Source of the DNA: a virus
DNA: 54,607 nt
Direction: 5' to 3' (one strand)
Virus record (IMG/VR): IMGVR_UViG_3300028027_001528
Coordinates: 1-54,607 of that record
The notes under the pieces were generated by a model, which made no database searches, was not told the DNA's origin, and worked only from the letters and a program-made list of their open reading frames with translations. The position numbers and the translations under genes are program-made. This document shows positions 1-54,607 of the stretch, one piece after another. Within the stretch, counting starts at the first letter, position 1, and each line of letters starts with the position of its first letter.

Positions 1-381
1 TTACTAAATTGGATTGATATTATTAATAAATTATTAGATGAGAAAAACATTAAACCAATTCATTGGTTTTGGAACCCATATCAGTTTGGGTATAACAAAG
101 AAATCGAACCATTATTTGAAAAAACACACATACATGATAGGCTAATAAACACTAAGGGATTTATCAATTTACATCATGGAAAGGAAGGGTTATGGAATAA
201 ATACGATGAAGATGCTATAATATGGAAACCTTTAAAGTATGATTTTTGTTCATATAAAAATTCAATATATTATTCAACGGGAAAACAGGTTAATGACTGT
301 CATTGGGATCTTAAAGGACATGAAACATTTTTTAAAATAATAAACCAAGAAATTAAAAACATACGCAACATAACTAAATGA
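1..381 (+). CDS. SGNH/GDSL-like hydrolase, C-terminal fragment (5' end outside window)
   Basis: An open frame runs from the first base to a TGA at 379-381, so only the last 126 residues are visible. The end carries NDCHWDLKGHE, which matches the Asp-x-x-His catalytic block near the C-terminus of SGNH hydrolases. It parallels NDGHFGEKGN and SDKHFSEHGH in two complete SGNH-like proteins further along, so this is probably a third member of the same family. The stop overlaps the carbamoyltransferase start as ATGA, which implies translational coupling. The substrate is unknown; removal or transfer of O-acetyl groups on glycans is the usual role of phage SGNH proteins beside sugar genes. The N-terminal GDS motif cannot be checked here. 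Confidence 0.6.
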   Translation, partial: LLNWIDIINKLLDEKNIKPIHWFWNPYQFGYNKEIEPLFEKTHIHDRLINTKGFINLHHGKEGLWNKYDEDAIIWKPLKYDFCSYKNSIYYSTGKQVNDCHWDLKGHETFFKIINQEIKNIRNITK

Positions 382-2045
382 AATATGTGATTGGGGTATC
401 GGCATACTATCATGATTCATCCGCCTGTTTATTTAAAGACGGTAAGTTGGTATTTGCTTGTGAGGAGGAGAAATTTACAGGTATAAAACATGATTCATCA
501 TTTCCTAATAAAACTATTGACCATATATTCAAAACATATAAAATTGGTAAGGAAAATATCGGTGCTGTGTGTTATTATGAGGACCCTGAATTAAAATTAA
601 AGAGAGTTAAACAAAACATAAAAGAAAATTTTCTTAGTGCACCGCTATACTCTATCCAATCCTATATTAAAATAAAAAAAAACATAAGTAATCTTAAGAA
701 AAATTTAGGTAGAGTTTCTGACAATGTTTTTTATTCCAAACATCACTTATCTCATCAATACTATTCTTTCTTCACATCTGATTTTAAAAGAGCAACCTGT
801 CTATCCGTTGATGGTGTTGGTGAATATGAAACGGCATCTGTTGGTTTTGCAAATGGCCAAGAGATTGAGACAATAACAGTATCGGATTATCCACATTCAA
901 TAGGTTTATATTATTCTGCTATGACATCCTTTTTAGGTTTTAAACCAAATGAAGGTGAGTATAAGGTAATGGGGTTAGCATCGTATGGTGACCCCAATGT
1001 TTATCTCGATAAGGTTAGGGAATTAATCAGATTTAAAAACGGAGGCGTTAAATGTAATTTAAAATATTTCACATGGAATAAATCAAATAAAATAATGTTT
1101 AATTCTGAATTGGTGGAACATTTAGGTATTCAACCTAGATTAACAGAAGAACCAATTATGGCGATTCATGAGAATCTGGCAGCATCAATTCAGAAAGTAT
1201 ATGAGGAAGTCTTCTTTGATTTATTAAAGGCTATCTCGTACATTGATGACACAGGGAACATATGTTTAAGCGGTGGATGTGCATATAATGGTTCCGCAAA
1301 TGGTAAAATTATAAGTAACACATCATTCAAAAAATTATGGATACCCGTTGCACCATCAGATGCGGGTTCATCCATCGGAGCTTGTGTACATTATTTAGTT
1401 AAAAATAAACAATTATTCGAACGGGTTACACAAAACCCATTTCTCGGTCCTCTATATTATTATAAAGAAATTGTAAAACTATTAAGTAATGGGAAATACC
1501 ACATGTTCAGATCTGAAAACAAGTTGAGAGCTTATGTTGCGAAAAAAATACATGAGGGTAAGGTCGTTGGTTGGTTCGAAGGTCATTGTGAGTTTGGTGC
1601 AAGAGCACTAGGTAACCGTTCAATACTTGCTGACCCAACCAAAGAAGGTATGAAAGATAGAATTAATAAATTGATTAAAAAGAGAGAAAACTTTAGACCT
1701 TTTGCTCCAATGGTAACAGTAGATGACCAAGATAAATATTTTATTATGGAAAACGAAATTCCATATATGAACCAAATTGTTCAAGTCAAATCTGAATATA
1801 AAGATGTTCTTAAAGCAGTTACACATGTTGATGGTACTGCTAGAGTACAATCGGTACATAAGCACACAAATATGTATAGATTATTAAAAGAGTTTGAAAA
1901 ATTAAGTGGGTACCCAATTCTATTGAATACTTCGTTTAATATAAAAGATAAAACAATGGTGTTAACACCAAAAGATGCTCTAAACACTTTTTATAATACT
2001 AATTTGGACATTTTAATAATAGAAAATTTTTTAATTTATAAGTAA
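378..2045 (+). CDS. Carbamoyltransferase, NodU/CmcH/TobZ family
   Basis: This full-length (555 aa) protein should move a carbamoyl group from carbamoyl phosphate, via carbamoyl-AMP, onto a hydroxyl of a sugar or small metabolite. Visible family signatures are the N-terminal GVSAYYHDSSA block, the histidine cluster KHHLSHQ (H122, H123, H126) that binds metal in the Kae1-like domain, SVDGVGE, the SGGCAYNGSANGK loop, and in the C-terminal domain the CEFGARALGNRSIL and FRPFAPMV motifs. No domain is missing. It is sandwiched between two SGNH-like genes with 4- and 1-base overlaps, and sulfotransferase-like genes follow. A role in glycan decoration is therefore likely, but the acceptor cannot be predicted. 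Confidence 0.93.
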   Translation: MKYVIGVSAYYHDSSACLFKDGKLVFACEEEKFTGIKHDSSFPNKTIDHIFKTYKIGKENIGAVCYYEDPELKLKRVKQNIKENFLSAPLYSIQSYIKIKKNISNLKKNLGRVSDNVFYSKHHLSHQYYSFFTSDFKRATCLSVDGVGEYETASVGFANGQEIETITVSDYPHSIGLYYSAMTSFLGFKPNEGEYKVMGLASYGDPNVYLDKVRELIRFKNGGVKCNLKYFTWNKSNKIMFNSELVEHLGIQPRLTEEPIMAIHENLAASIQKVYEEVFFDLLKAISYIDDTGNICLSGGCAYNGSANGKIISNTSFKKLWIPVAPSDAGSSIGACVHYLVKNKQLFERVTQNPFLGPLYYYKEIVKLLSNGKYHMFRSENKLRAYVAKKIHEGKVVGWFEGHCEFGARALGNRSILADPTKEGMKDRINKLIKKRENFRPFAPMVTVDDQDKYFIMENEIPYMNQIVQVKSEYKDVLKAVTHVDGTARVQSVHKHTNMYRLLKEFEKLSGYPILLNTSFNIKDKTMVLTPKDALNTFYNTNLDILIIENFLIYK

Positions 2046-2752
2046 TGGGTAAATTATGGGTATTTGGAGATTCTAATTCTGCTTTATATACAGATAGAAC
2101 AATGAAATTACAAGATTGGGTAAAACCATACATTGATTATTTAGGTTATGAACCAAAGAACTTTAGTCAAATATTGGCAGAAAAATTAAACTTAGAACTA
2201 GAAAACTATGGAATGGGTGGTTCGGATAACTATAGTATTTTTGAAACACTTTTTTACCAAATTAAAAAATTTGACAAAGAAAATGATGTCATTTTTGTTG
2301 GTCTAACTGATACGTCTCGTTTTAGGATTGTTGATAAAATTAATTTTAGGTCAATAGCGGTTGGTGGGCGTAATGACAACTTATCAGTATCGAGTGACAC
2401 TATATCTGAAATATTGACGAATAGGATGCATCCTCTTTTTGCGAAAGAATTTGAAAACTATGTTAATTTATTTAAAATGGTGTTAGATGGATATAAAGTA
2501 TATTTTTGGACACTTTTTGATCCATTAAGAGAATCTAAAGGTATTATAAACATAATGAAGTTAGGTTACCTATATAAAAGAGGAAATATTACATGTATTA
2601 AACAAGAAACGGAAGGGTTGGTTAATGACGGTCATTTTGGTGAAAAGGGAAATCTTTTATTAGCCGAATTATTTTACACATTTTTAAATGAGACCAGAGT
2701 TGCATACATAAAGGATATTTATAATGAAACAAGAATAATTAAATTGATATGA
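2045..2752 (+). CDS. SGNH/GDSL-like hydrolase
   Basis: This 235-aa protein begins KLWVFGDSN, with the GDS nucleophile block at residues 8-10. It continues with a block II/III-like GMGGSDNYS and ends with NDGHFGEKGN, the Asp/His block. That order is typical of SGNH esterases and acyltransferases. It has no signal peptide, so it probably acts in the cytoplasm on an intermediate or on a virion protein. It shares its start and end motifs with the protein at 6808-7467 and its end motif with the fragment at the window start. It overlaps the carbamoyltransferase by one base (TAATG) and the next tiny gene by ATGA. Confidence 0.72.
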   Translation: MGKLWVFGDSNSALYTDRTMKLQDWVKPYIDYLGYEPKNFSQILAEKLNLELENYGMGGSDNYSIFETLFYQIKKFDKENDVIFVGLTDTSRFRIVDKINFRSIAVGGRNDNLSVSSDTISEILTNRMHPLFAKEFENYVNLFKMVLDGYKVYFWTLFDPLRESKGIINIMKLGYLYKRGNITCIKQETEGLVNDGHFGEKGNLLLAELFYTFLNETRVAYIKDIYNETRIIKLI

Positions 2753-2868
2753 TAGGAAAACTCATCAAATATATTAAGGACAAAATCAGGAACTATAAAC
2801 GTAAAAAAATGATTAAAAAACGTATGGAGGAACTTAAAAAAAGAGATCCATTCGTTTATAATCATTAG
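2749..2868 (+). CDS. Small basic protein, 39 aa
   Basis: A 39-codon frame starts with an ATG that overlaps the preceding stop (ATGA) and ends with TAG at 2866-2868. The product is strongly basic: about 15 of 39 residues are Lys or Arg, and the C-terminus is KKRDPFVYNH. Overlap coupling and a biased composition support a real gene. Function is unknown; a short cationic helix could bind nucleic acid or a virion partner. Confidence 0.55.
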   Translation: MIGKLIKYIKDKIRNYKRKKMIKKRMEELKKRDPFVYNH

Positions 2869-2905
2869 TCTTTATTTTTTCTAATTAATTAAGTATATTA
2901 CCATT

Positions 2906-3340
2906 ATGATATATTGGTTAACAGGGCAACCCGGAGCAGGTAAAACAACCCTAGCAAAATACTTGGTAGAATATTTCCCTAAAGACAAGGTTATTCACAT
3001 CGATGGAGACGACCTAAGAGACATCTTTAAGAATAAAGACTATTCCATCACAGGAAGAAGATTAAACATCCAAAGAGCACAGTACATCGCACAATTCATG
3101 CACAGTAAAGGACATAATGTAATTGTATCCTTAGTTTCACCGTATAGAGACCAAAGAGACTCTTTTAAGTTCAGTACATCGGTTGTTGAGATTTATGTAC
3201 ACACCACAGAGGATAGAGGTAGGAATGAATTTCATGTTGAGGAGTACGAACCACCTTTAGAGAATTTTATAGATATAGACACAACAATAAAAAACGAAAC
3301 AGATTCATATTATGAACTGTTAAAAAAATTATCACTATGA
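2906..3340 (+). CDS. Adenylylsulfate (APS) kinase-like protein, CysC family
   Basis: APS kinase phosphorylates adenylylsulfate to PAPS, the sulfo donor for sulfotransferases. The 144-aa product starts with a Walker A loop GQPGAGKT (residues 7-14) followed by HIDGDDLRD (32-40), which is the CysC substrate loop, and RLNIQRAQYIA, a near match to the family's R-x-N-I-x-R segment. It is shorter than usual CysC (about 200 aa), and the lid and C-terminal part are reduced, so another small-molecule kinase activity remains possible. It overlaps the next gene (ATGA), and a sulfotransferase-like gene follows two genes later, which fits PAPS supply. Confidence 0.78.
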   Translation: MIYWLTGQPGAGKTTLAKYLVEYFPKDKVIHIDGDDLRDIFKNKDYSITGRRLNIQRAQYIAQFMHSKGHNVIVSLVSPYRDQRDSFKFSTSVVEIYVHTTEDRGRNEFHVEEYEPPLENFIDIDTTIKNETDSYYELLKKLSL

Positions 3341-3717
3341 GTAAAAAGTACGCAATGTACATCGGAAGATGGCAAAATTGGCACAAAGGTCACGAATGGC
3401 TCCTTAACCAACAATTAGAGAAAGGAAAAGATGTATGGTTGGCAATAAGAAATGTACCCACTGATGAGAATAATCCAAAAACCGCACAAGAAGTTATGAT
3501 GGATTTGGTCGAGACCCAATTCTACAAGGATAACTCACATAAAATACAAATATCTATTATTCCTGACATTGAATCGGTAAATTATGGTAGAGGGGTTGGG
3601 TATGATGTAATTTACCACGAACCACCAACCGATATTGGACAAATTAGTGGTACCGCAATTAGAACGGGACATATGACTTCAGATGGGAAAATAACATATG
3701 ATAAAACTAAAGGGTAA
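3337..3717 (+). CDS. HxGH-motif nucleotidyltransferase
   Basis: This 126-aa single-domain protein belongs to the cytidylyltransferase/NMNAT/ATP-sulfurylase fold. The N-terminal GRWQNWHKGH gives an HxGH motif (H16, H19) that holds the nucleotide triphosphate, and ISGTAIR (103-109) matches the C-terminal phosphate-binding ISxTxxR motif. These enzymes attach a nucleotide to a phosphate-type or sulfate acceptor with release of pyrophosphate. It overlaps the APS-kinase-like gene upstream and the sulfotransferase-like gene downstream. A reduced ATP-sulfurylase role (sulfate to APS) is therefore attractive, but NMN or sugar-phosphate substrates are equally allowed by the sequence. Confidence 0.7.
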   Translation: MSKKYAMYIGRWQNWHKGHEWLLNQQLEKGKDVWLAIRNVPTDENNPKTAQEVMMDLVETQFYKDNSHKIQISIIPDIESVNYGRGVGYDVIYHEPPTDIGQISGTAIRTGHMTSDGKITYDKTKG

Positions 3718-4337
3718 TGAGAATATGTATAATGGCATCAGGTAGATGTGGATCATCATCATTATTTAATTGTATTAAAGAACACTTAACTGATGATTAT
3801 ACTTTCTTGGAGGAACCCCTAGACCGACATTATAAAATTGAAGAAAATCTATCATTTTGTGATGACGATAAAAATGTTCTACTTAAAATGTTATTGGGTC
3901 AAGCACCATCAAATATAGGCAAAGAAAATTCAAAATTATTTTATGAGTCTATTTTCGAAACATTTGATAAAGTTATTATTCTTGATAGAATAAACAAAAT
4001 AGAACAAAGTGAAAGTTTCATATACCACACCGTAAATAAAATTAAAGATAGACACAAAAGAAAACGAGTTTATTATTTAAATTCAATTCCTAAAGATACA
4101 TTTAATGAATGGGAACTAAATTTGATAGTTGTTTCAGATGCGTTAGAATCATTTTCAGAAAATTATAATAAAAAAATATATTATTATGAGGATATTTTTG
4201 TCAATAAAAACACCTCAGTAATAAATGAAATTTTTGATTATCTGGAATTAAAACCCATTGAAGAATCGATTAATAGTTGGTTAATATCAGATGAAAAAAA
4301 GGTAAGAATTTCAGAAAAATATGGTAAATTTTTATGA
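3717..4337 (+). CDS. Sulfotransferase-like protein 1
   Basis: The 206-aa product opens with SGRCGSSSL (residues 8-16), the PAPS 5'-phosphosulfate loop of sulfotransferases, here with Arg-Cys-Gly in place of Arg-Ser-Gly. It then has the LEEPLD segment common to the family, and near the end YYYEDIF, the usual prelude to the last helices. It would transfer a sulfo group from PAPS to a hydroxyl or amine of a glycan or protein. It is co-encoded with the APS-kinase-like gene, with a one-base overlap to the nucleotidyltransferase. A homologous protein lies at 8726-9385. The acceptor is unknown. Confidence 0.68.
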   Translation: MRICIMASGRCGSSSLFNCIKEHLTDDYTFLEEPLDRHYKIEENLSFCDDDKNVLLKMLLGQAPSNIGKENSKLFYESIFETFDKVIILDRINKIEQSESFIYHTVNKIKDRHKRKRVYYLNSIPKDTFNEWELNLIVVSDALESFSENYNKKIYYYEDIFVNKNTSVINEIFDYLELKPIEESINSWLISDEKKVRISEKYGKFL

Positions 4338-4942
4338 AGGGAGACGAAAAAATATCAATATCCATTAATGATATTAGAATAGATGGATTAAAAAATGACT
4401 ATGTAATGCACAATGGTGAAGAATCGTTGATGTGTAAATTAGCTGAAATCGTTACCAAAAATGGTGGAGACATTCTTGAAATTGGATTTGGTATGCATTT
4501 ATCTGCTGATGCCGTTCAATCTAACCTAAATGTGACATCACACACAATAATTGAAATCCATCCTGAGATGTTTAAAAATGCATTACTATGGGCGGAAGAC
4601 AAACCAAATGTAAAAATAATTTTAGGTGATTGGGTTGATGTCCTACCAACACTACAATCAAAATTTGACGGTATTTTACATGACACACATTTAGATTCAA
4701 ATATTTCTAAATTCTTAGATTACGTAAAACCAAATTGTAAAGAAGGAACTATAGTCGGTTTTTTTCAAACTCCTGTTGAAGATTATATATTTAACGCGGT
4801 TAGACATAAACTTACATCAGATGAAGTGGAATCACTACCGTATAGTAATAACAGGGCATTTAGACATGGATATGAATTGAAATATACTACATTTGATGGT
4901 AAATCATTTGTTAAACATTCAGATATAAAAACATTGATATGA
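4334..4942 (+). CDS. SAM-dependent methyltransferase, guanidinoacetate methyltransferase-like
   Basis: The 202-aa protein has a class I methyltransferase core: motif I ILEIGFGMHLSAD, then IIEIHPEMF for the acidic ribose-binding strand, and DGILHDTH at the motif IV position. The GFGM and DGILHDTH signatures resemble guanidinoacetate methyltransferase and RMT2-type arginine methyltransferases more than sugar O-methyltransferases. This suggests N-methylation of a guanidino or amino group. It overlaps the preceding sulfotransferase-like gene and the following DUF2061 gene by ATGA. The substrate is not evident. Confidence 0.75.
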   Translation: MKGDEKISISINDIRIDGLKNDYVMHNGEESLMCKLAEIVTKNGGDILEIGFGMHLSADAVQSNLNVTSHTIIEIHPEMFKNALLWAEDKPNVKIILGDWVDVLPTLQSKFDGILHDTHLDSNISKFLDYVKPNCKEGTIVGFFQTPVEDYIFNAVRHKLTSDEVESLPYSNNRAFRHGYELKYTTFDGKSFVKHSDIKTLI

Positions 4943-5151
4943 TAGTACAAAGAAAAAGACACATAGCTAAAACAATATCATACCGAGTTATATCTACTTT
5001 AATTGGGTTTGGTATAATGTGGTGGGTTAGTGGTGATATAAAAGTAGGTGCCGCTTTTGGAGTCGCTGAATTGGTATATAAACCCATTCAATATTATTTA
5101 CACGAAAGAATTTGGTATAAATGGATAAAATACGGGTTAAACGATAAGTAA
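4939..5151 (+). CDS. DUF2061 small membrane protein
   Basis: A 70-aa protein with a basic N-terminus RKRHIAKTISYR, a first membrane helix around residues 18-32, a second more amphipathic stretch, and YYLHERIWYKW. This order is the signature of DUF2061. The family is an inner-membrane protein of unknown function. Its place directly after the kinase, sulfotransferase and methyltransferase genes in the same overlapping string suggests it is part of that module. I have an impression that bacterial DUF2061 genes also occur beside sulfate-activation genes, but I could not check this. Confidence 0.75.
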   Translation: MIVQRKRHIAKTISYRVISTLIGFGIMWWVSGDIKVGAAFGVAELVYKPIQYYLHERIWYKWIKYGLNDK

Positions 5152-5194
5152 ATAAGTACTTTTATTTCATATACATTAAAAAAATTGTTAATAT

Positions 5195-5257
5195 ATGAGG
5201 AAAGTACCGATTTTATTGGAAGAACTAATGAGAAAGACAAATGATAAATATTTATAA
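5195..5257 (+). CDS. Possible tiny protein, 20 aa
   Basis: A 20-codon ATG-to-TAA frame (MRKVPILLEELM...) fills most of the 118-base gap between the DUF2061 gene and the next large gene. The only support is its position and the phage's habit of using very small genes. It may be noise. Confidence 0.2.
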   Translation: MRKVPILLEELMRKTNDKYL

Positions 5258-5269
5258 AAAAGAAAGCAC

Positions 5270-6673
5270 ATGAAAGCAGTTTTAATAGGGTCCGATTTTT
5301 TGAAATTGGGCGATAATATAAAGTTTTTGGAAACAAACACAGACGTTGATTTACACGAATCGGCGTCCCATTTGTTGGAATTGGAGAATTTAATGACATA
5401 TTTGACTACAAATATGTACACCAAGTTGGTTATTGCTTATAAAAAGAAACATATTGTACAATCTGTTATAGACCTATTCCAATCCGCTTGTGATAGTAAT
5501 AACATAGAACTGGAACTAATTGTTATTAATAATAATGATATAACTACACCATCGGTAAATGTCGAAAGTACTACTTTTTATTTGAGATGTGCATATGATT
5601 CTACTGCAATTATCGATGATATATATTGTCGAGATAAAGCAGAAATGGTAAAATTATTATTTGAGTCTAATCACGAAGACCTTTTACCAAAAACGTGTGT
5701 TAGAGATTTAAGTGATGATAGTAAAATGTTCGATAATTTGAACGACTTAGTTGATAATAATCAAAACCCAAATATAATTTTTAAAAAGACATTACCTGAT
5801 TTTGAAAAAACAGAATATCCTGCATTTTATAAAATTGATACGGAAACCGATTTAAATGATTTAAAATCAACGGTTAACGGTACAAATATGTTGCAAGAAT
5901 ATGAATTTAATGAAAATACCTTACTAAACGGTAGAATTTCAAATGTCATAAGAACTTGGACATTATTGTTAGAAGATGTTGAAACTATGATTTATTTAGG
6001 TGGGTGCGTTTACACTAATCCGGTGACATTAGATGAAAATAATGTTACATATACCAATACTAAATTAGACAACAAATGGAGATTTATGTATTTCTCTAAT
6101 CCAGTAAATTCTATTGGTATACCTAGTGAATATGATGTTATTAAAATTGTTGATGACCAAGAAATTTCCGTTGATTTAAATTCAATTGAAATTGGTGATA
6201 TCGTTAAATCCGTTTCTTTAGTTGGGTTAGATAAAAATGAGCGTTCTACTGAAAGTTTAAATTGGTCTTCTACATTAGAAATTTCTGAATTACTGACATA
6301 TTCAACTGCGTCAGTTGTTAGCAAATTAACCACCACATTTCAAGGATGGCTTCCTAAAATTGAATACTCTTCCCAATCACTAACTGGAAGTACATTGGTA
6401 ACCACAAACGAGAAACTACTAATTAAAGAAAATAATACTGGATTAGTTAAATTTAAAATAGTTACCGATATTGAAGATACTGATTCGTTGATTATTTCAG
6501 ATCAGGTAACTGCAGAAATTACATCAATAAACTTAGAATGGTATAGTGGTAATATTACAACAATTAACATAGAGCCCGATGACGTATTCATTGCGGGTAC
6601 CGATTCAAATAGCATAACAGGTGCTAATTTATTAGGTAGTGTAATTGCACATAACCGAATTGAAAAAATTTAA
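5270..6673 (+). CDS. Phage protein of unknown function with possible degenerate Hint-like C-terminal domain
   Basis: A 467-aa protein not recognised over its N-terminal 270 residues, which are acidic with no membrane segment. The last 180 residues show the pattern of a Hint (intein/hedgehog) fold: IEIGDIVKSV near residue 305 (compare the I-x-V-G-D-x-V block), STLVTTNEKLL (compare the T-x-x-H strand), a DSLI turn, and a terminal beta-rich part ending in VIAHN at 458-462 followed by only five residues. A Cys or Ser nucleophile at the domain start and the block B His are not evident, so splicing or cleavage is doubtful. It lies between decoration enzymes and adhesins and is probably a virion or fibre-associated protein. 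Confidence 0.6.
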   Translation: MKAVLIGSDFLKLGDNIKFLETNTDVDLHESASHLLELENLMTYLTTNMYTKLVIAYKKKHIVQSVIDLFQSACDSNNIELELIVINNNDITTPSVNVESTTFYLRCAYDSTAIIDDIYCRDKAEMVKLLFESNHEDLLPKTCVRDLSDDSKMFDNLNDLVDNNQNPNIIFKKTLPDFEKTEYPAFYKIDTETDLNDLKSTVNGTNMLQEYEFNENTLLNGRISNVIRTWTLLLEDVETMIYLGGCVYTNPVTLDENNVTYTNTKLDNKWRFMYFSNPVNSIGIPSEYDVIKIVDDQEISVDLNSIEIGDIVKSVSLVGLDKNERSTESLNWSSTLEISELLTYSTASVVSKLTTTFQGWLPKIEYSSQSLTGSTLVTTNEKLLIKENNTGLVKFKIVTDIEDTDSLIISDQVTAEITSINLEWYSGNITTINIEPDDVFIAGTDSNSITGANLLGSVIAHNRIEKI

Positions 6674-6682
6674 TAAAACAAA

Positions 6683-6796
6683 ATGGCAAAATTATTAGAA
6701 AGACCAACAATTTTACAGGTTCAAACAACAGATAAAATTAATTGTTTAAACATATTACACACAATATTCACAGCAATAAGAAATAAACATTCTTAA
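6683..6796 (+). CDS. Small protein, 37 aa
   Basis: A 37-codon frame starts MAKLLERPTIL, 10 bases after the preceding stop, and ends TAA at 6794-6796, 11 bases before the next start. The A-rich leader (aataaaacaaa) is like those of neighbouring genes. Length and spacing fit a real small gene. Function unknown. Confidence 0.5.
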   Translation: MAKLLERPTILQVQTTDKINCLNILHTIFTAIRNKHS

Positions 6797-6807
6797 TTAC
6801 TACTTTT

Positions 6808-7467
6808 ATGCCAAAGCTGTGGGTTTTTGGCGACTCATTCTCCTCCAAAGATAATCGAATAGTTGTTGATTATATTGAGATGAAAGGGTACGTACCAAAA
6901 GTATTTTCAGATTTATTATCCAATAAATTAAATATTTCCTCTATAAACATGGGGATTAATGGTGCCGATAATTATACAATTATTGATACAGTAATTGATA
7001 GTTTAAGTAGAATTAATTCGAATGACATTATTATTATTGGGTGGTCATCAACAACAAGATTTAGAATTGCATCCAAAAAAGGTAATTTCTTAACAATTAG
7101 ACCAAATAGTTTAAGCAACGATGAATTAAACGATATCATTTATATGACAGATATTTGTGTTGATTGTTTAAATGAAATCGTTGTTAATAGAAACAACCAA
7201 ATTTATATTGATGAGATAAACAGATATATTAGATTGATTAATCAAATGTACCCAAATAACGTTATTATTAATTGGTCACCATTTAAACAAGAAACCGATG
7301 GTATGTTTGTTACACCAATCACACAAAAAATAGAAACAATATTTGATGAAACGAATGGTGAAATATCTGACAAACACTTCAGCGAACATGGTCACGAACA
7401 AATGTCTAATTATCTTTATGATTTAATTAAAAATTATAATAACAATAAAAAAGTGAAATTTTTATGA
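6808..7467 (+). CDS. SGNH/GDSL-like hydrolase
   Basis: The 219-aa protein begins KLWVFGDSFS (GDS at 8-10), has MGINGADN as the block II/III glycine and asparagine, IIIGWSSTTRF, and ends with SDKHFSEHGH, the catalytic Asp/His block. It is a paralogue of the protein at 2045-2752: the KLWVFGDS start, the TxRFRI segment and the C-terminal block match, although overall identity is low. There is no signal peptide. It probably acts on the same class of glycan or polypeptide intermediate as its paralogues. Confidence 0.72.
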   Translation: MPKLWVFGDSFSSKDNRIVVDYIEMKGYVPKVFSDLLSNKLNISSINMGINGADNYTIIDTVIDSLSRINSNDIIIIGWSSTTRFRIASKKGNFLTIRPNSLSNDELNDIIYMTDICVDCLNEIVVNRNNQIYIDEINRYIRLINQMYPNNVIINWSPFKQETDGMFVTPITQKIETIFDETNGEISDKHFSEHGHEQMSNYLYDLIKNYNNNKKVKFL

Positions 7468-7504
7468 GTGATTATAAACGGAAAAAAATATAATATAGTT
7501 TATA

Positions 7505-8182
7505 ATGGTAAGAATTTATTATCACATATATTCAATAGAAGGAGTGGAGTCAATAATTGACGAACAAATCTCTTTAATAGAAAAACACTTTAATTTCCCA
7601 TATATTTTAAATGTGGGAATCTCAATATCAGACGATAATCCACCAACCGACTCAATCATAAGAAAATTTCATGATTACAATAAATCAAATTATATAATAA
7701 GAGACCTTTACCCAAGAGGAAATGAATTTGTTACTTTAAATTTAATAGAAAAAGATAAAGACACATTTGAAAATTCGGATTATATTTTTTATTTTCATAC
7801 TAAGGGAGCGTCCAAATTAAAAAACAAAAATAAATACAAGAGGGAGTCAAATTGGAGAAATTTAATGCAATATTTTAACATTGAAAGGGTTAAAAATGTG
7901 TTTAAAATATTTGATAGAACCGATTTTAACACATACGGTGTTTTATTGGAAACCGTAAATAACTCTAAAAATATAATTTATTCAGGTAACTTTTGGTGGT
8001 TGACCGGTGAATATGCTAAAACCATAGATATTATTAGTGTTGATAAAAATAGATGGAATGCAGAACTTCAATATATTCAGATGGGTACTAATTGGAAACC
8101 ACATTCCGAATATGGTACAAATAATCAACTAATAAAAGAAATTAGAAATATTAGAAAAGAAAATTATACCTCACTAATATAA
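7505..8182 (+). CDS. Glycosyltransferase-like protein with HTKG motif
   Basis: A 225-aa protein with IFYFHTKGAS near residue 100, then SNWRNLMQYF, YGVLLE, YSGNFWWLTGEYAK and RWNAELQYI. This set of conserved blocks occurs in a group of putative glycosyltransferases from capsule and O-antigen loci, distantly related to rhamnan-synthesis RgpF-type proteins. The fold appears soluble with no signal peptide. It is followed by a 2OG oxygenase and a sulfotransferase-like gene. I am fairly sure of the family resemblance and unsure of the catalytic reaction. Confidence 0.55.
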   Translation: MVRIYYHIYSIEGVESIIDEQISLIEKHFNFPYILNVGISISDDNPPTDSIIRKFHDYNKSNYIIRDLYPRGNEFVTLNLIEKDKDTFENSDYIFYFHTKGASKLKNKNKYKRESNWRNLMQYFNIERVKNVFKIFDRTDFNTYGVLLETVNNSKNIIYSGNFWWLTGEYAKTIDIISVDKNRWNAELQYIQMGTNWKPHSEYGTNNQLIKEIRNIRKENYTSLI

Positions 8183-8196
8183 GTAATTCAACAACA

Positions 8197-8204
8197 TATA
8201 AATA
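8197..8204 (+). promoter_or_regulatory. TATAAATA box, T4-type late promoter match
   Basis: TATAAATA lies 6 bases upstream of the oxygenase start and matches the T4 late promoter core exactly. It is a single 8-base match in very AT-rich DNA and similar strings are absent before most other genes here, so support is weak. Confidence 0.22.
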
Positions 8205-8210
8205 AAGAAA

Positions 8211-8729
8211 ATGTTAATACAATCTATCCTATTTACAAAAGACGAATGTGAATCTATTATAAATTTAAAAGATAAATACCCATTATTGGGTGAAAATGGT
8301 AGATGGGATGAATTTGATAATTTTAGATACAAATTTTACGCATTCGATTACCTACCCGATATCGATTGGGTTATTAATAGAATGTGTAATTATTTCGAAA
8401 AAGAAACGAATCTACATATTTTTTTGAGACCGACAAAGTTAAACTTACATCATTATACGTCCGGAGACGAGTTCGGTAAACACATCGACACAGGGGAACC
8501 AATAAAAGAATGGAATGTTGGTATTGTGTTAAACGAAGATTTCGAAGGTGGCGATTATCTAGTATTCAATGAAAATGATGAACCTATTGTAATTGACAAA
8601 AAGGTGGGTAATGTATGTATATATCAATCCCAAACACCTCATCAAGTCACCCCAATTATAAACGGAGAACGATGGGCAATTGCAATGTTTATACATAAGT
8701 TTAGAATGAAACCTAGAAATCTTTTATGA
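8211..8729 (+). CDS. 2-oxoglutarate/Fe(II)-dependent oxygenase
   Basis: The 172-aa protein shows the Fe-binding triad HxD...H and the 2-oxoglutarate Arg of prolyl-4-hydroxylase-like oxygenases: H91 and D93 in GKHIDTG, H144 in TPHQVTP, and R154 in NGERWAIAMF. NVGIVLNEDFEGGDYLVF matches the central jelly-roll strands. These enzymes hydroxylate protein side chains or small molecules. It overlaps the following sulfotransferase-like gene by ATGA, so one could create or modify an acceptor for the other; that link is inferred. Confidence 0.85.
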   Translation: MLIQSILFTKDECESIINLKDKYPLLGENGRWDEFDNFRYKFYAFDYLPDIDWVINRMCNYFEKETNLHIFLRPTKLNLHHYTSGDEFGKHIDTGEPIKEWNVGIVLNEDFEGGDYLVFNENDEPIVIDKKVGNVCIYQSQTPHQVTPIINGERWAIAMFIHKFRMKPRNLL

Positions 8730-9385
8730 AAATTTTAATATTGGCAACCCCAAGAAGTGGGTCAACGTCCTTGACTAAGTTTATTGATTCACATATAGAA
8801 TTACCGAATTATAAAATGTTTATGGAACCATATAACGATTCTAATTATAAAGATTATTTTGATAAATTTGATTGTGAAACAATAGAACCGTTATTAAGTT
8901 ATGATAATATTTTAGTAAAAAACTTATTAATAGTTGGTTATGACGAATTCCCAAGGAAAAACTTCAATAATGTACATGAATATTTTGAATGGTGTGACAC
9001 ATTTTTTGATAAAATTGTGATATTAGATAGAAAAAATAAAACCTTTCAGGCGGAAAGTTTTACTATCAATGAAACGTGGAGTAGGGAAAGAGGGGTTGGA
9101 TGGCATATCCCAAAAATATATGACATGACAAAAATTAAACCTTCATATATTGAAACTATGATTAAAAGATATAACGAATCTAGTGATATTTTACATAACC
9201 TATCACAAAATAAAAAATACCCATTATTTTATTACGAAGATATATATGAAAAGCACGATGAGGGTACCATAAACGAGTTATTGGAATATTTGGGGTTAAA
9301 ATTAATCCGAACCCATTATGAAAAATATATATTATCCCCGAATAGAAGGGTTAGAATAGACGTGACCAACAGAAAAATGATTTAA
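8726..9385 (+). CDS. Sulfotransferase-like protein 2
   Basis: A 219-aa protein with a canonical PAPS-binding PRSGSTSL loop at residues 9-16, then FMEPYND, KIVILDRKNK in the position of the 3'-phosphate-binding segment, and YYEDIYE before the last helices. It resembles the 206-aa protein at 3717-4337 in length, in the order of these blocks and in the C-terminal LEYLGLK/LDYLELK segment. It is coupled to the 2OG oxygenase by ATGA and is the last gene before the fibre gene. It should sulfate a glycan or tyrosine-like acceptor if PAPS is available. Confidence 0.75.
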   Translation: MKILILATPRSGSTSLTKFIDSHIELPNYKMFMEPYNDSNYKDYFDKFDCETIEPLLSYDNILVKNLLIVGYDEFPRKNFNNVHEYFEWCDTFFDKIVILDRKNKTFQAESFTINETWSRERGVGWHIPKIYDMTKIKPSYIETMIKRYNESSDILHNLSQNKKYPLFYYEDIYEKHDEGTINELLEYLGLKLIRTHYEKYILSPNRRVRIDVTNRKMI

Positions 9386-9467
9386 ATTATAAATTCAATT
9401 CATAACTAATTAAGAAAGAATAACCCACAACCAAAGTATTTATCTAAGTATATAATACCAAAATTAG

Positions 9468-12400
9468 ATGAATATATTTGACGCACACATATCAGGGTCC
9501 TTATCCGTATCAAGTTCGGCCGAAATCTCCAATAATTTACTCATTTCGGGTAATTTAACAGTACTTGGAACAATTAGTGGTAGTATTTCCGGTTCAATCA
9601 CAAATGCGGACAACGCAAATAAACTTGCGGGTAAAGGTGTAACTGAATTTGCAACCACAGGAAGTAATAATTTTAATGGTAATCAAACAGTTACAGGGTC
9701 AATAATTGCCACTCAAATATCAAGTTCTTTTACAGGTAGTGGTACAGGTTTATATGGAATTCCTGCAAGTGGGATTACAGGATTAAACCTATCTCAGATT
9801 GGGGAAGGGTCATCTACCGCCTCTATTTCAAGTACAAACGGTTTAAGGATTAATACAAACACCGAAATTACAGGAGCGTTAACGGTTACAGGACAAATAT
9901 CAGGTTCATTTAAGGGAGACGGTACAAATCTATACAATATTCCAGCAAGTGGAGTTACAGGTCTTAATTTAACACGGATTGCCGATGGAGCTACCACAGC
10001 ATCCGTTTCAAATACAAACGGATTTAGAATTAATTCAAATACCGAGATAACAGGAGCATTAAAATTAAATAAGGTAGATTTAGGTGATGATATTGTTGAA
10101 ATTACCCTTACAGATGGCGGTGGAAAATATTACATTAATGGTGCTAAAAATCCAAAGTTAGCGTTTACTAAAGGATTCAAATATAGATTTTATTATAATA
10201 ACAATAACACTCACCCATTACTTTTTTCTTTAACTGACGACGGTGAACATAATGGTGGAACAATATATACCACAGGAGTAACAACTAATGCTGACCCTTT
10301 TTATGTTCAAATTGAGATTACAGATGCAACTGCAACAACATTCTATTACTTCTGTGACCACCATGTTGGTATGGGTAATAGTATTTCAGTATATTCAGAT
10401 TTTTTAAGTGGTCAGGCTAGTGGTGACGTTATTGTTGTAGAACCAGGAATTTTAGCAACAACAGGATCAAATAATTTTATTGGTAATGAAAAAATAAGTG
10501 GGTCATTAGCTGTTACGGGGTCCGTTGGAATTAGTGGTTCACTTATTCTTACTGGTTCTGTCGATATTACAGGTTCGATGACTTTAAATGGTCAACCAAT
10601 TGGTACAGGTAAATTAGACGAATCAATATTTCAATCTTATACATCATCAAACGATAGTAGAGTATTGTCTTTAGAAAACTCAACGGGGTCCTTGAATACA
10701 TTTACGTCGTCTATTGACACAACAATTAAAAATAAACTTAATACAGAAACAGTCATATCTGGAAGCGTCCAAGTTATATTAACAGGAACCACAGGATATT
10801 CAACGTTTAGTTCAAGTATATCAACAAGTATTAGTTTAATATCTTCATCAGTTGCAACAACAACAAGTGATTTGAGTTCTAGTGTTAATTCTTTGAGTTC
10901 TAGTGTAAATTCTTTATCTTCATCAGTTGCAACAACAACTAGCGGACTAAGTTCATCTATTGCAACAACAACTAACGGTCTAAGTTCAAGTATCAATTCT
11001 TTAAGTTCTAGTGTTGCAACAATAACAAGTGATTTAAGTTCGATCATTGGTTCTTTAAGTTCTAGTGTCTCAACAACAACAAATACTTTATCTAGTTCAA
11101 TTGGAAGTCTTTCCTCTTCCGTGGCGACCACCACATTAGGATTAAGTTCCTCATTATCTAGTTCAATTGGAATTTTGAGTTCTTCGGTTGCATCAACAAC
11201 ACTTAATTTAAAGAATAGGGTCGACTCAATTGAAACAACTACAGGGTCGTTGAATTTATTTAGTAGTTCCATTAACACAACAATTAAATCAAAACTAGAC
11301 AGTGAATCGGTTATATCTGGTTCAGGACAAATTTTAATAACAGGAACCACAGGATATTCAACGTTTAGCTCATCTATTGCCACAACAACTAGTGGGTTGA
11401 GCTCCAATATTAGTTCTTTATCTTCATCTGTTGCAACAACAACAAGTGGTTTAAGTTCAAGCATTAGTTCTTTATCTTCATCTGTTGCAACAACAACAAG
11501 TGGTTTAAGTTCAAGCATCGCAATAACAACATCTGGATTAACAAGTACAATTACAAGTTTAAGTTCATCGGTTGCAACAACCACAAGTGGACTATCATCT
11601 AGTATTGGTTCTTTGTCTTCTTCAGTTGCAATAACAACATTAGGTACAAAAAATCGGGTAGATTCAATTGAATCAAAAACAGGTAGTTATGCAACAACCG
11701 GTAGTAATATATTTCAAGGTACACAAACTATTACAGGTTCATTATATATCTCCCAAGATTTAATTGTTGCTGGTTCGTCATCAATACAAAACATTAGTTC
11801 GTCAATTGTTAATATTGCGGATAATATTATAACAGTAAATGCACTTAATCCATCAGTTAGATTTGGTGGTTTGGCTGTTATTGATAGTGGTTCATCACCA
11901 CAAGTATCCGGATCAATGTTATTTGATTCGGTTAATAACCAATGGTTATTCGTTCACCAAAACCAATCGTCGGTAACATCATCTGTTTTATTAATGGGTC
12001 CTGAGACTTATAATAACCTCGGTAATGAAGCATATCTTATATTAAACCGTATACCCAAAGGTACTGGTATAGAACATTTGAATAATAGTAATATCACAGA
12101 TACAGGTACATTAGTTTCCATAAATTCAAATACAGAAATAACGGGTACATTAAATGTTACGGGAAATATTACTAACCCTAATATAAACGCAATTCAATCA
12201 TCAACTGGAAGTTTAAATACCTTTACATCGTCCTTACTAACGGCAATAGAATTAACAGGTTCAAATCTAACCGTTAGAGGCAACTTCTTAGTAAAAGGTA
12301 CAACAACAAACGTTAATACATCAACATTAGATGTTGATAATAATCTTATTAACTTAAATGGTAACGGAGCATCATTTGCAGGTATACGAATTAAAGATAC

Positions 12401-14828
12401 AACAGGTCCAAATTTAGTATCAGGTTCATTATTATGGGATTCTTCAAACGATTATTGGATTGCGGGTCAATTAGGATCAGAACAAAGATTAGTTAGAGAA
12501 ACAGAATTTAACAATGCCGTTACAAGAATAGGTAATGTTGAAACTTCAACAGGTTCATTGAATTCATTTACGAGTTCAATTAATACAACTATTAAAAATA
12601 GATTAAACACCGAAGGTGTTTTAAGTGGTTCTATTCAAGTTAATCATAATGCAACAACAAATTACGTTGCGAATCAACATATTGACCACACAACAGTTTT
12701 AATTACTGCGGGTAGTGGTTTAACAGGAGGGGGTGACATCTCATCAACTCGGACAATTAATGTTGGTGCTGGTAATGGTATAACAGTAAATGCTGATGAT
12801 ATTGCAATTGATACAGCGTCAGCGACATTTACCACAGGTGTTAAATCTAAATTAAATACAGACGGTGTTATTAGTGGTTCTGCACAAATAGATGGATCAC
12901 AAATAGGTTCCAATAAAACAATTACAATTGGTTCCACATCAACAACATTAGGAGGAACGTCAACATCACTTATAGGATTAACATCTGTAACATCAACAGC
13001 ATTTACAGGTTCACTACAGGGTGGAATATCAGGTAATGCTGCGACGGTTACAAATGGTGTTTATACAACTGGTGATCAAACAATTGGAGGTGCAAAAACA
13101 TTTAGTTCAAATATTACCAATAGTGCAACAGCTGATTGGTATATGTATGGCTTTGGTACAAGAGGCGCAAGCTCAGGACAATATGGTATGGGTCTTGCAT
13201 CTGATATTTCGAATAGAACATTATCATTCCATGTACCAAATTTAGCCGCATATTCAAATAGTGGAAACACACCTAAATTTGGTTGGTACTCTAATGGTTC
13301 CGCTGAATTAATGACACTACAAAGTGCCACAGGTAACTTAGTTGTTACAGGTACAATTAATGGTTTAACCGTATCAAGTGGAACAATATCATCAGGTACT
13401 TGGAATGGTACAGCAATCGCAAATGCTTATTTGGCAAATTCATCTTTTAATATTGGTACAACATCAATATCACTTGGTAGAGCATCTGCATCGCAAACCT
13501 TAACAGGAGTTTCAATTGATGGTAACGCAACAAGTGAGACATTATCTACCGTTACCACTAGGGGGGCTTCTACAAGTAATGCAATAACAATTAACTTTTC
13601 AACAGGTGGATTAAATTTAAATAGACCCTCAACATCAAATTATGTTGGTATATACTACCAAACAGGTGCATCTTCCAGATGGTTTATTGGATTAAGAGAA
13701 AATTTAACATCAAACAATTATATATGTTATAGTGAATCACTTGGTGCTGATGTGTTGACACTAAACCAAACGACAGGTGTTGCAACATTTGCTTATAATA
13801 TGACCGCCGCGAACTTTAGCGGAACACATAGTGGAGCATCGTCAAATACAAACACAGGAGATGAAACTTTAGCGAGAGTAAATGCGTTAGCGATAACCAC
13901 AGTCGGTACAATCACAAGTGGTACATGGAATGGTACCGCAATTGCAATTGCTAATGGTGGAACGGGTGCAACAACTGCAGCAAACGCAAGAACAAATTTA
14001 GGATTAGCAATTGGTTCCGATGTTTTAGCATATAGAACATTTGGTACTGCTGCAAATAGTGCAACAGGTGATTTTGCACCTGCGGCTGGTAGTACTTCTG
14101 TAACGACATTAGGTACCATCGCAACAGGTGTTTGGAACGGTAGTTCAATTTCAACAACATACACCGCAGCAAAAGTAACCGCAGTTAATGCGGGAACAGG
14201 TGTCGGTGTTGACACAACAACAGGTTCAGTAACTGTATCAATCGGTCAAGCCGTGGCAACATCATCAAATGTAACTTTTGCAAGAGTAACAACACCAAAA
14301 ATCGCATTTGAACGGAATGCAAATACTGCACATGGTCTAAGTTGGTATAGTTTTGGTACATACACGGCTTGGTGTGACTATATGGCTAATGGTGGGGCAA
14401 CAAGTACGGGACCAACAGGCAATATAACAGCATCAACGGGAACATATGTAACATCATGGGCTCGTCGTTTTTTTGTTGAAGATGCCAATACATATGGTTG
14501 GATATTTGAAAAAGGAGGTACCACAAGTACAACACCAACTGTTGTTGCGGAATTACGTTCATCAGATGGTTTATTTAGCACTGCTGGTGCAATATACTCA
14601 GCAGGTAGTTTAGTAAAAACTTCAGCTAACTCATCATATTCAACAACATTCAGTAGTGTATCATCAGTAACAGTTACACATAGTTTAGGAACAAAAGACG
14701 TGGCGGTATTTGTTTATGATAGTTCGGATAATATGTTCTGGCCATCATCAATTGTTACAACAAGCACATCTGTGGTTACAATAACTTTTGCATCTTCTAG
14801 GTCAGGTAGGGTTGTAGTTGTAAGATAA
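9468..14828 (+). CDS. Long repetitive tail-fibre/adhesin protein
   Basis: The 1786-aa protein is rich in Ser, Thr, Gly and Asn and is built of repeats typical of trimeric fibres. Repeated ITGSLxVTGxI beta-arcade units occupy roughly 20-220 and 345-400. Residues about 205-310 form a cupredoxin-like insert (H249, C296, H299, M302). A Ser/Thr coiled-coil-like stretch of SSLSSSVATTTSGL units covers about 445-730. Four copies of a 45-residue STGSLN-FTSSI-TTIK-KL block are interspersed, and the common phage-fibre motif GGTGATTAANARTNLGL lies near 1497. The last 60 residues form a beta-rich cap (THSLGTKDVAVFVYD). No S74 chaperone domain is seen. It should mediate host attachment. Confidence 0.88.
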   Translation: MNIFDAHISGSLSVSSSAEISNNLLISGNLTVLGTISGSISGSITNADNANKLAGKGVTEFATTGSNNFNGNQTVTGSIIATQISSSFTGSGTGLYGIPASGITGLNLSQIGEGSSTASISSTNGLRINTNTEITGALTVTGQISGSFKGDGTNLYNIPASGVTGLNLTRIADGATTASVSNTNGFRINSNTEITGALKLNKVDLGDDIVEITLTDGGGKYYINGAKNPKLAFTKGFKYRFYYNNNNTHPLLFSLTDDGEHNGGTIYTTGVTTNADPFYVQIEITDATATTFYYFCDHHVGMGNSISVYSDFLSGQASGDVIVVEPGILATTGSNNFIGNEKISGSLAVTGSVGISGSLILTGSVDITGSMTLNGQPIGTGKLDESIFQSYTSSNDSRVLSLENSTGSLNTFTSSIDTTIKNKLNTETVISGSVQVILTGTTGYSTFSSSISTSISLISSSVATTTSDLSSSVNSLSSSVNSLSSSVATTTSGLSSSIATTTNGLSSSINSLSSSVATITSDLSSIIGSLSSSVSTTTNTLSSSIGSLSSSVATTTLGLSSSLSSSIGILSSSVASTTLNLKNRVDSIETTTGSLNLFSSSINTTIKSKLDSESVISGSGQILITGTTGYSTFSSSIATTTSGLSSNISSLSSSVATTTSGLSSSISSLSSSVATTTSGLSSSIAITTSGLTSTITSLSSSVATTTSGLSSSIGSLSSSVAITTLGTKNRVDSIESKTGSYATTGSNIFQGTQTITGSLYISQDLIVAGSSSIQNISSSIVNIADNIITVNALNPSVRFGGLAVIDSGSSPQVSGSMLFDSVNNQWLFVHQNQSSVTSSVLLMGPETYNNLGNEAYLILNRIPKGTGIEHLNNSNITDTGTLVSINSNTEITGTLNVTGNITNPNINAIQSSTGSLNTFTSSLLTAIELTGSNLTVRGNFLVKGTTTNVNTSTLDVDNNLINLNGNGASFAGIRIKDTTGPNLVSGSLLWDSSNDYWIAGQLGSEQRLVRETEFNNAVTRIGNVETSTGSLNSFTSSINTTIKNRLNTEGVLSGSIQVNHNATTNYVANQHIDHTTVLITAGSGLTGGGDISSTRTINVGAGNGITVNADDIAIDTASATFTTGVKSKLNTDGVISGSAQIDGSQIGSNKTITIGSTSTTLGGTSTSLIGLTSVTSTAFTGSLQGGISGNAATVTNGVYTTGDQTIGGAKTFSSNITNSATADWYMYGFGTRGASSGQYGMGLASDISNRTLSFHVPNLAAYSNSGNTPKFGWYSNGSAELMTLQSATGNLVVTGTINGLTVSSGTISSGTWNGTAIANAYLANSSFNIGTTSISLGRASASQTLTGVSIDGNATSETLSTVTTRGASTSNAITINFSTGGLNLNRPSTSNYVGIYYQTGASSRWFIGLRENLTSNNYICYSESLGADVLTLNQTTGVATFAYNMTAANFSGTHSGASSNTNTGDETLARVNALAITTVGTITSGTWNGTAIAIANGGTGATTAANARTNLGLAIGSDVLAYRTFGTAANSATGDFAPAAGSTSVTTLGTIATGVWNGSSISTTYTAAKVTAVNAGTGVGVDTTTGSVTVSIGQAVATSSNVTFARVTTPKIAFERNANTAHGLSWYSFGTYTAWCDYMANGGATSTGPTGNITASTGTYVTSWARRFFVEDANTYGWIFEKGGTTSTTPTVVAELRSSDGLFSTAGAIYSAGSLVKTSANSSYSTTFSSVSSVTVTHSLGTKDVAVFVYDSSDNMFWPSSIVTTSTSVVTITFASSRSGRVVVVR
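11409..11516 (+). repeat. Perfect 54-bp direct tandem repeat, two copies
   Basis: Bases 11409-11462 and 11463-11516 are identical and encode the 18-residue unit ISSLSSSVATTTSGLSSS twice. Imperfect relatives of the unit extend from about 10830 to 11640. Recent unequal recombination or slippage is the simplest origin, and it would change the length of the fibre shaft. Confidence 0.9.
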
Positions 14829-14843
14829 AATACGTATATTATA
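14812..14843 (+). promoter_or_regulatory. Candidate promoter, TTGTAG-N17-TATATTATA
   Basis: An exact TATATTATA box lies 4 bases before the first fibre-like paralogue. A weak -35-like TTGTAG sits 17 bases upstream, inside the end of the long fibre gene. The same 9-base box precedes three other transcription units in the window, which raises its credibility. Transcripts starting here would be almost leaderless. Confidence 0.35.
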
Positions 14844-14847
14844 GAAT

Positions 14848-15987
14848 ATGTTAAGAGAGAATGTTGAAGTTAGTGGTTCGTTAAATGTTAGTGGACAATA
14901 TATTATACCAAGAGGACCAAGAGCCAATAGACCTTCTAGTCCTGATATTGGATCATTATATCTAGAGGAATCAACTAGCGGTAGTTTTGTTGTTACGTAT
15001 ACTGCGTCTTCAAACTATGATGGTGGTTGGGAGCCAGTTGGTTCACAAGATACAGATAGAACTGGTTTCAAATATAGACAAGTGATTAATTTTTCTTATT
15101 TAGCTGGAGGTTATAAAAACTCCTCCCCTTGGAAAAATGTTCATAGAGTAACTAATTCAACAGACCAAACGGTTCACTTAGGTGAACTATTAGATTACCC
15201 AGCATCCTATACATCTGGAGCTTGTAGTAAAAGTATTTTATTTCTTTGGTCAACAAATACTGACGGAACTTTTAAAGGTGATAGTACCATCCATTCAACT
15301 TGGACAAGTGGTGTTAACATGGTAAATGAAACAGCATACGCTCATCAATCTAAATGGGATTTAGCGAATGCAAGAGATGACTGCGGAACTTTACATCAAG
15401 AAACTGAATTTGCTTGGATATTTGGTGCGGGAGTTGCCGCGGTTGAAAAATTCAATTTAACAAACGAAACAATGTATAGTACATACTATGGTGGACCATA
15501 CGTTTCAACACCAATGAAAACATCAATTACCGGTAGTGGACCATCAGGTGCATCGGGGTTCTCAGATGAGAATTATGGATATGGTTGGACACAACAAAGT
15601 GGTACAAAATTATTTTTTGCCAACGATACATTCACAAACAATCAACAATGGGGTGCTAGTGGACAACAGAAAGGTATTAGTTCAAAGGTGGGTAAAGGTT
15701 ATGCGGGAAATGAAGGAACATATAATGGGGGTTATAATTTAAGAAGATGGAATGTTTTTACTGAAACTAATTTAGGTAACGTTTCAAAACCGCACCCTAA
15801 CTGCGGAGAAGAAAACTTTACAATGGGACAAGATCATCAATATATGTTAGGTTGTTATGACGGTGCACAGGTAAATACTAGTTGGAAATTTTTATATTCA
15901 ACAGATACTGGAACGGTAAATCCTAGTGGATTAGCACCTGGTGTGAATGGAGGTACATCATCTGGACATTGTGGATGGAGAACATAA
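14848..15987 (+). CDS. Fibre-like virion protein, paralogue 1 of 3
   Basis: This 379-aa protein opens with a fibre-type strand (ENVEVSGSLNVSG) and a RANRPSSPDIGSLYLEEST linker. A large beta-rich domain follows with SYLAGGYK-SSPWKNVHR, LLDYPASYTSGAC, QQKGISSKVGKGYAG, GEENFTMGQDHQYMLG and SSGHCGWR at the C-terminus. The same domain, with these blocks, recurs in marine phage virion proteins that I recognise as a family without an assigned name. Two tandem paralogues follow. It is likely a receptor-binding tip or side fibre. Only about 20 bases separate it from its neighbours. Confidence 0.82.
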   Translation: MLRENVEVSGSLNVSGQYIIPRGPRANRPSSPDIGSLYLEESTSGSFVVTYTASSNYDGGWEPVGSQDTDRTGFKYRQVINFSYLAGGYKNSSPWKNVHRVTNSTDQTVHLGELLDYPASYTSGACSKSILFLWSTNTDGTFKGDSTIHSTWTSGVNMVNETAYAHQSKWDLANARDDCGTLHQETEFAWIFGAGVAAVEKFNLTNETMYSTYYGGPYVSTPMKTSITGSGPSGASGFSDENYGYGWTQQSGTKLFFANDTFTNNQQWGASGQQKGISSKVGKGYAGNEGTYNGGYNLRRWNVFTETNLGNVSKPHPNCGEENFTMGQDHQYMLGCYDGAQVNTSWKFLYSTDTGTVNPSGLAPGVNGGTSSGHCGWRT

Positions 15988-16005
15988 AATTTGTATTTAT
16001 AATAT

Positions 16006-17112
16006 ATGATACACGAAAATATTGAAATTAGCGGTTCATTAAGAACACAAGGAGTTACGAAACCCCCAATCGGGTCACGGGCAAATAGACCAGGTAGTCC
16101 CCAAACGGGATCGTTATATTTAGAACAAGCGGCTAGTGGTAGTTTTTTAATGGTTTATGTTGGTGTGAGTAACAACGATAGTGGTTGGGTTAGGGTATCA
16201 TCACAAGTAAATGCAAATGTTGGGTTTAAATTCAGACAAATTATTAACTATTCATACCTAGCCGGTGGATATAAAGATAGTTCACCATGGAAGAATGTTC
16301 ATAGAACAATAAATGCAACGGATCAAACAACACATTTAGGTGAGTTGTTGGACTATCCAGCATCATACACATCTGGAGCTTGTAGTAGGTATATCTTATT
16401 TATATGGTCAGTCAATACGGATAATGTGTGGAAATCTGCATCAGATATACACGGAACAACAACCGCGGCGGTTAATATGACCAATGAAACAAAGTACGCA
16501 CATAATGTAAAGTTTAATATAACAAACATAAGGTCAGATTGTGGTACCATGCATAAAGAAACCGCCACCGCCTACATTTTTAGTGGAGGTAATGCAACCG
16601 TTGAAAAATTCGATTTGAATACAGAAACAATTGCCACCGGTTTTAATTTAACAACAATAACCGGTAACGATGGTGGTAGTGCATTCTCCGATGAAAATTT
16701 TGGATATGGATGGACAAGTAGTGAAGGGGTTAAAATGAGTTTTGCGACAGAAACGTTTTCATCATCAACACAATGGGGTAACCACTCACAACAAAAAGGA
16801 ATTAGTTCAAAAGTTGGTAAGGGTTACGCGGGTGCCGATGGTTCTTATAATGGTGGATATGCTTTAAGAAGATGGAGTAATGCTAATGATACAAATATTG
16901 GAAACGTTTCCAAACCCCATCCAAACTGCGGAGAAGAGAATTTTACAATGGGACAAGACCACCAATATATGTTGGGGAATTACGATGGATTACAAAATAA
17001 TACAAGTTGGAAATTTAGTTACACAACAGACACAGGAACAGTAAACCCTAGTGGTTTAGCTCCTGGTGTTAATGGTGGAACGTCATCCGGACATTGTGGA
17101 TGGAGAGGATAA
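16006..17112 (+). CDS. Fibre-like virion protein, paralogue 2 of 3
   Basis: The 368-aa protein is colinear with paralogue 1: ENIEISGSL start, RANRPGSPQTGSLYLEQ linker, SYLAGGYKDSSPWKNVHR, LLDYPASYTSGAC, QQKGISSKVGKGYAG, GEENFTMGQDHQYMLG and SSGHCGWRG. The central portion around residues 130-230 differs most, including a shorter loop where paralogue 1 has TYYGGPYVSTPMK. Arg25 is encoded by CGG while the aligned Arg in both paralogues is AGA, which shows that CGG is read as Arg here. Likely role: alternative host-binding tip or multimeric partner of its paralogues. Confidence 0.82.
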   Translation: MIHENIEISGSLRTQGVTKPPIGSRANRPGSPQTGSLYLEQAASGSFLMVYVGVSNNDSGWVRVSSQVNANVGFKFRQIINYSYLAGGYKDSSPWKNVHRTINATDQTTHLGELLDYPASYTSGACSRYILFIWSVNTDNVWKSASDIHGTTTAAVNMTNETKYAHNVKFNITNIRSDCGTMHKETATAYIFSGGNATVEKFDLNTETIATGFNLTTITGNDGGSAFSDENFGYGWTSSEGVKMSFATETFSSSTQWGNHSQQKGISSKVGKGYAGADGSYNGGYALRRWSNANDTNIGNVSKPHPNCGEENFTMGQDHQYMLGNYDGLQNNTSWKFSYTTDTGTVNPSGLAPGVNGGTSSGHCGWRG

Positions 17113-17125
17113 AACTAATTAAAAT

Positions 17126-18235
17126 ATGATATACGAGAATTTAGAAGTTAGTGGTAGTTTAACATCAGACAGAGTGGTCAATAGACCACCTAGAGGAGCT
17201 AGAACAAGTAGACCTGGTTCACCGTTGTTAGGTTCCTTATATTTGGAGGAATCTACTAGTGGAAGTTTCCTAATGTTATATACAGGTGTATCAAATATAG
17301 ATAATGGTTGGGAAAGAATTGCAGCACAAGAAACCATTCCCATTGCGTTCAAATATAGACAAGTTTTAACATATTCATATTTGGCGGGTGGATATAAAGA
17401 TTCATCACCATGGAGAAACGTACATAAAACAACAAACTCAACAAGTCAAACAACACACGTCGGTGAATTATTAGATTATCCTGCATCGTATACATCTGGC
17501 GCATGTAATAAAACAATTTTATTTATTTGGTCGGTAAATGAAAATAACGCATTTAAGGGTCCCGACACGGTTGATGGGTATAGAACGTCTGCAATCAATA
17601 TGTTTAATGACACAAACTACGCACATCAAACAAAGTTTAATACGGGTATTGCTAGAAGTGACGTTGCCACCATGCAAAAAGAAACCGAATTCGCTTATTT
17701 AATTTCTGGAGGTTCAGCAACCATTGAAAAATTTAATTTATCAAATGAAAGTTATATTAGTGGATTTGGTGTATCATCAATAAATGATAGTGCGGGTGGA
17801 GCAGCATTTTTTGACGAAAGTTTTGGTTACGCTTGGACAAGTGGTGCCGCTATCAAATTTAATTTTTCAAACGAAACACCATCATCATCAACACAGTGGG
17901 GAGTACACCAACAACAAAAGGGTATTAGCTCAAAAGTGGGTAAGGGTTATTGTGGTAATGAAGGTTCGTACAATGGAGGTTACAACTTAAGAAGATGGAG
18001 TAATGCTACCGATACAAATATTGGTAATGTCTCAAAACCACACGCTAACTGCGGAGAAGAAAACTTTGCAATGGGTCAAGATTGGCAATATATGTTAGGT
18101 AATTATGACGGTACTGGACAAAATAACACTAGTTGGCAATTAGTATATGCAACAGATACCGGATCAAACTCGATTACAGGATTGGCACCGGTAGTAAATC
18201 CCGGAACTTCTTCAGGACATTGTGGTTGGAGATAA
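17126..18235 (+). CDS. Fibre-like virion protein, paralogue 3 of 3
   Basis: The 369-aa protein repeats the architecture of the two upstream genes: ENLEVSGSL, RTSRPGSPLLGSLYLEES, SYLAGGYKDSSPWRNVH, LLDYPASYTSGAC, QQKGISSKVGKGYCG, GEENFAMGQDWQYMLG and SSGHCGWR. Differences include Cys in KGYCG, and NPGTS in place of NGGTS near the end. Divergence between copies is spread through the gene, so the duplications are old and all three copies appear intact. It is the last gene of the adhesin block; a promoter follows it. Confidence 0.82.
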   Translation: MIYENLEVSGSLTSDRVVNRPPRGARTSRPGSPLLGSLYLEESTSGSFLMLYTGVSNIDNGWERIAAQETIPIAFKYRQVLTYSYLAGGYKDSSPWRNVHKTTNSTSQTTHVGELLDYPASYTSGACNKTILFIWSVNENNAFKGPDTVDGYRTSAINMFNDTNYAHQTKFNTGIARSDVATMQKETEFAYLISGGSATIEKFNLSNESYISGFGVSSINDSAGGAAFFDESFGYAWTSGAAIKFNFSNETPSSSTQWGVHQQQKGISSKVGKGYCGNEGSYNGGYNLRRWSNATDTNIGNVSKPHANCGEENFAMGQDWQYMLGNYDGTGQNNTSWQLVYATDTGSNSITGLAPVVNPGTSSGHCGWR

Positions 18236-18238
18236 TAG

Positions 18239-18270
18239 TTGACATTTTAAAAAATTTTCTTTATATTATA
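18239..18270 (+). promoter_or_regulatory. Candidate promoter, TTGACA-N17-TATATTATA
   Basis: TTGACA at 18239-18244 and TATATT at 18262-18267 are separated by exactly 17 bases, and the box extends to TATATTATA. It lies 13 bases before the next start and 3 bases after the adhesin block's last stop, as expected for a new transcription unit. This is the best sigma70-like promoter in the window. Confidence 0.5.
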
Positions 18271-18283
18271 ATAAAAAACAAAT

Positions 18284-19048
18284 ATGGAACAAGGTTACAA
18301 ATATGACAGGTCAGATTTCATCAATAATCCTTTTGATGAAAAATTAATGCAAATATCCGAAAGTATGTCATTTGCACTACCAAAATATAAGGCATATAAT
18401 TTCGTAGGTGGCGCGCAAATAACTCCATATGCAAAATTAAAACAATGGCTATTGGAGTTAAGGGGTAGAGAAGATGCGGTAGAACATCTTGAATATACAG
18501 TAAGAAAGGCAGAACTTGAAATTCAAATGGATGAAGAGAGTAAAGAATTTATTACCGACCCCAAAAGAAAAGAAATGGTTGATTTAACAATTGCAGATAA
18601 ACATGTTGATTTAAGAAAGTTTAAGAGAAACTTAAAAGATGCTTACAAAGAAAGACAGGGATTTATCGATTTAATTAAAGAGTTTTTAGAGAGTGAAGAC
18701 GCGATACTTTCTGACGGTACAAAATTAATTGATGTATTTGGTAATCCTGAGTTAGAAGAAAAATTTGAACATGAATATTGGACCATTCGTATGGCTAAAC
18801 AAGCAATGCTTGATATGATTTCATATGGTAGAATTGGTACGGGTAATCTCGATTCAATTCTTATGATGGACCCCGAACAACAAAAACAAGTATTATCTTT
18901 AGCATCATCTTATACAATATCAATTGATAAAAATATTAATCATTTGATGACACAAGCAACAACAAATAATTTCTCAATTGAAGATTCATTAAAAAATCAA
19001 TTAAAATTAACAGAACCAAATAAAATAGAAACAGAAAAATTATTATAA
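18284..19048 (+). CDS. Unknown phage protein, helical, 254 aa
   Basis: Not recognised. The product is charged and mostly helical, with a long region (about 50-150) of alternating Lys/Glu-rich segments compatible with a coiled coil, and an aspartate-methionine-rich LDSILMMDPEQQ segment near 200. There is no signal peptide or membrane helix. It follows a good promoter and is coupled to the next gene by a TAATG overlap. Its place after the fibre genes would fit a virion assembly or scaffold protein, but nothing in the sequence proves it. Confidence 0.7.
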   Translation: MEQGYKYDRSDFINNPFDEKLMQISESMSFALPKYKAYNFVGGAQITPYAKLKQWLLELRGREDAVEHLEYTVRKAELEIQMDEESKEFITDPKRKEMVDLTIADKHVDLRKFKRNLKDAYKERQGFIDLIKEFLESEDAILSDGTKLIDVFGNPELEEKFEHEYWTIRMAKQAMLDMISYGRIGTGNLDSILMMDPEQQKQVLSLASSYTISIDKNINHLMTQATTNNFSIEDSLKNQLKLTEPNKIETEKLL

Positions 19049-19788
19049 TGACACATATACTTTTTAAAACTCAAGGAAATACTCCCGGTTATATACAAGT
19101 AATTGGAATGTATTTAAACTACAATTATGGTAGGATAGCCGATGAATACAACGATATGAGAGTTGAGTTGAATAAACTTGGTGCAATAATCATTCCTGAA
19201 GAAGTCGCTAAAGGATTTGTTTTTGCTGACATATACAAAGATTATATTAGTGTTAGAACAAACTCACACATCATGGATGAGATTCCACAGTTGGCAGAAT
19301 CTAGTGAATCCGAAGTAGAAAAAGTAAAATACTTTCTTAATGAGGATGACAAACTATCTGCTGTATTATTTAATAAAGTAGCAATGAAAAAAGTTGTTGC
19401 AGATAGATTCTCTGAAAGATATAAAGAGTTAATGGTTGATGCATCTACTTTAGAAAAGGATACTTGGGAAGAACAGAAAAGAGAAGCTTTTGGTTGGACT
19501 GCCGATGAGGATTACCAAACACCAATTATTGACATTTTATGTGCAGGTAGAAATATTGATAAGGCAACGTTTGTCCAAAAAATTATTAATAATGTTACCG
19601 CGTACAATACAAAGTTAGCTAACTTATTATTAGAACAACAATTATTAGAAGAGAGAATCAAATCATGTTTAACTATTGCTGATTGTCATAGACTTAAACA
19701 CGAGAAGTTTGGTATTGCATTAAGTAAACAACAAAGAGAAGACGAGAATATTGAAACAACACCACTCACATTGAGAATGGATTTTTAA
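19048..19788 (+). CDS. Unknown phage protein, 246 aa
   Basis: Not recognised. It starts MTHILFKTQGNTPGYIQVIG. A mixed alpha/beta N-terminal half is followed by a helical half (YNTKLANLLLEQQLLEERIKS...) containing C217 and C223 separated by five residues. There is no membrane segment or known motif. It is translationally coupled to the preceding 254-aa gene, so the two probably act together. Confidence 0.7.
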   Translation: MTHILFKTQGNTPGYIQVIGMYLNYNYGRIADEYNDMRVELNKLGAIIIPEEVAKGFVFADIYKDYISVRTNSHIMDEIPQLAESSESEVEKVKYFLNEDDKLSAVLFNKVAMKKVVADRFSERYKELMVDASTLEKDTWEEQKREAFGWTADEDYQTPIIDILCAGRNIDKATFVQKIINNVTAYNTKLANLLLEQQLLEERIKSCLTIADCHRLKHEKFGIALSKQQREDENIETTPLTLRMDF

Positions 19789-19798
19789 ATAATTTTTA

Positions 19799-20800
19799 AT
19801 GAATTTAGCAATAAACGGAACGTGTGCTAAAGGTTGTTCATTTTGTTTTACAAAAGAAGATGCAAGATTAAAACACACGTTAGGAGAAATGGATATAGAA
19901 ATGGTCGATAAAATTATCGACCATTATCGTCTAAGTAACTCCAATGAAGAAATTACCATACTCGGTGGTGAACCAACACAACATTCAAATTTTATTGGGG
20001 TATTGAACCATATATTTTCTAAAGGATTTAAAGTAAATCTTGTTAGTAATTTTCTGTTTGGTAAAACCACTAGAGAATATATAATAGAAAATATTAAGAA
20101 CATTAGGTGGGTATTCCCAAACGCGGCCGAACTCAATGAGAAAAACAGAATGGTTATTTTCAAAAAGAATTATTTAGAAATATACAAAGCATACGCTAAT
20201 ACGTGGGGGTTCGAGTCACACCCAAGATTATACTTGGCACTAACAATGTCAAGTGATTGGAAAAGTAGAAATTTTTACGAATACGTTAAATGGTTATATC
20301 ATGAACTGGACGGTAACATAAACGCAATTAGATTAGGTTTAGACCTTACCGGTACATACCTAATCAATAATAAGGAGATGGGAAATGAGATGACTAAAAT
20401 CCTTAAATTTGGTTTATATAATCAAATTAAAATAACATCGGATTGTCAGGTACCGCCATGTCTTTGGGAGGGTAAAACTAAAAAATCCGTATTGGAAAAC
20501 TCACTAAACTTCGCCACATTTAAGTTACCTGAATATGAAACAATATGTGGTTTCATGCCGTTAGATATTTTCCCTGATGGGAGTTCAATACATTGTTACC
20601 CATTGGAAGATAAAGTAAAAATCAATAATGTTTTGGAAATATCAGGAAAAAATGGTATATTAGGTTTAAGAGAAGAGTTTGATAAACTTTATATCAATAA
20701 TCATAAAAATTACTCAATCCCACAAGATTGTTTAGATTGTGTTTTCTATAAAACAGAATGTAATGGAATATGTGGAGGTTGTATGGAAGGTAGCAAATGA
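19799..20800 (+). CDS. Radical SAM protein with SPASM-like C-terminus
   Basis: The 333-aa protein begins with CAKGCSFC (C9, C13, C16), the CxxxCxxC motif that binds the radical SAM [4Fe-4S] cluster, and has TILGGEPTQHS, the GGEP SAM-binding motif. The C-terminal part has CGFMPLDIFPDGSSIHCYP and CLDCVFYKTECNGICGGC, a Cys pattern like SPASM auxiliary-cluster domains. SPASM proteins usually modify ribosomal peptides or proteins. The neighbouring U32-like Fe-S gene overlaps it by ATGA. The substrate is unknown; a virion or host protein is possible. Confidence 0.87.
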   Translation: MNLAINGTCAKGCSFCFTKEDARLKHTLGEMDIEMVDKIIDHYRLSNSNEEITILGGEPTQHSNFIGVLNHIFSKGFKVNLVSNFLFGKTTREYIIENIKNIRWVFPNAAELNEKNRMVIFKKNYLEIYKAYANTWGFESHPRLYLALTMSSDWKSRNFYEYVKWLYHELDGNINAIRLGLDLTGTYLINNKEMGNEMTKILKFGLYNQIKITSDCQVPPCLWEGKTKKSVLENSLNFATFKLPEYETICGFMPLDIFPDGSSIHCYPLEDKVKINNVLEISGKNGILGLREEFDKLYINNHKNYSIPQDCLDCVFYKTECNGICGGCMEGSK

Positions 20801-21837
20801 CAAAGAAAATATTTTCAATACCGTTTAATCCGATGTTAACGGAGGATATGTTCATGAATGAATTCTATCCATTCTTAGAAAGAAATAAAGAGTGGATTTA
20901 TGACATTTATTTTACATGTAGAATACCACCATTTACACAAGATGCGATGGGTGCGGTGTTTAGAGAAGAGGATAGAGATGTTGTGTTTGAAAACGCAATG
21001 ATTATACAAAAAGCGTTAGGTATAAAAATAAGTGCAACATTTAACAATGTTAATATCTCACCAAATTACCAGAACTATAAATTGTTTGTTGATAATTTAA
21101 AACCTTTATACGAGAAGGGATTAAGATGCATCACCATACCACACGGTCACTGGGTTGCAATGGGATTAAAGAAACACTTTCCTGAAATGGAAATCAAAAA
21201 TACTATTTTAAGAAAGGTTGCAACTGGTCAAGACTTTTGGTACAACGCGGATCAAGGATTTGATTACATCAATCTTGATAGAATTTTAATGAGAGATGTT
21301 GAGGAATTAAAAAACATTAAGAGAGCTCAATTAAAATATCAAGAAGAGAAAGGTAAGTATGTTAAAATATCATTACTAGTCAATGAAGGATGTTTAGGTA
21401 GATGTCCGGTTATGGATGAACACTACACATATAATAACTTAAGAACAAATAACGAATTACCATACTTTCATCACGAGATATCCAAAGTAACTTGTGAACA
21501 TAAATGGGAAAAAGATATCAATGCATTTTTCTTTAAGACAGGTACAATACCACCATTTAAAGAAGAGTTTGATGAGTTCTTAGAATATATCGATGTATTC
21601 AAGATGCACGGTAGAGATAGCTTCAATCGTCTTAAAGAGACAATGGAAATTGTTGATTCATATGTTAAAGGGATGGACATACTATCGGAGACTTCTCATT
21701 TATACCTTGACGGTGTTCCGCACGAGGAATTAAAAGGTTGGAGAAATAAAATTAAGAAATGTAAATTCCAATGTTGGGATTGTAACTATTGTGATATTGT
21801 TGCCAACCACAAAAAGAAATCATATGGACTTAACTAA
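20797..21837 (+). CDS. Peptidase U32-like Fe-S protein
   Basis: A 346-aa protein with a probable TIM-barrel and the U32 signature NEGCLGRCPVMDEH (C199, C203), a further C233, and a C-terminal cluster CKFQCWDCNYC (C322, C326, C329, C332). In the U32 family (UbiU/UbiV, RlhA, TrhP), four Cys hold a [4Fe-4S] cluster and members carry out O2-independent hydroxylation of quinones or RNA bases; early annotation as peptidases is mostly historical. The gene overlaps the radical SAM gene, so the pair probably works on one substrate. The family call rests on the Cys block and is moderate. Confidence 0.6.
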   Translation: MTKKIFSIPFNPMLTEDMFMNEFYPFLERNKEWIYDIYFTCRIPPFTQDAMGAVFREEDRDVVFENAMIIQKALGIKISATFNNVNISPNYQNYKLFVDNLKPLYEKGLRCITIPHGHWVAMGLKKHFPEMEIKNTILRKVATGQDFWYNADQGFDYINLDRILMRDVEELKNIKRAQLKYQEEKGKYVKISLLVNEGCLGRCPVMDEHYTYNNLRTNNELPYFHHEISKVTCEHKWEKDINAFFFKTGTIPPFKEEFDEFLEYIDVFKMHGRDSFNRLKETMEIVDSYVKGMDILSETSHLYLDGVPHEELKGWRNKIKKCKFQCWDCNYCDIVANHKKKSYGLN

Positions 21838-22489
21838 ACACATTGACGAATCTATTGAATGGGGTAAACTTGAGGTATCAAAACTAACTCAAGATATTTT
21901 AGATATTCATGGAATAACCAGTAATAAAGTTAGAAGTTTTTTAAACAACATTTGTAACATTGACGGTGCAACATATTTGGAAGTCGGTGTGTTTAGAGGT
22001 GCAACATTTTGTTCCGCAATATACGGTAATGACATCTACTCAATTGGGGTCGATAACTTTATGTCACCCAATCTAACACCTAAAGGAGTTAGTCAAAAAA
22101 TTGGCAACTATTATAAACATAATATTGATATATTACCACAAGAAGAATTTATAAGTAATGTCAAAAGGTTTGGTAATGTGGATAAGACATCAGTTTATAA
22201 AACAGATTACCAAACTTTCGATTTCAAAACATTACCAAATGTGGATATCATATTCTATGATGGAGAAACAAAATACCATGATCAGTATGTTGCATTAACA
22301 AATATGTTACCTATTTTTTCTGAGGAAACAATTATTATTATGGATGATTGGAATTGGGATAGTGGAGCATTTGAAAAATTTGTCGAGGATAATAATTTAT
22401 TTATAAAACACTCTAGACAATTATATACATCCGGCGAAGATAGTAATGATTTTTGGAATGGGTTAGGGATATTTTTAATTGAGAGATAG
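21824..22489 (+). CDS. Class I SAM-dependent methyltransferase-like protein
   Basis: The product has ATYLEVGVFRGATFCSA (motif I), YSIGVDNF for the second strand acid, and VDIIFYDGE then IIIMDDWNW, the pattern of the Methyltransf_24 group found in glycan loci. I chose the ATG at 21824 (start MDLTKHIDES, 221 aa), which overlaps the previous gene by 14 bases, over an upstream GTG at 21791 that would overlap by 47. The second Asp-rich block (DDWNW) is strong. Acceptor unknown. This is the last gene before the tRNA. Confidence 0.72.
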   Translation: MDLTKHIDESIEWGKLEVSKLTQDILDIHGITSNKVRSFLNNICNIDGATYLEVGVFRGATFCSAIYGNDIYSIGVDNFMSPNLTPKGVSQKIGNYYKHNIDILPQEEFISNVKRFGNVDKTSVYKTDYQTFDFKTLPNVDIIFYDGETKYHDQYVALTNMLPIFSEETIIIMDDWNWDSGAFEKFVEDNNLFIKHSRQLYTSGEDSNDFWNGLGIFLIER

Positions 22490-22518
22490 TTGATTATGTA
22501 ACATTTTTTGTTTATATT
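22490..22518 (+). promoter_or_regulatory. Candidate promoter for the tRNA/outer-membrane unit
   Basis: TTGATT at 22490-22495 and TATATT at 22513-22518 are 17 bases apart, and the tRNA begins 10 bases after the box. Spacing and boxes match those before 18284 and 24579. It probably drives the tRNA, the outer-membrane protein and the permease-like gene together. Confidence 0.42.
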
Positions 22519-22528
22519 AGTATTGTTA

Positions 22529-22620
22529 GGGGAGGTGGGTGAGTGGTTTAAACCGACAGCCTCCGAAGCTGCTATTGGACTTTATAACTTCAATCGAGAG
22601 TCCGAATCTCTTCCTCCCCG
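22529..22620 (+). tRNA. Class II (long variable arm) tRNA, Ser-like body, anticodon CCG
   Basis: The sequence folds as a tRNA. A fully paired 7-bp acceptor joins 22529-22535 to 22613-22619. The D stem is GGT/ACC with loop GAGTGGTTTAA. The anticodon arm is ACAGC-CTCCGAA-GCTGC, with one A-C mismatch at its base. A 23-base variable arm forms an ATTGGA/TTCAAT stem, and the T stem is GAGAG/CTCTT. The long arm, D loop and discriminator G73 are as in bacterial tRNA-Ser. The anticodon in the seven-base loop is CCG (22563-22565), which would read the Arg codon CGG. The T loop is TCCGAAT, with C at the near-invariant position 55. CCA is not encoded. Confidence 0.85.
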
Positions 22621-22650
22621 CAAATAAACTTTTCTTAAACAAAAAAACAG

Positions 22651-23535
22651 ATGAGAAAAACAATCCAAACACTATCGCTAATGTTAGTGTCATTGTTCAT
22701 TACAACTGCGTCATTTGGACAATACAGTAGTAGTGCAATTCAGAAAGGTTCCGAACAATCCTTAAAAGTTCAAACGGACAGTGTCCCTAATCAATTACAA
22801 GAAATCGTTGTTACAGCAAAGAAAGTACCATTGATGACAAAAGTTGGTCCTTATGGTCAACCACTTTGGACAACAATGAGAATGTTTGCATCCACAAGAG
22901 TTTATGTGATGAACCCTCCAGGTACCGCAATGTACGAGAAGTGGTTTGACATTAGACAAAGAAGAAATGGTCCAGCTCAAATCAGAATGAGAGATGAGTT
23001 TACATTTGGTTTAGGTAAACGACTTCAATTAGACATGTATTCACACACGGTTTATGATGGTTACAATGGTGACAAAGAATTCAAATGGAGAGGATTCTCT
23101 TGGGAATTCCGTTATGCGTTGGCAGATTGGGGTAAACTGTGGGGTAACCCAACATTATATTGGGAAACCAAAATGTTAGATGGTCGTTGGGGTATCGAAC
23201 CTAAATTATTATTGGGAGATAGAGTCGGTGAAAGAGGTATATGGGGATTCAATGCAATTTACGAAGCTAACTTAGCAAGAACAAAAGAACTTCGTGAAGA
23301 TGAATATGCTTACACCGCATCATACGCTAACATCATTAATAATGATTTAACTTTAGGTGTGTCACATATGTTTAGATACAATGATTTCGATGGAGGTTCA
23401 CAAGAATGGTATCTTGGACCACTACTTCAATATCGATTTAATAACAAGGCGTATTTGAATGTTGAACACATGCCAGGTCTTAATCAAGACGCAAAACAAT
23501 CAAGAACCACAATTATATTCGCATGGAGATTTTAA
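22651..23535 (+). CDS. Outer-membrane beta-barrel protein with signal peptide
   Basis: The 294-aa product has a basic-hydrophobic signal peptide ending ITTASFG-Q around residue 23, a Bacteroidota-style cleavage context. LQEIVVTAKK (about 50-59) resembles the TonB-box/plug start of Bacteroidota receptors, and about 200 residues of alternating amphipathic strands follow, such as RLQLDMYSHTVYDGY. It ends TIIFAWRF with the C-terminal Phe used by BAM. It should insert in the host outer membrane, where it could block receptors or admit a solute. It is downstream of the tRNA and overlaps the permease-like gene by 13 bases, suggesting a two-membrane pair. Confidence 0.8.
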   Translation: MRKTIQTLSLMLVSLFITTASFGQYSSSAIQKGSEQSLKVQTDSVPNQLQEIVVTAKKVPLMTKVGPYGQPLWTTMRMFASTRVYVMNPPGTAMYEKWFDIRQRRNGPAQIRMRDEFTFGLGKRLQLDMYSHTVYDGYNGDKEFKWRGFSWEFRYALADWGKLWGNPTLYWETKMLDGRWGIEPKLLLGDRVGERGIWGFNAIYEANLARTKELREDEYAYTASYANIINNDLTLGVSHMFRYNDFDGGSQEWYLGPLLQYRFNNKAYLNVEHMPGLNQDAKQSRTTIIFAWRF

Positions 23536-24527
23536 TCAAAGGACAAGAGTTTCTTGTCTACTTAATATTAATCATGTTCGTAACAGGTATCCTCAGAGAA
23601 AGAGGATACCTTATGGACATTTTCAGACTACTTGAACAGAAAGTTAAGTCTAAAAGAATGGTGGTATTTTTAGTATCACTATTTGGTGGTATTTTACCAA
23701 TACCCGGTCGTGTTGCACTATCGGCATCTATGTTGAATAGTATTGCACCTATTGATAATAAGAAACGTAAGAAGTTTGGTATCATTGATTACCTTGCTAC
23801 ACACCATTACTACCTGTGGTCTCCGTTGGAGAAGACGGTTATTATCCCAATGGCGGTGTTAGGTTTAACTTACCTACAATTCATGTCATATATTTGGCCG
23901 TTGTTATTGATATCAGGACTTTACATTAGTTATTATATTTTATCTTTGGATGATGATGAAATTGATATTGAAGTTAAAGATGACCCGATTAATTGGAAGA
24001 ACGTCAAAAATGTAGTTCTACCATTTTTGGGTACAATTGTCATTAGTTGTTTTACCAATTATTATTTTGGTGCATTCGCAGTATTCACATTATACCTTGT
24101 TTATTATTCCAATAGTTGGAATAAATTAATTGGTTATATTAATTGGGAATTGATTTGGATTGTTGCTTTAGTAATCATTCTTGGTAACTTAGTTGGTTCC
24201 TACTATAATGTTATTGAAGAATACATTAAACAATATAACAAACCTGAACATATATTGATTGTCTCCGTGTTAGGATTCTTAGCATCATTCTTGTTAGGTT
24301 CATCTGCAAAATATGCGGGTATTGTTAGTTTATTAACAAGTGTGTTTGGTATGCAGTACTTCGTTCTATTCTTCACATTAGAGTATTCGGCGTATCTAAT
24401 CTCACCATCACATAAGTGTTTACCTATCGGTCAGAAGTATTTCCACACAGGGTTTATGACCTATTTGAAGGCGTTAATTGTATGGATATCTATTATGATT
24501 ACCTACGCTTTATTGACAATAATTTAA
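23523..24527 (+). CDS. Multi-pass inner-membrane protein, DUF401-like permease
   Basis: This 334-aa protein has about ten hydrophobic segments. The segment LFGGILPIPGRVALSASML (about 53-71) matches the G-x-L-P-x-P-G loop of DUF401 proteins, a branch of the ion-transporter superfamily, and a C-terminal repeat-like half contains SPSHKCLPIG. This suggests an inverted-repeat transporter for an anion or small acid. The start overlaps the outer-membrane protein gene by 13 bases, so the two are co-translated. Transport substrate unknown; the family call rests on one motif and topology. Confidence 0.62.
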   Translation: MEILIKGQEFLVYLILIMFVTGILRERGYLMDIFRLLEQKVKSKRMVVFLVSLFGGILPIPGRVALSASMLNSIAPIDNKKRKKFGIIDYLATHHYYLWSPLEKTVIIPMAVLGLTYLQFMSYIWPLLLISGLYISYYILSLDDDEIDIEVKDDPINWKNVKNVVLPFLGTIVISCFTNYYFGAFAVFTLYLVYYSNSWNKLIGYINWELIWIVALVIILGNLVGSYYNVIEEYIKQYNKPEHILIVSVLGFLASFLLGSSAKYAGIVSLLTSVFGMQYFVLFFTLEYSAYLISPSHKCLPIGQKYFHTGFMTYLKALIVWISIMITYALLTII

Positions 24528-24529
24528 TC

Positions 24530-24561
24530 TTTACATTTTTAAAAATAAGATATATATTATA
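24530..24561 (+). promoter_or_regulatory. Candidate promoter, TTTACA-N17-TATATTATA
   Basis: TTTACA at 24530-24535 and TATATTATA at 24553-24561 are 17 bases apart, and the next start is 17 bases downstream. The whole arrangement, including ACATTTT after the -35 box, resembles the promoter at 18239. It directly follows the permease-like gene's stop. Confidence 0.48.
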
Positions 24562-24578
24562 AAAGATAATTAAAAAAT

Positions 24579-25058
24579 ATGGAAAAAATTACATTAAAAT
24601 TAGGTGACGTTCTACAGTTAGAAAGTGAAATAAACGGATTTACTGACCAACAAACGGGTGAAATTGTTTACGAAGGATTTACTAAACAAAACCTATCAAT
24701 TATTCTAAAATACGAATTAAGTGATTTCTCAACAGTTCTTAAAGGTGAGAGAAGTAAAGTTGAAGTTTTGAGAGATGAGTTAATCAAAAAATATGGTGAA
24801 GAAGATGGTAATGGTGGTATCCTGGTTAAAATGAGAAATGAAGTTAAAGACGATGAGGGTAATGTGACAGGATCTGTTATTAATCCACAATACCTTGAAT
24901 TTGATAAAGAGTATGGTACACTTTTAAATCAAGAAATCGAGTTGGAACATCCTGAAATAACTAAGGACGATTTAAAAGAGGCAGGTAAGTCAAAAGACAA
25001 ATACCAAGTCTTGTTTAGATTGATTAAAAAAGAAGTAAAAAAAGAAGGAGCTAATTAA
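24579..25058 (+). CDS. Unknown phage protein, acidic, 159 aa
   Basis: Not recognised. It is an acidic, lysine- and glutamate-rich soluble protein with a beta-leaning N-terminus (KITLKLGDVLQLESEINGF) and a helical C-terminus. It sits alone between its own promoter and a hairpin terminator, so it is a monocistronic unit, which often marks a strongly expressed product. Its last codons form one arm of the shared terminator with the convergent glycosyltransferase gene. Confidence 0.72.
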   Translation: MEKITLKLGDVLQLESEINGFTDQQTGEIVYEGFTKQNLSIILKYELSDFSTVLKGERSKVEVLRDELIKKYGEEDGNGGILVKMRNEVKDDEGNVTGSVINPQYLEFDKEYGTLLNQEIELEHPEITKDDLKEAGKSKDKYQVLFRLIKKEVKKEGAN

Positions 25059-25070
25059 GCTCCTTTTTTA
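25045..25070. terminator. Bidirectional intrinsic terminator
   Basis: AAGGAGCT (25045-25052) pairs with AGCTCCTT (25058-25065) around a five-base loop. It is followed on the plus strand by a T run and preceded by an A run that becomes a T run on the minus strand. The stop codons of the two convergent genes lie inside the hairpin. It serves both the plus unit ending at 25058 and the long minus operon ending at 25051. Confidence 0.85.
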
Positions 25071-26163
25071 TTTCTATTAACATATTACCTATTTGATATT
25101 CACCAGGTTCGTAGTAGGGTATTGATAATCTTATCTTATGTAAAGTTCTAATATCGTCATCTGTAAACTGGTCAACTTCTGTAATCATCACGTCAACCGT
25201 ATCTGTAAGGGTAAATTTCGACCTTAAATCGTATCGTGTATTCTTTTGTTCATTCTCAATATAAGTCTCAGGAATCTCCCCTAAATCGATTTTGTCAAAG
25301 AATGGTTCCACTTCCATAAAACGATTTTTATTACGAGTGGTTAAACCCATATTAAAAGTCTTATATGTGAATTTATCCTCTTCCCAATATCTAAGTTCAT
25401 TAAATGCTGAAATAGGTACACCCCACTTTCTAACAAAGTTTCTATTGGATGATACCTCATATAACATTCTATCTTTTTTGTAATCATCACTAAATCTCGA
25501 TGTCTGCGAAACAAAATGATATACAATTGCAGAATCACAAGTTTTTAAATTATAACCTTTTAGTTTCGCACGAATAAGAAAATCATCATCCTCACAAAAG
25601 GCCGGTACAAAACTAAATCCATCAAAACCACCGATGTCATCAAACATCTTTTTAAATCCAGACATAAAGAACACCGCACCATTGTAAAGGTTGTTACTAT
25701 CTTTCCATTGATTTACATATTCATTAAAATGATATTGGTCAAAGTTTTCAAAACCAGAACCTAAATCCAATAATACTTTACCGGCTCTTTGATGTCCTCT
25801 AAAAATTGGAGGTTCGATTGTTGTATATGATAATAAAGTATTTGGATTCTCATCTAATAATCTATCTAAGTTCTCCAAGAATTGTTCACCAATCACCATA
25901 TCATTATGAATCAACACAAGTTTATCTGTATCAACAAGTTTAATTGCGGCATTGTATGTTTCAGAAAATGTTAATCTATCATCATCGTGAATAAAAGATA
26001 GGTATTGGTCATCTAACAACTCCAACCATTCCTTTGTTCCATCATATGAACCACCACTACTAATTACCAATGGTGCCTTTGGATATATGTCACGTAAACG
26101 ATTATAACATTCTATTGTTAAATCTAATTTATTATATACCGCTAATACAAAAGTTATATTCAT
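25051..26163 (-). CDS. Glycosyltransferase family 2-like protein
   Basis: The 370-aa protein starts NITFVLAVYNKLDLTIECYNRL, the GT-A nucleotide-binding start. It has VISSGGSYDGT in the usual DDGS region, LIHNDMVIG at the DxD metal/sugar position, and FCEDDDFLIRAKLKGY, the ED motif carrying the catalytic base. The last 120 residues are an extra beta/helical domain not seen in its neighbour. It should transfer an activated sugar to a glycan in the cytoplasm. It is the last gene of the minus-strand decoration operon and overlaps the next GT2 by one base. Confidence 0.85.
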   Translation of the reverse strand: MNITFVLAVYNKLDLTIECYNRLRDIYPKAPLVISSGGSYDGTKEWLELLDDQYLSFIHDDDRLTFSETYNAAIKLVDTDKLVLIHNDMVIGEQFLENLDRLLDENPNTLLSYTTIEPPIFRGHQRAGKVLLDLGSGFENFDQYHFNEYVNQWKDSNNLYNGAVFFMSGFKKMFDDIGGFDGFSFVPAFCEDDDFLIRAKLKGYNLKTCDSAIVYHFVSQTSRFSDDYKKDRMLYEVSSNRNFVRKWGVPISAFNELRYWEEDKFTYKTFNMGLTTRNKNRFMEVEPFFDKIDLGEIPETYIENEQKNTRYDLRSKFTLTDTVDVMITEVDQFTDDDIRTLHKIRLSIPYYEPGEYQIGNMLIEIKKELN

Positions 26164-26900
26164 TATTTCATGTCTTTAGTTATAAACATATTATCTGTGT
26201 TATCCTTCCATATTAAATTATCTTCATTATTTGATTTTACTTGTGATATTAAACTACTGTAATTACACGGACCCCATTTTTCAAACATTTGATCATAAAT
26301 TGCAGCATCTAAACCAGATGTCTGAGGTGCAGGATATGACATTCCATCATTAATAAATGCACTTCTAGAATACGTTACTTGGGAAGAATCAACTCTACTA
26401 GAACAATGTATTGGTGTTGTCCATTGATTGGTAAAATAACTTAAATCTTTTCTTTCAACACCCGTCGTATATGGTTCTATTAAACTATTATATAATGCAA
26501 TATTATGATAAAAATATTTCTTATCGATATTTTCTTCTTTATTTAAGAAAACATTTAATCTTGTTAAAAAATGTGGGAAGATTGCATCATCATCACACAA
26601 AATTATTACATGATCAGCATCACTTTGATGAATTGCCAAATTTAGATACTTTCCATGTATACTACCTCCTTGTTCTTTCTTCTGCTCAATAGTATTATCA
26701 ATATAATGAAACGTAAACTTATCAATAATTGATGAACAAACTTCTCTTACAACCGGTTCACCTTTTTTTGTTGACCCATCATCAATAAAATGAACTTCAA
26801 ATTCAGGATATGAAATATCTAAAATAGATTTTAATGAGTTTAGTACAATAGTTGGCCTTTCATAATATGCCAAAATAATTAAAAATTTATTCATTTTCAT
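26163..26900 (-). CDS. Glycosyltransferase family 2-like protein
   Basis: The protein (about 245 aa) has the GT2 start FLIILAYYERPTIVLNSLKSI, VHFIDDGSTKKGE (DDGS), and IILCDDDAIFP for the DxD region. C-terminal parts are shorter than usual and no transmembrane helix is seen. I preferred the ATG at 26900 to the GTG at 26906; an ATG at 26894 is also possible. All overlap the end of the upstream SDR gene. It probably adds one sugar in the same pathway as the neighbouring GT2 genes. Confidence 0.82.
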   Translation of the reverse strand: MKMNKFLIILAYYERPTIVLNSLKSILDISYPEFEVHFIDDGSTKKGEPVVREVCSSIIDKFTFHYIDNTIEQKKEQGGSIHGKYLNLAIHQSDADHVIILCDDDAIFPHFLTRLNVFLNKEENIDKKYFYHNIALYNSLIEPYTTGVERKDLSYFTNQWTTPIHCSSRVDSSQVTYSRSAFINDGMSYPAPQTSGLDAAIYDQMFEKWGPCNYSSLISQVKSNNEDNLIWKDNTDNMFITKDMK

Positions 26901-27531
26901 AACCACCTGTAATTGATATGTTTGTACCGTTTATATATTCGGTATGTATTATTGTTTTGATTAAGTTAGACATTTCTTCCACCTTACCTAATCTCTTTAA
27001 AGATATACTATTTTTTACATTTTGTAAAATATCTACAGGAACTTTATCCGTTAACCCACCCTCAAAATAACCTAATTGGATAGAGTTAGACGTGATTCCA
27101 TACTTTGAATTCTCCAAAGAATAAGTTTTAATAAGATTGTCACAGAATGCTTTACTTGCAGAATATAGACCAGTACCTCTAATAGGTTTCTTGGATAGTA
27201 CTGATGATATATAAATGATTCTACCGAAACCTTTTTCTCTAAGTTTATTGGTTGAATGACGAAGTACATTTAAGAACCCAAATAAGTTTACATTTAATTG
27301 AGATTCGGTAGTTTCCTTTGTTTGTTTATGAATCAATCCATCGATATTCTTTACCGAAAGATAAATTATAATATCATAATCTGTTTCATTAAGAAATTCT
27401 TTAACTTGTTCTTCGTTAGTTACATCTAACATTTTAGAACCAACCGAAAAACACGTGTAATTTAAACTTAAGTGTTCAGTTAATTGATTACCTAACCCTC
27501 CTGTTCCACCAACCAATAATATTTTTTTCAT
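26887..27531 (-). CDS. Short-chain dehydrogenase/reductase, FabG-like
   Basis: The product (about 214 aa) has the Rossmann start LLVGGTGGLGNQL, NVNLFGFLNVLRHS, IIYISS for the catalytic Ser, and YSASKAF for the Tyr-x-x-x-Lys pair, ending with the SDR tail NGTNISITGGYEN. The start is ATG 27531 in a TAATG overlap with the upstream FabH gene. Beside a FabH homologue the simplest role is reduction of a beta-ketoacyl chain to beta-hydroxyacyl. A sugar-ketone reductase is the alternative. Confidence 0.85.
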   Translation of the reverse strand: MKKILLVGGTGGLGNQLTEHLSLNYTCFSVGSKMLDVTNEEQVKEFLNETDYDIIIYLSVKNIDGLIHKQTKETTESQLNVNLFGFLNVLRHSTNKLREKGFGRIIYISSVLSKKPIRGTGLYSASKAFCDNLIKTYSLENSKYGITSNSIQLGYFEGGLTDKVPVDILQNVKNSISLKRLGKVEEMSNLIKTIIHTEYINGTNISITGGYENE

Positions 27532-28460
27532 TATTTTACCCATTTAATTAATCCACTACCCCATACCCATCCTGAACCAATTGTTGTTAGGAGTAATAAA
27601 TCATTTTTCTTTAATTTATTCTGTTCGTAAAGTTTGTTAAGTGTAATAGGAATAGATGCACCTGCTGTGTTTGCATATTCACCCATTGACGTTGCGAATT
27701 TAGAAAAATCCACATCTAATATCTCAGCAGTCTTCTTTAAAATATTGATACTTGGTTGATGAGGAACCACGTGAGTGATATCGTTTTTATCAACACCAGT
27801 TCTTTCTAATAAAGATTGTATAGATGACGGTAACTTAGTGGTTCCACCCTTAAAGATTTCTTTACCTATCATTGAGAAATATTCATTATGATGAACGGTA
27901 AAAGCCTCTCTACCTGTACCATCAGCGTATAAATCAATTTCACAATAGTTTGATTCATCTCTTTGTAGAACAACCGCACCTGAACCATCGCCAAAGAATA
28001 CACAATCACGTCTTGACCAATCAGTTAACTTAGAATAAGTTTCTGACGCAACCAATAATATGTTTTTGTATTGACCGATAGATAGTAACCCCTTTGCTAT
28101 TTGTAACCCATAAAGGAAACCTGGACAAACCGCATTAATATCAACACAGGCAGCATTAAACGCACCAATCTTTTCTTGTAATAAACAAGCAGTCGATGGA
28201 CTAATTCTATCTGGTGATGATGTTGCCATAATGATAAAATCAATATCATTAACAGTTAAGTTTGCATCATGAATTGCAGATATACTTGATTTCACAGCTA
28301 AGTCAGAACTTAATTGGTTATCATTACTAATTCTCCTTTGTCTAATTCCTAAATTATCTTGAATCCATTGGTCGTCAGTGTCAACCATTTTTTCAATCTC
28401 CTTATTTGTTAATACTTTTTCAGGTACATACGCCCCAATCCCAACAATCTTTACACTCAT
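27531..28460 (-). CDS. Beta-ketoacyl-ACP synthase III (FabH-like)
   Basis: This 309-aa, full-length thiolase-fold protein has the complete KAS III triad: C112 in NAVCPGFLYG, H234 in VPHQPSI and N264 in YANTAGASIP. The start KIVGIGAYVPEKVLTN and the IRQRRIS loop are classical FabH. It would condense an acyl-CoA with malonyl-ACP. It is encoded next to an SDR reductase, a PhyH hydroxylase, an LbH acyltransferase and a DegT aminotransferase, so it more likely makes a short hydroxyacyl group for a sugar than membrane lipid. Confidence 0.93.
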   Translation of the reverse strand: MSVKIVGIGAYVPEKVLTNKEIEKMVDTDDQWIQDNLGIRQRRISNDNQLSSDLAVKSSISAIHDANLTVNDIDFIIMATSSPDRISPSTACLLQEKIGAFNAACVDINAVCPGFLYGLQIAKGLLSIGQYKNILLVASETYSKLTDWSRRDCVFFGDGSGAVVLQRDESNYCEIDLYADGTGREAFTVHHNEYFSMIGKEIFKGGTTKLPSSIQSLLERTGVDKNDITHVVPHQPSINILKKTAEILDVDFSKFATSMGEYANTAGASIPITLNKLYEQNKLKKNDLLLLTTIGSGWVWGSGLIKWVK

Positions 28461-29341
28461 TATTTATTATGTTTATAATCTCTAATATTTTTACCTGATA
28501 AATCTTTTGTTTTAAAATCCCCTTTCCATGATTCAGAGAACATAGGTGAATAATAAACGTCACAATCATCATAGTAGTAATGTGTTACTTGTGAGTAACG
28601 AGTACTATTTGGGTCTCTGATAATATCACCTCCATGAATTAAATTAGCAGACCACACAAATGCTTGACCCTTCTTACAAATAAGTGGTTTCACTTCTAGT
28701 TCTTGAACGTCCACCAGTTGTCTAATAAACTCCTCATATTCGGCGTAACTATCAAATTGCTTACCATATTCAGGAACTTTTACTTTAAGGTCGTAGAAGT
28801 CAAATATAGGTAGTTTATGAGAACCTGGAACATATACTAATGAACCATTTTGGTCGGTCATATCTTCTAACGCAACCCACACTGCTGTTAACCATCTGTG
28901 AGGCATTGAGTCAAAGTGAATTAAATCACTATGTAATGGTTGGTTAGAACCATAATTAAAAGTAATTGTTTGAAATGGGTACGGTTCTCTTTTGTAGAGC
29001 ATCTTTAATGTATCTATAACCACAGGATTTAAAGAAAGAGATTGTAACATCTCACTATCTTTCCATCCTTCGAATATTCTTTTACCTTTAGAATAATGAT
29101 ATCCGTCGGCCTGAGTAACAACATTATCCCTATCATTTAGAGTATCAATTTCAGTTTTAAACGATTCAATCTGTTCATCGGTTAATCCTAAATCTAAAAT
29201 AACATACCCATCCTTGTTTAGTTTTATTGCCAATTCCTTTTGTTCATCAGTTAATTCTTGATGTTTTAATAGTTCATTGAAGAAAGGGGATTCAACCCAT
29301 GGCCAATTCATTTCCTCATGATTTTGTTTAAAATTTCTCAT
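28460..29341 (-). CDS. Phytanoyl-CoA dioxygenase (PhyH) family hydroxylase
   Basis: A 293-aa 2-oxoglutarate/Fe(II) oxygenase with metal ligands H137 and D139 in LHSDLIHFD, H236 in NLIHGGD and R248 for 2-oxoglutarate, plus GSLVYVPGSHKLP, the PhyH core. The family hydroxylates acyl chains and small metabolites. Overlaps of 1 base with FabH and 4 bases with the LbH gene tie it to that set. Hydroxylation of the acyl chain made by FabH/SDR would give a dihydroxyacyl group, which is an inference. Confidence 0.88.
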   Translation of the reverse strand: MRNFKQNHEEMNWPWVESPFFNELLKHQELTDEQKELAIKLNKDGYVILDLGLTDEQIESFKTEIDTLNDRDNVVTQADGYHYSKGKRIFEGWKDSEMLQSLSLNPVVIDTLKMLYKREPYPFQTITFNYGSNQPLHSDLIHFDSMPHRWLTAVWVALEDMTDQNGSLVYVPGSHKLPIFDFYDLKVKVPEYGKQFDSYAEYEEFIRQLVDVQELEVKPLICKKGQAFVWSANLIHGGDIIRDPNSTRYSQVTHYYYDDCDVYYSPMFSESWKGDFKTKDLSGKNIRDYKHNK

Positions 29342-29907
29342 TTACTTTTAATAAAATTTGAGTCGTTAGATAATGTGATTACATTATCTTTATTTCTTTC
29401 TTTGTGGAAAGTTAATGGGTTACCCAAATAAACCGACCACTCCTTTAGTTCCGATTTTGAATACACAAAACTTTTAGCACCAATAGTACAACCTTCAGGA
29501 AAAGTAACTCCAGGTAAAACCATAACATCAGATGCAATTCCTGAATAATCTTTAAAAGTGATATCACCTCTAAATATTTTATTGTTACCCCAATACTCAT
29601 TTACTGGTCCAAACTCACCACTATAATCTTCCGATGCGCAGAATAGTTTAGAACCATAACCTATGAAGTTCCATTTACCTAAAGTGATTTTATGTTGATT
29701 ACCTCCACCTAATACCGCGTGTGAACATATCTGAGCGTAACTTCCAACTTCCAATGCCGTTGTTATTAAACAAAATGGATCTATTCTAACGTTATCACCT
29801 AAGAAAACGTTTTTAGGATTAGTGAAAACAACATTATGACCAATCACAACATTGTTACCACAATACCCCAATTCTTTTTTAATCTCCTCGTCCCAACCTA
29901 ATTTCAT
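29338..29907 (-). CDS. Left-handed beta-helix (hexapeptide) acyltransferase
   Basis: The 189-aa protein carries repeated hexapeptide units: VVIGHN, VFLGDN, ITLGKW, IASDVM and CTIGAKS, each starting with an aliphatic residue, the mark of LbH acyltransferases. H63 in QICSHAVLG or H72 in NQHKITLG could be the catalytic base. It resembles WbbJ/NeuD-type sugar O- or N-acyltransferases. It overlaps PhyH and the methyltransferase by 4 bases. In this context it may load the acyl group made by FabH/SDR onto a 4-amino sugar made by DegT. Confidence 0.82.
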   Translation of the reverse strand: MKLGWDEEIKKELGYCGNNVVIGHNVVFTNPKNVFLGDNVRIDPFCLITTALEVGSYAQICSHAVLGGGNQHKITLGKWNFIGYGSKLFCASEDYSGEFGPVNEYWGNNKIFRGDITFKDYSGIASDVMVLPGVTFPEGCTIGAKSFVYSKSELKEWSVYLGNPLTFHKERNKDNVITLSNDSNFIKSK

Positions 29908-30875
29908 ATTTTTTCACAAATTATATAGTTCCAACACGCTTTAAAATCGTTTTGGTTATTAAACATTTTTGTAAGAGCCAATTTTATAATCTCAATTCTA
30001 TCATTAATCTCATCTTCCTCTGGTTCGACTCCCGTGATTTTTTTAGAACCACCAATCCAACCAACAATACCTTCGTGATATACTTTTAAAAAATCAAACC
30101 ATTCGTCAACTTTAGCATCAACATCAATAGTTTTAACTTCTACAATTTTAAATCCATTTTTAATTAATTCATCTGTGTAAAAATTAATTGGTCGGATAGG
30201 TAAAAAATATTTATCTCTAAGTACGTTATGTTTATTAATATAGTTATAATTATCGATTAAATCAACATATTTGGAATACTTTGGATTGTCTTTCACAATG
30301 TCAAATGATAATTTAGAAATCTCATTCACCGTTTGGTCAATCAACTTTGTTTCCTCTCCCATTAATGGGTTGTATATGTTACCCGAATTAATTAATAACT
30401 TACCACCTTTAACTAATATGTTATGCCAAGATTTAATTGTATCATCTATTGTAGGGTACAAGTGAATTGCATTTGTACAAACAATTCCATCTAATAGTTC
30501 CTTATGTTCTTTACCTAAAACCTCTGATATTGTTTGTAATCTACCTTCATCTTTAAGATAGTTGATTACTCTAAAATAGAATTTATAATTTCTACCGAAC
30601 TTATCATAAGATAGTTTTAAATATTTTGGTGAGGAGTCCATCATCAAAATTCTCGGACAATCAATCATAGATTTTAATAACCTTTCACAAAAAATACCTG
30701 TACCGCAAGAATAATCCATAATGAAATCATCCTGATTGAAATACTTTTTAGATAAATCAACCATGTAGTTCAAGTTATCATACCAAGTATGATTTTTAAC
30801 TTTATCATAACCTAATGCAAACTCCGTTACATCAGATTTTAAAAATGAATCATCAACTATTTTTTCCATTACCAT
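29904..30875 (-). CDS. SAM-dependent methyltransferase
   Basis: A 323-aa class I methyltransferase with FIMDYSCGTGIFCERLL (motif I), ILMMDSSPKYL (second strand acid), LDGIVCTNAIHLY (motif IV) and LVKGGKLLINS (motif VI). The long C-terminal part and the leading segment ALGYDKVKNHTWYDNL are unlike DNA methyltransferases and fit a small-molecule or sugar enzyme. It overlaps DegT by 7 bases and LbH by 4. It could O- or N-methylate the amino sugar or its acyl chain. Confidence 0.78.
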   Translation of the reverse strand: MVMEKIVDDSFLKSDVTEFALGYDKVKNHTWYDNLNYMVDLSKKYFNQDDFIMDYSCGTGIFCERLLKSMIDCPRILMMDSSPKYLKLSYDKFGRNYKFYFRVINYLKDEGRLQTISEVLGKEHKELLDGIVCTNAIHLYPTIDDTIKSWHNILVKGGKLLINSGNIYNPLMGEETKLIDQTVNEISKLSFDIVKDNPKYSKYVDLIDNYNYINKHNVLRDKYFLPIRPINFYTDELIKNGFKIVEVKTIDVDAKVDEWFDFLKVYHEGIVGWIGGSKKITGVEPEEDEINDRIEIIKLALTKMFNNQNDFKACWNYIICEKI

Positions 30876-32050
30876 CCTTTCTTAATACAATCTACTATAT
30901 ATTTTCTATCTTCTTCTGTAACCCACCAACCGATTGGAATTGAGATGACACTACCGATAGTTCTATCTAAGTTAGGTAACATCGCACGATAGTCTTTTAC
31001 ACAAGTATGAATATCATTTCTCTCGTGAACTTGAGAAACTGCAATACCACACTCCTTCATGTACTTCATGAAGTCACCCTTTCTTTCAACCAATAATGAA
31101 TAAATCCAAAATGCACTTTCCATATCTGGGTTTCTTTCTAATAAAGTTACACCTTTAACATTCTTTAATTCTTTATCATAGAATGTTGCGTTTGATTTGT
31201 GTTTACCAACAATCTCATCTACATGTTTAAAGTTCTCCAAACCAATTGCTGCGTTGACATCATTCATGTGGAACTTAAAACCCCACTCTTCAATGTCAGC
31301 CTCACACCTAAAATCTTTTCTTGGTGAATCTCTATCGATACCGTACCATCTTAATAAACGAGCTCGTCTATTTAATTCTTCATGTGGTAAGAACAATAAA
31401 CCACCATCAACTGATGTGATGTGTTTAATTGCTTGTAAAGAGAATGTACAAATATTACCATGACTACCAATCAATTTACCTTTGTACTTACTACCCATTG
31501 CATGTGCACAATCTTCAATTACTGCAGGTTTGAATCCATACATACGTAATGATTTCTCTTGGATTTGTCTAAGTCTATCTAAATCAACAGGATACCCTCC
31601 CCAATGTACAACCATAATTGCTCTTGTTTTAGGTCCAATCTTTCTTTCTAAATCATCCATATCCATATTCAAATTCTTAGGGTCAATGTCAACCCATTTG
31701 ATTTTGAAATTGTTAGCTAATATTGGCCAATTGGTTGCTGTACATGTTAATGCGGTTGTTAAAACCTCATCACCATCTTTCATACCATCCCATACATTAT
31801 CTCTTACACCATACCCATCCGCCTTCGTGAATCTAAATGGTTTTTTAATTAAATGTAATGCTAAGTGTTCAGCAGATGTTGCTGCGTTTAATGTTGAAAT
31901 ATATGGATGTTGAAAATATTGAGTTAGTGTACTTTCAAATTCATCAACAACAGGTCCTTGTCCTATAAACCCGCTATTTAATACTTTTGCGACTTTATCT
32001 GCAGCAGTATCTGCCATAAAAACCTTAAATAATGGTATCTCTTTTTTCAT
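30869..32050 (-). CDS. DegT/DnrJ/EryC1/StrS-type PLP aminotransferase
   Basis: The 393-aa protein is a sugar aminotransferase: FIGQGPVVDEFE, LNAATSAEHLAL, VIEDCAHAMGSKYKGKLIG (D180 contacts PLP) and FSLQAIKHITSVDGG, with K209 as the PLP lysine. The usual FSFHATK is replaced by FSLQAIK, seen in perosamine-type enzymes. It converts a keto-deoxysugar nucleotide to an amino sugar. It is the first gene of the sub-operon after a TATATTATA box. The required 4,6-dehydratase is not in this window, so the keto sugar must come from the host or from elsewhere in the phage. Confidence 0.92.
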   Translation of the reverse strand: MKKEIPLFKVFMADTAADKVAKVLNSGFIGQGPVVDEFESTLTQYFQHPYISTLNAATSAEHLALHLIKKPFRFTKADGYGVRDNVWDGMKDGDEVLTTALTCTATNWPILANNFKIKWVDIDPKNLNMDMDDLERKIGPKTRAIMVVHWGGYPVDLDRLRQIQEKSLRMYGFKPAVIEDCAHAMGSKYKGKLIGSHGNICTFSLQAIKHITSVDGGLLFLPHEELNRRARLLRWYGIDRDSPRKDFRCEADIEEWGFKFHMNDVNAAIGLENFKHVDEIVGKHKSNATFYDKELKNVKGVTLLERNPDMESAFWIYSLLVERKGDFMKYMKECGIAVSQVHERNDIHTCVKDYRAMLPNLDRTIGSVISIPIGWWVTEEDRKYIVDCIKKGW

Positions 32051-32062
32051 TGTGTTTTTTTT

Positions 32063-32071
32063 TATAATATA
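32063..32071 (-). promoter_or_regulatory. TATATTATA promoter box for the DegT sub-operon
   Basis: On the minus strand, TATATTATA lies 12 bases before the DegT start in the only intergenic gap of the downstream minus operon. No convincing -35 box is present at 17 bases. The box is identical to those before the genes at 14848, 18284 and 24579. Confidence 0.38.
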
Positions 32072-32089
32072 GTTAATTTTTTTGACAAT

Positions 32090-32704
32090 TTATAATGTTT
32101 TATAATAATTTTCCTTAAACTCTGTTATGTTAATATAGTTTGTTTTTTGTAGAACTAGTTGATATCCCTTGTGTAAAACCTTAAAATGATGTTCATACGA
32201 ATCCATAAAGGATTCTGCGGCGGTCCTTACTTGCATATGTTTAGCCTGTTCCCAACCCCCACCGTAATCATCGAACACAAGGTACCCACCATCTTTTAAA
32301 CAATAGAAAGCGTTTACCGCATCTTCTAAAACGTATTTGGACATATGATTACCATCTATGTAAACTAAATCTAAGAATTCCTTATTTAATCCATTGTGTT
32401 CCAACACCTTAAAAGCATCAGCGGACTCACCAAGTAAGTAACTTACCTTACCTGTGTAAGGTTCAATATTATTCTCGATAAATTCATTTGTATTGATATC
32501 CATAATGTAATGATGAGAACCTTCTAACTTACAATATTCTTCTAAGATATAAACAGATGATCCACCATACAACGCACCAATTTCTAAAGTAATGTTTGGT
32601 TTGTTTTTTAATTGACCTAAAAAGCCCTCCCATAAATCTATATGGTCTTTAAAGAATACCCTCTCATTAGGATATTTAAAATGTTCTGGATATTGATATG
32701 TCAT
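32090..32704 (-). CDS. Class I SAM methyltransferase (Methyltransf_24-like)
   Basis: The 204-aa product has ITLEIGALYGGSSVYIL (motif I), HYIMDINTNEF (second acidic strand), LDLVYIDGNH (the YIDG-x-H block typical of CmcI/Methyltransf_24 enzymes) and GGYLVFDDYGGGW. Such enzymes methylate sugars or secondary metabolites, and D-x-H residues bind a metal. It overlaps the GT2 upstream by ATGA. A related protein lies at 21824-22489. Confidence 0.8.
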   Translation of the reverse strand: MTYQYPEHFKYPNERVFFKDHIDLWEGFLGQLKNKPNITLEIGALYGGSSVYILEEYCKLEGSHHYIMDINTNEFIENNIEPYTGKVSYLLGESADAFKVLEHNGLNKEFLDLVYIDGNHMSKYVLEDAVNAFYCLKDGGYLVFDDYGGGWEQAKHMQVRTAAESFMDSYEHHFKVLHKGYQLVLQKTNYINITEFKENYYKTL

Positions 32705-33324
32705 ATTGATCCGTAATAATTGTTTTGTTTTTCTTGACGTTCTATGGTCTTATGATGTTGAATACAATAATCGTCATCGTCAGTAGGTAGGGATGAAAAC
32801 TTTTGTCCACCAAAAATCCTCTCATGTACTTTACCGTACCAACTCATACCCTTTTTATATATTCTTCCTTGTGTGTCGGGAAAGTTAACCCAACCATTTT
32901 CGTTTACACGCCAACCCCATTTTTTAATATGTTCCTCAGTTAATCCATCAACAGTGTTAATTCTCGGAACAAATATTAAATCCACATCTGGATTCATTTC
33001 CAATATATCAGATAAGTTCTCAACCATGTATTGACTAATCATTTCATCAGCATCGATTTGATAGATATAATCACCCTTACAATAATCATTAAGAATGTTT
33101 TTCCATTCCGCAAAGTTATCATTCCAATCAAAACATCTCCACGTTTGAACGTTGGGGAGTTTATTGTATGGTAATAGGAAATCTAATATCTCTTTGTTAC
33201 CATTCTTCTCATCATATAGAATCACAATCTCGTCTTGAGCTCTTTTGTGTTTCAATAAGAACGGAAGCAATCTCTTGATTTCCTCCAACTCGTTGCAAAC
33301 TGTTATTGCAAAACTTATCTTCAT
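32701..33324 (-). CDS. Glycosyltransferase family 2-like protein
   Basis: The 207-aa protein starts ISFAITVCNELEEIKRLLPFL, carries YQIDADEMIS (DxD) near residue 92, and NFPDTQGRIYKKGMSWYGKVHERI, a C-terminal segment common in small GT2 enzymes that act on LPS cores or glycoproteins. No membrane helices. The start is clear from family alignment (MKISFAITV), although a small upstream frame overlaps its first 113 bases. Confidence 0.85.
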   Translation of the reverse strand: MKISFAITVCNELEEIKRLLPFLLKHKRAQDEIVILYDEKNGNKEILDFLLPYNKLPNVQTWRCFDWNDNFAEWKNILNDYCKGDYIYQIDADEMISQYMVENLSDILEMNPDVDLIFVPRINTVDGLTEEHIKKWGWRVNENGWVNFPDTQGRIYKKGMSWYGKVHERIFGGQKFSSLPTDDDDYCIQHHKTIERQEKQNNYYGSI

Positions 33325-33415
33325 ATTTTTGTTTATTTTCTTTTAATGTTAATTCTTCACATTTCCAACACCACTCCCTATCTTCCGTGTTCCAACTATG
33401 TATTTCACATCTCAT
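33212..33415 (-). CDS. Small Cys-rich protein overlapping the GT2 start
   Basis: A 67-codon frame starts with an ATG that overlaps the preceding stop (ATGA), which supports real initiation. The N-terminus has C3, H6 and WCWKC (C16, C19), so a small zinc knuckle is possible. The C-terminal 37 residues are read out of frame from the GT2 gene and may carry no selected function. It might also be a leader domain joined to GT2 by frameshifting, for which no clear slip site is seen. Confidence 0.42.
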   Translation of the reverse strand: MRCEIHSWNTEDREWCWKCEELTLKENKQKYEDKFCNNSLQRVGGNQEIASVLIETQKSSRRDCDSI

Positions 33416-33654
33416 GCTACATTATTATTAAAACCGATAATCGGCCCCTCAAATATTGATGGATTCCCACCATTAATTCTTCTTGTTAATTCCTCAACTA
33501 TTTCATCATCAATTGTTCTAGAAATTTCATTAGACATCAATCTTGTTAATTCTCTTTCTGCGTCGATACCAAACAACTCCTCCTCTTGATGAGTCCATGT
33601 TGCAGTTAAAGTACTCCTAATAACCCCATGAAAAAATTTAAAATTTTTAACCAT
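33412..33654 (-). CDS. Small unknown phage protein, 80 aa
   Basis: I place the start at ATG 33654 (MVKNFKFFHG), just inside the previous gene's last codons, not at the longer start at 33699. The segment ELFGIDAERELTRLMSNEISRTIDDEIVEELTRRI is a strongly helical, charged run. It reminds me of a segment in T4-like major capsid proteins, though the similarity is weak. Function unknown. It ends in ATGA overlap with the Cys-rich gene. Confidence 0.6.
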   Translation of the reverse strand: MVKNFKFFHGVIRSTLTATWTHQEEELFGIDAERELTRLMSNEISRTIDDEIVEELTRRINGGNPSIFEGPIIGFNNNVA

Positions 33655-33892
33655 TTTGTCTTTCTCTTGCAAATAATTTAAAAACTCTATCGTTATCATT
33701 GAACGTCATGTTGGCATTGGTTGTCGGACTTAAACGAATACTACATTCATTAGGACCAGTTGCAAATACAACCGGTTCCTCATTACCGAATTGAAAACAA
33801 AACTCAACATTCTCAGGTATAAATCTTGTAGGTTCTAACACAATAAAATTATTATGTTTTAATTCTTCTTTTTGAAAAAATTTAAAGTTCAT
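33647..33892 (-). CDS. Small paralogous beta-rich protein, copy 2 (81 aa)
   Basis: Shares a core with the adjacent 91-aa protein: FQFGNEEPVVFATG against IQFDNDEPQLFTTA, and NDNDRVFKLFARE against PTSGKTFKLFARP. The shared pattern (aromatic strand, acidic turn, FKLFAR ending) indicates tandem duplication. No family name is recognised. The two could form a heteromer or be virion decoration proteins. Confidence 0.68.
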   Translation of the reverse strand: MNFKFFQKEELKHNNFIVLEPTRFIPENVEFCFQFGNEEPVVFATGPNECSIRLSPTTNANMTFNDNDRVFKLFARERQNG

Positions 33893-33894
33893 TA

Positions 33895-34170
33895 CTATTT
33901 TTTTGGTCTTGCAAATAATTTAAAAGTTTTACCTGATGTTGGGTCCGTAAACTTAATATAACCTTCGTTAGTATTTTGTATTCTAATAATAACTTCTGGT
34001 GATTCTACAGTTTCATCTGCGGTTGTAAATAATTGAGGTTCGTCATTATCAAATTGAATCACCCATTCACACGGCATGTATGTTTCAATTTTTGGAGTAT
34101 CGTCGATTGTTAATTTATCAATAACCGATTGTAATAATTCATCCTTTATTTTTTTTCTACCTCTTGCCAT
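33895..34170 (-). CDS. Small paralogous beta-rich protein, copy 1 (91 aa)
   Basis: The basic start MARGRKKIKDELL is followed by a beta-rich core WVIQFDNDEPQLFTTA and a C-terminal FKLFARPKK, matching the 81-aa protein encoded 2 bases downstream. No known domain is recognised. It lies 1 base after the GT4-like gene's stop, so it is part of the same operon. Confidence 0.68.
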   Translation of the reverse strand: MARGRKKIKDELLQSVIDKLTIDDTPKIETYMPCEWVIQFDNDEPQLFTTADETVESPEVIIRIQNTNEGYIKFTDPTSGKTFKLFARPKK

Positions 34171-34171
34171 A

Positions 34172-35419
34172 TTATTTAATTTTTGTTAATTTAGGTAAAA
34201 TTAGTTTTTGTTCCTTGGGTTGTGATGAGAACGGTGATATAATATTTTTAAACTTATCTTTCATTTTTTCCATTGAGAATCTCTCAAGATTTTCCACTCT
34301 AAGTAATTCCGACTTTTCTAAAAATTTATTATAGTCTTTGTAAACCAATTTAAAAACCTCAACAACTTCACCATAATTTGCGGTGAACCACTTTGAATCT
34401 TTTAAAATAAATGTATCAACTGCACTATCATGAACCTCAGTTAGTTTACCTCCAATCATAATTGCTTTATCCATAGGTAAAAAATCTTTGTGACCTGACC
34501 AGTTAGAAGCGATAACAGGTTTACCCGTCATTGTAAATTCTAATAAAGGTCTACCAAATCCTTCACCTTTGGTTATGGTAACCATAGATTTAATCTTAGG
34601 ATGGTTATATAAATTATTCATTTCCTCATTTGTTAAATCACCAAACAACAAATAAATTGATGGTGGATTTTCAATGTCCTTTACCAAACCCTCAATCTTT
34701 TTTCTGAATGATTCTCTTTCTTTTATTGAGAAAGTTGCAGACGATGTTTTAAGAACAAGTCCTGGTCTATCCCCAACACCCTTAAACGCATCTGCAAAAC
34801 ATCTAATCAACATACCAACATCTTTTCTGTCCTGACCCGTGTCACCCTTTAACCAATGACCAACAAACAAATATGCAAAGTCTTCTTTAATATCAATATT
34901 GATATTGTTATAAACATTGTTATATATTGATGTGTCAACACCCTCAAACAAAACTTCAATTTGTTTATTGATTTTATGTTGTGTAATTAATTTACCAGTA
35001 TTCTTTTCCGTTTCATTGTAAACTGTCTGCAATAAAACATCTTTTGAGAATGTTGAAGTTGCAATGATTAAATCCATTCTGTTACAACCATCCACCCAAT
35101 CTTTAGGTGCTATTGTTGTTTCAATACCAGCAGTTACACCGATGTTAAATTTACCAACTCTTTGAAATTCATTTGGTACTGTCACTTGAACATATATGTC
35201 AGGAGTTTTTTCTAATTGACCAATAATATTAGACTCAATCCATTTGTGAAATAAATTATCTTCTAATGCTGTCATTGGAGTAGAACCCCACATACAACTA
35301 TCAATCTTAATTTCAAACATATCCATTTCATAAAGTGCTTGTAATAAATCTCTTGAGTGTGCACCGTATCCGCTTCTTGTTTTAACTGGTCCTCTAAATA
35401 ATAAAAATGGTTTGCTCAT
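34172..35419 (-). CDS. GT4-like glycosyltransferase (GT-B fold)
   Basis: A 415-aa protein with RGPVKTRSGYGAHSRDLLQAL at the N-terminal acceptor domain, YLFVGHWLKGDTGQDRKDVGMLI at the start of the donor domain, and ITKGEGFGRPLLEFTMTGKPVIAS, the E-x7-E donor-sugar motif (GEGFGRPLLE) of retaining GT4 enzymes. It should use a nucleotide sugar to extend a glycan. It is paired with another GT4-like gene 1 base upstream; both are soluble. Confidence 0.85.
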   Translation of the reverse strand: MSKPFLLFRGPVKTRSGYGAHSRDLLQALYEMDMFEIKIDSCMWGSTPMTALEDNLFHKWIESNIIGQLEKTPDIYVQVTVPNEFQRVGKFNIGVTAGIETTIAPKDWVDGCNRMDLIIATSTFSKDVLLQTVYNETEKNTGKLITQHKINKQIEVLFEGVDTSIYNNVYNNINIDIKEDFAYLFVGHWLKGDTGQDRKDVGMLIRCFADAFKGVGDRPGLVLKTSSATFSIKERESFRKKIEGLVKDIENPPSIYLLFGDLTNEEMNNLYNHPKIKSMVTITKGEGFGRPLLEFTMTGKPVIASNWSGHKDFLPMDKAIMIGGKLTEVHDSAVDTFILKDSKWFTANYGEVVEVFKLVYKDYNKFLEKSELLRVENLERFSMEKMKDKFKNIISPFSSQPKEQKLILPKLTKIK

Positions 35420-35420
35420 A

Positions 35421-36779
35421 TTATATAATCTTGTATAAATTAAATTTCTCTCTCGGTTTAAAATTCTCTAAGGTTTGTTCAATCCCCTGAATCATTTTAT
35501 CACACATTATTTTATTTGATAAGTTGTTTAACATAAACTCTCTACCTTTTAATCCCTTCTCTTTTCTTTTCTTTTTACCCATCTTATACATCTTCATAAT
35601 TGCATCTGCAACATCGTTGTCATTAACTCTATCATCAAAGATATACGGTGTTGGTACAGAACCATTTAAATTGATTGCCGATGACCACACTGGCTCAACC
35701 CACTCACCATGATTTATTTTAGAATGTTTTTCTTTATTATGAAGTGTACCAACTTCGATATAGTTGTCTTCGGTAAAATCAAATCCACATTGGTCTTGTA
35801 AACCACCAGTAACATTAACAATGATTGGTACACCAGCCATTAAACTCTCAGCCGTAGTCAACCCAAATCCTTCATTGTTTGCAATGTTAATTGTACAATC
35901 AACACCGTTATAAATTTCATTTAATTTATCTTGTTCTAATTTTAAGTTAGTAAACTTAACATCATAGTCTGAACATATTGCATCAACCACCGCAGGTAAA
36001 TCAGTACCATTCTCATCAACAGGATTTGTGTGCATCAATAGTAAACACTTCTCCGCTTTTTCTTTTGGTAACATATCACAGAATAATCTAAATGAATAAA
36101 TTACATCACTTGGTTGTTTTCTACGAATGTTTCTGTTATTGTAAAATAAAACGAAATCATATTTCTTATCGCCATAAATTAAATTATTAACATCATCCGA
36201 TATTCTATCTAATGGTTTAAATAAATCCGGATTAATACCGTGAGGGACGTAACTAATTTGCCAATCTTCCAATGGTTTGAATGTTACTTTATCTGTTCTT
36301 TTACCGACACGATGAACAATACCATATGTTTGCTTAGATATGCAACCTAACCAATCACAAGACTCGTAAAAGTCTCTATTGTATTGTGGGTCGGGTAAGT
36401 CATCCCATATATGATAAAATAATATTGGGGTGTGTTGTCTTATTTCATGTTCAGCATCATATAACCACTGCCAATAGTGGGGATCTGTAAAATGTAAAAT
36501 AGCATCTGGTTTTTCATCATTGATTAATTTACGAAGAATTGCAATATCACCATAACCATTGTAAGGAATAATTTTTAAATTAGCATCCTTAACACCAGTC
36601 CTTGTTCTAATATCATCATTAACATCAACAACTTTACCAAATTCAGGATGTTTAATTGCCGCACCTAATTGCACCCAATCGTATTTGTGAATTGTACCCA
36701 TCACAATTTCTTTTGACATTGTAGCAATACCACTTGTCATTCTTAAATCGTCAGATAGTAAAAGTATTTTTTTCTTCAT
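35421..36779 (-). CDS. GT4-like glycosyltransferase (GT-B fold)
   Basis: The 452-aa protein has ILLLSDDLRMTSGIATMSKEIV at the start, ISYVPHGINPDLFKPL between the two Rossmann domains, NNRNIRRKQP for the phosphate-contacting loop, and NNEGFGLTTAESLMAGVPIIVN, a full E-x7-E motif. It is a conventional retaining glycosyltransferase. It is the second gene of the operon, 1 base after the RHH regulator, and may be under that regulator's control. Confidence 0.88.
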   Translation of the reverse strand: MKKKILLLSDDLRMTSGIATMSKEIVMGTIHKYDWVQLGAAIKHPEFGKVVDVNDDIRTRTGVKDANLKIIPYNGYGDIAILRKLINDEKPDAILHFTDPHYWQWLYDAEHEIRQHTPILFYHIWDDLPDPQYNRDFYESCDWLGCISKQTYGIVHRVGKRTDKVTFKPLEDWQISYVPHGINPDLFKPLDRISDDVNNLIYGDKKYDFVLFYNNRNIRRKQPSDVIYSFRLFCDMLPKEKAEKCLLLMHTNPVDENGTDLPAVVDAICSDYDVKFTNLKLEQDKLNEIYNGVDCTINIANNEGFGLTTAESLMAGVPIIVNVTGGLQDQCGFDFTEDNYIEVGTLHNKEKHSKINHGEWVEPVWSSAINLNGSVPTPYIFDDRVNDNDVADAIMKMYKMGKKKRKEKGLKGREFMLNNLSNKIMCDKMIQGIEQTLENFKPREKFNLYKII

Positions 36780-36780
36780 A

Positions 36781-36978
36781 TTAAAATTTAGATCCTGTTG
36801 TTGCTAAACCATTGTGGTTATTTATTGTGTTTCTAAAGTTTTCATCTTTAGAATATAAATCTAATGAACGATTTACTAATTTTTGTAGGTTCATCGAACC
36901 TTCAATTGATTTAATTTTAAACCTCCTGTAAACATCATCTAAAATGTTAACACTAGTTAATTTTGTGTCTGCTTTCAT
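36781..36978 (-). CDS. Ribbon-helix-helix (RHH) DNA-binding protein
   Basis: The 65-aa protein shows an RHH pattern: a short strand KLTSVNIL, then helix DDVYRRFKIKSIEGS and helix NLQKLVNRSLDLYSKD, with the conserved hydrophobics placed as in Arc/CopG-type repressors. Such dimers bind short inverted repeats. It is the first gene of the upstream minus sub-operon, and a perfect 16-base palindrome lies 9 bases before its start, so autoregulation is likely. The last 15 residues look disordered. Confidence 0.7.
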   Translation of the reverse strand: MKADTKLTSVNILDDVYRRFKIKSIEGSMNLQKLVNRSLDLYSKDENFRNTINNHNGLATTGSKF

Positions 36979-36987
36979 ATTGTTTTA

Positions 36988-37003
36988 TATATATTAATAT
37001 ATA
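36988..37003. promoter_or_regulatory. 16-bp palindrome, candidate RHH operator
   Basis: TATATATTAATATATA is a perfect inverted repeat centred between 36995 and 36996, directly upstream of the RHH gene, and it contains -10-like TATATT in both directions. A repressor dimer here would occlude the promoter. The low sequence complexity means chance cannot be excluded. Confidence 0.4.
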
Positions 37004-37014
37004 CTTAAATGACT

Positions 37015-37041
37015 AAAAAATATCGTCAATTAAGACGATAT
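37015..37041 (-). terminator. Intrinsic terminator for the MGCGCKK gene
   Basis: ATATCGTC (37020-37027) pairs with GACGATAT (37034-37041) with a six-base loop, followed on the minus strand by a run of six T. It lies 28 bases after the small gene's stop and before the RHH promoter region, so it would insulate the two. A second small stem (ATCGTT/AACGAT, 37050-37067) precedes it. Confidence 0.65.
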
Positions 37042-37068
37042 TCCATTTAATCGTTAGTATAAACGATA

Positions 37069-37233
37069 TTATTGATTATTTAAACGATTAATAACCGCAT
37101 CAACATCCGTCTGATTGGTTGTTGGTGCAGGTGCCGGTTGTGTAACGACAGGTGTTCCTGTTTCAGTTAATGTTATGTTCGTTGGTTGAACAGGTTGTGA
37201 GTTAGAATTATTTTTTTTACATCCGCATCCCAT
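37069..37233 (-). CDS. Small Cys-start protein, MGCGCKK type, 54 aa
   Basis: A 54-codon frame in the strand-switch region starts MGCGCKKNN, followed by a Pro/Thr/Gln-rich middle (TQPAPAPTTNQ) and a short helix DVDAVINRLNNQ. It has its own terminator. The two Cys at positions 3 and 5 directly after the start could bind metal; no hydrophobic signal segment precedes them, so it is not a lipoprotein. It is a separate transcription unit ahead of the RHH operon. Confidence 0.65.
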   Translation of the reverse strand: MGCGCKKNNSNSQPVQPTNITLTETGTPVVTQPAPAPTTNQTDVDAVINRLNNQ

Positions 37234-37322
37234 GGTATTTCTTTTTTTTATAAATATTTTGGTTTATTGTTTTTTATTTCCTATATTTTACTAAAGTATA
37301 CAAAAAAAATATTAAAAAACAA

Positions 37323-38036
37323 ATGGAAAAAGATTTTAAACCCGTAAAAAGTGTCTACACCTCTAACTACGAGGCCATAAAGAGCATCATGTTTCTTTAC
37401 AACATTGAAAGATTTGATTTAGATTGTACCTATTCTAAAGGTGCATTTTGGAAGGATTTACCAGAACCCACTAACAAATCAGATTTATATCCTTATAATG
37501 ATACGGTGGTTGAGTGTAGTTCAGAAAACTTATCATTTGAGGATGGGTCAATGAAAAGTATAATGTTTGATCCTCCATTTGTTATAGCTGGTAAGTCATA
37601 TCGTGATAATAAAGATGGGAGTTCAATCATTGCTAAGAGATTTGAGGGTTATGAGTCGTATAACCACCTAAAAAACCATTATTATAACACGCTGAAGGAA
37701 TTGTACCGAGTTTGTGAGAAAGGTGGTTATGTGGTCTTTAAATGTCAAGATACAGTATCTGGAGGTAAGAACCACTTCTCTCACGTTATGGTTATGAATA
37801 TGGCACAAGAGTTAGGGTTCTACCCAAGAGATTTATTTATCCTAACATCAAATGTTCGTATCAATAGTTTTGGAACTAAATGGACTAAACAAGAACACGC
37901 TCGTAAGTACCATAGTTATTTTTGGGTGTTTGAGAAGGTTAAACCAAGAGTGAAGTACGATAGTCCTATCGAACAGGATTCTGAGGAGACCCTAGATACA
38001 TTGCAACACGATCTCCAACCCTCCAACCCTCTGTAG
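37323..38036 (+). CDS. DNA methyltransferase, N4/N6 type
   Basis: The 237-aa protein has SIMFDPPFVIAG (catalytic DPPF at 83-86), LYRVCEKGGYVVFKCQD, the motif X-like strand, and HSYFWVFEK at the end of the fold. The order suits an N4-cytosine or N6-adenine DNA methyltransferase with a minimal target domain. It is the first plus-strand gene after the strand switch, preceded by an A/T-rich promoter region. Likely role: protection of phage DNA or regulation. Its last 71 bases overlap the convergent DUF192 gene. Confidence 0.82.
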   Translation: MEKDFKPVKSVYTSNYEAIKSIMFLYNIERFDLDCTYSKGAFWKDLPEPTNKSDLYPYNDTVVECSSENLSFEDGSMKSIMFDPPFVIAGKSYRDNKDGSSIIAKRFEGYESYNHLKNHYYNTLKELYRVCEKGGYVVFKCQDTVSGGKNHFSHVMVMNMAQELGFYPRDLFILTSNVRINSFGTKWTKQEHARKYHSYFWVFEKVKPRVKYDSPIEQDSEETLDTLQHDLQPSNPL

Positions 38037-38331
38037 TTCCTGCGGGAAACTCTATCACGTGGTCACCAATACCAGTGTAACGAGGTAGAGTCATTCTATG
38101 TGAATCCTCAACAGGACAATTGGAGTGGATACGATTGATACGATTATTTAAAACGAATACGATGTCAAGTGGGATAAGACAGTTCTTCATCCAAAATGAA
38201 TGATGACCCTTACCCATTTTGAATACCATACAACCATCCAATGAATTTCTACCCATCATCCCTTTTTGTATTTCATTTGGAGTTGATAGGTACTCGGCTG
38301 AAAAGGTTTTGTTATTAATATGAACTGACAT
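37966..38331 (-). CDS. DUF192 family protein
   Basis: The 121-aa protein matches DUF192: EIQKGMMGRNSLDGCMVFKMG, then HSFWMKNCLIPLDIVFVLNN, and GDHVIEFPAGTTEGWRVGDRV. The family is a small beta-barrel of unknown function, often secreted, but here it lacks a signal peptide. It is transcribed against the flanking genes and overlaps the DNA methyltransferase tail by 71 bases, an unusual length for convergent genes. Confidence 0.85.
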   Translation of the reverse strand: MSVHINNKTFSAEYLSTPNEIQKGMMGRNSLDGCMVFKMGKGHHSFWMKNCLIPLDIVFVLNNRINRIHSNCPVEDSHRMTLPRYTGIGDHVIEFPAGTTEGWRVGDRVAMYLGSPQNPVR

Positions 38332-38342
38332 AACTATAATTA

Positions 38343-38374
38343 TTTGGTTTTTTTAAAATAATTTATTATATTTG
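38343..38374 (+). promoter_or_regulatory. Candidate Bacteroidota-type promoter, TTTG-N20-TATATTTG
   Basis: TTTG at 38343-38346 and TATATTTG at 38367-38374 match the -33/-7 elements (TTTG and TAnnTTTG) of Bacteroidota vegetative promoters with fitting spacing. The first ATG of the downstream gene is only 3 bases after the box, so the transcript would be nearly leaderless. Confidence 0.45.
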
Positions 38375-38377
38375 GAT

Positions 38378-38584
38378 ATGGAAAGAATATTCGGAGGTTT
38401 AATTGAGTTTGAAAACATAGAGGAATTCGATCAATTTGTGTTGAATATCGATAAAGAGTCCGCCTTGACAATTGTAGGAAAGGCTTTGGACTTCTGTAAT
38501 CAAAATCGTATGTTTAACTTAATGGAAGCCAATACGTTATATAAATGTTTAACTAAATTAAAAGAAAATGAAAATAAAGATTAA
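38378..38584 (+). CDS. Small unknown protein, 68 aa
   Basis: I place the start at ATG 38378 (MERIFGGLIEF) instead of the TTG at 38372. The product is an acidic helical protein with a beta start and FCNQNRMFNLMEANTLYKCLTKL at the C-terminus. No family recognised. It overlaps the next small membrane gene by 17 bases and opens a run of about ten small genes. Confidence 0.65.
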   Translation: MERIFGGLIEFENIEEFDQFVLNIDKESALTIVGKALDFCNQNRMFNLMEANTLYKCLTKLKENENKD

Positions 38585-38747
38585 AGAAATCATTTACATA
38601 ATGATGATACTAACGGGGATATTAGTTCAGAAGTACGGCCTTAAAGGTGCCGACCCTGAATTAGTAAAGTACTTTGGATGGGGTACTATATCACTGGGAT
38701 CATTTAATTTAGTGTTAGATTATTTTAGAAAACCTAAAAAGAAATAA
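38568..38747 (+). CDS. Small membrane protein, 59 aa
   Basis: A frame of 59 codons starts within the end of the preceding gene (MKIKIKEIIYIMMILTGILV). It has two hydrophobic segments (about 8-20 and 36-51) and ends with a basic tail RKPKKK, giving a hairpin with both ends in the cytoplasm. It stops 1 base before the next gene. Function unknown. Confidence 0.62.
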   Translation: MKIKIKEIIYIMMILTGILVQKYGLKGADPELVKYFGWGTISLGSFNLVLDYFRKPKKK

Positions 38748-38748
38748 T

Positions 38749-39327
38749 ATGCCAAAACGTACTAAAAAATGGGAGAAAGACTTTGAGAAAAGATACTCCA
38801 ACACAATTAAAGAATTGCAATCATTAGAGAAAGAATACAAACAAATGAGAGAAGAAAATACCGATGGTTATTGGTTAGGTCTTTATCCCAGTGAATCGTT
38901 TGTTGACTTTGGGGATTGTGACAATTATAGTGTTAGTTATGTAAAGGAAAATCAATATAAAGAAAGTGATTCCGAACACATATCAATTACTCTTAATTCA
39001 GATTTAGGAAGTTTTAGTTTTGATTTCAATTCCTTAAAACAACTTAAATCATTCAGAAACGACATCATTGAAGAATGTGATAAAATGAGTAGAGAGAATG
39101 TATCGGTAAGTATTGATACTGAGGAGTGTGAGGAAGAAGAAGGTTGGGAAGATAACGAAGAACAAGAGTACACAATCCAATGTTCAAGAGAATGTGTACA
39201 ATCGTGGACACACACAGTCATGGCGAGAAGTACTTGTGAGGCATACAGAAAAGCACAAGAGGGTGAGGGACATGATGAGAATGATGACTTTGACCAATAT
39301 GGTGAAATAGATTACGAATCAATTTAA
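38749..39327 (+). CDS. Unknown acidic protein, 192 aa
   Basis: Starts with a coiled-coil-like basic/acidic helix (KRTKKWEKDFEKRYSNTIKE). A central beta part follows, then a very acidic linker (ECEEEEGWEDNEEQE) and a C-terminal module YTIQCSRECVQSWTHTVMARSTCEAY that resembles the 67-aa protein encoded next. No known family. It probably interacts with nucleic acid-binding or host proteins through its acidic stretch, which is speculation. Confidence 0.65.
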   Translation: MPKRTKKWEKDFEKRYSNTIKELQSLEKEYKQMREENTDGYWLGLYPSESFVDFGDCDNYSVSYVKENQYKESDSEHISITLNSDLGSFSFDFNSLKQLKSFRNDIIEECDKMSRENVSVSIDTEECEEEEGWEDNEEQEYTIQCSRECVQSWTHTVMARSTCEAYRKAQEGEGHDENDDFDQYGEIDYESI

Positions 39328-39338
39328 ACAAATATAAT

Positions 39339-39542
39339 ATGCCAAAATTTATTATTATTGCCGAACGATATGTGGAAGAGGCTTGGACCCTTCACGTTGA
39401 GGCTGAAACCGCAGAAGAAGCATTACAAAAAGTTGAAGATTGTCCTTGGGACGAATGTGATGATGTAGACCACCAACAAGATGTTACATCATATAGAGAT
39501 GAGGTCGAGTACCGTTTTGATGGAGAAATTGAAGAAGAATAA
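39339..39542 (+). CDS. Small acidic protein, 67 aa
   Basis: The 67-aa product has KFIIIAERYVEEAWTLHVEAETAEEAL, a beta-beta-alpha pattern that also occurs in the C-terminal module of the preceding protein, followed by an acidic tail. This suggests a small repeated domain. It overlaps the next tiny gene by one base (TAATG). Function unknown. Confidence 0.65.
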   Translation: MPKFIIIAERYVEEAWTLHVEAETAEEALQKVEDCPWDECDDVDHQQDVTSYRDEVEYRFDGEIEEE

Positions 39543-39634
39543 TGTACATTAAACAAACAATATTATATGTTTTCATTATAATGATATGTTCAATATGGAT
39601 AACATATGATATTATAAAAAATAAAAAGAAATAA
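39542..39634 (+). CDS. Tiny single-pass membrane protein, 30 aa
   Basis: A 30-codon frame coupled by TAATG to the preceding stop: MYIKQTILYVFIIMICSIWITY is a single hydrophobic helix followed by a basic tail KNKKK. The stop is 1 base before the next start. Precise packing supports it as a gene. Function unknown. Confidence 0.55.
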   Translation: MYIKQTILYVFIIMICSIWITYDIIKNKKK

Positions 39635-39635
39635 C

Positions 39636-39941
39636 ATGGATCAACAATTATTAGAATTGGAACAAGACATGTCTAATTACCAAAAGGTAAAAGAAATTGT
39701 ATTAAACAAATTAGTTAAGGAAGGTTTATTAGAACAGGATGATGCCAATGAGTTTGATGAAAGATGTCAAGTACTTGTGTACAAAGGAACTTGGTTTAGT
39801 AAATGGTTTGATAAAAATGTTAAAGTAGAAAAACCTGAAGCAGACAAGAAAGGTTATTACATGAGAATTGTTGAACTTAAAGAAAAAGAAGACGAGGTTG
39901 ATAGGTTATTAAGAAGGACAACAGGAGATTATAATGAGTAA
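39636..39941 (+). CDS. Unknown protein, 101 aa
   Basis: A charged, mostly helical soluble protein (DQQLLELEQDMSNYQKVKEIV) with a central Trp-containing segment GTWFSKWFDKNVKVEKP and a C-terminal helix. No family recognised. It overlaps the following membrane protein gene by 8 bases. Confidence 0.65.
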   Translation: MDQQLLELEQDMSNYQKVKEIVLNKLVKEGLLEQDDANEFDERCQVLVYKGTWFSKWFDKNVKVEKPEADKKGYYMRIVELKEKEDEVDRLLRRTTGDYNE

Positions 39942-40236
39942 TTATTTATTAATTTTAGTGTTTCAAATTATGTTTAATATCTTCAAAGTAATGGAGATAA
40001 AGTTTACGTATGAAAACAACATTAAAAGTTTATTGGTCAATAGTTTTTGGATAAGTCTTGTATCATTGGGTGCAACATACTACTCATTGGACGGACTATT
40101 CAAGGGAGATTACTTAGGAGTTGTATTTTATATTGCTGGAAGTATTATTGGGAAATGGTTTGCAATGGTTCATTACGAAAAAATAAAAGATAAGTTTAAA
40201 CCATTCTTTAAAAAAAATGAAAAAGAAATATTATAA
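39934..40236 (+). CDS. Small multi-pass membrane protein, 100 aa
   Basis: Three hydrophobic segments (about 3-16, 36-52 and 59-78) and a basic C-terminus (KIKDKFKPFFKKNEKE). The pattern FYIAGSIIGKWFAM in the third helix resembles DUF5698/DUF2179-type membrane proteins, a weak resemblance only. It overlaps both neighbours. An inner-membrane role such as superinfection exclusion is possible but unsupported. Confidence 0.62.
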   Translation: MSNYLLILVFQIMFNIFKVMEIKFTYENNIKSLLVNSFWISLVSLGATYYSLDGLFKGDYLGVVFYIAGSIIGKWFAMVHYEKIKDKFKPFFKKNEKEIL

Positions 40237-40405
40237 AGATTTTTTCATTTATAATAAGAAACATCATTGGTTTTTAATACCAACGATTGTATTTTTTTAT
40301 AATAAACAAACATTTGTTGAGACGGGTGTTTATACACCATCTTGGGGGTTAACCGTAAGATGGTTGACTTATATGATTGGTGTACAAATACAAAGACATG
40401 AATAA
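40217..40405 (+). CDS. Small protein, 62 aa
   Basis: A frame of 62 codons starting inside the end of the previous gene (20-base overlap). The product is basic and aromatic with a hydrophobic stretch WFLIPTIVFFY and a C-terminal SWGLTVRWLTYMIGVQIQ, compatible with peripheral membrane binding. Similar Trp-x-Leu-x-x-x-Trp endings occur in other small phage proteins. Function unknown. Confidence 0.55.
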   Translation: MKKKYYKDFFIYNKKHHWFLIPTIVFFYNKQTFVETGVYTPSWGLTVRWLTYMIGVQIQRHE

Positions 40406-40775
40406 TATGGTAAATAAAAAAGATTTTTTGATTAGAGTTTTTGGTGGGATGGTTATTATTGTCTTGTTAACAATAATTGCGATTAGAAAACCACATGATA
40501 TGGTACCACCACCAATTGGTGTATGTAAAGAAGATTCTTTACAAAATGTTATTAATCAATTACAAATTGATTTTGAAAATGAACAAGATGGTTGGGATAA
40601 TAAAGAGAAAAGATACGAACAAATTCTATTTGAATATGAAATAGGTTTAGAACATTTGAAAAATTATCACACCGAATCGTATAAAGAATTTCATAGAATA
40701 ATTGGATACAAAGAAAATTACTCTCACGAAGTAGAAAGAGAAAATATAAAAAGATTAAAAACCACGAAATGGTAA
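40398..40775 (+). CDS. Membrane-anchored protein with helical periplasmic part, 125 aa
   Basis: I choose ATG 40398 (MNNMVNKKDFL), which overlaps the previous stop, over the GTG at 40377; ATG 40407 is also possible. One N-terminal membrane helix (FGGMVIIVLLTIIAI) is followed by a Pro-rich turn, a Cys and a long helical region with ENEQDGWDNKEKRYEQIL. The N-in topology with a coiled periplasmic domain is like inner-membrane spanins, but no outer-membrane partner is evident. The 97-aa protein at 47694 has a similar layout. Confidence 0.6.
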   Translation: MNNMVNKKDFLIRVFGGMVIIVLLTIIAIRKPHDMVPPPIGVCKEDSLQNVINQLQIDFENEQDGWDNKEKRYEQILFEYEIGLEHLKNYHTESYKEFHRIIGYKENYSHEVERENIKRLKTTKW

Positions 40776-41854
40776 GTATGAATAGATTAGATAAAAGATA
40801 TCAAGATTTATTAGAAGATATTTTAGATAATGGAGTCGTAAAAACGGACAGAACTGGTACAGGTACCATATCGGTATTCGGTAGACAGATTAAACATAAG
40901 ATGTCACAAGGATTTCCTTTGTTAACCACAAAGAAGATGGCTTGGAATACGATGGTCACTGAGTTATTATGGTTCCTTCGTGGTGACACCAACATCAAGT
41001 ACCTTGTTGAAAACGGTTGTAACATTTGGAATGGAGATGCCTATAAAAGATATGAAAGAGTTTGGAATTGGGATTTAGACGAACCGCTACCAATAAAACA
41101 ATTTATTGAAAGAATTAAAACTGATAATGAGTTCGCAAAGATTTGGGGTGAGTTGGGTCCTATCTATGGTAGACAATGGAGACAGTGGGATATTTGGAAT
41201 GGATATGAACCAATAGATCAAATTCAAAACCTAATCAACGAACTTAAAACAAATCCGGATAGTAGAAGATTAATGGTTAGCGCTTGGAATGTAGGTGAGT
41301 TAGACCATATGGTTTTACCGCCTTGTCATTATGGGTTCCAAGTTTATACAAGATTATTAACCGGAGAAGAGAGATGGGATTTATTAAAAAAGAAAGTTGG
41401 TGAAGAAAGATTTAAATCAATGGTTGACGATATAGTTCCATTCGGTGGCGGATTGAGTGAAGAGTTAGAATCATATAAAATACCTAAACGCGCAATCTCT
41501 TTAATGTGGAACCAAAGATCTGTTGATACATTTTTAGGATTACCGTTTAACATTGCATCATATGGTTTGTTATTAGAGATTCTTGCCAAAGAAGTTAATA
41601 TGGTACCAGAAGATTTAATAGGTAATTTAGGTGATGTTCATTTATATTCAAATCACATTGAACAAGCAAAAGAACAACTCAATAGAGAACCGTTTAAAAA
41701 CTTACCCACACTAAATTTTAGTCCATTAGTATTGGTACATTTTGAACACCATAAAGATACATTTGATGTGTTTATAAACAATTTACAACCTAACCAATTT
41801 ATAATTAATGGATATGAATCACATCCATCTATAAAAGCAACACTATCAAACTAG
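40769..41854 (+). CDS. thyA: Thymidylate synthase
   Basis: The protein (361 aa; 358 if the ATG at 40778 is used) makes dTMP from dUMP using methylene-tetrahydrofolate. Diagnostic parts: DRTGTGT (phosphate Arg), LLWFLRGDTN, GELGPIYGRQWR, catalytic C186 in LPPCHYGFQVY and LGLPFNIASYG. N261 in the last motif marks dUMP, not dCMP, specificity. Compared with E. coli ThyA there is an insertion of about 40 residues after TRLL (about 198-240), as in several phage enzymes. It supports phage DNA synthesis and sits in a string of small genes with a 7-base overlap upstream. Confidence 0.96.
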   Translation: MVSMNRLDKRYQDLLEDILDNGVVKTDRTGTGTISVFGRQIKHKMSQGFPLLTTKKMAWNTMVTELLWFLRGDTNIKYLVENGCNIWNGDAYKRYERVWNWDLDEPLPIKQFIERIKTDNEFAKIWGELGPIYGRQWRQWDIWNGYEPIDQIQNLINELKTNPDSRRLMVSAWNVGELDHMVLPPCHYGFQVYTRLLTGEERWDLLKKKVGEERFKSMVDDIVPFGGGLSEELESYKIPKRAISLMWNQRSVDTFLGLPFNIASYGLLLEILAKEVNMVPEDLIGNLGDVHLYSNHIEQAKEQLNREPFKNLPTLNFSPLVLVHFEHHKDTFDVFINNLQPNQFIINGYESHPSIKATLSN

Positions 41855-41855
41855 T

Positions 41856-42095
41856 ATGTTTATTCATATTACTCCTGACGAATTAGAAGAGGAATTTAGA
41901 GAGTCCTGGAAATTAGGACATATTATACATCCATCAATTGATTATGCGGATAATGCAATTTATGCTGTTTTTGAAGGTAAGTTAGTAATCATATTTAGAT
42001 TCAACAAGTATGGGTGGATAAACGATAACCGGCAGAACACTTACAAAGTAAGTGCAGGTTCTGCAGGAATTACAATTAACATTATAAAAACATGA
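41856..42095 (+). CDS. Unknown small protein, 79 aa
   Basis: A mixed alpha/beta soluble protein (ITPDELEEEFRESWKLGHIIHP, then AIYAVFEGKLVIIFRFNKYG). No family recognised. It starts 1 base after thymidylate synthase and overlaps the NlpC/P60 gene by 4 bases (ATGA). It contains a CGG Arg codon at 42030-42032. Confidence 0.65.
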   Translation: MFIHITPDELEEEFRESWKLGHIIHPSIDYADNAIYAVFEGKLVIIFRFNKYGWINDNRQNTYKVSAGSAGITINIIKT

Positions 42096-42574
42096 AAGAA
42101 AAATTAATACTCGTTATTTTATTGACGACGATGTCAATAACATCACTTTATTCACAAAATCAATTTTCAGATTACGTCCAATACTTAAAGAATGAAACAC
42201 CAAATTTAAAACCATTAGGGTCATTTGTTATGGAATGGTACGGTGTTAAGTATCGTTTGGGTGGTAGCACTAAAAGAGGTATTGATTGTTCCCAATTTAC
42301 CAAAAAACTTTATTGGGAGGTGTATGGTAGGAAATTGGGTAATAATTGTGCTGAACAATGGAAACAAACCTATAGGGTAAAAAAAGACAGTCTAAAGGTT
42401 GGGGACATAGTATTTTTCAGAAGTACTCAAAGTCCAAGTGGTTGGCATTGTGGGTTATATCTTGGTAATGATACGTTTGCACACGCGGCAAATAAAAAAG
42501 AAGGGGTCAAAATAAGTGGCTTATTCGAACCCCGTTACCTTCGTGCATATAAGGGAGCAGGACGTTTAAATTAA
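42092..42574 (+). CDS. Secreted NlpC/P60 peptidase
   Basis: The 160-aa product has a signal peptide (KEKLILVILLTTMSITSLYS-QN) with Bacteroidota-style cleavage before Gln, then a compact NlpC/P60 domain: C66 in GIDCSQF, H119 in GWHCGLYLG and H131 in TFAHAANKK form the cysteine protease triad. Family members cut the D-Glu/meso-DAP bond in peptidoglycan stem peptides. Secretion to the periplasm suggests a role in lysis or wall remodelling without a holin. The domain appears complete. Confidence 0.9.
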   Translation: MKEKLILVILLTTMSITSLYSQNQFSDYVQYLKNETPNLKPLGSFVMEWYGVKYRLGGSTKRGIDCSQFTKKLYWEVYGRKLGNNCAEQWKQTYRVKKDSLKVGDIVFFRSTQSPSGWHCGLYLGNDTFAHAANKKEGVKISGLFEPRYLRAYKGAGRLN

Positions 42575-42699
42575 CGACCTTGACCCCTATATTTCTTCGG
42601 TTTTTGGTCCTTAGGACCGTAAGATTTACGAGCTTTACCTGTAGTCTTTTTACCAAATGACACCTTCATTGCTGAAGAACTTCCTTTCGCTTTTGCCAT
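42571..42699 (-). CDS. Small basic protein, 42 aa
   Basis: A minus-strand frame of 42 codons starts MAKAKGSSSAMKVSFGKKTTGKA and ends KPKKYRGQGR. About a third of residues are Lys or Arg. I have an impression of similar SFGK...KKYRGQGR proteins in Bacteroidota phages, not verified. It ends by overlapping the NlpC/P60 stop by 4 bases. Probably a nucleic acid-binding or virion-associated peptide. Confidence 0.65.
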   Translation of the reverse strand: MAKAKGSSSAMKVSFGKKTTGKARKSYGPKDQKPKKYRGQGR

Positions 42700-42742
42700 A
42701 ATATATATTTTATATTAATAAGTATTTCATAAATATTTTTTG

Positions 42743-42750
42743 TATATTTG
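42743..42750 (+). promoter_or_regulatory. TATATTTG box, Bacteroidota-type -7 element
   Basis: TATATTTG followed by TC fits TAnnTTTG(Y). The start of the first PcfJ-like gene is 19 bases downstream. The leader ends ATTAAACAA, which is shared with leaders at 46185 and 49492. No good -33 TTTG is found. Confidence 0.4.
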
Positions 42751-42769
42751 TCCCATAAACTATTAAACA

Positions 42770-44665
42770 ATGGAAGACGTAATAACTCAAAAATTCAACT
42801 ACGCCACAATTACCCTTTTTAAAGATTACTGTAAAATTGGGGATAAGAAGGAAACTATTAATTTTAATGGAGATTTGGATTTTTTTGAAGATGAGGAGGA
42901 CTTAACCCGAGAAACCACCCCAACAAAGAAACTCACTATTCTTTTTGGAGAACTAAGAAGACCTAAAGTTGGTCGAATGGTCGATTTTCATAAACAGATA
43001 GATAAAAGAAGGACGAGATATTTTTATGGTGATTCTGAGATTGGTGAAAGAGTCAATATGAATTATGCCATCTACAATTTCGAAACGAGAAACGATAGAC
43101 ATATTAAAAGACATTACGGTAATCCATTTAGTGAGATTACGGTAAATGCAATCGAACGTTCTATCAGACGACATGGAGATAAAGTTACCATTAAAATCTA
43201 TCGTCAACACAAACACAGACAATTTAACAGTATCTATTTTAAAAAATCAATGAGTGTTACTTCGGTTACCTTTAATTTAATTACAGGTAATTTCACAACA
43301 CTTAATATGACTAAGGTTGGTAAAAAAACCACCAAAACTTTTAGGACCAACAACTTCAACTATTTAGAACAATCATTTAGGGATGGTGGAATTATTGAGA
43401 TGCGTAAACCATTGGATAAGGATTCGGTTCTTTTGGATGAACACAATCAAACGTTCGATAATAAAAAATTTGTGTCAGTTTTAAATGACGTTTTCAATTT
43501 AAATCAACAAAACATAACATTCAACGGAATATGGTTTGCACAATTAATGTTAGAACGTTTTGTTGAATTAAAAAATATTAAAATTTGTAATGATTACAGT
43601 TATTGGATTAAGATATTTTACCCAACGGAAAAGTTTCTAAAGAAAAACGATAGAAAACTTATAGCATCCATTTTAGATATGTTCGGGATTAAGTCTAAAA
43701 TCACAATTAAAATAATGCATGAAAATAGTAAAATAGATATACAGTCATTAGCTAGATTATGTTATTATTTTGGTGACAACTATTCAAAATATATTGGTAG
43801 TATTGACCCTATTCATTTTTTGAATTCAAGATATGAGAATTCAAATAATTTTGGGGTTTCTAAATTTAACTTTGAGAAAGAATTTAAAAAAGAAAAATTT
43901 TTAATAACCAATATTGAAAAAGAAAATATTGTGAAGATTATTAATAGTTTAAAAATAGAAAATAAAGGATATGTAAGATTAACCAGTGAAAAGGAAACCA
44001 TTATTAATGAGAGATTTATTGGTGATTTACATGATCATTTTAGAATGATTGGAAAATTACGTGAATACGTACCTGATTTACATTTAAAATCAAAACACAT
44101 TAATGAGTTTAACGATGAGCATCATGAGGTATCCAAGATGATGAAATTAATTAAAAAGGGTTGGGAAGTTGAATATCAATTTGCAGATAAAATGGTATCG
44201 GATGTTGAATCACCTATTGATTTAAAAATAAATTTAGGTGATGATAAATTTGGGGACATTACATTCTACCCACACATATTAAAACGTGAGGAGGAATACG
44301 ATGAGGAAGGTAGGTTTATGCATCATTGTGTGGCATCGTATTCTGATAAAGAAAAATCGATAATTATTTCCATAAGAACTGAAAATAAACAAGATAGAGT
44401 TACCTGTGAATTTGATTGTCAAACTGGTACCTTAATCCAAGCTAGACATTTTTGTAATAACCAACCACCCGCAGATATTGAAATGGCGATTGATAAGTTA
44501 AAGGAAAAAACTAAAATCTATGCGAGGATGGGTATTCTACATTCATTAGATAAGAAAAAAGTACCTATTAAAATAAACGGTATTGAGGTGATGTCCGAAC
44601 ATAGAGAACCAAGAAGAATCGACGAATTGATTCAAGAAGAGGTAAGAAGACCAATCCCATTTTAA
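42770..44665 (+). CDS. PcfJ-like protein 1
   Basis: A 631-aa protein whose C-terminal part has the PcfJ-like block EGRFMHHCVASY (about 513-524), then IISIRTENKQDRVTCEFD and LIQARHFCNNQPPAD: conserved Cys and His, an Arg-rich strand and a Q-A-R...N-x-x-P end. The N-terminal 350 residues are basic and unrecognised. PcfJ was named from an Enterococcus conjugative plasmid; its biochemical role is not established. A shorter paralogue follows. Shared regions include KKNDRKLIASILDMFGIKSK against EKNDYKFLPSVLDNYGIKSK. Confidence 0.75.
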   Translation: MEDVITQKFNYATITLFKDYCKIGDKKETINFNGDLDFFEDEEDLTRETTPTKKLTILFGELRRPKVGRMVDFHKQIDKRRTRYFYGDSEIGERVNMNYAIYNFETRNDRHIKRHYGNPFSEITVNAIERSIRRHGDKVTIKIYRQHKHRQFNSIYFKKSMSVTSVTFNLITGNFTTLNMTKVGKKTTKTFRTNNFNYLEQSFRDGGIIEMRKPLDKDSVLLDEHNQTFDNKKFVSVLNDVFNLNQQNITFNGIWFAQLMLERFVELKNIKICNDYSYWIKIFYPTEKFLKKNDRKLIASILDMFGIKSKITIKIMHENSKIDIQSLARLCYYFGDNYSKYIGSIDPIHFLNSRYENSNNFGVSKFNFEKEFKKEKFLITNIEKENIVKIINSLKIENKGYVRLTSEKETIINERFIGDLHDHFRMIGKLREYVPDLHLKSKHINEFNDEHHEVSKMMKLIKKGWEVEYQFADKMVSDVESPIDLKINLGDDKFGDITFYPHILKREEEYDEEGRFMHHCVASYSDKEKSIIISIRTENKQDRVTCEFDCQTGTLIQARHFCNNQPPADIEMAIDKLKEKTKIYARMGILHSLDKKKVPIKINGIEVMSEHREPRRIDELIQEEVRRPIPF

Positions 44666-44695
44666 CTACACAATTCAAATAAATCCATATATATT

Positions 44696-46114
44696 TTGTA
44701 TATGGATTTATTATTTATACACAATCAAGAGAAGAAGGATAAGAAAAGTAAGTCGTTGTCTACGTGTGATTTAAAATTATTCAACGATGATGTTAATATT
44801 ATTTACAAGTCGACATTTGATTTTGATTACCAACGATATGGTAGAAATAAAAAGGTTCTTTTTGAACATGAATTGATTTTAAATAAAAAAACTGGTGACA
44901 TTCACATTACATATAAAATCATCAATGATGGTTTAACGGATATGAAAATGTTTAAATCCACAACCAAACAGAAAAAGAACAATTTTAGTTTATTGTTGGA
45001 CTTAACTGAGAATGGATTTGAAAGGGGAGAAAAGAGAATTGGTTTTTGGGGTGTGAAATATTCAAGAGCGACCTCTAAAATATTAGATTTAATATGCGGT
45101 CTTATAAAAGATAAATTCAAATCTGAATTTATTGTTTCTAAAATTACAAAGGGCGAGTTTGAGGTTAACTTTCTTTATGATATGATTGTTGATTTTCATT
45201 TGGAAATGAAGGGTATCAAAGGACACAACAGTGTCTATTATGACATTCAACACGATTATCCTAAAAAGAAATGGTTGGAGAAAAACGATTATAAATTCTT
45301 ACCATCAGTATTAGACAATTATGGTATCAAATCGAAATATCTAATAGGTGAATTAAACAAACATCATTCTAATAGAAGTATTAAATTAAATTCGTTAAAT
45401 TATATTTGTAAATTATTTGGTGACAACTATCTTGATTATTTAAAGAAAATTAATTGGGAGAAGCATTGTTTTGATTACGCACCAAATAATAAGTTACATC
45501 AATTAAAGAATGACAGTGAAAAAAATTGTATGGTTAACATCATCAATAAATGGGAAAGTGATTCATTAAAAACAGATTCGTTAGTTTATTTAGTTAATAA
45601 GTTATTATCAATTAGAGAATTACTTGAGGTAAGAGGAGTTGATTTAAAATTTAAAGCAAAAAACGATAATGAATTTGATAACCTATTGGAGACATGGTCT
45701 GGTATAAAATTTCATTTTGCTCGAGGTTATAAAGTTAGATATGATTTACCTAAAGAATTTTTAGATGAGATTGAAGAAGATATTTTAATTGATGGGGAAT
45801 CGTTTAAACCAAAAGTATTGGTAACTGAAGAGGATTTTAGGGTTGAGGGATTTAACATGAAAAACTGTATGTCTAAACAGTTTCTCCACGGATCAATATA
45901 CATTTATGTTGGGTTACAATGTAAAAGAAAAAGAATAAATTTACAGTATCGTAAAGGAGGTTTGGTACAATCATATGGTAAAGCCAATACCCCGACTTTG
46001 GAAATGTTTAATGATGCGATTGACATATTAACTCAAAGGTTTAAAAAATACACATATCTTGAGTGGAAAAAAGAAAAATATGACTTCCTAACTAATTCAT
46101 TTTCAATATCTTAA
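44696..46114 (+). CDS. PcfJ-like protein 2
   Basis: The 472-aa protein is a paralogue of the 631-aa protein upstream, sharing EKNDYKFLPSVLDNYGIKSK, LCKLFGDNYLDY-type segments and the C-terminal block VEGFNMKNCMSKQF (about 383-396) with RINLQYRKGGLVQSYGKAN. The HHC of copy 1 is reduced to NC here. An ATG closely follows a TATATTTT-like box. Function unknown; the two copies probably have related but separate roles. Confidence 0.7.
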   Translation: MYMDLLFIHNQEKKDKKSKSLSTCDLKLFNDDVNIIYKSTFDFDYQRYGRNKKVLFEHELILNKKTGDIHITYKIINDGLTDMKMFKSTTKQKKNNFSLLLDLTENGFERGEKRIGFWGVKYSRATSKILDLICGLIKDKFKSEFIVSKITKGEFEVNFLYDMIVDFHLEMKGIKGHNSVYYDIQHDYPKKKWLEKNDYKFLPSVLDNYGIKSKYLIGELNKHHSNRSIKLNSLNYICKLFGDNYLDYLKKINWEKHCFDYAPNNKLHQLKNDSEKNCMVNIINKWESDSLKTDSLVYLVNKLLSIRELLEVRGVDLKFKAKNDNEFDNLLETWSGIKFHFARGYKVRYDLPKEFLDEIEEDILIDGESFKPKVLVTEEDFRVEGFNMKNCMSKQFLHGSIYIYVGLQCKRKRINLQYRKGGLVQSYGKANTPTLEMFNDAIDILTQRFKKYTYLEWKKEKYDFLTNSFSIS

Positions 46115-46150
46115 GAATAATTTAAAAAATATTCTAAATTTTTTTTTGTA
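46114..46150 (+). terminator. Weak intrinsic terminator after the PcfJ pair
   Basis: AGAATA (46114-46119) can pair with TATTCT (46130-46135), extended by A/T pairs, and a run of nine T follows a few bases later. The stem is AT-only beyond two G-C pairs, so it is weak. A promoter begins right after it, as expected at a unit boundary. Confidence 0.35.
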
Positions 46151-46174
46151 TTTCATAAAATATACATAACTTTG
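46145..46174 (+). promoter_or_regulatory. Candidate Bacteroidota-type promoter, TTTG-N18-TAACTTTG
   Basis: TTTG (46145-46148) and TAACTTTG (46167-46174) match both elements of the Bacteroidota consensus at usual spacing, 24 bases before the C5-methyltransferase start. The leader carries ATTAAACAA as in two other units. Confidence 0.5.
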
Positions 46175-46197
46175 TTTCATCATTAAACAAAACAGTT

Positions 46198-47172
46198 ATG
46201 AAATATTTCTCAGTATGTAGTGGAATTGAAGCCGCAACCGTGGCTTGGTCCCCATTAAATTGGAAATGTGAAGGTTTATGTGACTTCGCATCCTTTCCAC
46301 AAAAAGTATTATCACATCACTATCCAACAACCCCATTATTTTCAGACTTAACAAAATTAAACGAACATGAAAGTTACAGAAACATCAGCTTCGACCTATT
46401 GGTCGGAGGAACGCCTTGTCAATCTTTTTCCGATGCTGGACTCAACAAAGGAATGGATGATGTCCGTGGTCAACTCTCCCTTGAGTATGGAAGAATTCTT
46501 AAAGAAAAACGACCAAGATGGTTCATTTGGGAAAATGTCGAAGGCGTTTTTAAAAGCAAACACAAAAAGGCGTTATGTGAAATCATCTCCACTTTCACAG
46601 GTACTAACTTCAAAGCGGAAGACCTCGACAAACAAGGAATTGTCCAAGGAGAAGAATACTCCATCGCTTATAGGGTTTTCGACAGCCAATACTTCGGAGT
46701 TCCCCAACGACGCAAAAGAATCTTCATTGTTGGATATCGTGGAAACAATTGGAAAGTCCCATTCTCCGTACTATTTGAAGAAGGATGTTTTGAAAGCGTT
46801 AAAGAAAAGAATAGAATCAAGAGGGATGAGTACGCCAGAAATATTCTTGGAGAAATTAAACTCGCAGGTACAGTAACCAAATCATATGCACAAACATTAG
46901 TTGATGGATTTGGTAAAGTTTCCACGTCTAACTATTGGATTGATAATGATAGTATTAGAACCTTCACAGAAAGAGAATTGGAAAGACTTCAAGGATTTCC
47001 AGACGGTTACTTAGACTTTGAAGTTGCTGGTAAGAAACCATCATATTCAAGTGTTAAAGGTGCAATTGGTAACTCTATGACAGTCAATGTGATGTACTGG
47101 ATTGGTCAACGAATCAATTTTATTGACAATTATATTGAATCGCAAAAAGTTTTGAAATCTCATAAAAATTAA
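46198..47172 (+). CDS. DNA (cytosine-5) methyltransferase
   Basis: The 324-aa protein has the ordered C5-methyltransferase motifs: I SVCSGIEAATVAW, IV GGTPCQSFSDAG with catalytic C74, VI WENVEGV (E112), VIII PQRRKRIFIVG, IX TFTERELERLQGFPD and X GAIGNSMTVNVMYWIGQRI. The stretch between VIII and IX that usually holds the target-recognition domain is only about 80 residues. It would mark host or phage DNA, protecting it from restriction. A 169-codon second frame lies wholly inside motifs IV to the TRD, which may explain the unusual composition there. Confidence 0.93.
   Translation: MKYFSVCSGIEAATVAWSPLNWKCEGLCDFASFPQKVLSHHYPTTPLFSDLTKLNEHESYRNISFDLLVGGTPCQSFSDAGLNKGMDDVRGQLSLEYGRILKEKRPRWFIWENVEGVFKSKHKKALCEIISTFTGTNFKAEDLDKQGIVQGEEYSIAYRVFDSQYFGVPQRRKRIFIVGYRGNNWKVPFSVLFEEGCFESVKEKNRIKRDEYARNILGEIKLAGTVTKSYAQTLVDGFGKVSTSNYWIDNDSIRTFTERELERLQGFPDGYLDFEVAGKKPSYSSVKGAIGNSMTVNVMYWIGQRINFIDNYIESQKVLKSHKN
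46367..46876 (+). CDS. Nested out-of-frame ORF inside the C5-methyltransferase, probable overprinted gene
   Basis: A 169-codon ATG-to-stop frame runs in the +1 frame within the methyltransferase gene. Its C-terminal half (GFSTANTSEFPNDAKESSLLDIVE, then YYLKKDVLKALKKRIESRGMSTPE) matches a pattern I recall from many phage proteins: TSEWPNDAxxCSLSDVLE, YFLSxKAxxGILRRAEKRGK-LP. The N-terminal part (ETSASTYWSEE, GSFGKMS) matches the start of the same proteins. The methyltransferase frame over the last 90 bases is low in conserved motifs, so selection may favour the nested frame there. Function unknown; I cannot confirm the family without a search. Confidence 0.5.
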   Translation: MKVTETSASTYWSEERLVNLFPMLDSTKEWMMSVVNSPLSMEEFLKKNDQDGSFGKMSKAFLKANTKRRYVKSSPLSQVLTSKRKTSTNKELSKEKNTPSLIGFSTANTSEFPNDAKESSLLDIVETIGKSHSPYYLKKDVLKALKKRIESRGMSTPEIFLEKLNSQVQ

Positions 47173-47184
47173 CTATATTAGATT

Positions 47185-47349
47185 ATGCAACAGAAAGAAT
47201 CAAAAACAAACAGTCACTTTTGGATAAGTTTTATTAAATCCGTTATCAGATTTGTGGCTTGTTATTTCTTATTTAATGGTGATCTTAGAAGTTCGGCTTT
47301 GTTATTTGCTTTAGCTGAAGGTCTAGGTATTGCTGAAGAAATATTTTAA
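47185..47349 (+). CDS. Small membrane protein, 54 aa
   Basis: A 54-codon frame begins 12 bases after the methyltransferase stop. MQQKESKTNSHFWISFIKSVIRFVA gives a basic start and a first helix, then LFNGDLRSSALLFALAEGLGIAEEIF. Its pattern (FW-x-S-x-IKS-x-IR, then ALAEG) matches a small bacterial membrane protein type I have seen in Bacteroidota. Function unknown. Confidence 0.65.
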   Translation: MQQKESKTNSHFWISFIKSVIRFVACYFLFNGDLRSSALLFALAEGLGIAEEIF

Positions 47350-47394
47350 CTATGAATTTTTATTTAACACGAGCATTCGTAAAAAAATTAAAAG

Positions 47395-47694
47395 ATGAAA
47401 ACAAAAGAAAGACCAACAAACAACCTCAACACGGTAGTGTTCAAAGAACTGAACTTCCAACCACATCCAGCGGGAATGGGGCAACAGTGTATAGTTCAAT
47501 TCTCAAATGGATACGGAGCTAGTATTGTACAAGGACCACATACCTATGGTGGAAAAGATGGGTTGTATGAATTAGCTGTCTTTGGTAAAGATGGTCACAT
47601 TACATATAGTACTCCAATTACAGACGATGTACTTGGGTACCTATCGGAACAAGAAGTTGAAAAAACATTATCTGATATCAAAAACTTAGATTAA
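47395..47694 (+). CDS. Unknown phage protein, 99 aa
   Basis: The 99-aa protein carries the block QQCIVQFSNGYGASIVQGPHTYGGKDGLYELAVF, which I recognise as common in hypothetical phage proteins but without function. It is beta-rich and soluble. It overlaps the next gene by one base. The region just upstream also has a 56-codon frame that overlaps it heavily and is probably not real. Confidence 0.75.
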   Translation: MKTKERPTNNLNTVVFKELNFQPHPAGMGQQCIVQFSNGYGASIVQGPHTYGGKDGLYELAVFGKDGHITYSTPITDDVLGYLSEQEVEKTLSDIKNLD

Positions 47695-47987
47695 TGACAA
47701 CCGAAACCAAACTTAGAGCGGGAATTACAATGTCTCTATTGGGATTATTAATGGTAATATTTGCATATTTTGAAAAGGATAGAGTTTACATCGAAACTTC
47801 CAATCAATTAATGTTAACTAGGGATAGTTTATCCAACCAAAAAGCATTATCGGATAGTCTACATGATGAATTATTCATTTCAAAAGTTGAAAACGGTAGA
47901 CATGAATTTACTAGAGATTTTTTCTTTGGTAAACATCCAAAACTACAATTAGAATATGAAAATTATTTACACCACGAAACAGAATAA
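47694..47987 (+). CDS. Small membrane-anchored protein, 97 aa
   Basis: An N-terminal membrane helix (MSLLGLLMVIFAYF) is followed by a helical region (TRDSLSNQKALSDSLHDELF) and an acidic end with LQLEYENYLHHETE. The layout (N-in anchor, periplasmic coil) is like the 125-aa protein at 40398 and like inner-membrane spanins. It overlaps the preceding stop by one base. Function not proven. Confidence 0.62.
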   Translation: MTTETKLRAGITMSLLGLLMVIFAYFEKDRVYIETSNQLMLTRDSLSNQKALSDSLHDELFISKVENGRHEFTRDFFFGKHPKLQLEYENYLHHETE

Positions 47988-47989
47988 AA

Positions 47990-48313
47990 ATGTCGGACGA
48001 GGATTTTAAAAAACACATTAGCGGTGACCTAAATTTAGGTGGAACAAAGTACTTGAATATTAAGGCTAGTACTATCATTAGTATGAATGAACAATTTACG
48101 GTTTATACAGAAGATGGACCAAAGTATTTAAATGTTAACATCAGTGCAGATTTTGATGAAATACCAAAAAAATATCATGAGGTATTTTTAAATGTATTAA
48201 CAGCAAAATACTCAAACTCAGTTTCATTTGGAAACAATCCATTTTCAGAATGTAAACCAGTTCAAAAAAAGAAATGGTGGCAATTTTGGAAGACACAATA
48301 TTTTACAAAATAA
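47990..48313 (+). CDS. Unknown small protein, 107 aa
   Basis: A soluble beta-rich protein (GGTKYLNIKASTIISMNEQF, then DGPKYLNVNISADFDEIPKKYHEVFLNVL) with a repeated KYLN strand and an unusual C-terminal KKKWWQFWKTQYF, a Trp-rich basic tail that may contact membrane or protein. No known family. Confidence 0.65.
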   Translation: MSDEDFKKHISGDLNLGGTKYLNIKASTIISMNEQFTVYTEDGPKYLNVNISADFDEIPKKYHEVFLNVLTAKYSNSVSFGNNPFSECKPVQKKKWWQFWKTQYFTK

Positions 48314-48323
48314 AAATTAACAT

Positions 48324-48476
48324 ATGAAGTATTTTGCATTATCATTTATTGTAACAGGTTTGTGGATTGCTTATGAGATTTGGAGAGCACCACTTTTAGA
48401 AGAAATGGAAGATGGTGGATATAGAACTAAACGACCAACTAAAAAATTAAGTGACTTATGGCGAAAGCGACGTTAG
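48324..48476 (+). CDS. Small single-pass membrane protein, 50 aa
   Basis: A 50-codon frame: hydrophobic MKYFALSFIVTGLWIAYEIW, then RAPLLEEMEDGGYRTKRPTKK and a basic end LWRKRR. It ends 18 bases inside the next gene. Overlap and clear topology support a real gene. Function unknown. Confidence 0.6.
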   Translation: MKYFALSFIVTGLWIAYEIWRAPLLEEMEDGGYRTKRPTKKLSDLWRKRR

Positions 48477-48703
48477 AATATGATTTGAGTGATCCAGATG
48501 ATGTTATGGCACACAAAAGAGCGGTTAAATCTTTAGATATGGCAATGGCTTTGTGGGACATTGTACATAACACCAAAAAAGGTTTAGAATGGTCAATGGA
48601 GGGTAAAGAAATTGACAAATATGATGCTTTGGAATTGGTATATGAAAAGATACATGAAATCTTAAATGACCATAATATTAACACAGACGAACTTATTGAG
48701 TGA
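48458..48703 (+). CDS. Conserved small phage protein, 81 aa
   Basis: The product MAKATLEYDLSDPDDVMAHKRAVKSLDMAMALWDIV...KGLEW...DALELVYEKIHEILNDHNINTDELIE follows a pattern (AxLEFDLxDPDD-x-KSLDMA-x-LWE) that I recognise as frequent in Bacteroidota phages. It is a helical soluble protein. The role is unknown. It lies right before the Fe-S pair in the same string. Confidence 0.75.
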   Translation: MAKATLEYDLSDPDDVMAHKRAVKSLDMAMALWDIVHNTKKGLEWSMEGKEIDKYDALELVYEKIHEILNDHNINTDELIE

Positions 48704-48726
48704 TATTTATCATATAAACAAATACT

Positions 48727-49137
48727 ATGGCATATTCAGATAAGGTCTTAGACCACTACTCAAACCCTAAAAATGTGGGGACACTGGACAAATCCAAACC
48801 AAATGTTGGTACGGGATTAGTGGGTGCTCCTGAGTGTGGTGATGTAATGAGATTACAAATTGAGGTGGTTGACAATATTATAACCGACGCCAAATTCAAA
48901 ACCTTTGGTTGTGGTTCAGCAATAGCATCTTCTTCCGTAGCAACAGAATGGTTAAAAGGTAAGAGTTTAGATGAAGCTGTAACCATTGATAATATGGATT
49001 TGGTTGAGGAATTAAATTTACCGCCAGTAAAAATACACTGTTCAGTATTGGCGGAAGATGCAATTAAATCTGCAATAAACGATTATAGACAAAAACAAGG
49101 ATTAGAACAACTAGTCTTTGGGGAAACTCACATTTAA
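48727..49137 (+). CDS. iscU-like: IscU/NifU-N type Fe-S cluster scaffold
   Basis: The 136-aa protein is a full IscU: ligand residues C37 in APECGDV with D39, C62 in TFGCGSAIASSS and C105 in KIHCSVLAEDAI, plus LPPVK (98-102), the HscA recognition motif. It assembles [2Fe-2S] or [4Fe-4S] clusters from a cysteine desulfurase and passes them to carriers. No IscS, HscA/B or ferredoxin gene is in the window, so host partners are presumably used. It overlaps the A-type carrier gene by one base. Confidence 0.95.
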   Translation: MAYSDKVLDHYSNPKNVGTLDKSKPNVGTGLVGAPECGDVMRLQIEVVDNIITDAKFKTFGCGSAIASSSVATEWLKGKSLDEAVTIDNMDLVEELNLPPVKIHCSVLAEDAIKSAINDYRQKQGLEQLVFGETHI

Positions 49138-49460
49138 TGGTAACAGTATCAGAAACAGCGGCGAAAAAATTAAAGTCACTAATTGAAGAAAGTGGATTCC
49201 AAACCCCATTTGTAAGAGTGGCGGTTAAAGGAGGTGGATGTAGTGGGTTGTCATATGACCTTTCATTTGATACAGAACAACAACCATCGGACACAATTTC
49301 AGAAGATAAGGGAGTACAAATTTTAATAGACAATAAATCATTACTTTATCTTTTTGGTACCGAATTAGAATTTTCAGATGGATTAAACGGAAAAGGTTTC
49401 CAATTCATAAATCCTAACGCATCACGTACTTGTGGTTGTGGTGAGAGTTTCGCTCTTTAA
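49137..49460 (+). CDS. iscA-like: A-type Fe-S carrier, IscA/ErpA family
   Basis: The 107-aa protein has KGGGCSGLSYDL with C35 and the C-terminal CGCGESF with C99 and C101. These are the same three ligand positions as E. coli IscA, and SEDKGVQILIDNKSLLYLFGTELEF matches the core. A-type carriers deliver clusters to apo-enzymes. It is coupled to the IscU gene by a one-base overlap. Candidate clients here are the radical SAM and U32-like proteins. Confidence 0.95.
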   Translation: MVTVSETAAKKLKSLIEESGFQTPFVRVAVKGGGCSGLSYDLSFDTEQQPSDTISEDKGVQILIDNKSLLYLFGTELEFSDGLNGKGFQFINPNASRTCGCGESFAL

Positions 49461-49484
49461 TTTTTTTATTTCAAAAAATTTTTG

Positions 49485-49492
49485 TATATTTT
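49485..49492 (+). promoter_or_regulatory. TATATTTT box before the 93-aa gene
   Basis: TATATTTT resembles the TAnnTTTG box with the last base changed. The leader that follows contains ATTAAACAA as at two other starts. It lies in the only gap after the Fe-S pair. Confidence 0.33.
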
Positions 49493-49516
49493 TATTAAAC
49501 AATAAAACATAATATT

Positions 49517-49798
49517 ATGCCAGAATTTACAACCGAGGTTGACATCGACCCAAGTGAGTTCGTTGACTCATGTAGCAACACAGAATTAAAAAGATTAGTT
49601 GAAATCTTAGAAGAAGACGGATACATCCAACCTTCGGAAGAAAAAACAAGTAAAAACAATGGTGTTCGTAGACCAAACGTTAACGACCAAACATTTTGGA
49701 GTGGTCTTGAAAAATTAGCGAAGTGTAGAGATTTATTATCAATCGAAGAGGAGAACTTCATCAACAATCTTGCGAACAAATTTAAACACTTACGTTAA
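49517..49798 (+). CDS. Conserved small phage protein, 93 aa
   Basis: The acidic product starts FTTEVDIDPSEFVDSCSNTELKRLVEILEEDGY, a pattern I recognise in hypothetical phage proteins. The C-terminal half is helical (SGLEKLAKCRDLLSIEEENFINNLANKF). Function unknown. It overlaps the next methyltransferase gene by one base (TAATG). Confidence 0.7.
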   Translation: MPEFTTEVDIDPSEFVDSCSNTELKRLVEILEEDGYIQPSEEKTSKNNGVRRPNVNDQTFWSGLEKLAKCRDLLSIEEENFINNLANKFKHLR

Positions 49799-50412
49799 TG
49801 AAAGTGTTAGAATTATTTGCAGGTAGTCGTTCCGTTGGAAAGATTGCTGAGAGTTTAGGGATGGAAGTATTCTCATCCGATTTAATTGAGTTTGAAGGTA
49901 TTCATTACCCAATTAGTATATTGGATTTTGATGTTACCAAAGTTCCATTTCGACCAGATATAATTTGGGCATCACCTCCATGTACTGGATTTAGTGTTGC
50001 AGCAATCGGACATCATTGGTCTGGAGGTAAAGGCGCTTACGTACCTAAAACAGAAACTGCAAAGTTAGGTATTGAATTGGTTAAGAAGACATTAGAAATA
50101 ATTAATCATTTCCAACCAACATTTTGGTTCATGGAAAACCCAAGAGGAGTTCTACGTAAATTGGATGTTGTTAAAGGGTTAAATAAACAATCGGTAACCT
50201 ATTGTCAATATGGTGATGAAAGAATGAAACCAACTGACATATGGACGAACAGTATTATGTGGACACCAAAACCAATGTGTAAGAACGGAGATCCTTGTCA
50301 CGTTGCAGCGCCAAGAGGTAGTAGAACAGGAACACAGGGTCGAGCCAATGCTTACGAAAGAAGTAAGATACCGGCGGACCTATGTTTAGAAATATTAAAA
50401 AGTTGTATATGA
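49798..50412 (+). CDS. C5-cytosine methyltransferase-like protein, short form
   Basis: The 204-aa protein has VLELFAGSRSVGK (motif I), WASPPCTGFSVAAI with the PPC catalytic block (C62), and FWFMENPRGVLRK at motif VI, then TYCQYGDERMKPTDIWTN. It lacks motifs IX and X and a TRD, so it is a short phage variant, possibly inactive on its own or acting on a nucleotide base. Other members of this short family occur in many phages. The substrate is uncertain. Confidence 0.72.
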   Translation: MKVLELFAGSRSVGKIAESLGMEVFSSDLIEFEGIHYPISILDFDVTKVPFRPDIIWASPPCTGFSVAAIGHHWSGGKGAYVPKTETAKLGIELVKKTLEIINHFQPTFWFMENPRGVLRKLDVVKGLNKQSVTYCQYGDERMKPTDIWTNSIMWTPKPMCKNGDPCHVAAPRGSRTGTQGRANAYERSKIPADLCLEILKSCI

Positions 50413-50513
50413 TAATAGTAATATTAGGGTTTGTTTTAGTTGCGACAACATCAGTGTTCGGTATAATAAACATGTTGAGGCAAATAAAAAATATACCAAA
50501 TGAAAAAGATTAA
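50409..50513 (+). CDS. Tiny single-pass membrane protein, 34 aa
   Basis: A 34-codon frame is coupled to the preceding gene by ATGA. IIVILGFVLVATTSVFGIINML is one hydrophobic helix, followed by a charged tail PNEKD. Its end overlaps the next gene by 14 bases. Function unknown. Confidence 0.55.
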   Translation: MIIVILGFVLVATTSVFGIINMLRQIKNIPNEKD

Positions 50514-51183
50514 ACACCCATTAGTTAAAGGTGTAGTTAAAGAAGTAAAACCAAGAATATATTGTGTGACCGTTGATGATGATTATGATAGGGCAATGTT
50601 GTTCTGTCGATATCAAGAGTTCTACGAATCACCATATAAAAAATTTAGAGGTAAACCGTTCACTTGGATGGAGTACATGAGGTTCTATAAGACGGCGTGG
50701 AAGAAAAGAACATTTACATATCCTGACGATTGGTCTGGTTATAATATCCCAAGTAATATTATGCAGAGAGCTAACCATATCTTCTGTAAAGACACGGAGT
50801 ATGATGAAATCATGAACGATATCTATTTTTATTGTGCGATTGACTCACAAAATAAAAATGATGGTACAAGATGTGATTGGTATCTGATTGGTGCAAGTAG
50901 TAAGGATTTAAAAACTATGGATCACGAGATTGCTCATGGTTTATACTTTACAAATAAAGATTATAAGAAAGAAGTTAATAGACTAATTGATAAAATAAAA
51001 CCATCCCATTATGAGAAGTTAAAAAAGAAACTTATTAAGATGGGATATGTTGATGATAAGAAAATTATTGATGATGAGATTCATGCATTCATGTCAACAG
51101 GTTTATACAATGGGTTAGATACGAAGGAATTAAAAGTATATGAGAAGGGTTTTAAGAACAATTTTAAAAAATTTACTAAATAA
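50500..51183 (+). CDS. Putative zinc metallopeptidase (HExxH), 227 aa
   Basis: The product contains DHEIAHGLY (H142, E143, H146), a full HExxH motif, and a downstream DDEIHAF (E193, H195) about 47 residues later that could provide the third zinc ligand. The rest is unrecognised; the N-terminus is basic. No signal peptide, so it would act in the cytoplasm or in the virion. Peptidase activity is an inference from the motif alone. Confidence 0.55.
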   Translation: MKKIKHPLVKGVVKEVKPRIYCVTVDDDYDRAMLFCRYQEFYESPYKKFRGKPFTWMEYMRFYKTAWKKRTFTYPDDWSGYNIPSNIMQRANHIFCKDTEYDEIMNDIYFYCAIDSQNKNDGTRCDWYLIGASSKDLKTMDHEIAHGLYFTNKDYKKEVNRLIDKIKPSHYEKLKKKLIKMGYVDDKKIIDDEIHAFMSTGLYNGLDTKELKVYEKGFKNNFKKFTK

Positions 51184-51250
51184 AAACGTTTTTTAAATAA
51201 CTTAAAAAAACACAATTTTAGCATATATATGTATAGTAAAAAATACATTA

Positions 51251-51676
51251 ATGCAGGAAGAATTCGTACCGTATCACCAACATCTTCTAATGAAGATTTG
51301 GATTACAAATCCACCAAAAGAGGTGGATGTTCTCAACAAATGGTTTGTTGATTTAGTTCATAAAGTTAAGATGGAAGTAGTAGGTGGACCAACGAGTGTC
51401 TACGTGGACTATCCGGGTAATGAGGGATTAACAGGTACAGTAACACTTGCAACATCACACTCATCAATACATATTTGGGACCAAGGACAACCGGCAATGG
51501 CTCAATTTGATATTTATAGTTGTAAATGTTTCACATTGTCAGATGTGTTAGAACAATTTGAACCTTGGGGTATTGTTAATGTGGAGTGGGTAATGATTGA
51601 TAGGAACAGTAAACCAACGGTAATATCTGAAGGTACTTGGTCTCCACAAATAGAATATATTAACGAAAACTATTAA
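51251..51676 (+). CDS. speD-like: S-adenosylmethionine decarboxylase-like protein (SpeD family)
   Basis: The 141-aa protein matches class 1b SpeD: ATSHSSIHIWDQG contains the self-cleavage Ser S69 and the catalytic His H74, and QFDIYSCKCF holds the proton-donor Cys C91. The usual Glu before Ser-His is replaced by Thr (TSH), so autoprocessing should be checked. The enzyme makes decarboxylated SAM for spermidine, which phages may use to pack DNA. SpeD homologues are known in cyanophages. Confidence 0.75.
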   Translation: MQEEFVPYHQHLLMKIWITNPPKEVDVLNKWFVDLVHKVKMEVVGGPTSVYVDYPGNEGLTGTVTLATSHSSIHIWDQGQPAMAQFDIYSCKCFTLSDVLEQFEPWGIVNVEWVMIDRNSKPTVISEGTWSPQIEYINENY

Positions 51677-51695
51677 TATAATTAAAAATATTTCG

Positions 51696-51703
51696 TATAT
51701 TTG
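51696..51703 (+). promoter_or_regulatory. TATATTTG box before the HAD gene
   Basis: TATATTTG followed by C fits TAnnTTTG(Y) of Bacteroidota promoters and lies 20 bases before the HAD start. No clear -33 element is seen. Confidence 0.4.
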
Positions 51704-51722
51704 CATAGGTTAATAACATTAT

Positions 51723-52325
51723 ATGAAAGTAATATTTTTAGATCACGATGGGGTGATATGTTTATCCACCGAATGGGGAGGTAGACACAAGAAACAAAAA
51801 GAGTTTGGACGTAAGATGAGTCAGGGTATTTTAGAGATGCCTGTTGAGATGAGATTTGATAATTTTAATAAGAAAGCTGTCAAAATTCTAAATGAAATAT
51901 TGGAAGAAACTGGTGCTGAAATTGTTGTCTCTTCTGATTGGAAAAGATGGGCCACTGTTGAGGAGATGGGTGAATATTATGAGTCAAAAGGAATCAAAAA
52001 GAAGCCAATAGACTTCACCCCAAACTTAGGTCAATGTACTTGGTACATCAAGGCGTACCCCGCTGGTTTTATATGGTCTCGAGCTTGGGAGTTAGAACAA
52101 ACCAGAACTATTGAAATCAAACAATATCTTGTTGACCATCCCGAAATAACTCATTGGGTATCTATTGATGATTTAAGAATGGGAAAATCTGGTTTGGATT
52201 ATAGTGTACCCTACGAACATGAATGGGGTTTAGATAATTTTGTCGAAACACCAAAAATTACTGAAGGGATTAAACAATCAGGAGTAAAAGAAAAGATTAT
52301 AAAATTTTTAAACAATGATATATAG
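51723..52325 (+). CDS. HAD-superfamily phosphatase-like protein
   Basis: The 200-aa protein starts VIFLDHDGVICL with the nucleophile and acid D7 and D9, has EIVVSSDWKRW for motif II (Ser/Thr) and HWVSIDDLRM for the last acidic pair. It has the look of HAD domains in phage RNA/nucleotide repair proteins. It should dephosphorylate a small substrate or a nucleic acid end. It overlaps the following thioesterase gene by 11 bases. Confidence 0.8.
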   Translation: MKVIFLDHDGVICLSTEWGGRHKKQKEFGRKMSQGILEMPVEMRFDNFNKKAVKILNEILEETGAEIVVSSDWKRWATVEEMGEYYESKGIKKKPIDFTPNLGQCTWYIKAYPAGFIWSRAWELEQTRTIEIKQYLVDHPEITHWVSIDDLRMGKSGLDYSVPYEHEWGLDNFVETPKITEGIKQSGVKEKIIKFLNNDI

Positions 52326-52677
52326 GACACGAAAGTTGATTAAACCAGGTGATTTAAACCCAAGAGGTACATTATTTGGTGGTCAACTATTGAAGTGGAT
52401 TGATGAGGAGGCGGCAATTTTTGCCATTTGTCAGTTGGGTAGTCCTAACATTGTTACCAAGGCAATGTCTGAAATTGATTTCGTAACAACGGCAAAGGTT
52501 GGTGACGTAATTGAATTTGGTATGGACTTGGTTAAATTCGGAACAACATCGGTAACATTATGTTGCGACGTTAGAAATAAAAATACCAAACAGTCTATAA
52601 TTAAAATAGAAAAAATTATCTTTGTCCTATTGGATGAAAATGGTAAACCTAAAGCACATAACAAAAAGAATAAATAA
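52315..52677 (+). CDS. Acyl-CoA thioesterase, hotdog fold (4HBT)
   Basis: The 120-aa protein has NPRGTLFGGQLLKWIDEEAAIFA, the YciA-like signature with catalytic Asp in WIDE, and SEIDFVTTAKVGDVIEFG. It hydrolyses acyl-CoA or related thioesters. It is short and complete, without an added domain. In this phage it may influence acyl supply, for example for the FabH-containing cluster, but the two loci are far apart. Confidence 0.85.
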   Translation: MIYRTRKLIKPGDLNPRGTLFGGQLLKWIDEEAAIFAICQLGSPNIVTKAMSEIDFVTTAKVGDVIEFGMDLVKFGTTSVTLCCDVRNKNTKQSIIKIEKIIFVLLDENGKPKAHNKKNK

Positions 52678-52678
52678 C

Positions 52679-52846
52679 ATGGAATACTTACCGATTTTTG
52701 GAATGATTTTTATTATTGTTGGGTTGGTATCTTGGAGATGGGTTGTTGGTATCGATTACATGAAAAAGAATCATCCAGATTATAAGGGTGATGATTTTCT
52801 TAATTGGGGTGAAGACCATGAAAATGATAAAAATCAAATCATGTAA
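52679..52846 (+). CDS. Small membrane protein, 55 aa
   Basis: I place the start at ATG 52679 (MEYLPIFGMIF), 1 base after the thioesterase stop, because the longer upstream frame would overlap that gene. A single helix IFGMIFIIVGLVSWRWVVGI is followed by a polar, acidic tail. It overlaps the next gene by one base. Confidence 0.6.
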   Translation: MEYLPIFGMIFIIVGLVSWRWVVGIDYMKKNHPDYKGDDFLNWGEDHENDKNQIM

Positions 52847-53241
52847 TGGCCAAAAAGAAACCTGACTTAGTTGTATGGGATGAAGAGAAAGGGTACTACC
52901 AAAGAGAACTAACTTATGGTAGTAATCAAGGTGCTCCTGCAATTAAATTAGAGGATGTTGGTGGTTGGAAACAAATGCAAGCAGGTGTGGCCAACAAACA
53001 ATTTAAATCAAGGTACGATGAGTTAAAGGAAGAGTTTCAAAAGTTAATCGATGAAGTTAATTGGAATGAATTGGTTTACCAGTCATCTTATTCATTTATA
53101 CCGGTTATGGGTGAAACTTATCACTTATATGTTAGGGAGGATGAATCAACATTCCTATCTTTAATTCATCCCACACAATGGAATAAAAAATATGTTGGAT
53201 CTTTCAAATTAGACTCAACACAAAAATGGGTAAAAGTATAG
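52846..53241 (+). CDS. DUF2452-like protein
   Basis: The 131-aa protein shows YGSNQGAPAIKLEDVGGWK, then VYQSSYSFIPVMGETYHLY and FLSLIHPTQWNKKYVGSFKLDS, an arrangement I associate with DUF2452, a family mainly of Bacteroidota of unknown function. A host-derived origin is plausible. No signal peptide or membrane helix. Confidence 0.62.
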   Translation: MAKKKPDLVVWDEEKGYYQRELTYGSNQGAPAIKLEDVGGWKQMQAGVANKQFKSRYDELKEEFQKLIDEVNWNELVYQSSYSFIPVMGETYHLYVREDESTFLSLIHPTQWNKKYVGSFKLDSTQKWVKV

Positions 53242-53262
53242 GTTTGTTATATTTATAATGAT

Positions 53263-54570
53263 ATGAAGAAGAATTTAATAGAACAGTTGGAGAGAATTCA
53301 TAGACTTAACTATGGTAAAGAAGCCATCAAAGAAGGGTTTTTAGATAATGTCCTTAAGGCTGTTGGTATTAAAAAGACTGATGACCCTAAGAAAGCGGAT
53401 TTAGTCTCTGACAATGTTGAGTCATTTTATAGTACGTTAGAAGATGCCGCTAATTCTGGTGGTTTGTCACAACAACAAAGGGGTTCGATGAATTTCCAAA
53501 AAAATGTTGAATCGATGCAAATTGGTTTAAAACTATTGGGTTACGAATTACCAAGATATGGTGTTGATGGTCTTTTTGGACCCGAGACTGCATCTGCAGT
53601 TAGTAAATTCATGAATGATAACCCAACAAAGGTTAATGAAGCATCGGCAGAATTAAGAGGTACTTTAGATGATTTGGGTTATCAAGAAAAATCGGGACAA
53701 TTGACCGGCGGAGGAGAAATTACAGATGAAATTAGTGGTGTTGTTAGTGATATTTTAAGAGATTTTAAATTAACCAACCCAAAAGTTAAAGTGGTTGTTA
53801 CAAGTGGTAATGACAAGTTTCATAAAAAATTAAGTTATAATAGTACACACAAAGTAGGACAGGCGGTAGATTTAGTTATTCAACCATATAATTCTGCAAA
53901 TGCGAAATCCTTTATTAATATTCTAAACAAATATAAATCAAGTAATCCAAAGTTTAGTTATATTGATGAATATACAAATCCATCTGCAGCAGCAACTGGT
54001 GGTCATTTCCATTTACAGTATGGAGGTTCCGTTGCGAGAAGTGGAGGCGGTGGAAATGTAACAATGGTAACCGCAACACCTGAAATGTTGAATAAGTTAA
54101 TTGAATTATTAAAAGAAAAAGGTGTAAAGCCTGAAGATTTAAAGAAAAACATTGATACTATAAATGTTAATGATTTGGAAGATAAAAACTTCTATGCGAA
54201 GTTATTAGAGAATTTAGGTGCACCTATTACTGATGAAAATATGAAATTTATGTATGCTTGGAGACAGGCTGAAGGTAAAGGTGGTAGATATAACCCATTC
54301 AATACAACGTGGAAAATGCCGAATTCAACTGTAATGAACAGCCACGGAGTTAGAAACTATGCATCATTGGAAGATGGGTTGGTTGCAACCGTTAAAACCC
54401 TAAAAAATGGTAGATACGATTGTATTGTTAACGGACTAAAGAATGATATCGGAGCATCCAACATTTCAAGATGTGAATCCCTTAAAACTTGGGGGACGGG
54501 TGACTTAGTTGCTAAAGTTGTTAATAGTTATAACAACGGAGCAAACCCTAAAATTGCTAGTTTAGCATAA
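53263..54570 (+). CDS. Three-part peptidoglycan-degrading protein (PG-binding, M15-like, lysozyme-like)
   Basis: The 435-aa protein has a PG_binding_1 repeat (MQIGLKLLGYELPRYGVDGLFGPETASAVSKF, about 85-117) and an M15-like D-Ala-D-Ala carboxypeptidase or endopeptidase domain with STHKVGQAVDLVI and GGHFHLQYG, zinc ligands His, Asp and His (about 195-258). A C-terminal domain with AWRQAEGKGGRYNPFNTTW (about 330-350) has a Glu and Asn pattern of lysozyme-like lysins. There is no signal peptide, so it may be virion-associated or released at lysis. Length and modularity resemble a large-phage lysin. Confidence 0.8.
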   Translation: MKKNLIEQLERIHRLNYGKEAIKEGFLDNVLKAVGIKKTDDPKKADLVSDNVESFYSTLEDAANSGGLSQQQRGSMNFQKNVESMQIGLKLLGYELPRYGVDGLFGPETASAVSKFMNDNPTKVNEASAELRGTLDDLGYQEKSGQLTGGGEITDEISGVVSDILRDFKLTNPKVKVVVTSGNDKFHKKLSYNSTHKVGQAVDLVIQPYNSANAKSFINILNKYKSSNPKFSYIDEYTNPSAAATGGHFHLQYGGSVARSGGGGNVTMVTATPEMLNKLIELLKEKGVKPEDLKKNIDTINVNDLEDKNFYAKLLENLGAPITDENMKFMYAWRQAEGKGGRYNPFNTTWKMPNSTVMNSHGVRNYASLEDGLVATVKTLKNGRYDCIVNGLKNDIGASNISRCESLKTWGTGDLVAKVVNSYNNGANPKIASLA

Positions 54571-54607
54571 TATTTTTCAGATTTAGTTGTATTATTCAAA
54601 TAGTTTT

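Follow-up and report, generated by a model that had tools for sequence, protein, structure and literature searches.

The window analyzed here, a 54,607-nucleotide stretch of viral DNA (IMG/VR virus record IMGVR_UViG_3300028027_001528), contains a gene for a C5-cytosine DNA methyltransferase within which a second reading frame, shifted by +1, stays open for 169 codons. Is this nested frame a gene or a by-product of the enzyme's codons, and if it is a gene, what might its product do beside the enzyme that is encoded around it? A preliminary description, made from the letters alone, had proposed either an overprinted gene or a hidden domain swapped into the TRD position of the enzyme.

The methyltransferase gene lies in DNA with a G+C content of ~30%, and its product matches PF00145 (E = 4.5e-50), TIGR00675 (above the cut-off), and PHROG 116 (E = 5.2e-73). 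The translation of 46198-47172 contains motifs I (FSVCSGIEAA), IV (GGTPCQSFS), VI (ENVEG), VIII, IX, and X (GNSM), with the catalytic PCQ, the ENV, and the QxRxR all present, and the PF00145 match spans the overlap in the enzyme frame. Because motif IX is read in the enzyme frame, the window enzyme does not take it from the nested protein. The idea of a swapped domain was not supported for the window, as the enzyme frame continues through motifs IX and X, while the nested ORF has a start and a stop of its own (Table 1). Two genes upstream of the methyltransferase is a gene for a PcfJ-like protein (42770-44665; PF14284, E = 7.4e-13), and a second, short C5-methyltransferase-like gene (49798-50412; 204 amino acids; PHROG 757, E = 3.6e-32) has SPPC instead of the usual PCQ.

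Table 1. Features of the methyltransferase locus and of the ORF nested in it (positions in the window)
Feature	Position	Strand	Basis
C5-cytosine DNA methyltransferase gene, 324 amino acids, complete; host of the overlap	46198..47172	+	PF00145, TIGR00675, PHROG 116
Two stop codons in the nested frame, closing it just upstream of the nested ATG	46349-46351 and 46358-46360	+	offsets 151 and 160 of the methyltransferase gene
Nested gene (almost certainly coding), 169 amino acids, +1 frame, entirely within the methyltransferase gene	46367..46876	+	conservation in 80/80 loci, third-position diversity, stop deficit
Predicted helical segment near the N terminus of the nested protein (residues 24-48)	46436..46510	+	predicted helices 24-36 and 41-48, moderate confidence
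Methyltransferase motif VIII, QYFGVPQRRKRIF; identical bases read in +1, NTSEFPNDAKES	46687..46725	+	both translations; block conserved in both frames
Predicted helical hairpin at the C terminus of the nested protein (residues 135-168), where conservation in the family is highest	46769..46870	+	predicted helices 139-151 and 158-168
Methyltransferase motif IX, RTFTERELERLQGFPDGY, enzyme frame, downstream of the nested gene	46957..47010	+	enzyme translation

The coordinates, length, and frame of the nested ORF in the preliminary description proved accurate. The ORF runs from the ATG at 46367 to the stop codon at 46874-46876, in +1 relative to the methyltransferase ORF, and its translation contains the blocks that had been quoted (STYWSEE, SFGKMS, TSEFPNDAKESSLLDIVE, and ESRGMSTPE); SEFPNDA is indeed enzyme motif VIII shifted by one base. 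The G+C content of the overlap is 0.38 to 0.40, versus 0.25 to 0.35 in its surroundings. Chance does not account for the length of the nested ORF. In the methyltransferase gene the longest +1 stretch without a stop is 171 codons, compared to at most 84 in 26 other larger genes of the window. Synonymous permutation of the gene's own codons placed a mean of 5.1 stops in the nested frame, where none is observed (probability of zero, 1.5e-4), and recoding from the codon usage of the non-overlapping part of the gene gave a mean of 7.7 stops and no open frame in 20,000 trials. The third frame has 11 to 18 stops across the overlap.

Codon-position diversity and permutation served to gauge selection on the two frames. 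Searching with the enzyme protein yielded 80 viral loci (82 to 100% identity, 51 different DNA sequences), every one of which retains the nested ATG, the length of 169 codons, and the stop, without gaps. Among 26 representatives, the third-position heterozygosity of the enzyme is 0.365 upstream of the overlap, 0.125 inside it, and 0.376 downstream, a threefold drop whose edges coincide with the nested start and stop. Among fourfold codons whose residue does not change, 11 of 28 are variable inside the overlap versus 30 of 30 outside (p = 1.4e-6), as are 34% versus 90% of other degenerate codons (p = 1.3e-12), the p-values being indicative only because the sequences are related. Aligned in this way, the related viruses keep the nested frame free of stops, and the synonymous sites of the enzyme are suppressed inside the overlap. 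The frame is open beyond what the host protein needs, and the depression of synonymous variation in the host gene is limited to the overlap. From these patterns, ORF 46367-46876 is almost certainly a coding, overprinted gene.

Searches by tblastn with nested proteins found matches in many phages, plasmids, and genomes. The relatives that the preliminary description had named (TSEWPNDA..CSLSDVLE, GILRRAEKRGK-LP) do exist; nearly all of those found are read in +1 within a C5-methyltransferase ORF, and the few exceptions are split or frame-swapped forms of such an enzyme. The nested match lies in the +1 frame entirely inside a methyltransferase ORF in 266 of 271 loci. Since the 271 loci had partly been fetched by the nested frame, two further sets were picked by the enzyme frame alone. 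In the first, of the type found in phage MM1 (43 to 99% identity, ~135 codons compared), 74 of 75 loci have no +1 stop, whereas 6.8 are expected per gene, and at identical fourfold codons the third base is shared in 66% of comparisons within the overlap versus 39% outside it. In the second, the relatives of enzyme L146, none of the 74 loci has a +1 stop (4.0 expected), and a hairpin motif typical of the nested family is found in the +1 frame of 49 of 52 nonredundant loci. The sole MM1-type locus with +1 stops, L350 (IMGVR_UViG_2744054885_000002), contains 31 of them across the aligned region, and the length of its enzyme match, 1647 nt, points to an insertion within the overlap.

As a negative control, 24 C5-methyltransferases of bacterial genomes, most of them sampled evenly across classes, contained 121 +1 stops versus 117 expected, and the nested domain was present in only three of them (L354, L355, and L357), all from genomes already known to be carriers. 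Permutations that preserve the enzyme, applied across loci, gave 4 to 8 stops per locus and lost the HMM score. In the per-locus permutation test, eight loci failed to exceed every null, those with a negative overlap length having been computed with the wrong enzyme envelope; the enzyme-chosen sets are cleaner.

The preliminary description had further suggested that, past motif VIII, constraint may be stronger on the nested frame, and this holds in the wider family only. Over 27 residues of the hairpin in the L146 set, the mean identity is 72% in the nested frame versus 50% in the enzyme, so near the C terminus the nested frame is the more constrained of the two; hairpin conservation in loci fetched by a pattern in the hairpin segment is biased, and the L146 set serves as the unbiased repeat. 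In the window's own clade the two frames evolve at similar speeds, with a mean identity across the overlap of 0.867 for the enzyme and 0.831 for the nested protein, and after motif VIII they are about equally constrained (0.83 nested versus 0.88 enzyme).

In a tree of motifs I to VIII, the enzymes bearing the nested frame form one group (one change versus ~16 in shuffles), whose supporting branch has an SH-aLRT value of 94, with long branches that leave the details unsure. Acidobacteria, Proteobacteria, and Firmicutes are represented in this group together with marine, lake, and gut phages, and carriers of the nested gene range from phage P7, a relative of P1, to gut, soil, and lake phages. 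The P1-type dam gene of P7 (AF503408), annotated as a bifunctional methyltransferase, contains a nested ORF with 165 open codons (L434:890-1384) that ends in SSKACAGILRRAEARGRKLPD. A nested ORF is also seen in many P1-sized plasmids of Enterobacteria.

Initiation signals were found within the enzyme codons. In 36 loci that encode Lys-Glu-Trp or Lys-Asp-Trp just upstream of the nested start, Lys is AAG in all 36, versus 195 of 547 elsewhere, and Glu is GAG in 31 of 35, versus 297 of 759 elsewhere; this choice spells AAGGAG before a TTG or ATG nested start. Members of the MM1 group have AAAGGAG or a close variant a dozen bases ahead of the ATG, again with both signals inside enzyme codons. Judged by this codon choice, ribosome-binding sites upstream of the nested start are under selection in many relatives. 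A Shine-Dalgarno sequence was looked for before the window's own nested ATG and none was seen, as would be expected if the host belongs to the Bacteroidota. Synonymous suppression confined to the overlap, the lack of stops in enzyme-chosen loci, the ribosome-binding sites, and the negative control together lend strong support to the overprinted gene that had been proposed. The nested frame is coding, conserved, and tied to one enzyme clade, with selected initiation signals.

In two loci the nested domain is joined to parts of the enzyme. The C5-methyltransferase of Anaerovorax sp. IOR16 (L271; 2652-3314 and 2962-4617) is split into two polypeptides that overlap in different frames. The first carries motifs I to VIII. 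The second, with a possible GTG start in the +1 frame, has the nested domain at its N terminus, followed by a long variable region and motifs IX and X. In Faecalibacterium phage FP_Toutatis (L436:1308-1922 and 1439-2728), the two frames have exchanged partners inside the overlap, so that one ORF has motif IV followed by the nested hairpin at its C terminus and the other has motifs VIII to X. Joined forms occur only elsewhere; in the window both frames are complete and separate.

Could the nested frame be open without being translated from its own start? That it is an untranslated by-product of conserved enzyme motifs and codon use would agree with the origin of SEFPNDA in motif VIII and with the finding that part of the +1 similarity follows the enzyme codons, synonymous permutations retaining up to 39 bits in one case. 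However, the same permutations introduce stops and lose the family signal, ordinary C5-methyltransferases with equal motifs have stops at the chance rate, the suppression starts and stops with the nested ORF, and in the wider family the hairpin is more conserved than the enzyme across the shared bases. The bacterial control and the permutation nulls rule this explanation out, and we give it next to no probability. Constraint at synonymous sites alone is no proof of coding, and a signal or structure in the RNA or DNA might also impose it; but the constraint extends over ~500 bases and matches the positions of the start and stop codons, only one of the frames avoids stops, none is seen where five to eight are expected (a result repeated in two distant sets), and the start codon and Shine-Dalgarno positions are conserved, which makes such an element extremely improbable. 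Programmed frameshifting, by which an N-terminal methyltransferase piece would be joined to a nested C terminus, finds some encouragement in the frame-swapped ORF of FP_Toutatis, which shows that a joined product is tolerated. Yet the two nested-frame stops just upstream of the ATG argue against entry from upstream, and with the nested start kept throughout the close viral loci and preceded by a selected Shine-Dalgarno sequence in relatives, this route is very unlikely.

The nested protein has a mass of 19.2 kDa and a pI of 9.6. AlphaFold2 models of the window protein and of a relative have mean pLDDT values of 57 and 62, and only the C-terminal hairpin is confident (about 77 to 86 in the window protein, 96 to 97 in relative L162); the family pattern at this hairpin is YFLSxxACxGILRRAEKRGKxLPxxLxxAL. 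The predicted product is a small and basic protein, disordered in part, whose C terminus forms a helical hairpin. The window protein has no significant match in Pfam, NCBIfam, or PHROG, a profile search of the PDB gave no match, and Foldseek found no significant fold for the predicted structures. The two best Foldseek matches in a viral library, a cytosine methyltransferase and an 81-amino-acid protein of mycobacteriophage Thibault, may be the same domain in other phages. Distant nested relatives match PHROG 16143 (8.1e-13) and PHROG 1008 (7.3e-6), for which the window's own protein is below significance; both families are named "DNA methyltransferase," and nested frames have therefore been clustered there under the name of the enzyme.

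A copy of the nested domain away from a C5-methyltransferase gene was not established, either in the 271 loci or among the matches to PHROG 1008, of which L419 to L422 were left aside. The preliminary description had held that a lack of homologues outside frame-shifted methyltransferase translations would count against a gene. Formally the result comes close to this, as the domain invariably goes with the enzyme gene, yet the codon-level evidence shows that the frames are coding, so the absence of independent homologues is the wrong yardstick.

Streptococcus pneumoniae phage MM1 (DQ113772) has an arrangement similar to that of the window, with orf14 inside orf13, in the +1 frame and in the same place; the record names orf13 and orf14 "C5 methyltransferase alpha/beta subunit," orf14 being the beta subunit. 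A profile comparison of orf14 with the window family gave a probability of 98.8% over 117 columns, part of which may be supplied by shared enzyme codons. The window ORF thus shares frame and position with the MM1 ORF and encodes a homologous product, although the MM1 protein is distant in sequence and stops before the GILRR hairpin. We found no published test of the function of the MM1 beta subunit, and "beta subunit" is the name in the record only.

In the methyltransferase M.EcoHK31I, the small subunit is encoded in another frame within the gene of the large subunit. M.EcoHK31I (YGGCCR) is a C5-methyltransferase of two polypeptides, the smaller of which holds motif IX (PMC3404938). The window pair, likened to it by description and not by sequence, differs in that motif IX is present in the large enzyme and absent from the nested protein. 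M.AquI is a split C5-methyltransferase with motifs I to VIII in the alpha and IX and X in the beta polypeptide (PMC3404938). The Anaerovorax enzyme is likewise split after motif VIII, its second polypeptide additionally beginning with the nested domain, whereas the window enzyme is unsplit. An out-of-frame HNH endonuclease, the ShiLan element, lies in a mycobacteriophage methylase (PMC11855218) and is similar in that a second gene occupies another frame of a phage methylase gene. It is, however, a homing element inserted in some phages, while in the window there is no insertion, the nested protein matches neither HNH nor any other Pfam family, and the overlap covers conserved motifs of the enzyme.

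We propose that the nested gene is a member of an old family found alongside one clade of C5-methyltransferases of mobile elements. Its protein would be translated from its own start codon on the shared mRNA, by internal initiation or translational coupling, and would bind the surrounding methyltransferase as an accessory (beta-type) subunit that aids its action on DNA or tunes its activity or target choice; nesting would keep enzyme and partner inherited and made together. That the nested protein binds the enzyme and acts in this way is more probable than not. We infer it from the split Anaerovorax enzyme, where the nested domain forms the N terminus of the motif IX-X half, and the FP_Toutatis fusion, the lack of a separate copy, the MM1 annotation, and M.EcoHK31I also favor it. 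Because any overprinted gene should stay linked to the gene around it, the constant linkage is weak evidence for a physical partnership.

Viral genes that arose by overprinting commonly play accessory roles in their own right, and it is possible, though we lean against it, that the gene is real but that its product acts independently of the enzyme, for instance as a small early protein that binds DNA or protein in host takeover or counterdefense. The basic character of the protein would suit such a role, and the window enzyme, which carries all motifs, may need no partner and could work alone. Against independence, the nested domain is fused to the recognition half of the enzyme in Anaerovorax and to the motif IV part in FP_Toutatis, and none of the 271 loci has a copy apart from the enzyme gene. 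Extending the accessory-subunit reading, we give about even weight to the broader view that the clade of phage, prophage, and mobile-element C5-methyltransferases, including P7 dam, constitutes an obligate two-gene unit. Its +1 accessory subunit would be ancient, kept for the life of the clade, would have shaped the codons of the enzyme, including a ribosome-binding site, and in some lineages would have become fused to another part of the enzyme at the time the enzyme split.

Overprinting in phages is already known, and a nested "beta subunit" is annotated in at least one phage. As far as the literature found goes, the generality of the nested gene across a whole clade of mobile C5-methyltransferases, P7 dam among them, would be new; no account of the nested family was found in a search that did not cover the primary M.EcoHK31I and MM1 papers. 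The nested gene is almost never annotated, and a second protein has thus been overlooked in hundreds of sequences. Orphan C5-methyltransferases are common modification genes of phages. If their genes encode a second conserved protein, part of the unit has escaped both enzyme studies and annotation pipelines, and two genes have been silently lost whenever the enzyme was knocked out or recoded. We regard this as an unusually broad case of overprinting in bacteriophages and a tractable system for the evolution of two proteins on one DNA; P7 provides a standard laboratory model for it, as the related P1 presumably does.

Longer ORFs that overlap another type of C5-methyltransferase seem to make up PHROG 1008, as in two loci matching it (L424 and L427). 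In the former, a +1 ORF of 264 codons (L424:1363-2154) overlaps this different enzyme and perhaps represents a second overprinted gene family, related or convergent. Elsewhere in the window, an adjacent pair of genes (14848-17112) matches one family, PHROG 1417, apparently through tandem duplication, and a 315-codon ORF without a PHROG match (10637-11584, minus strand) lies antisense within the gene for a 1786-amino-acid protein (9468-14828).
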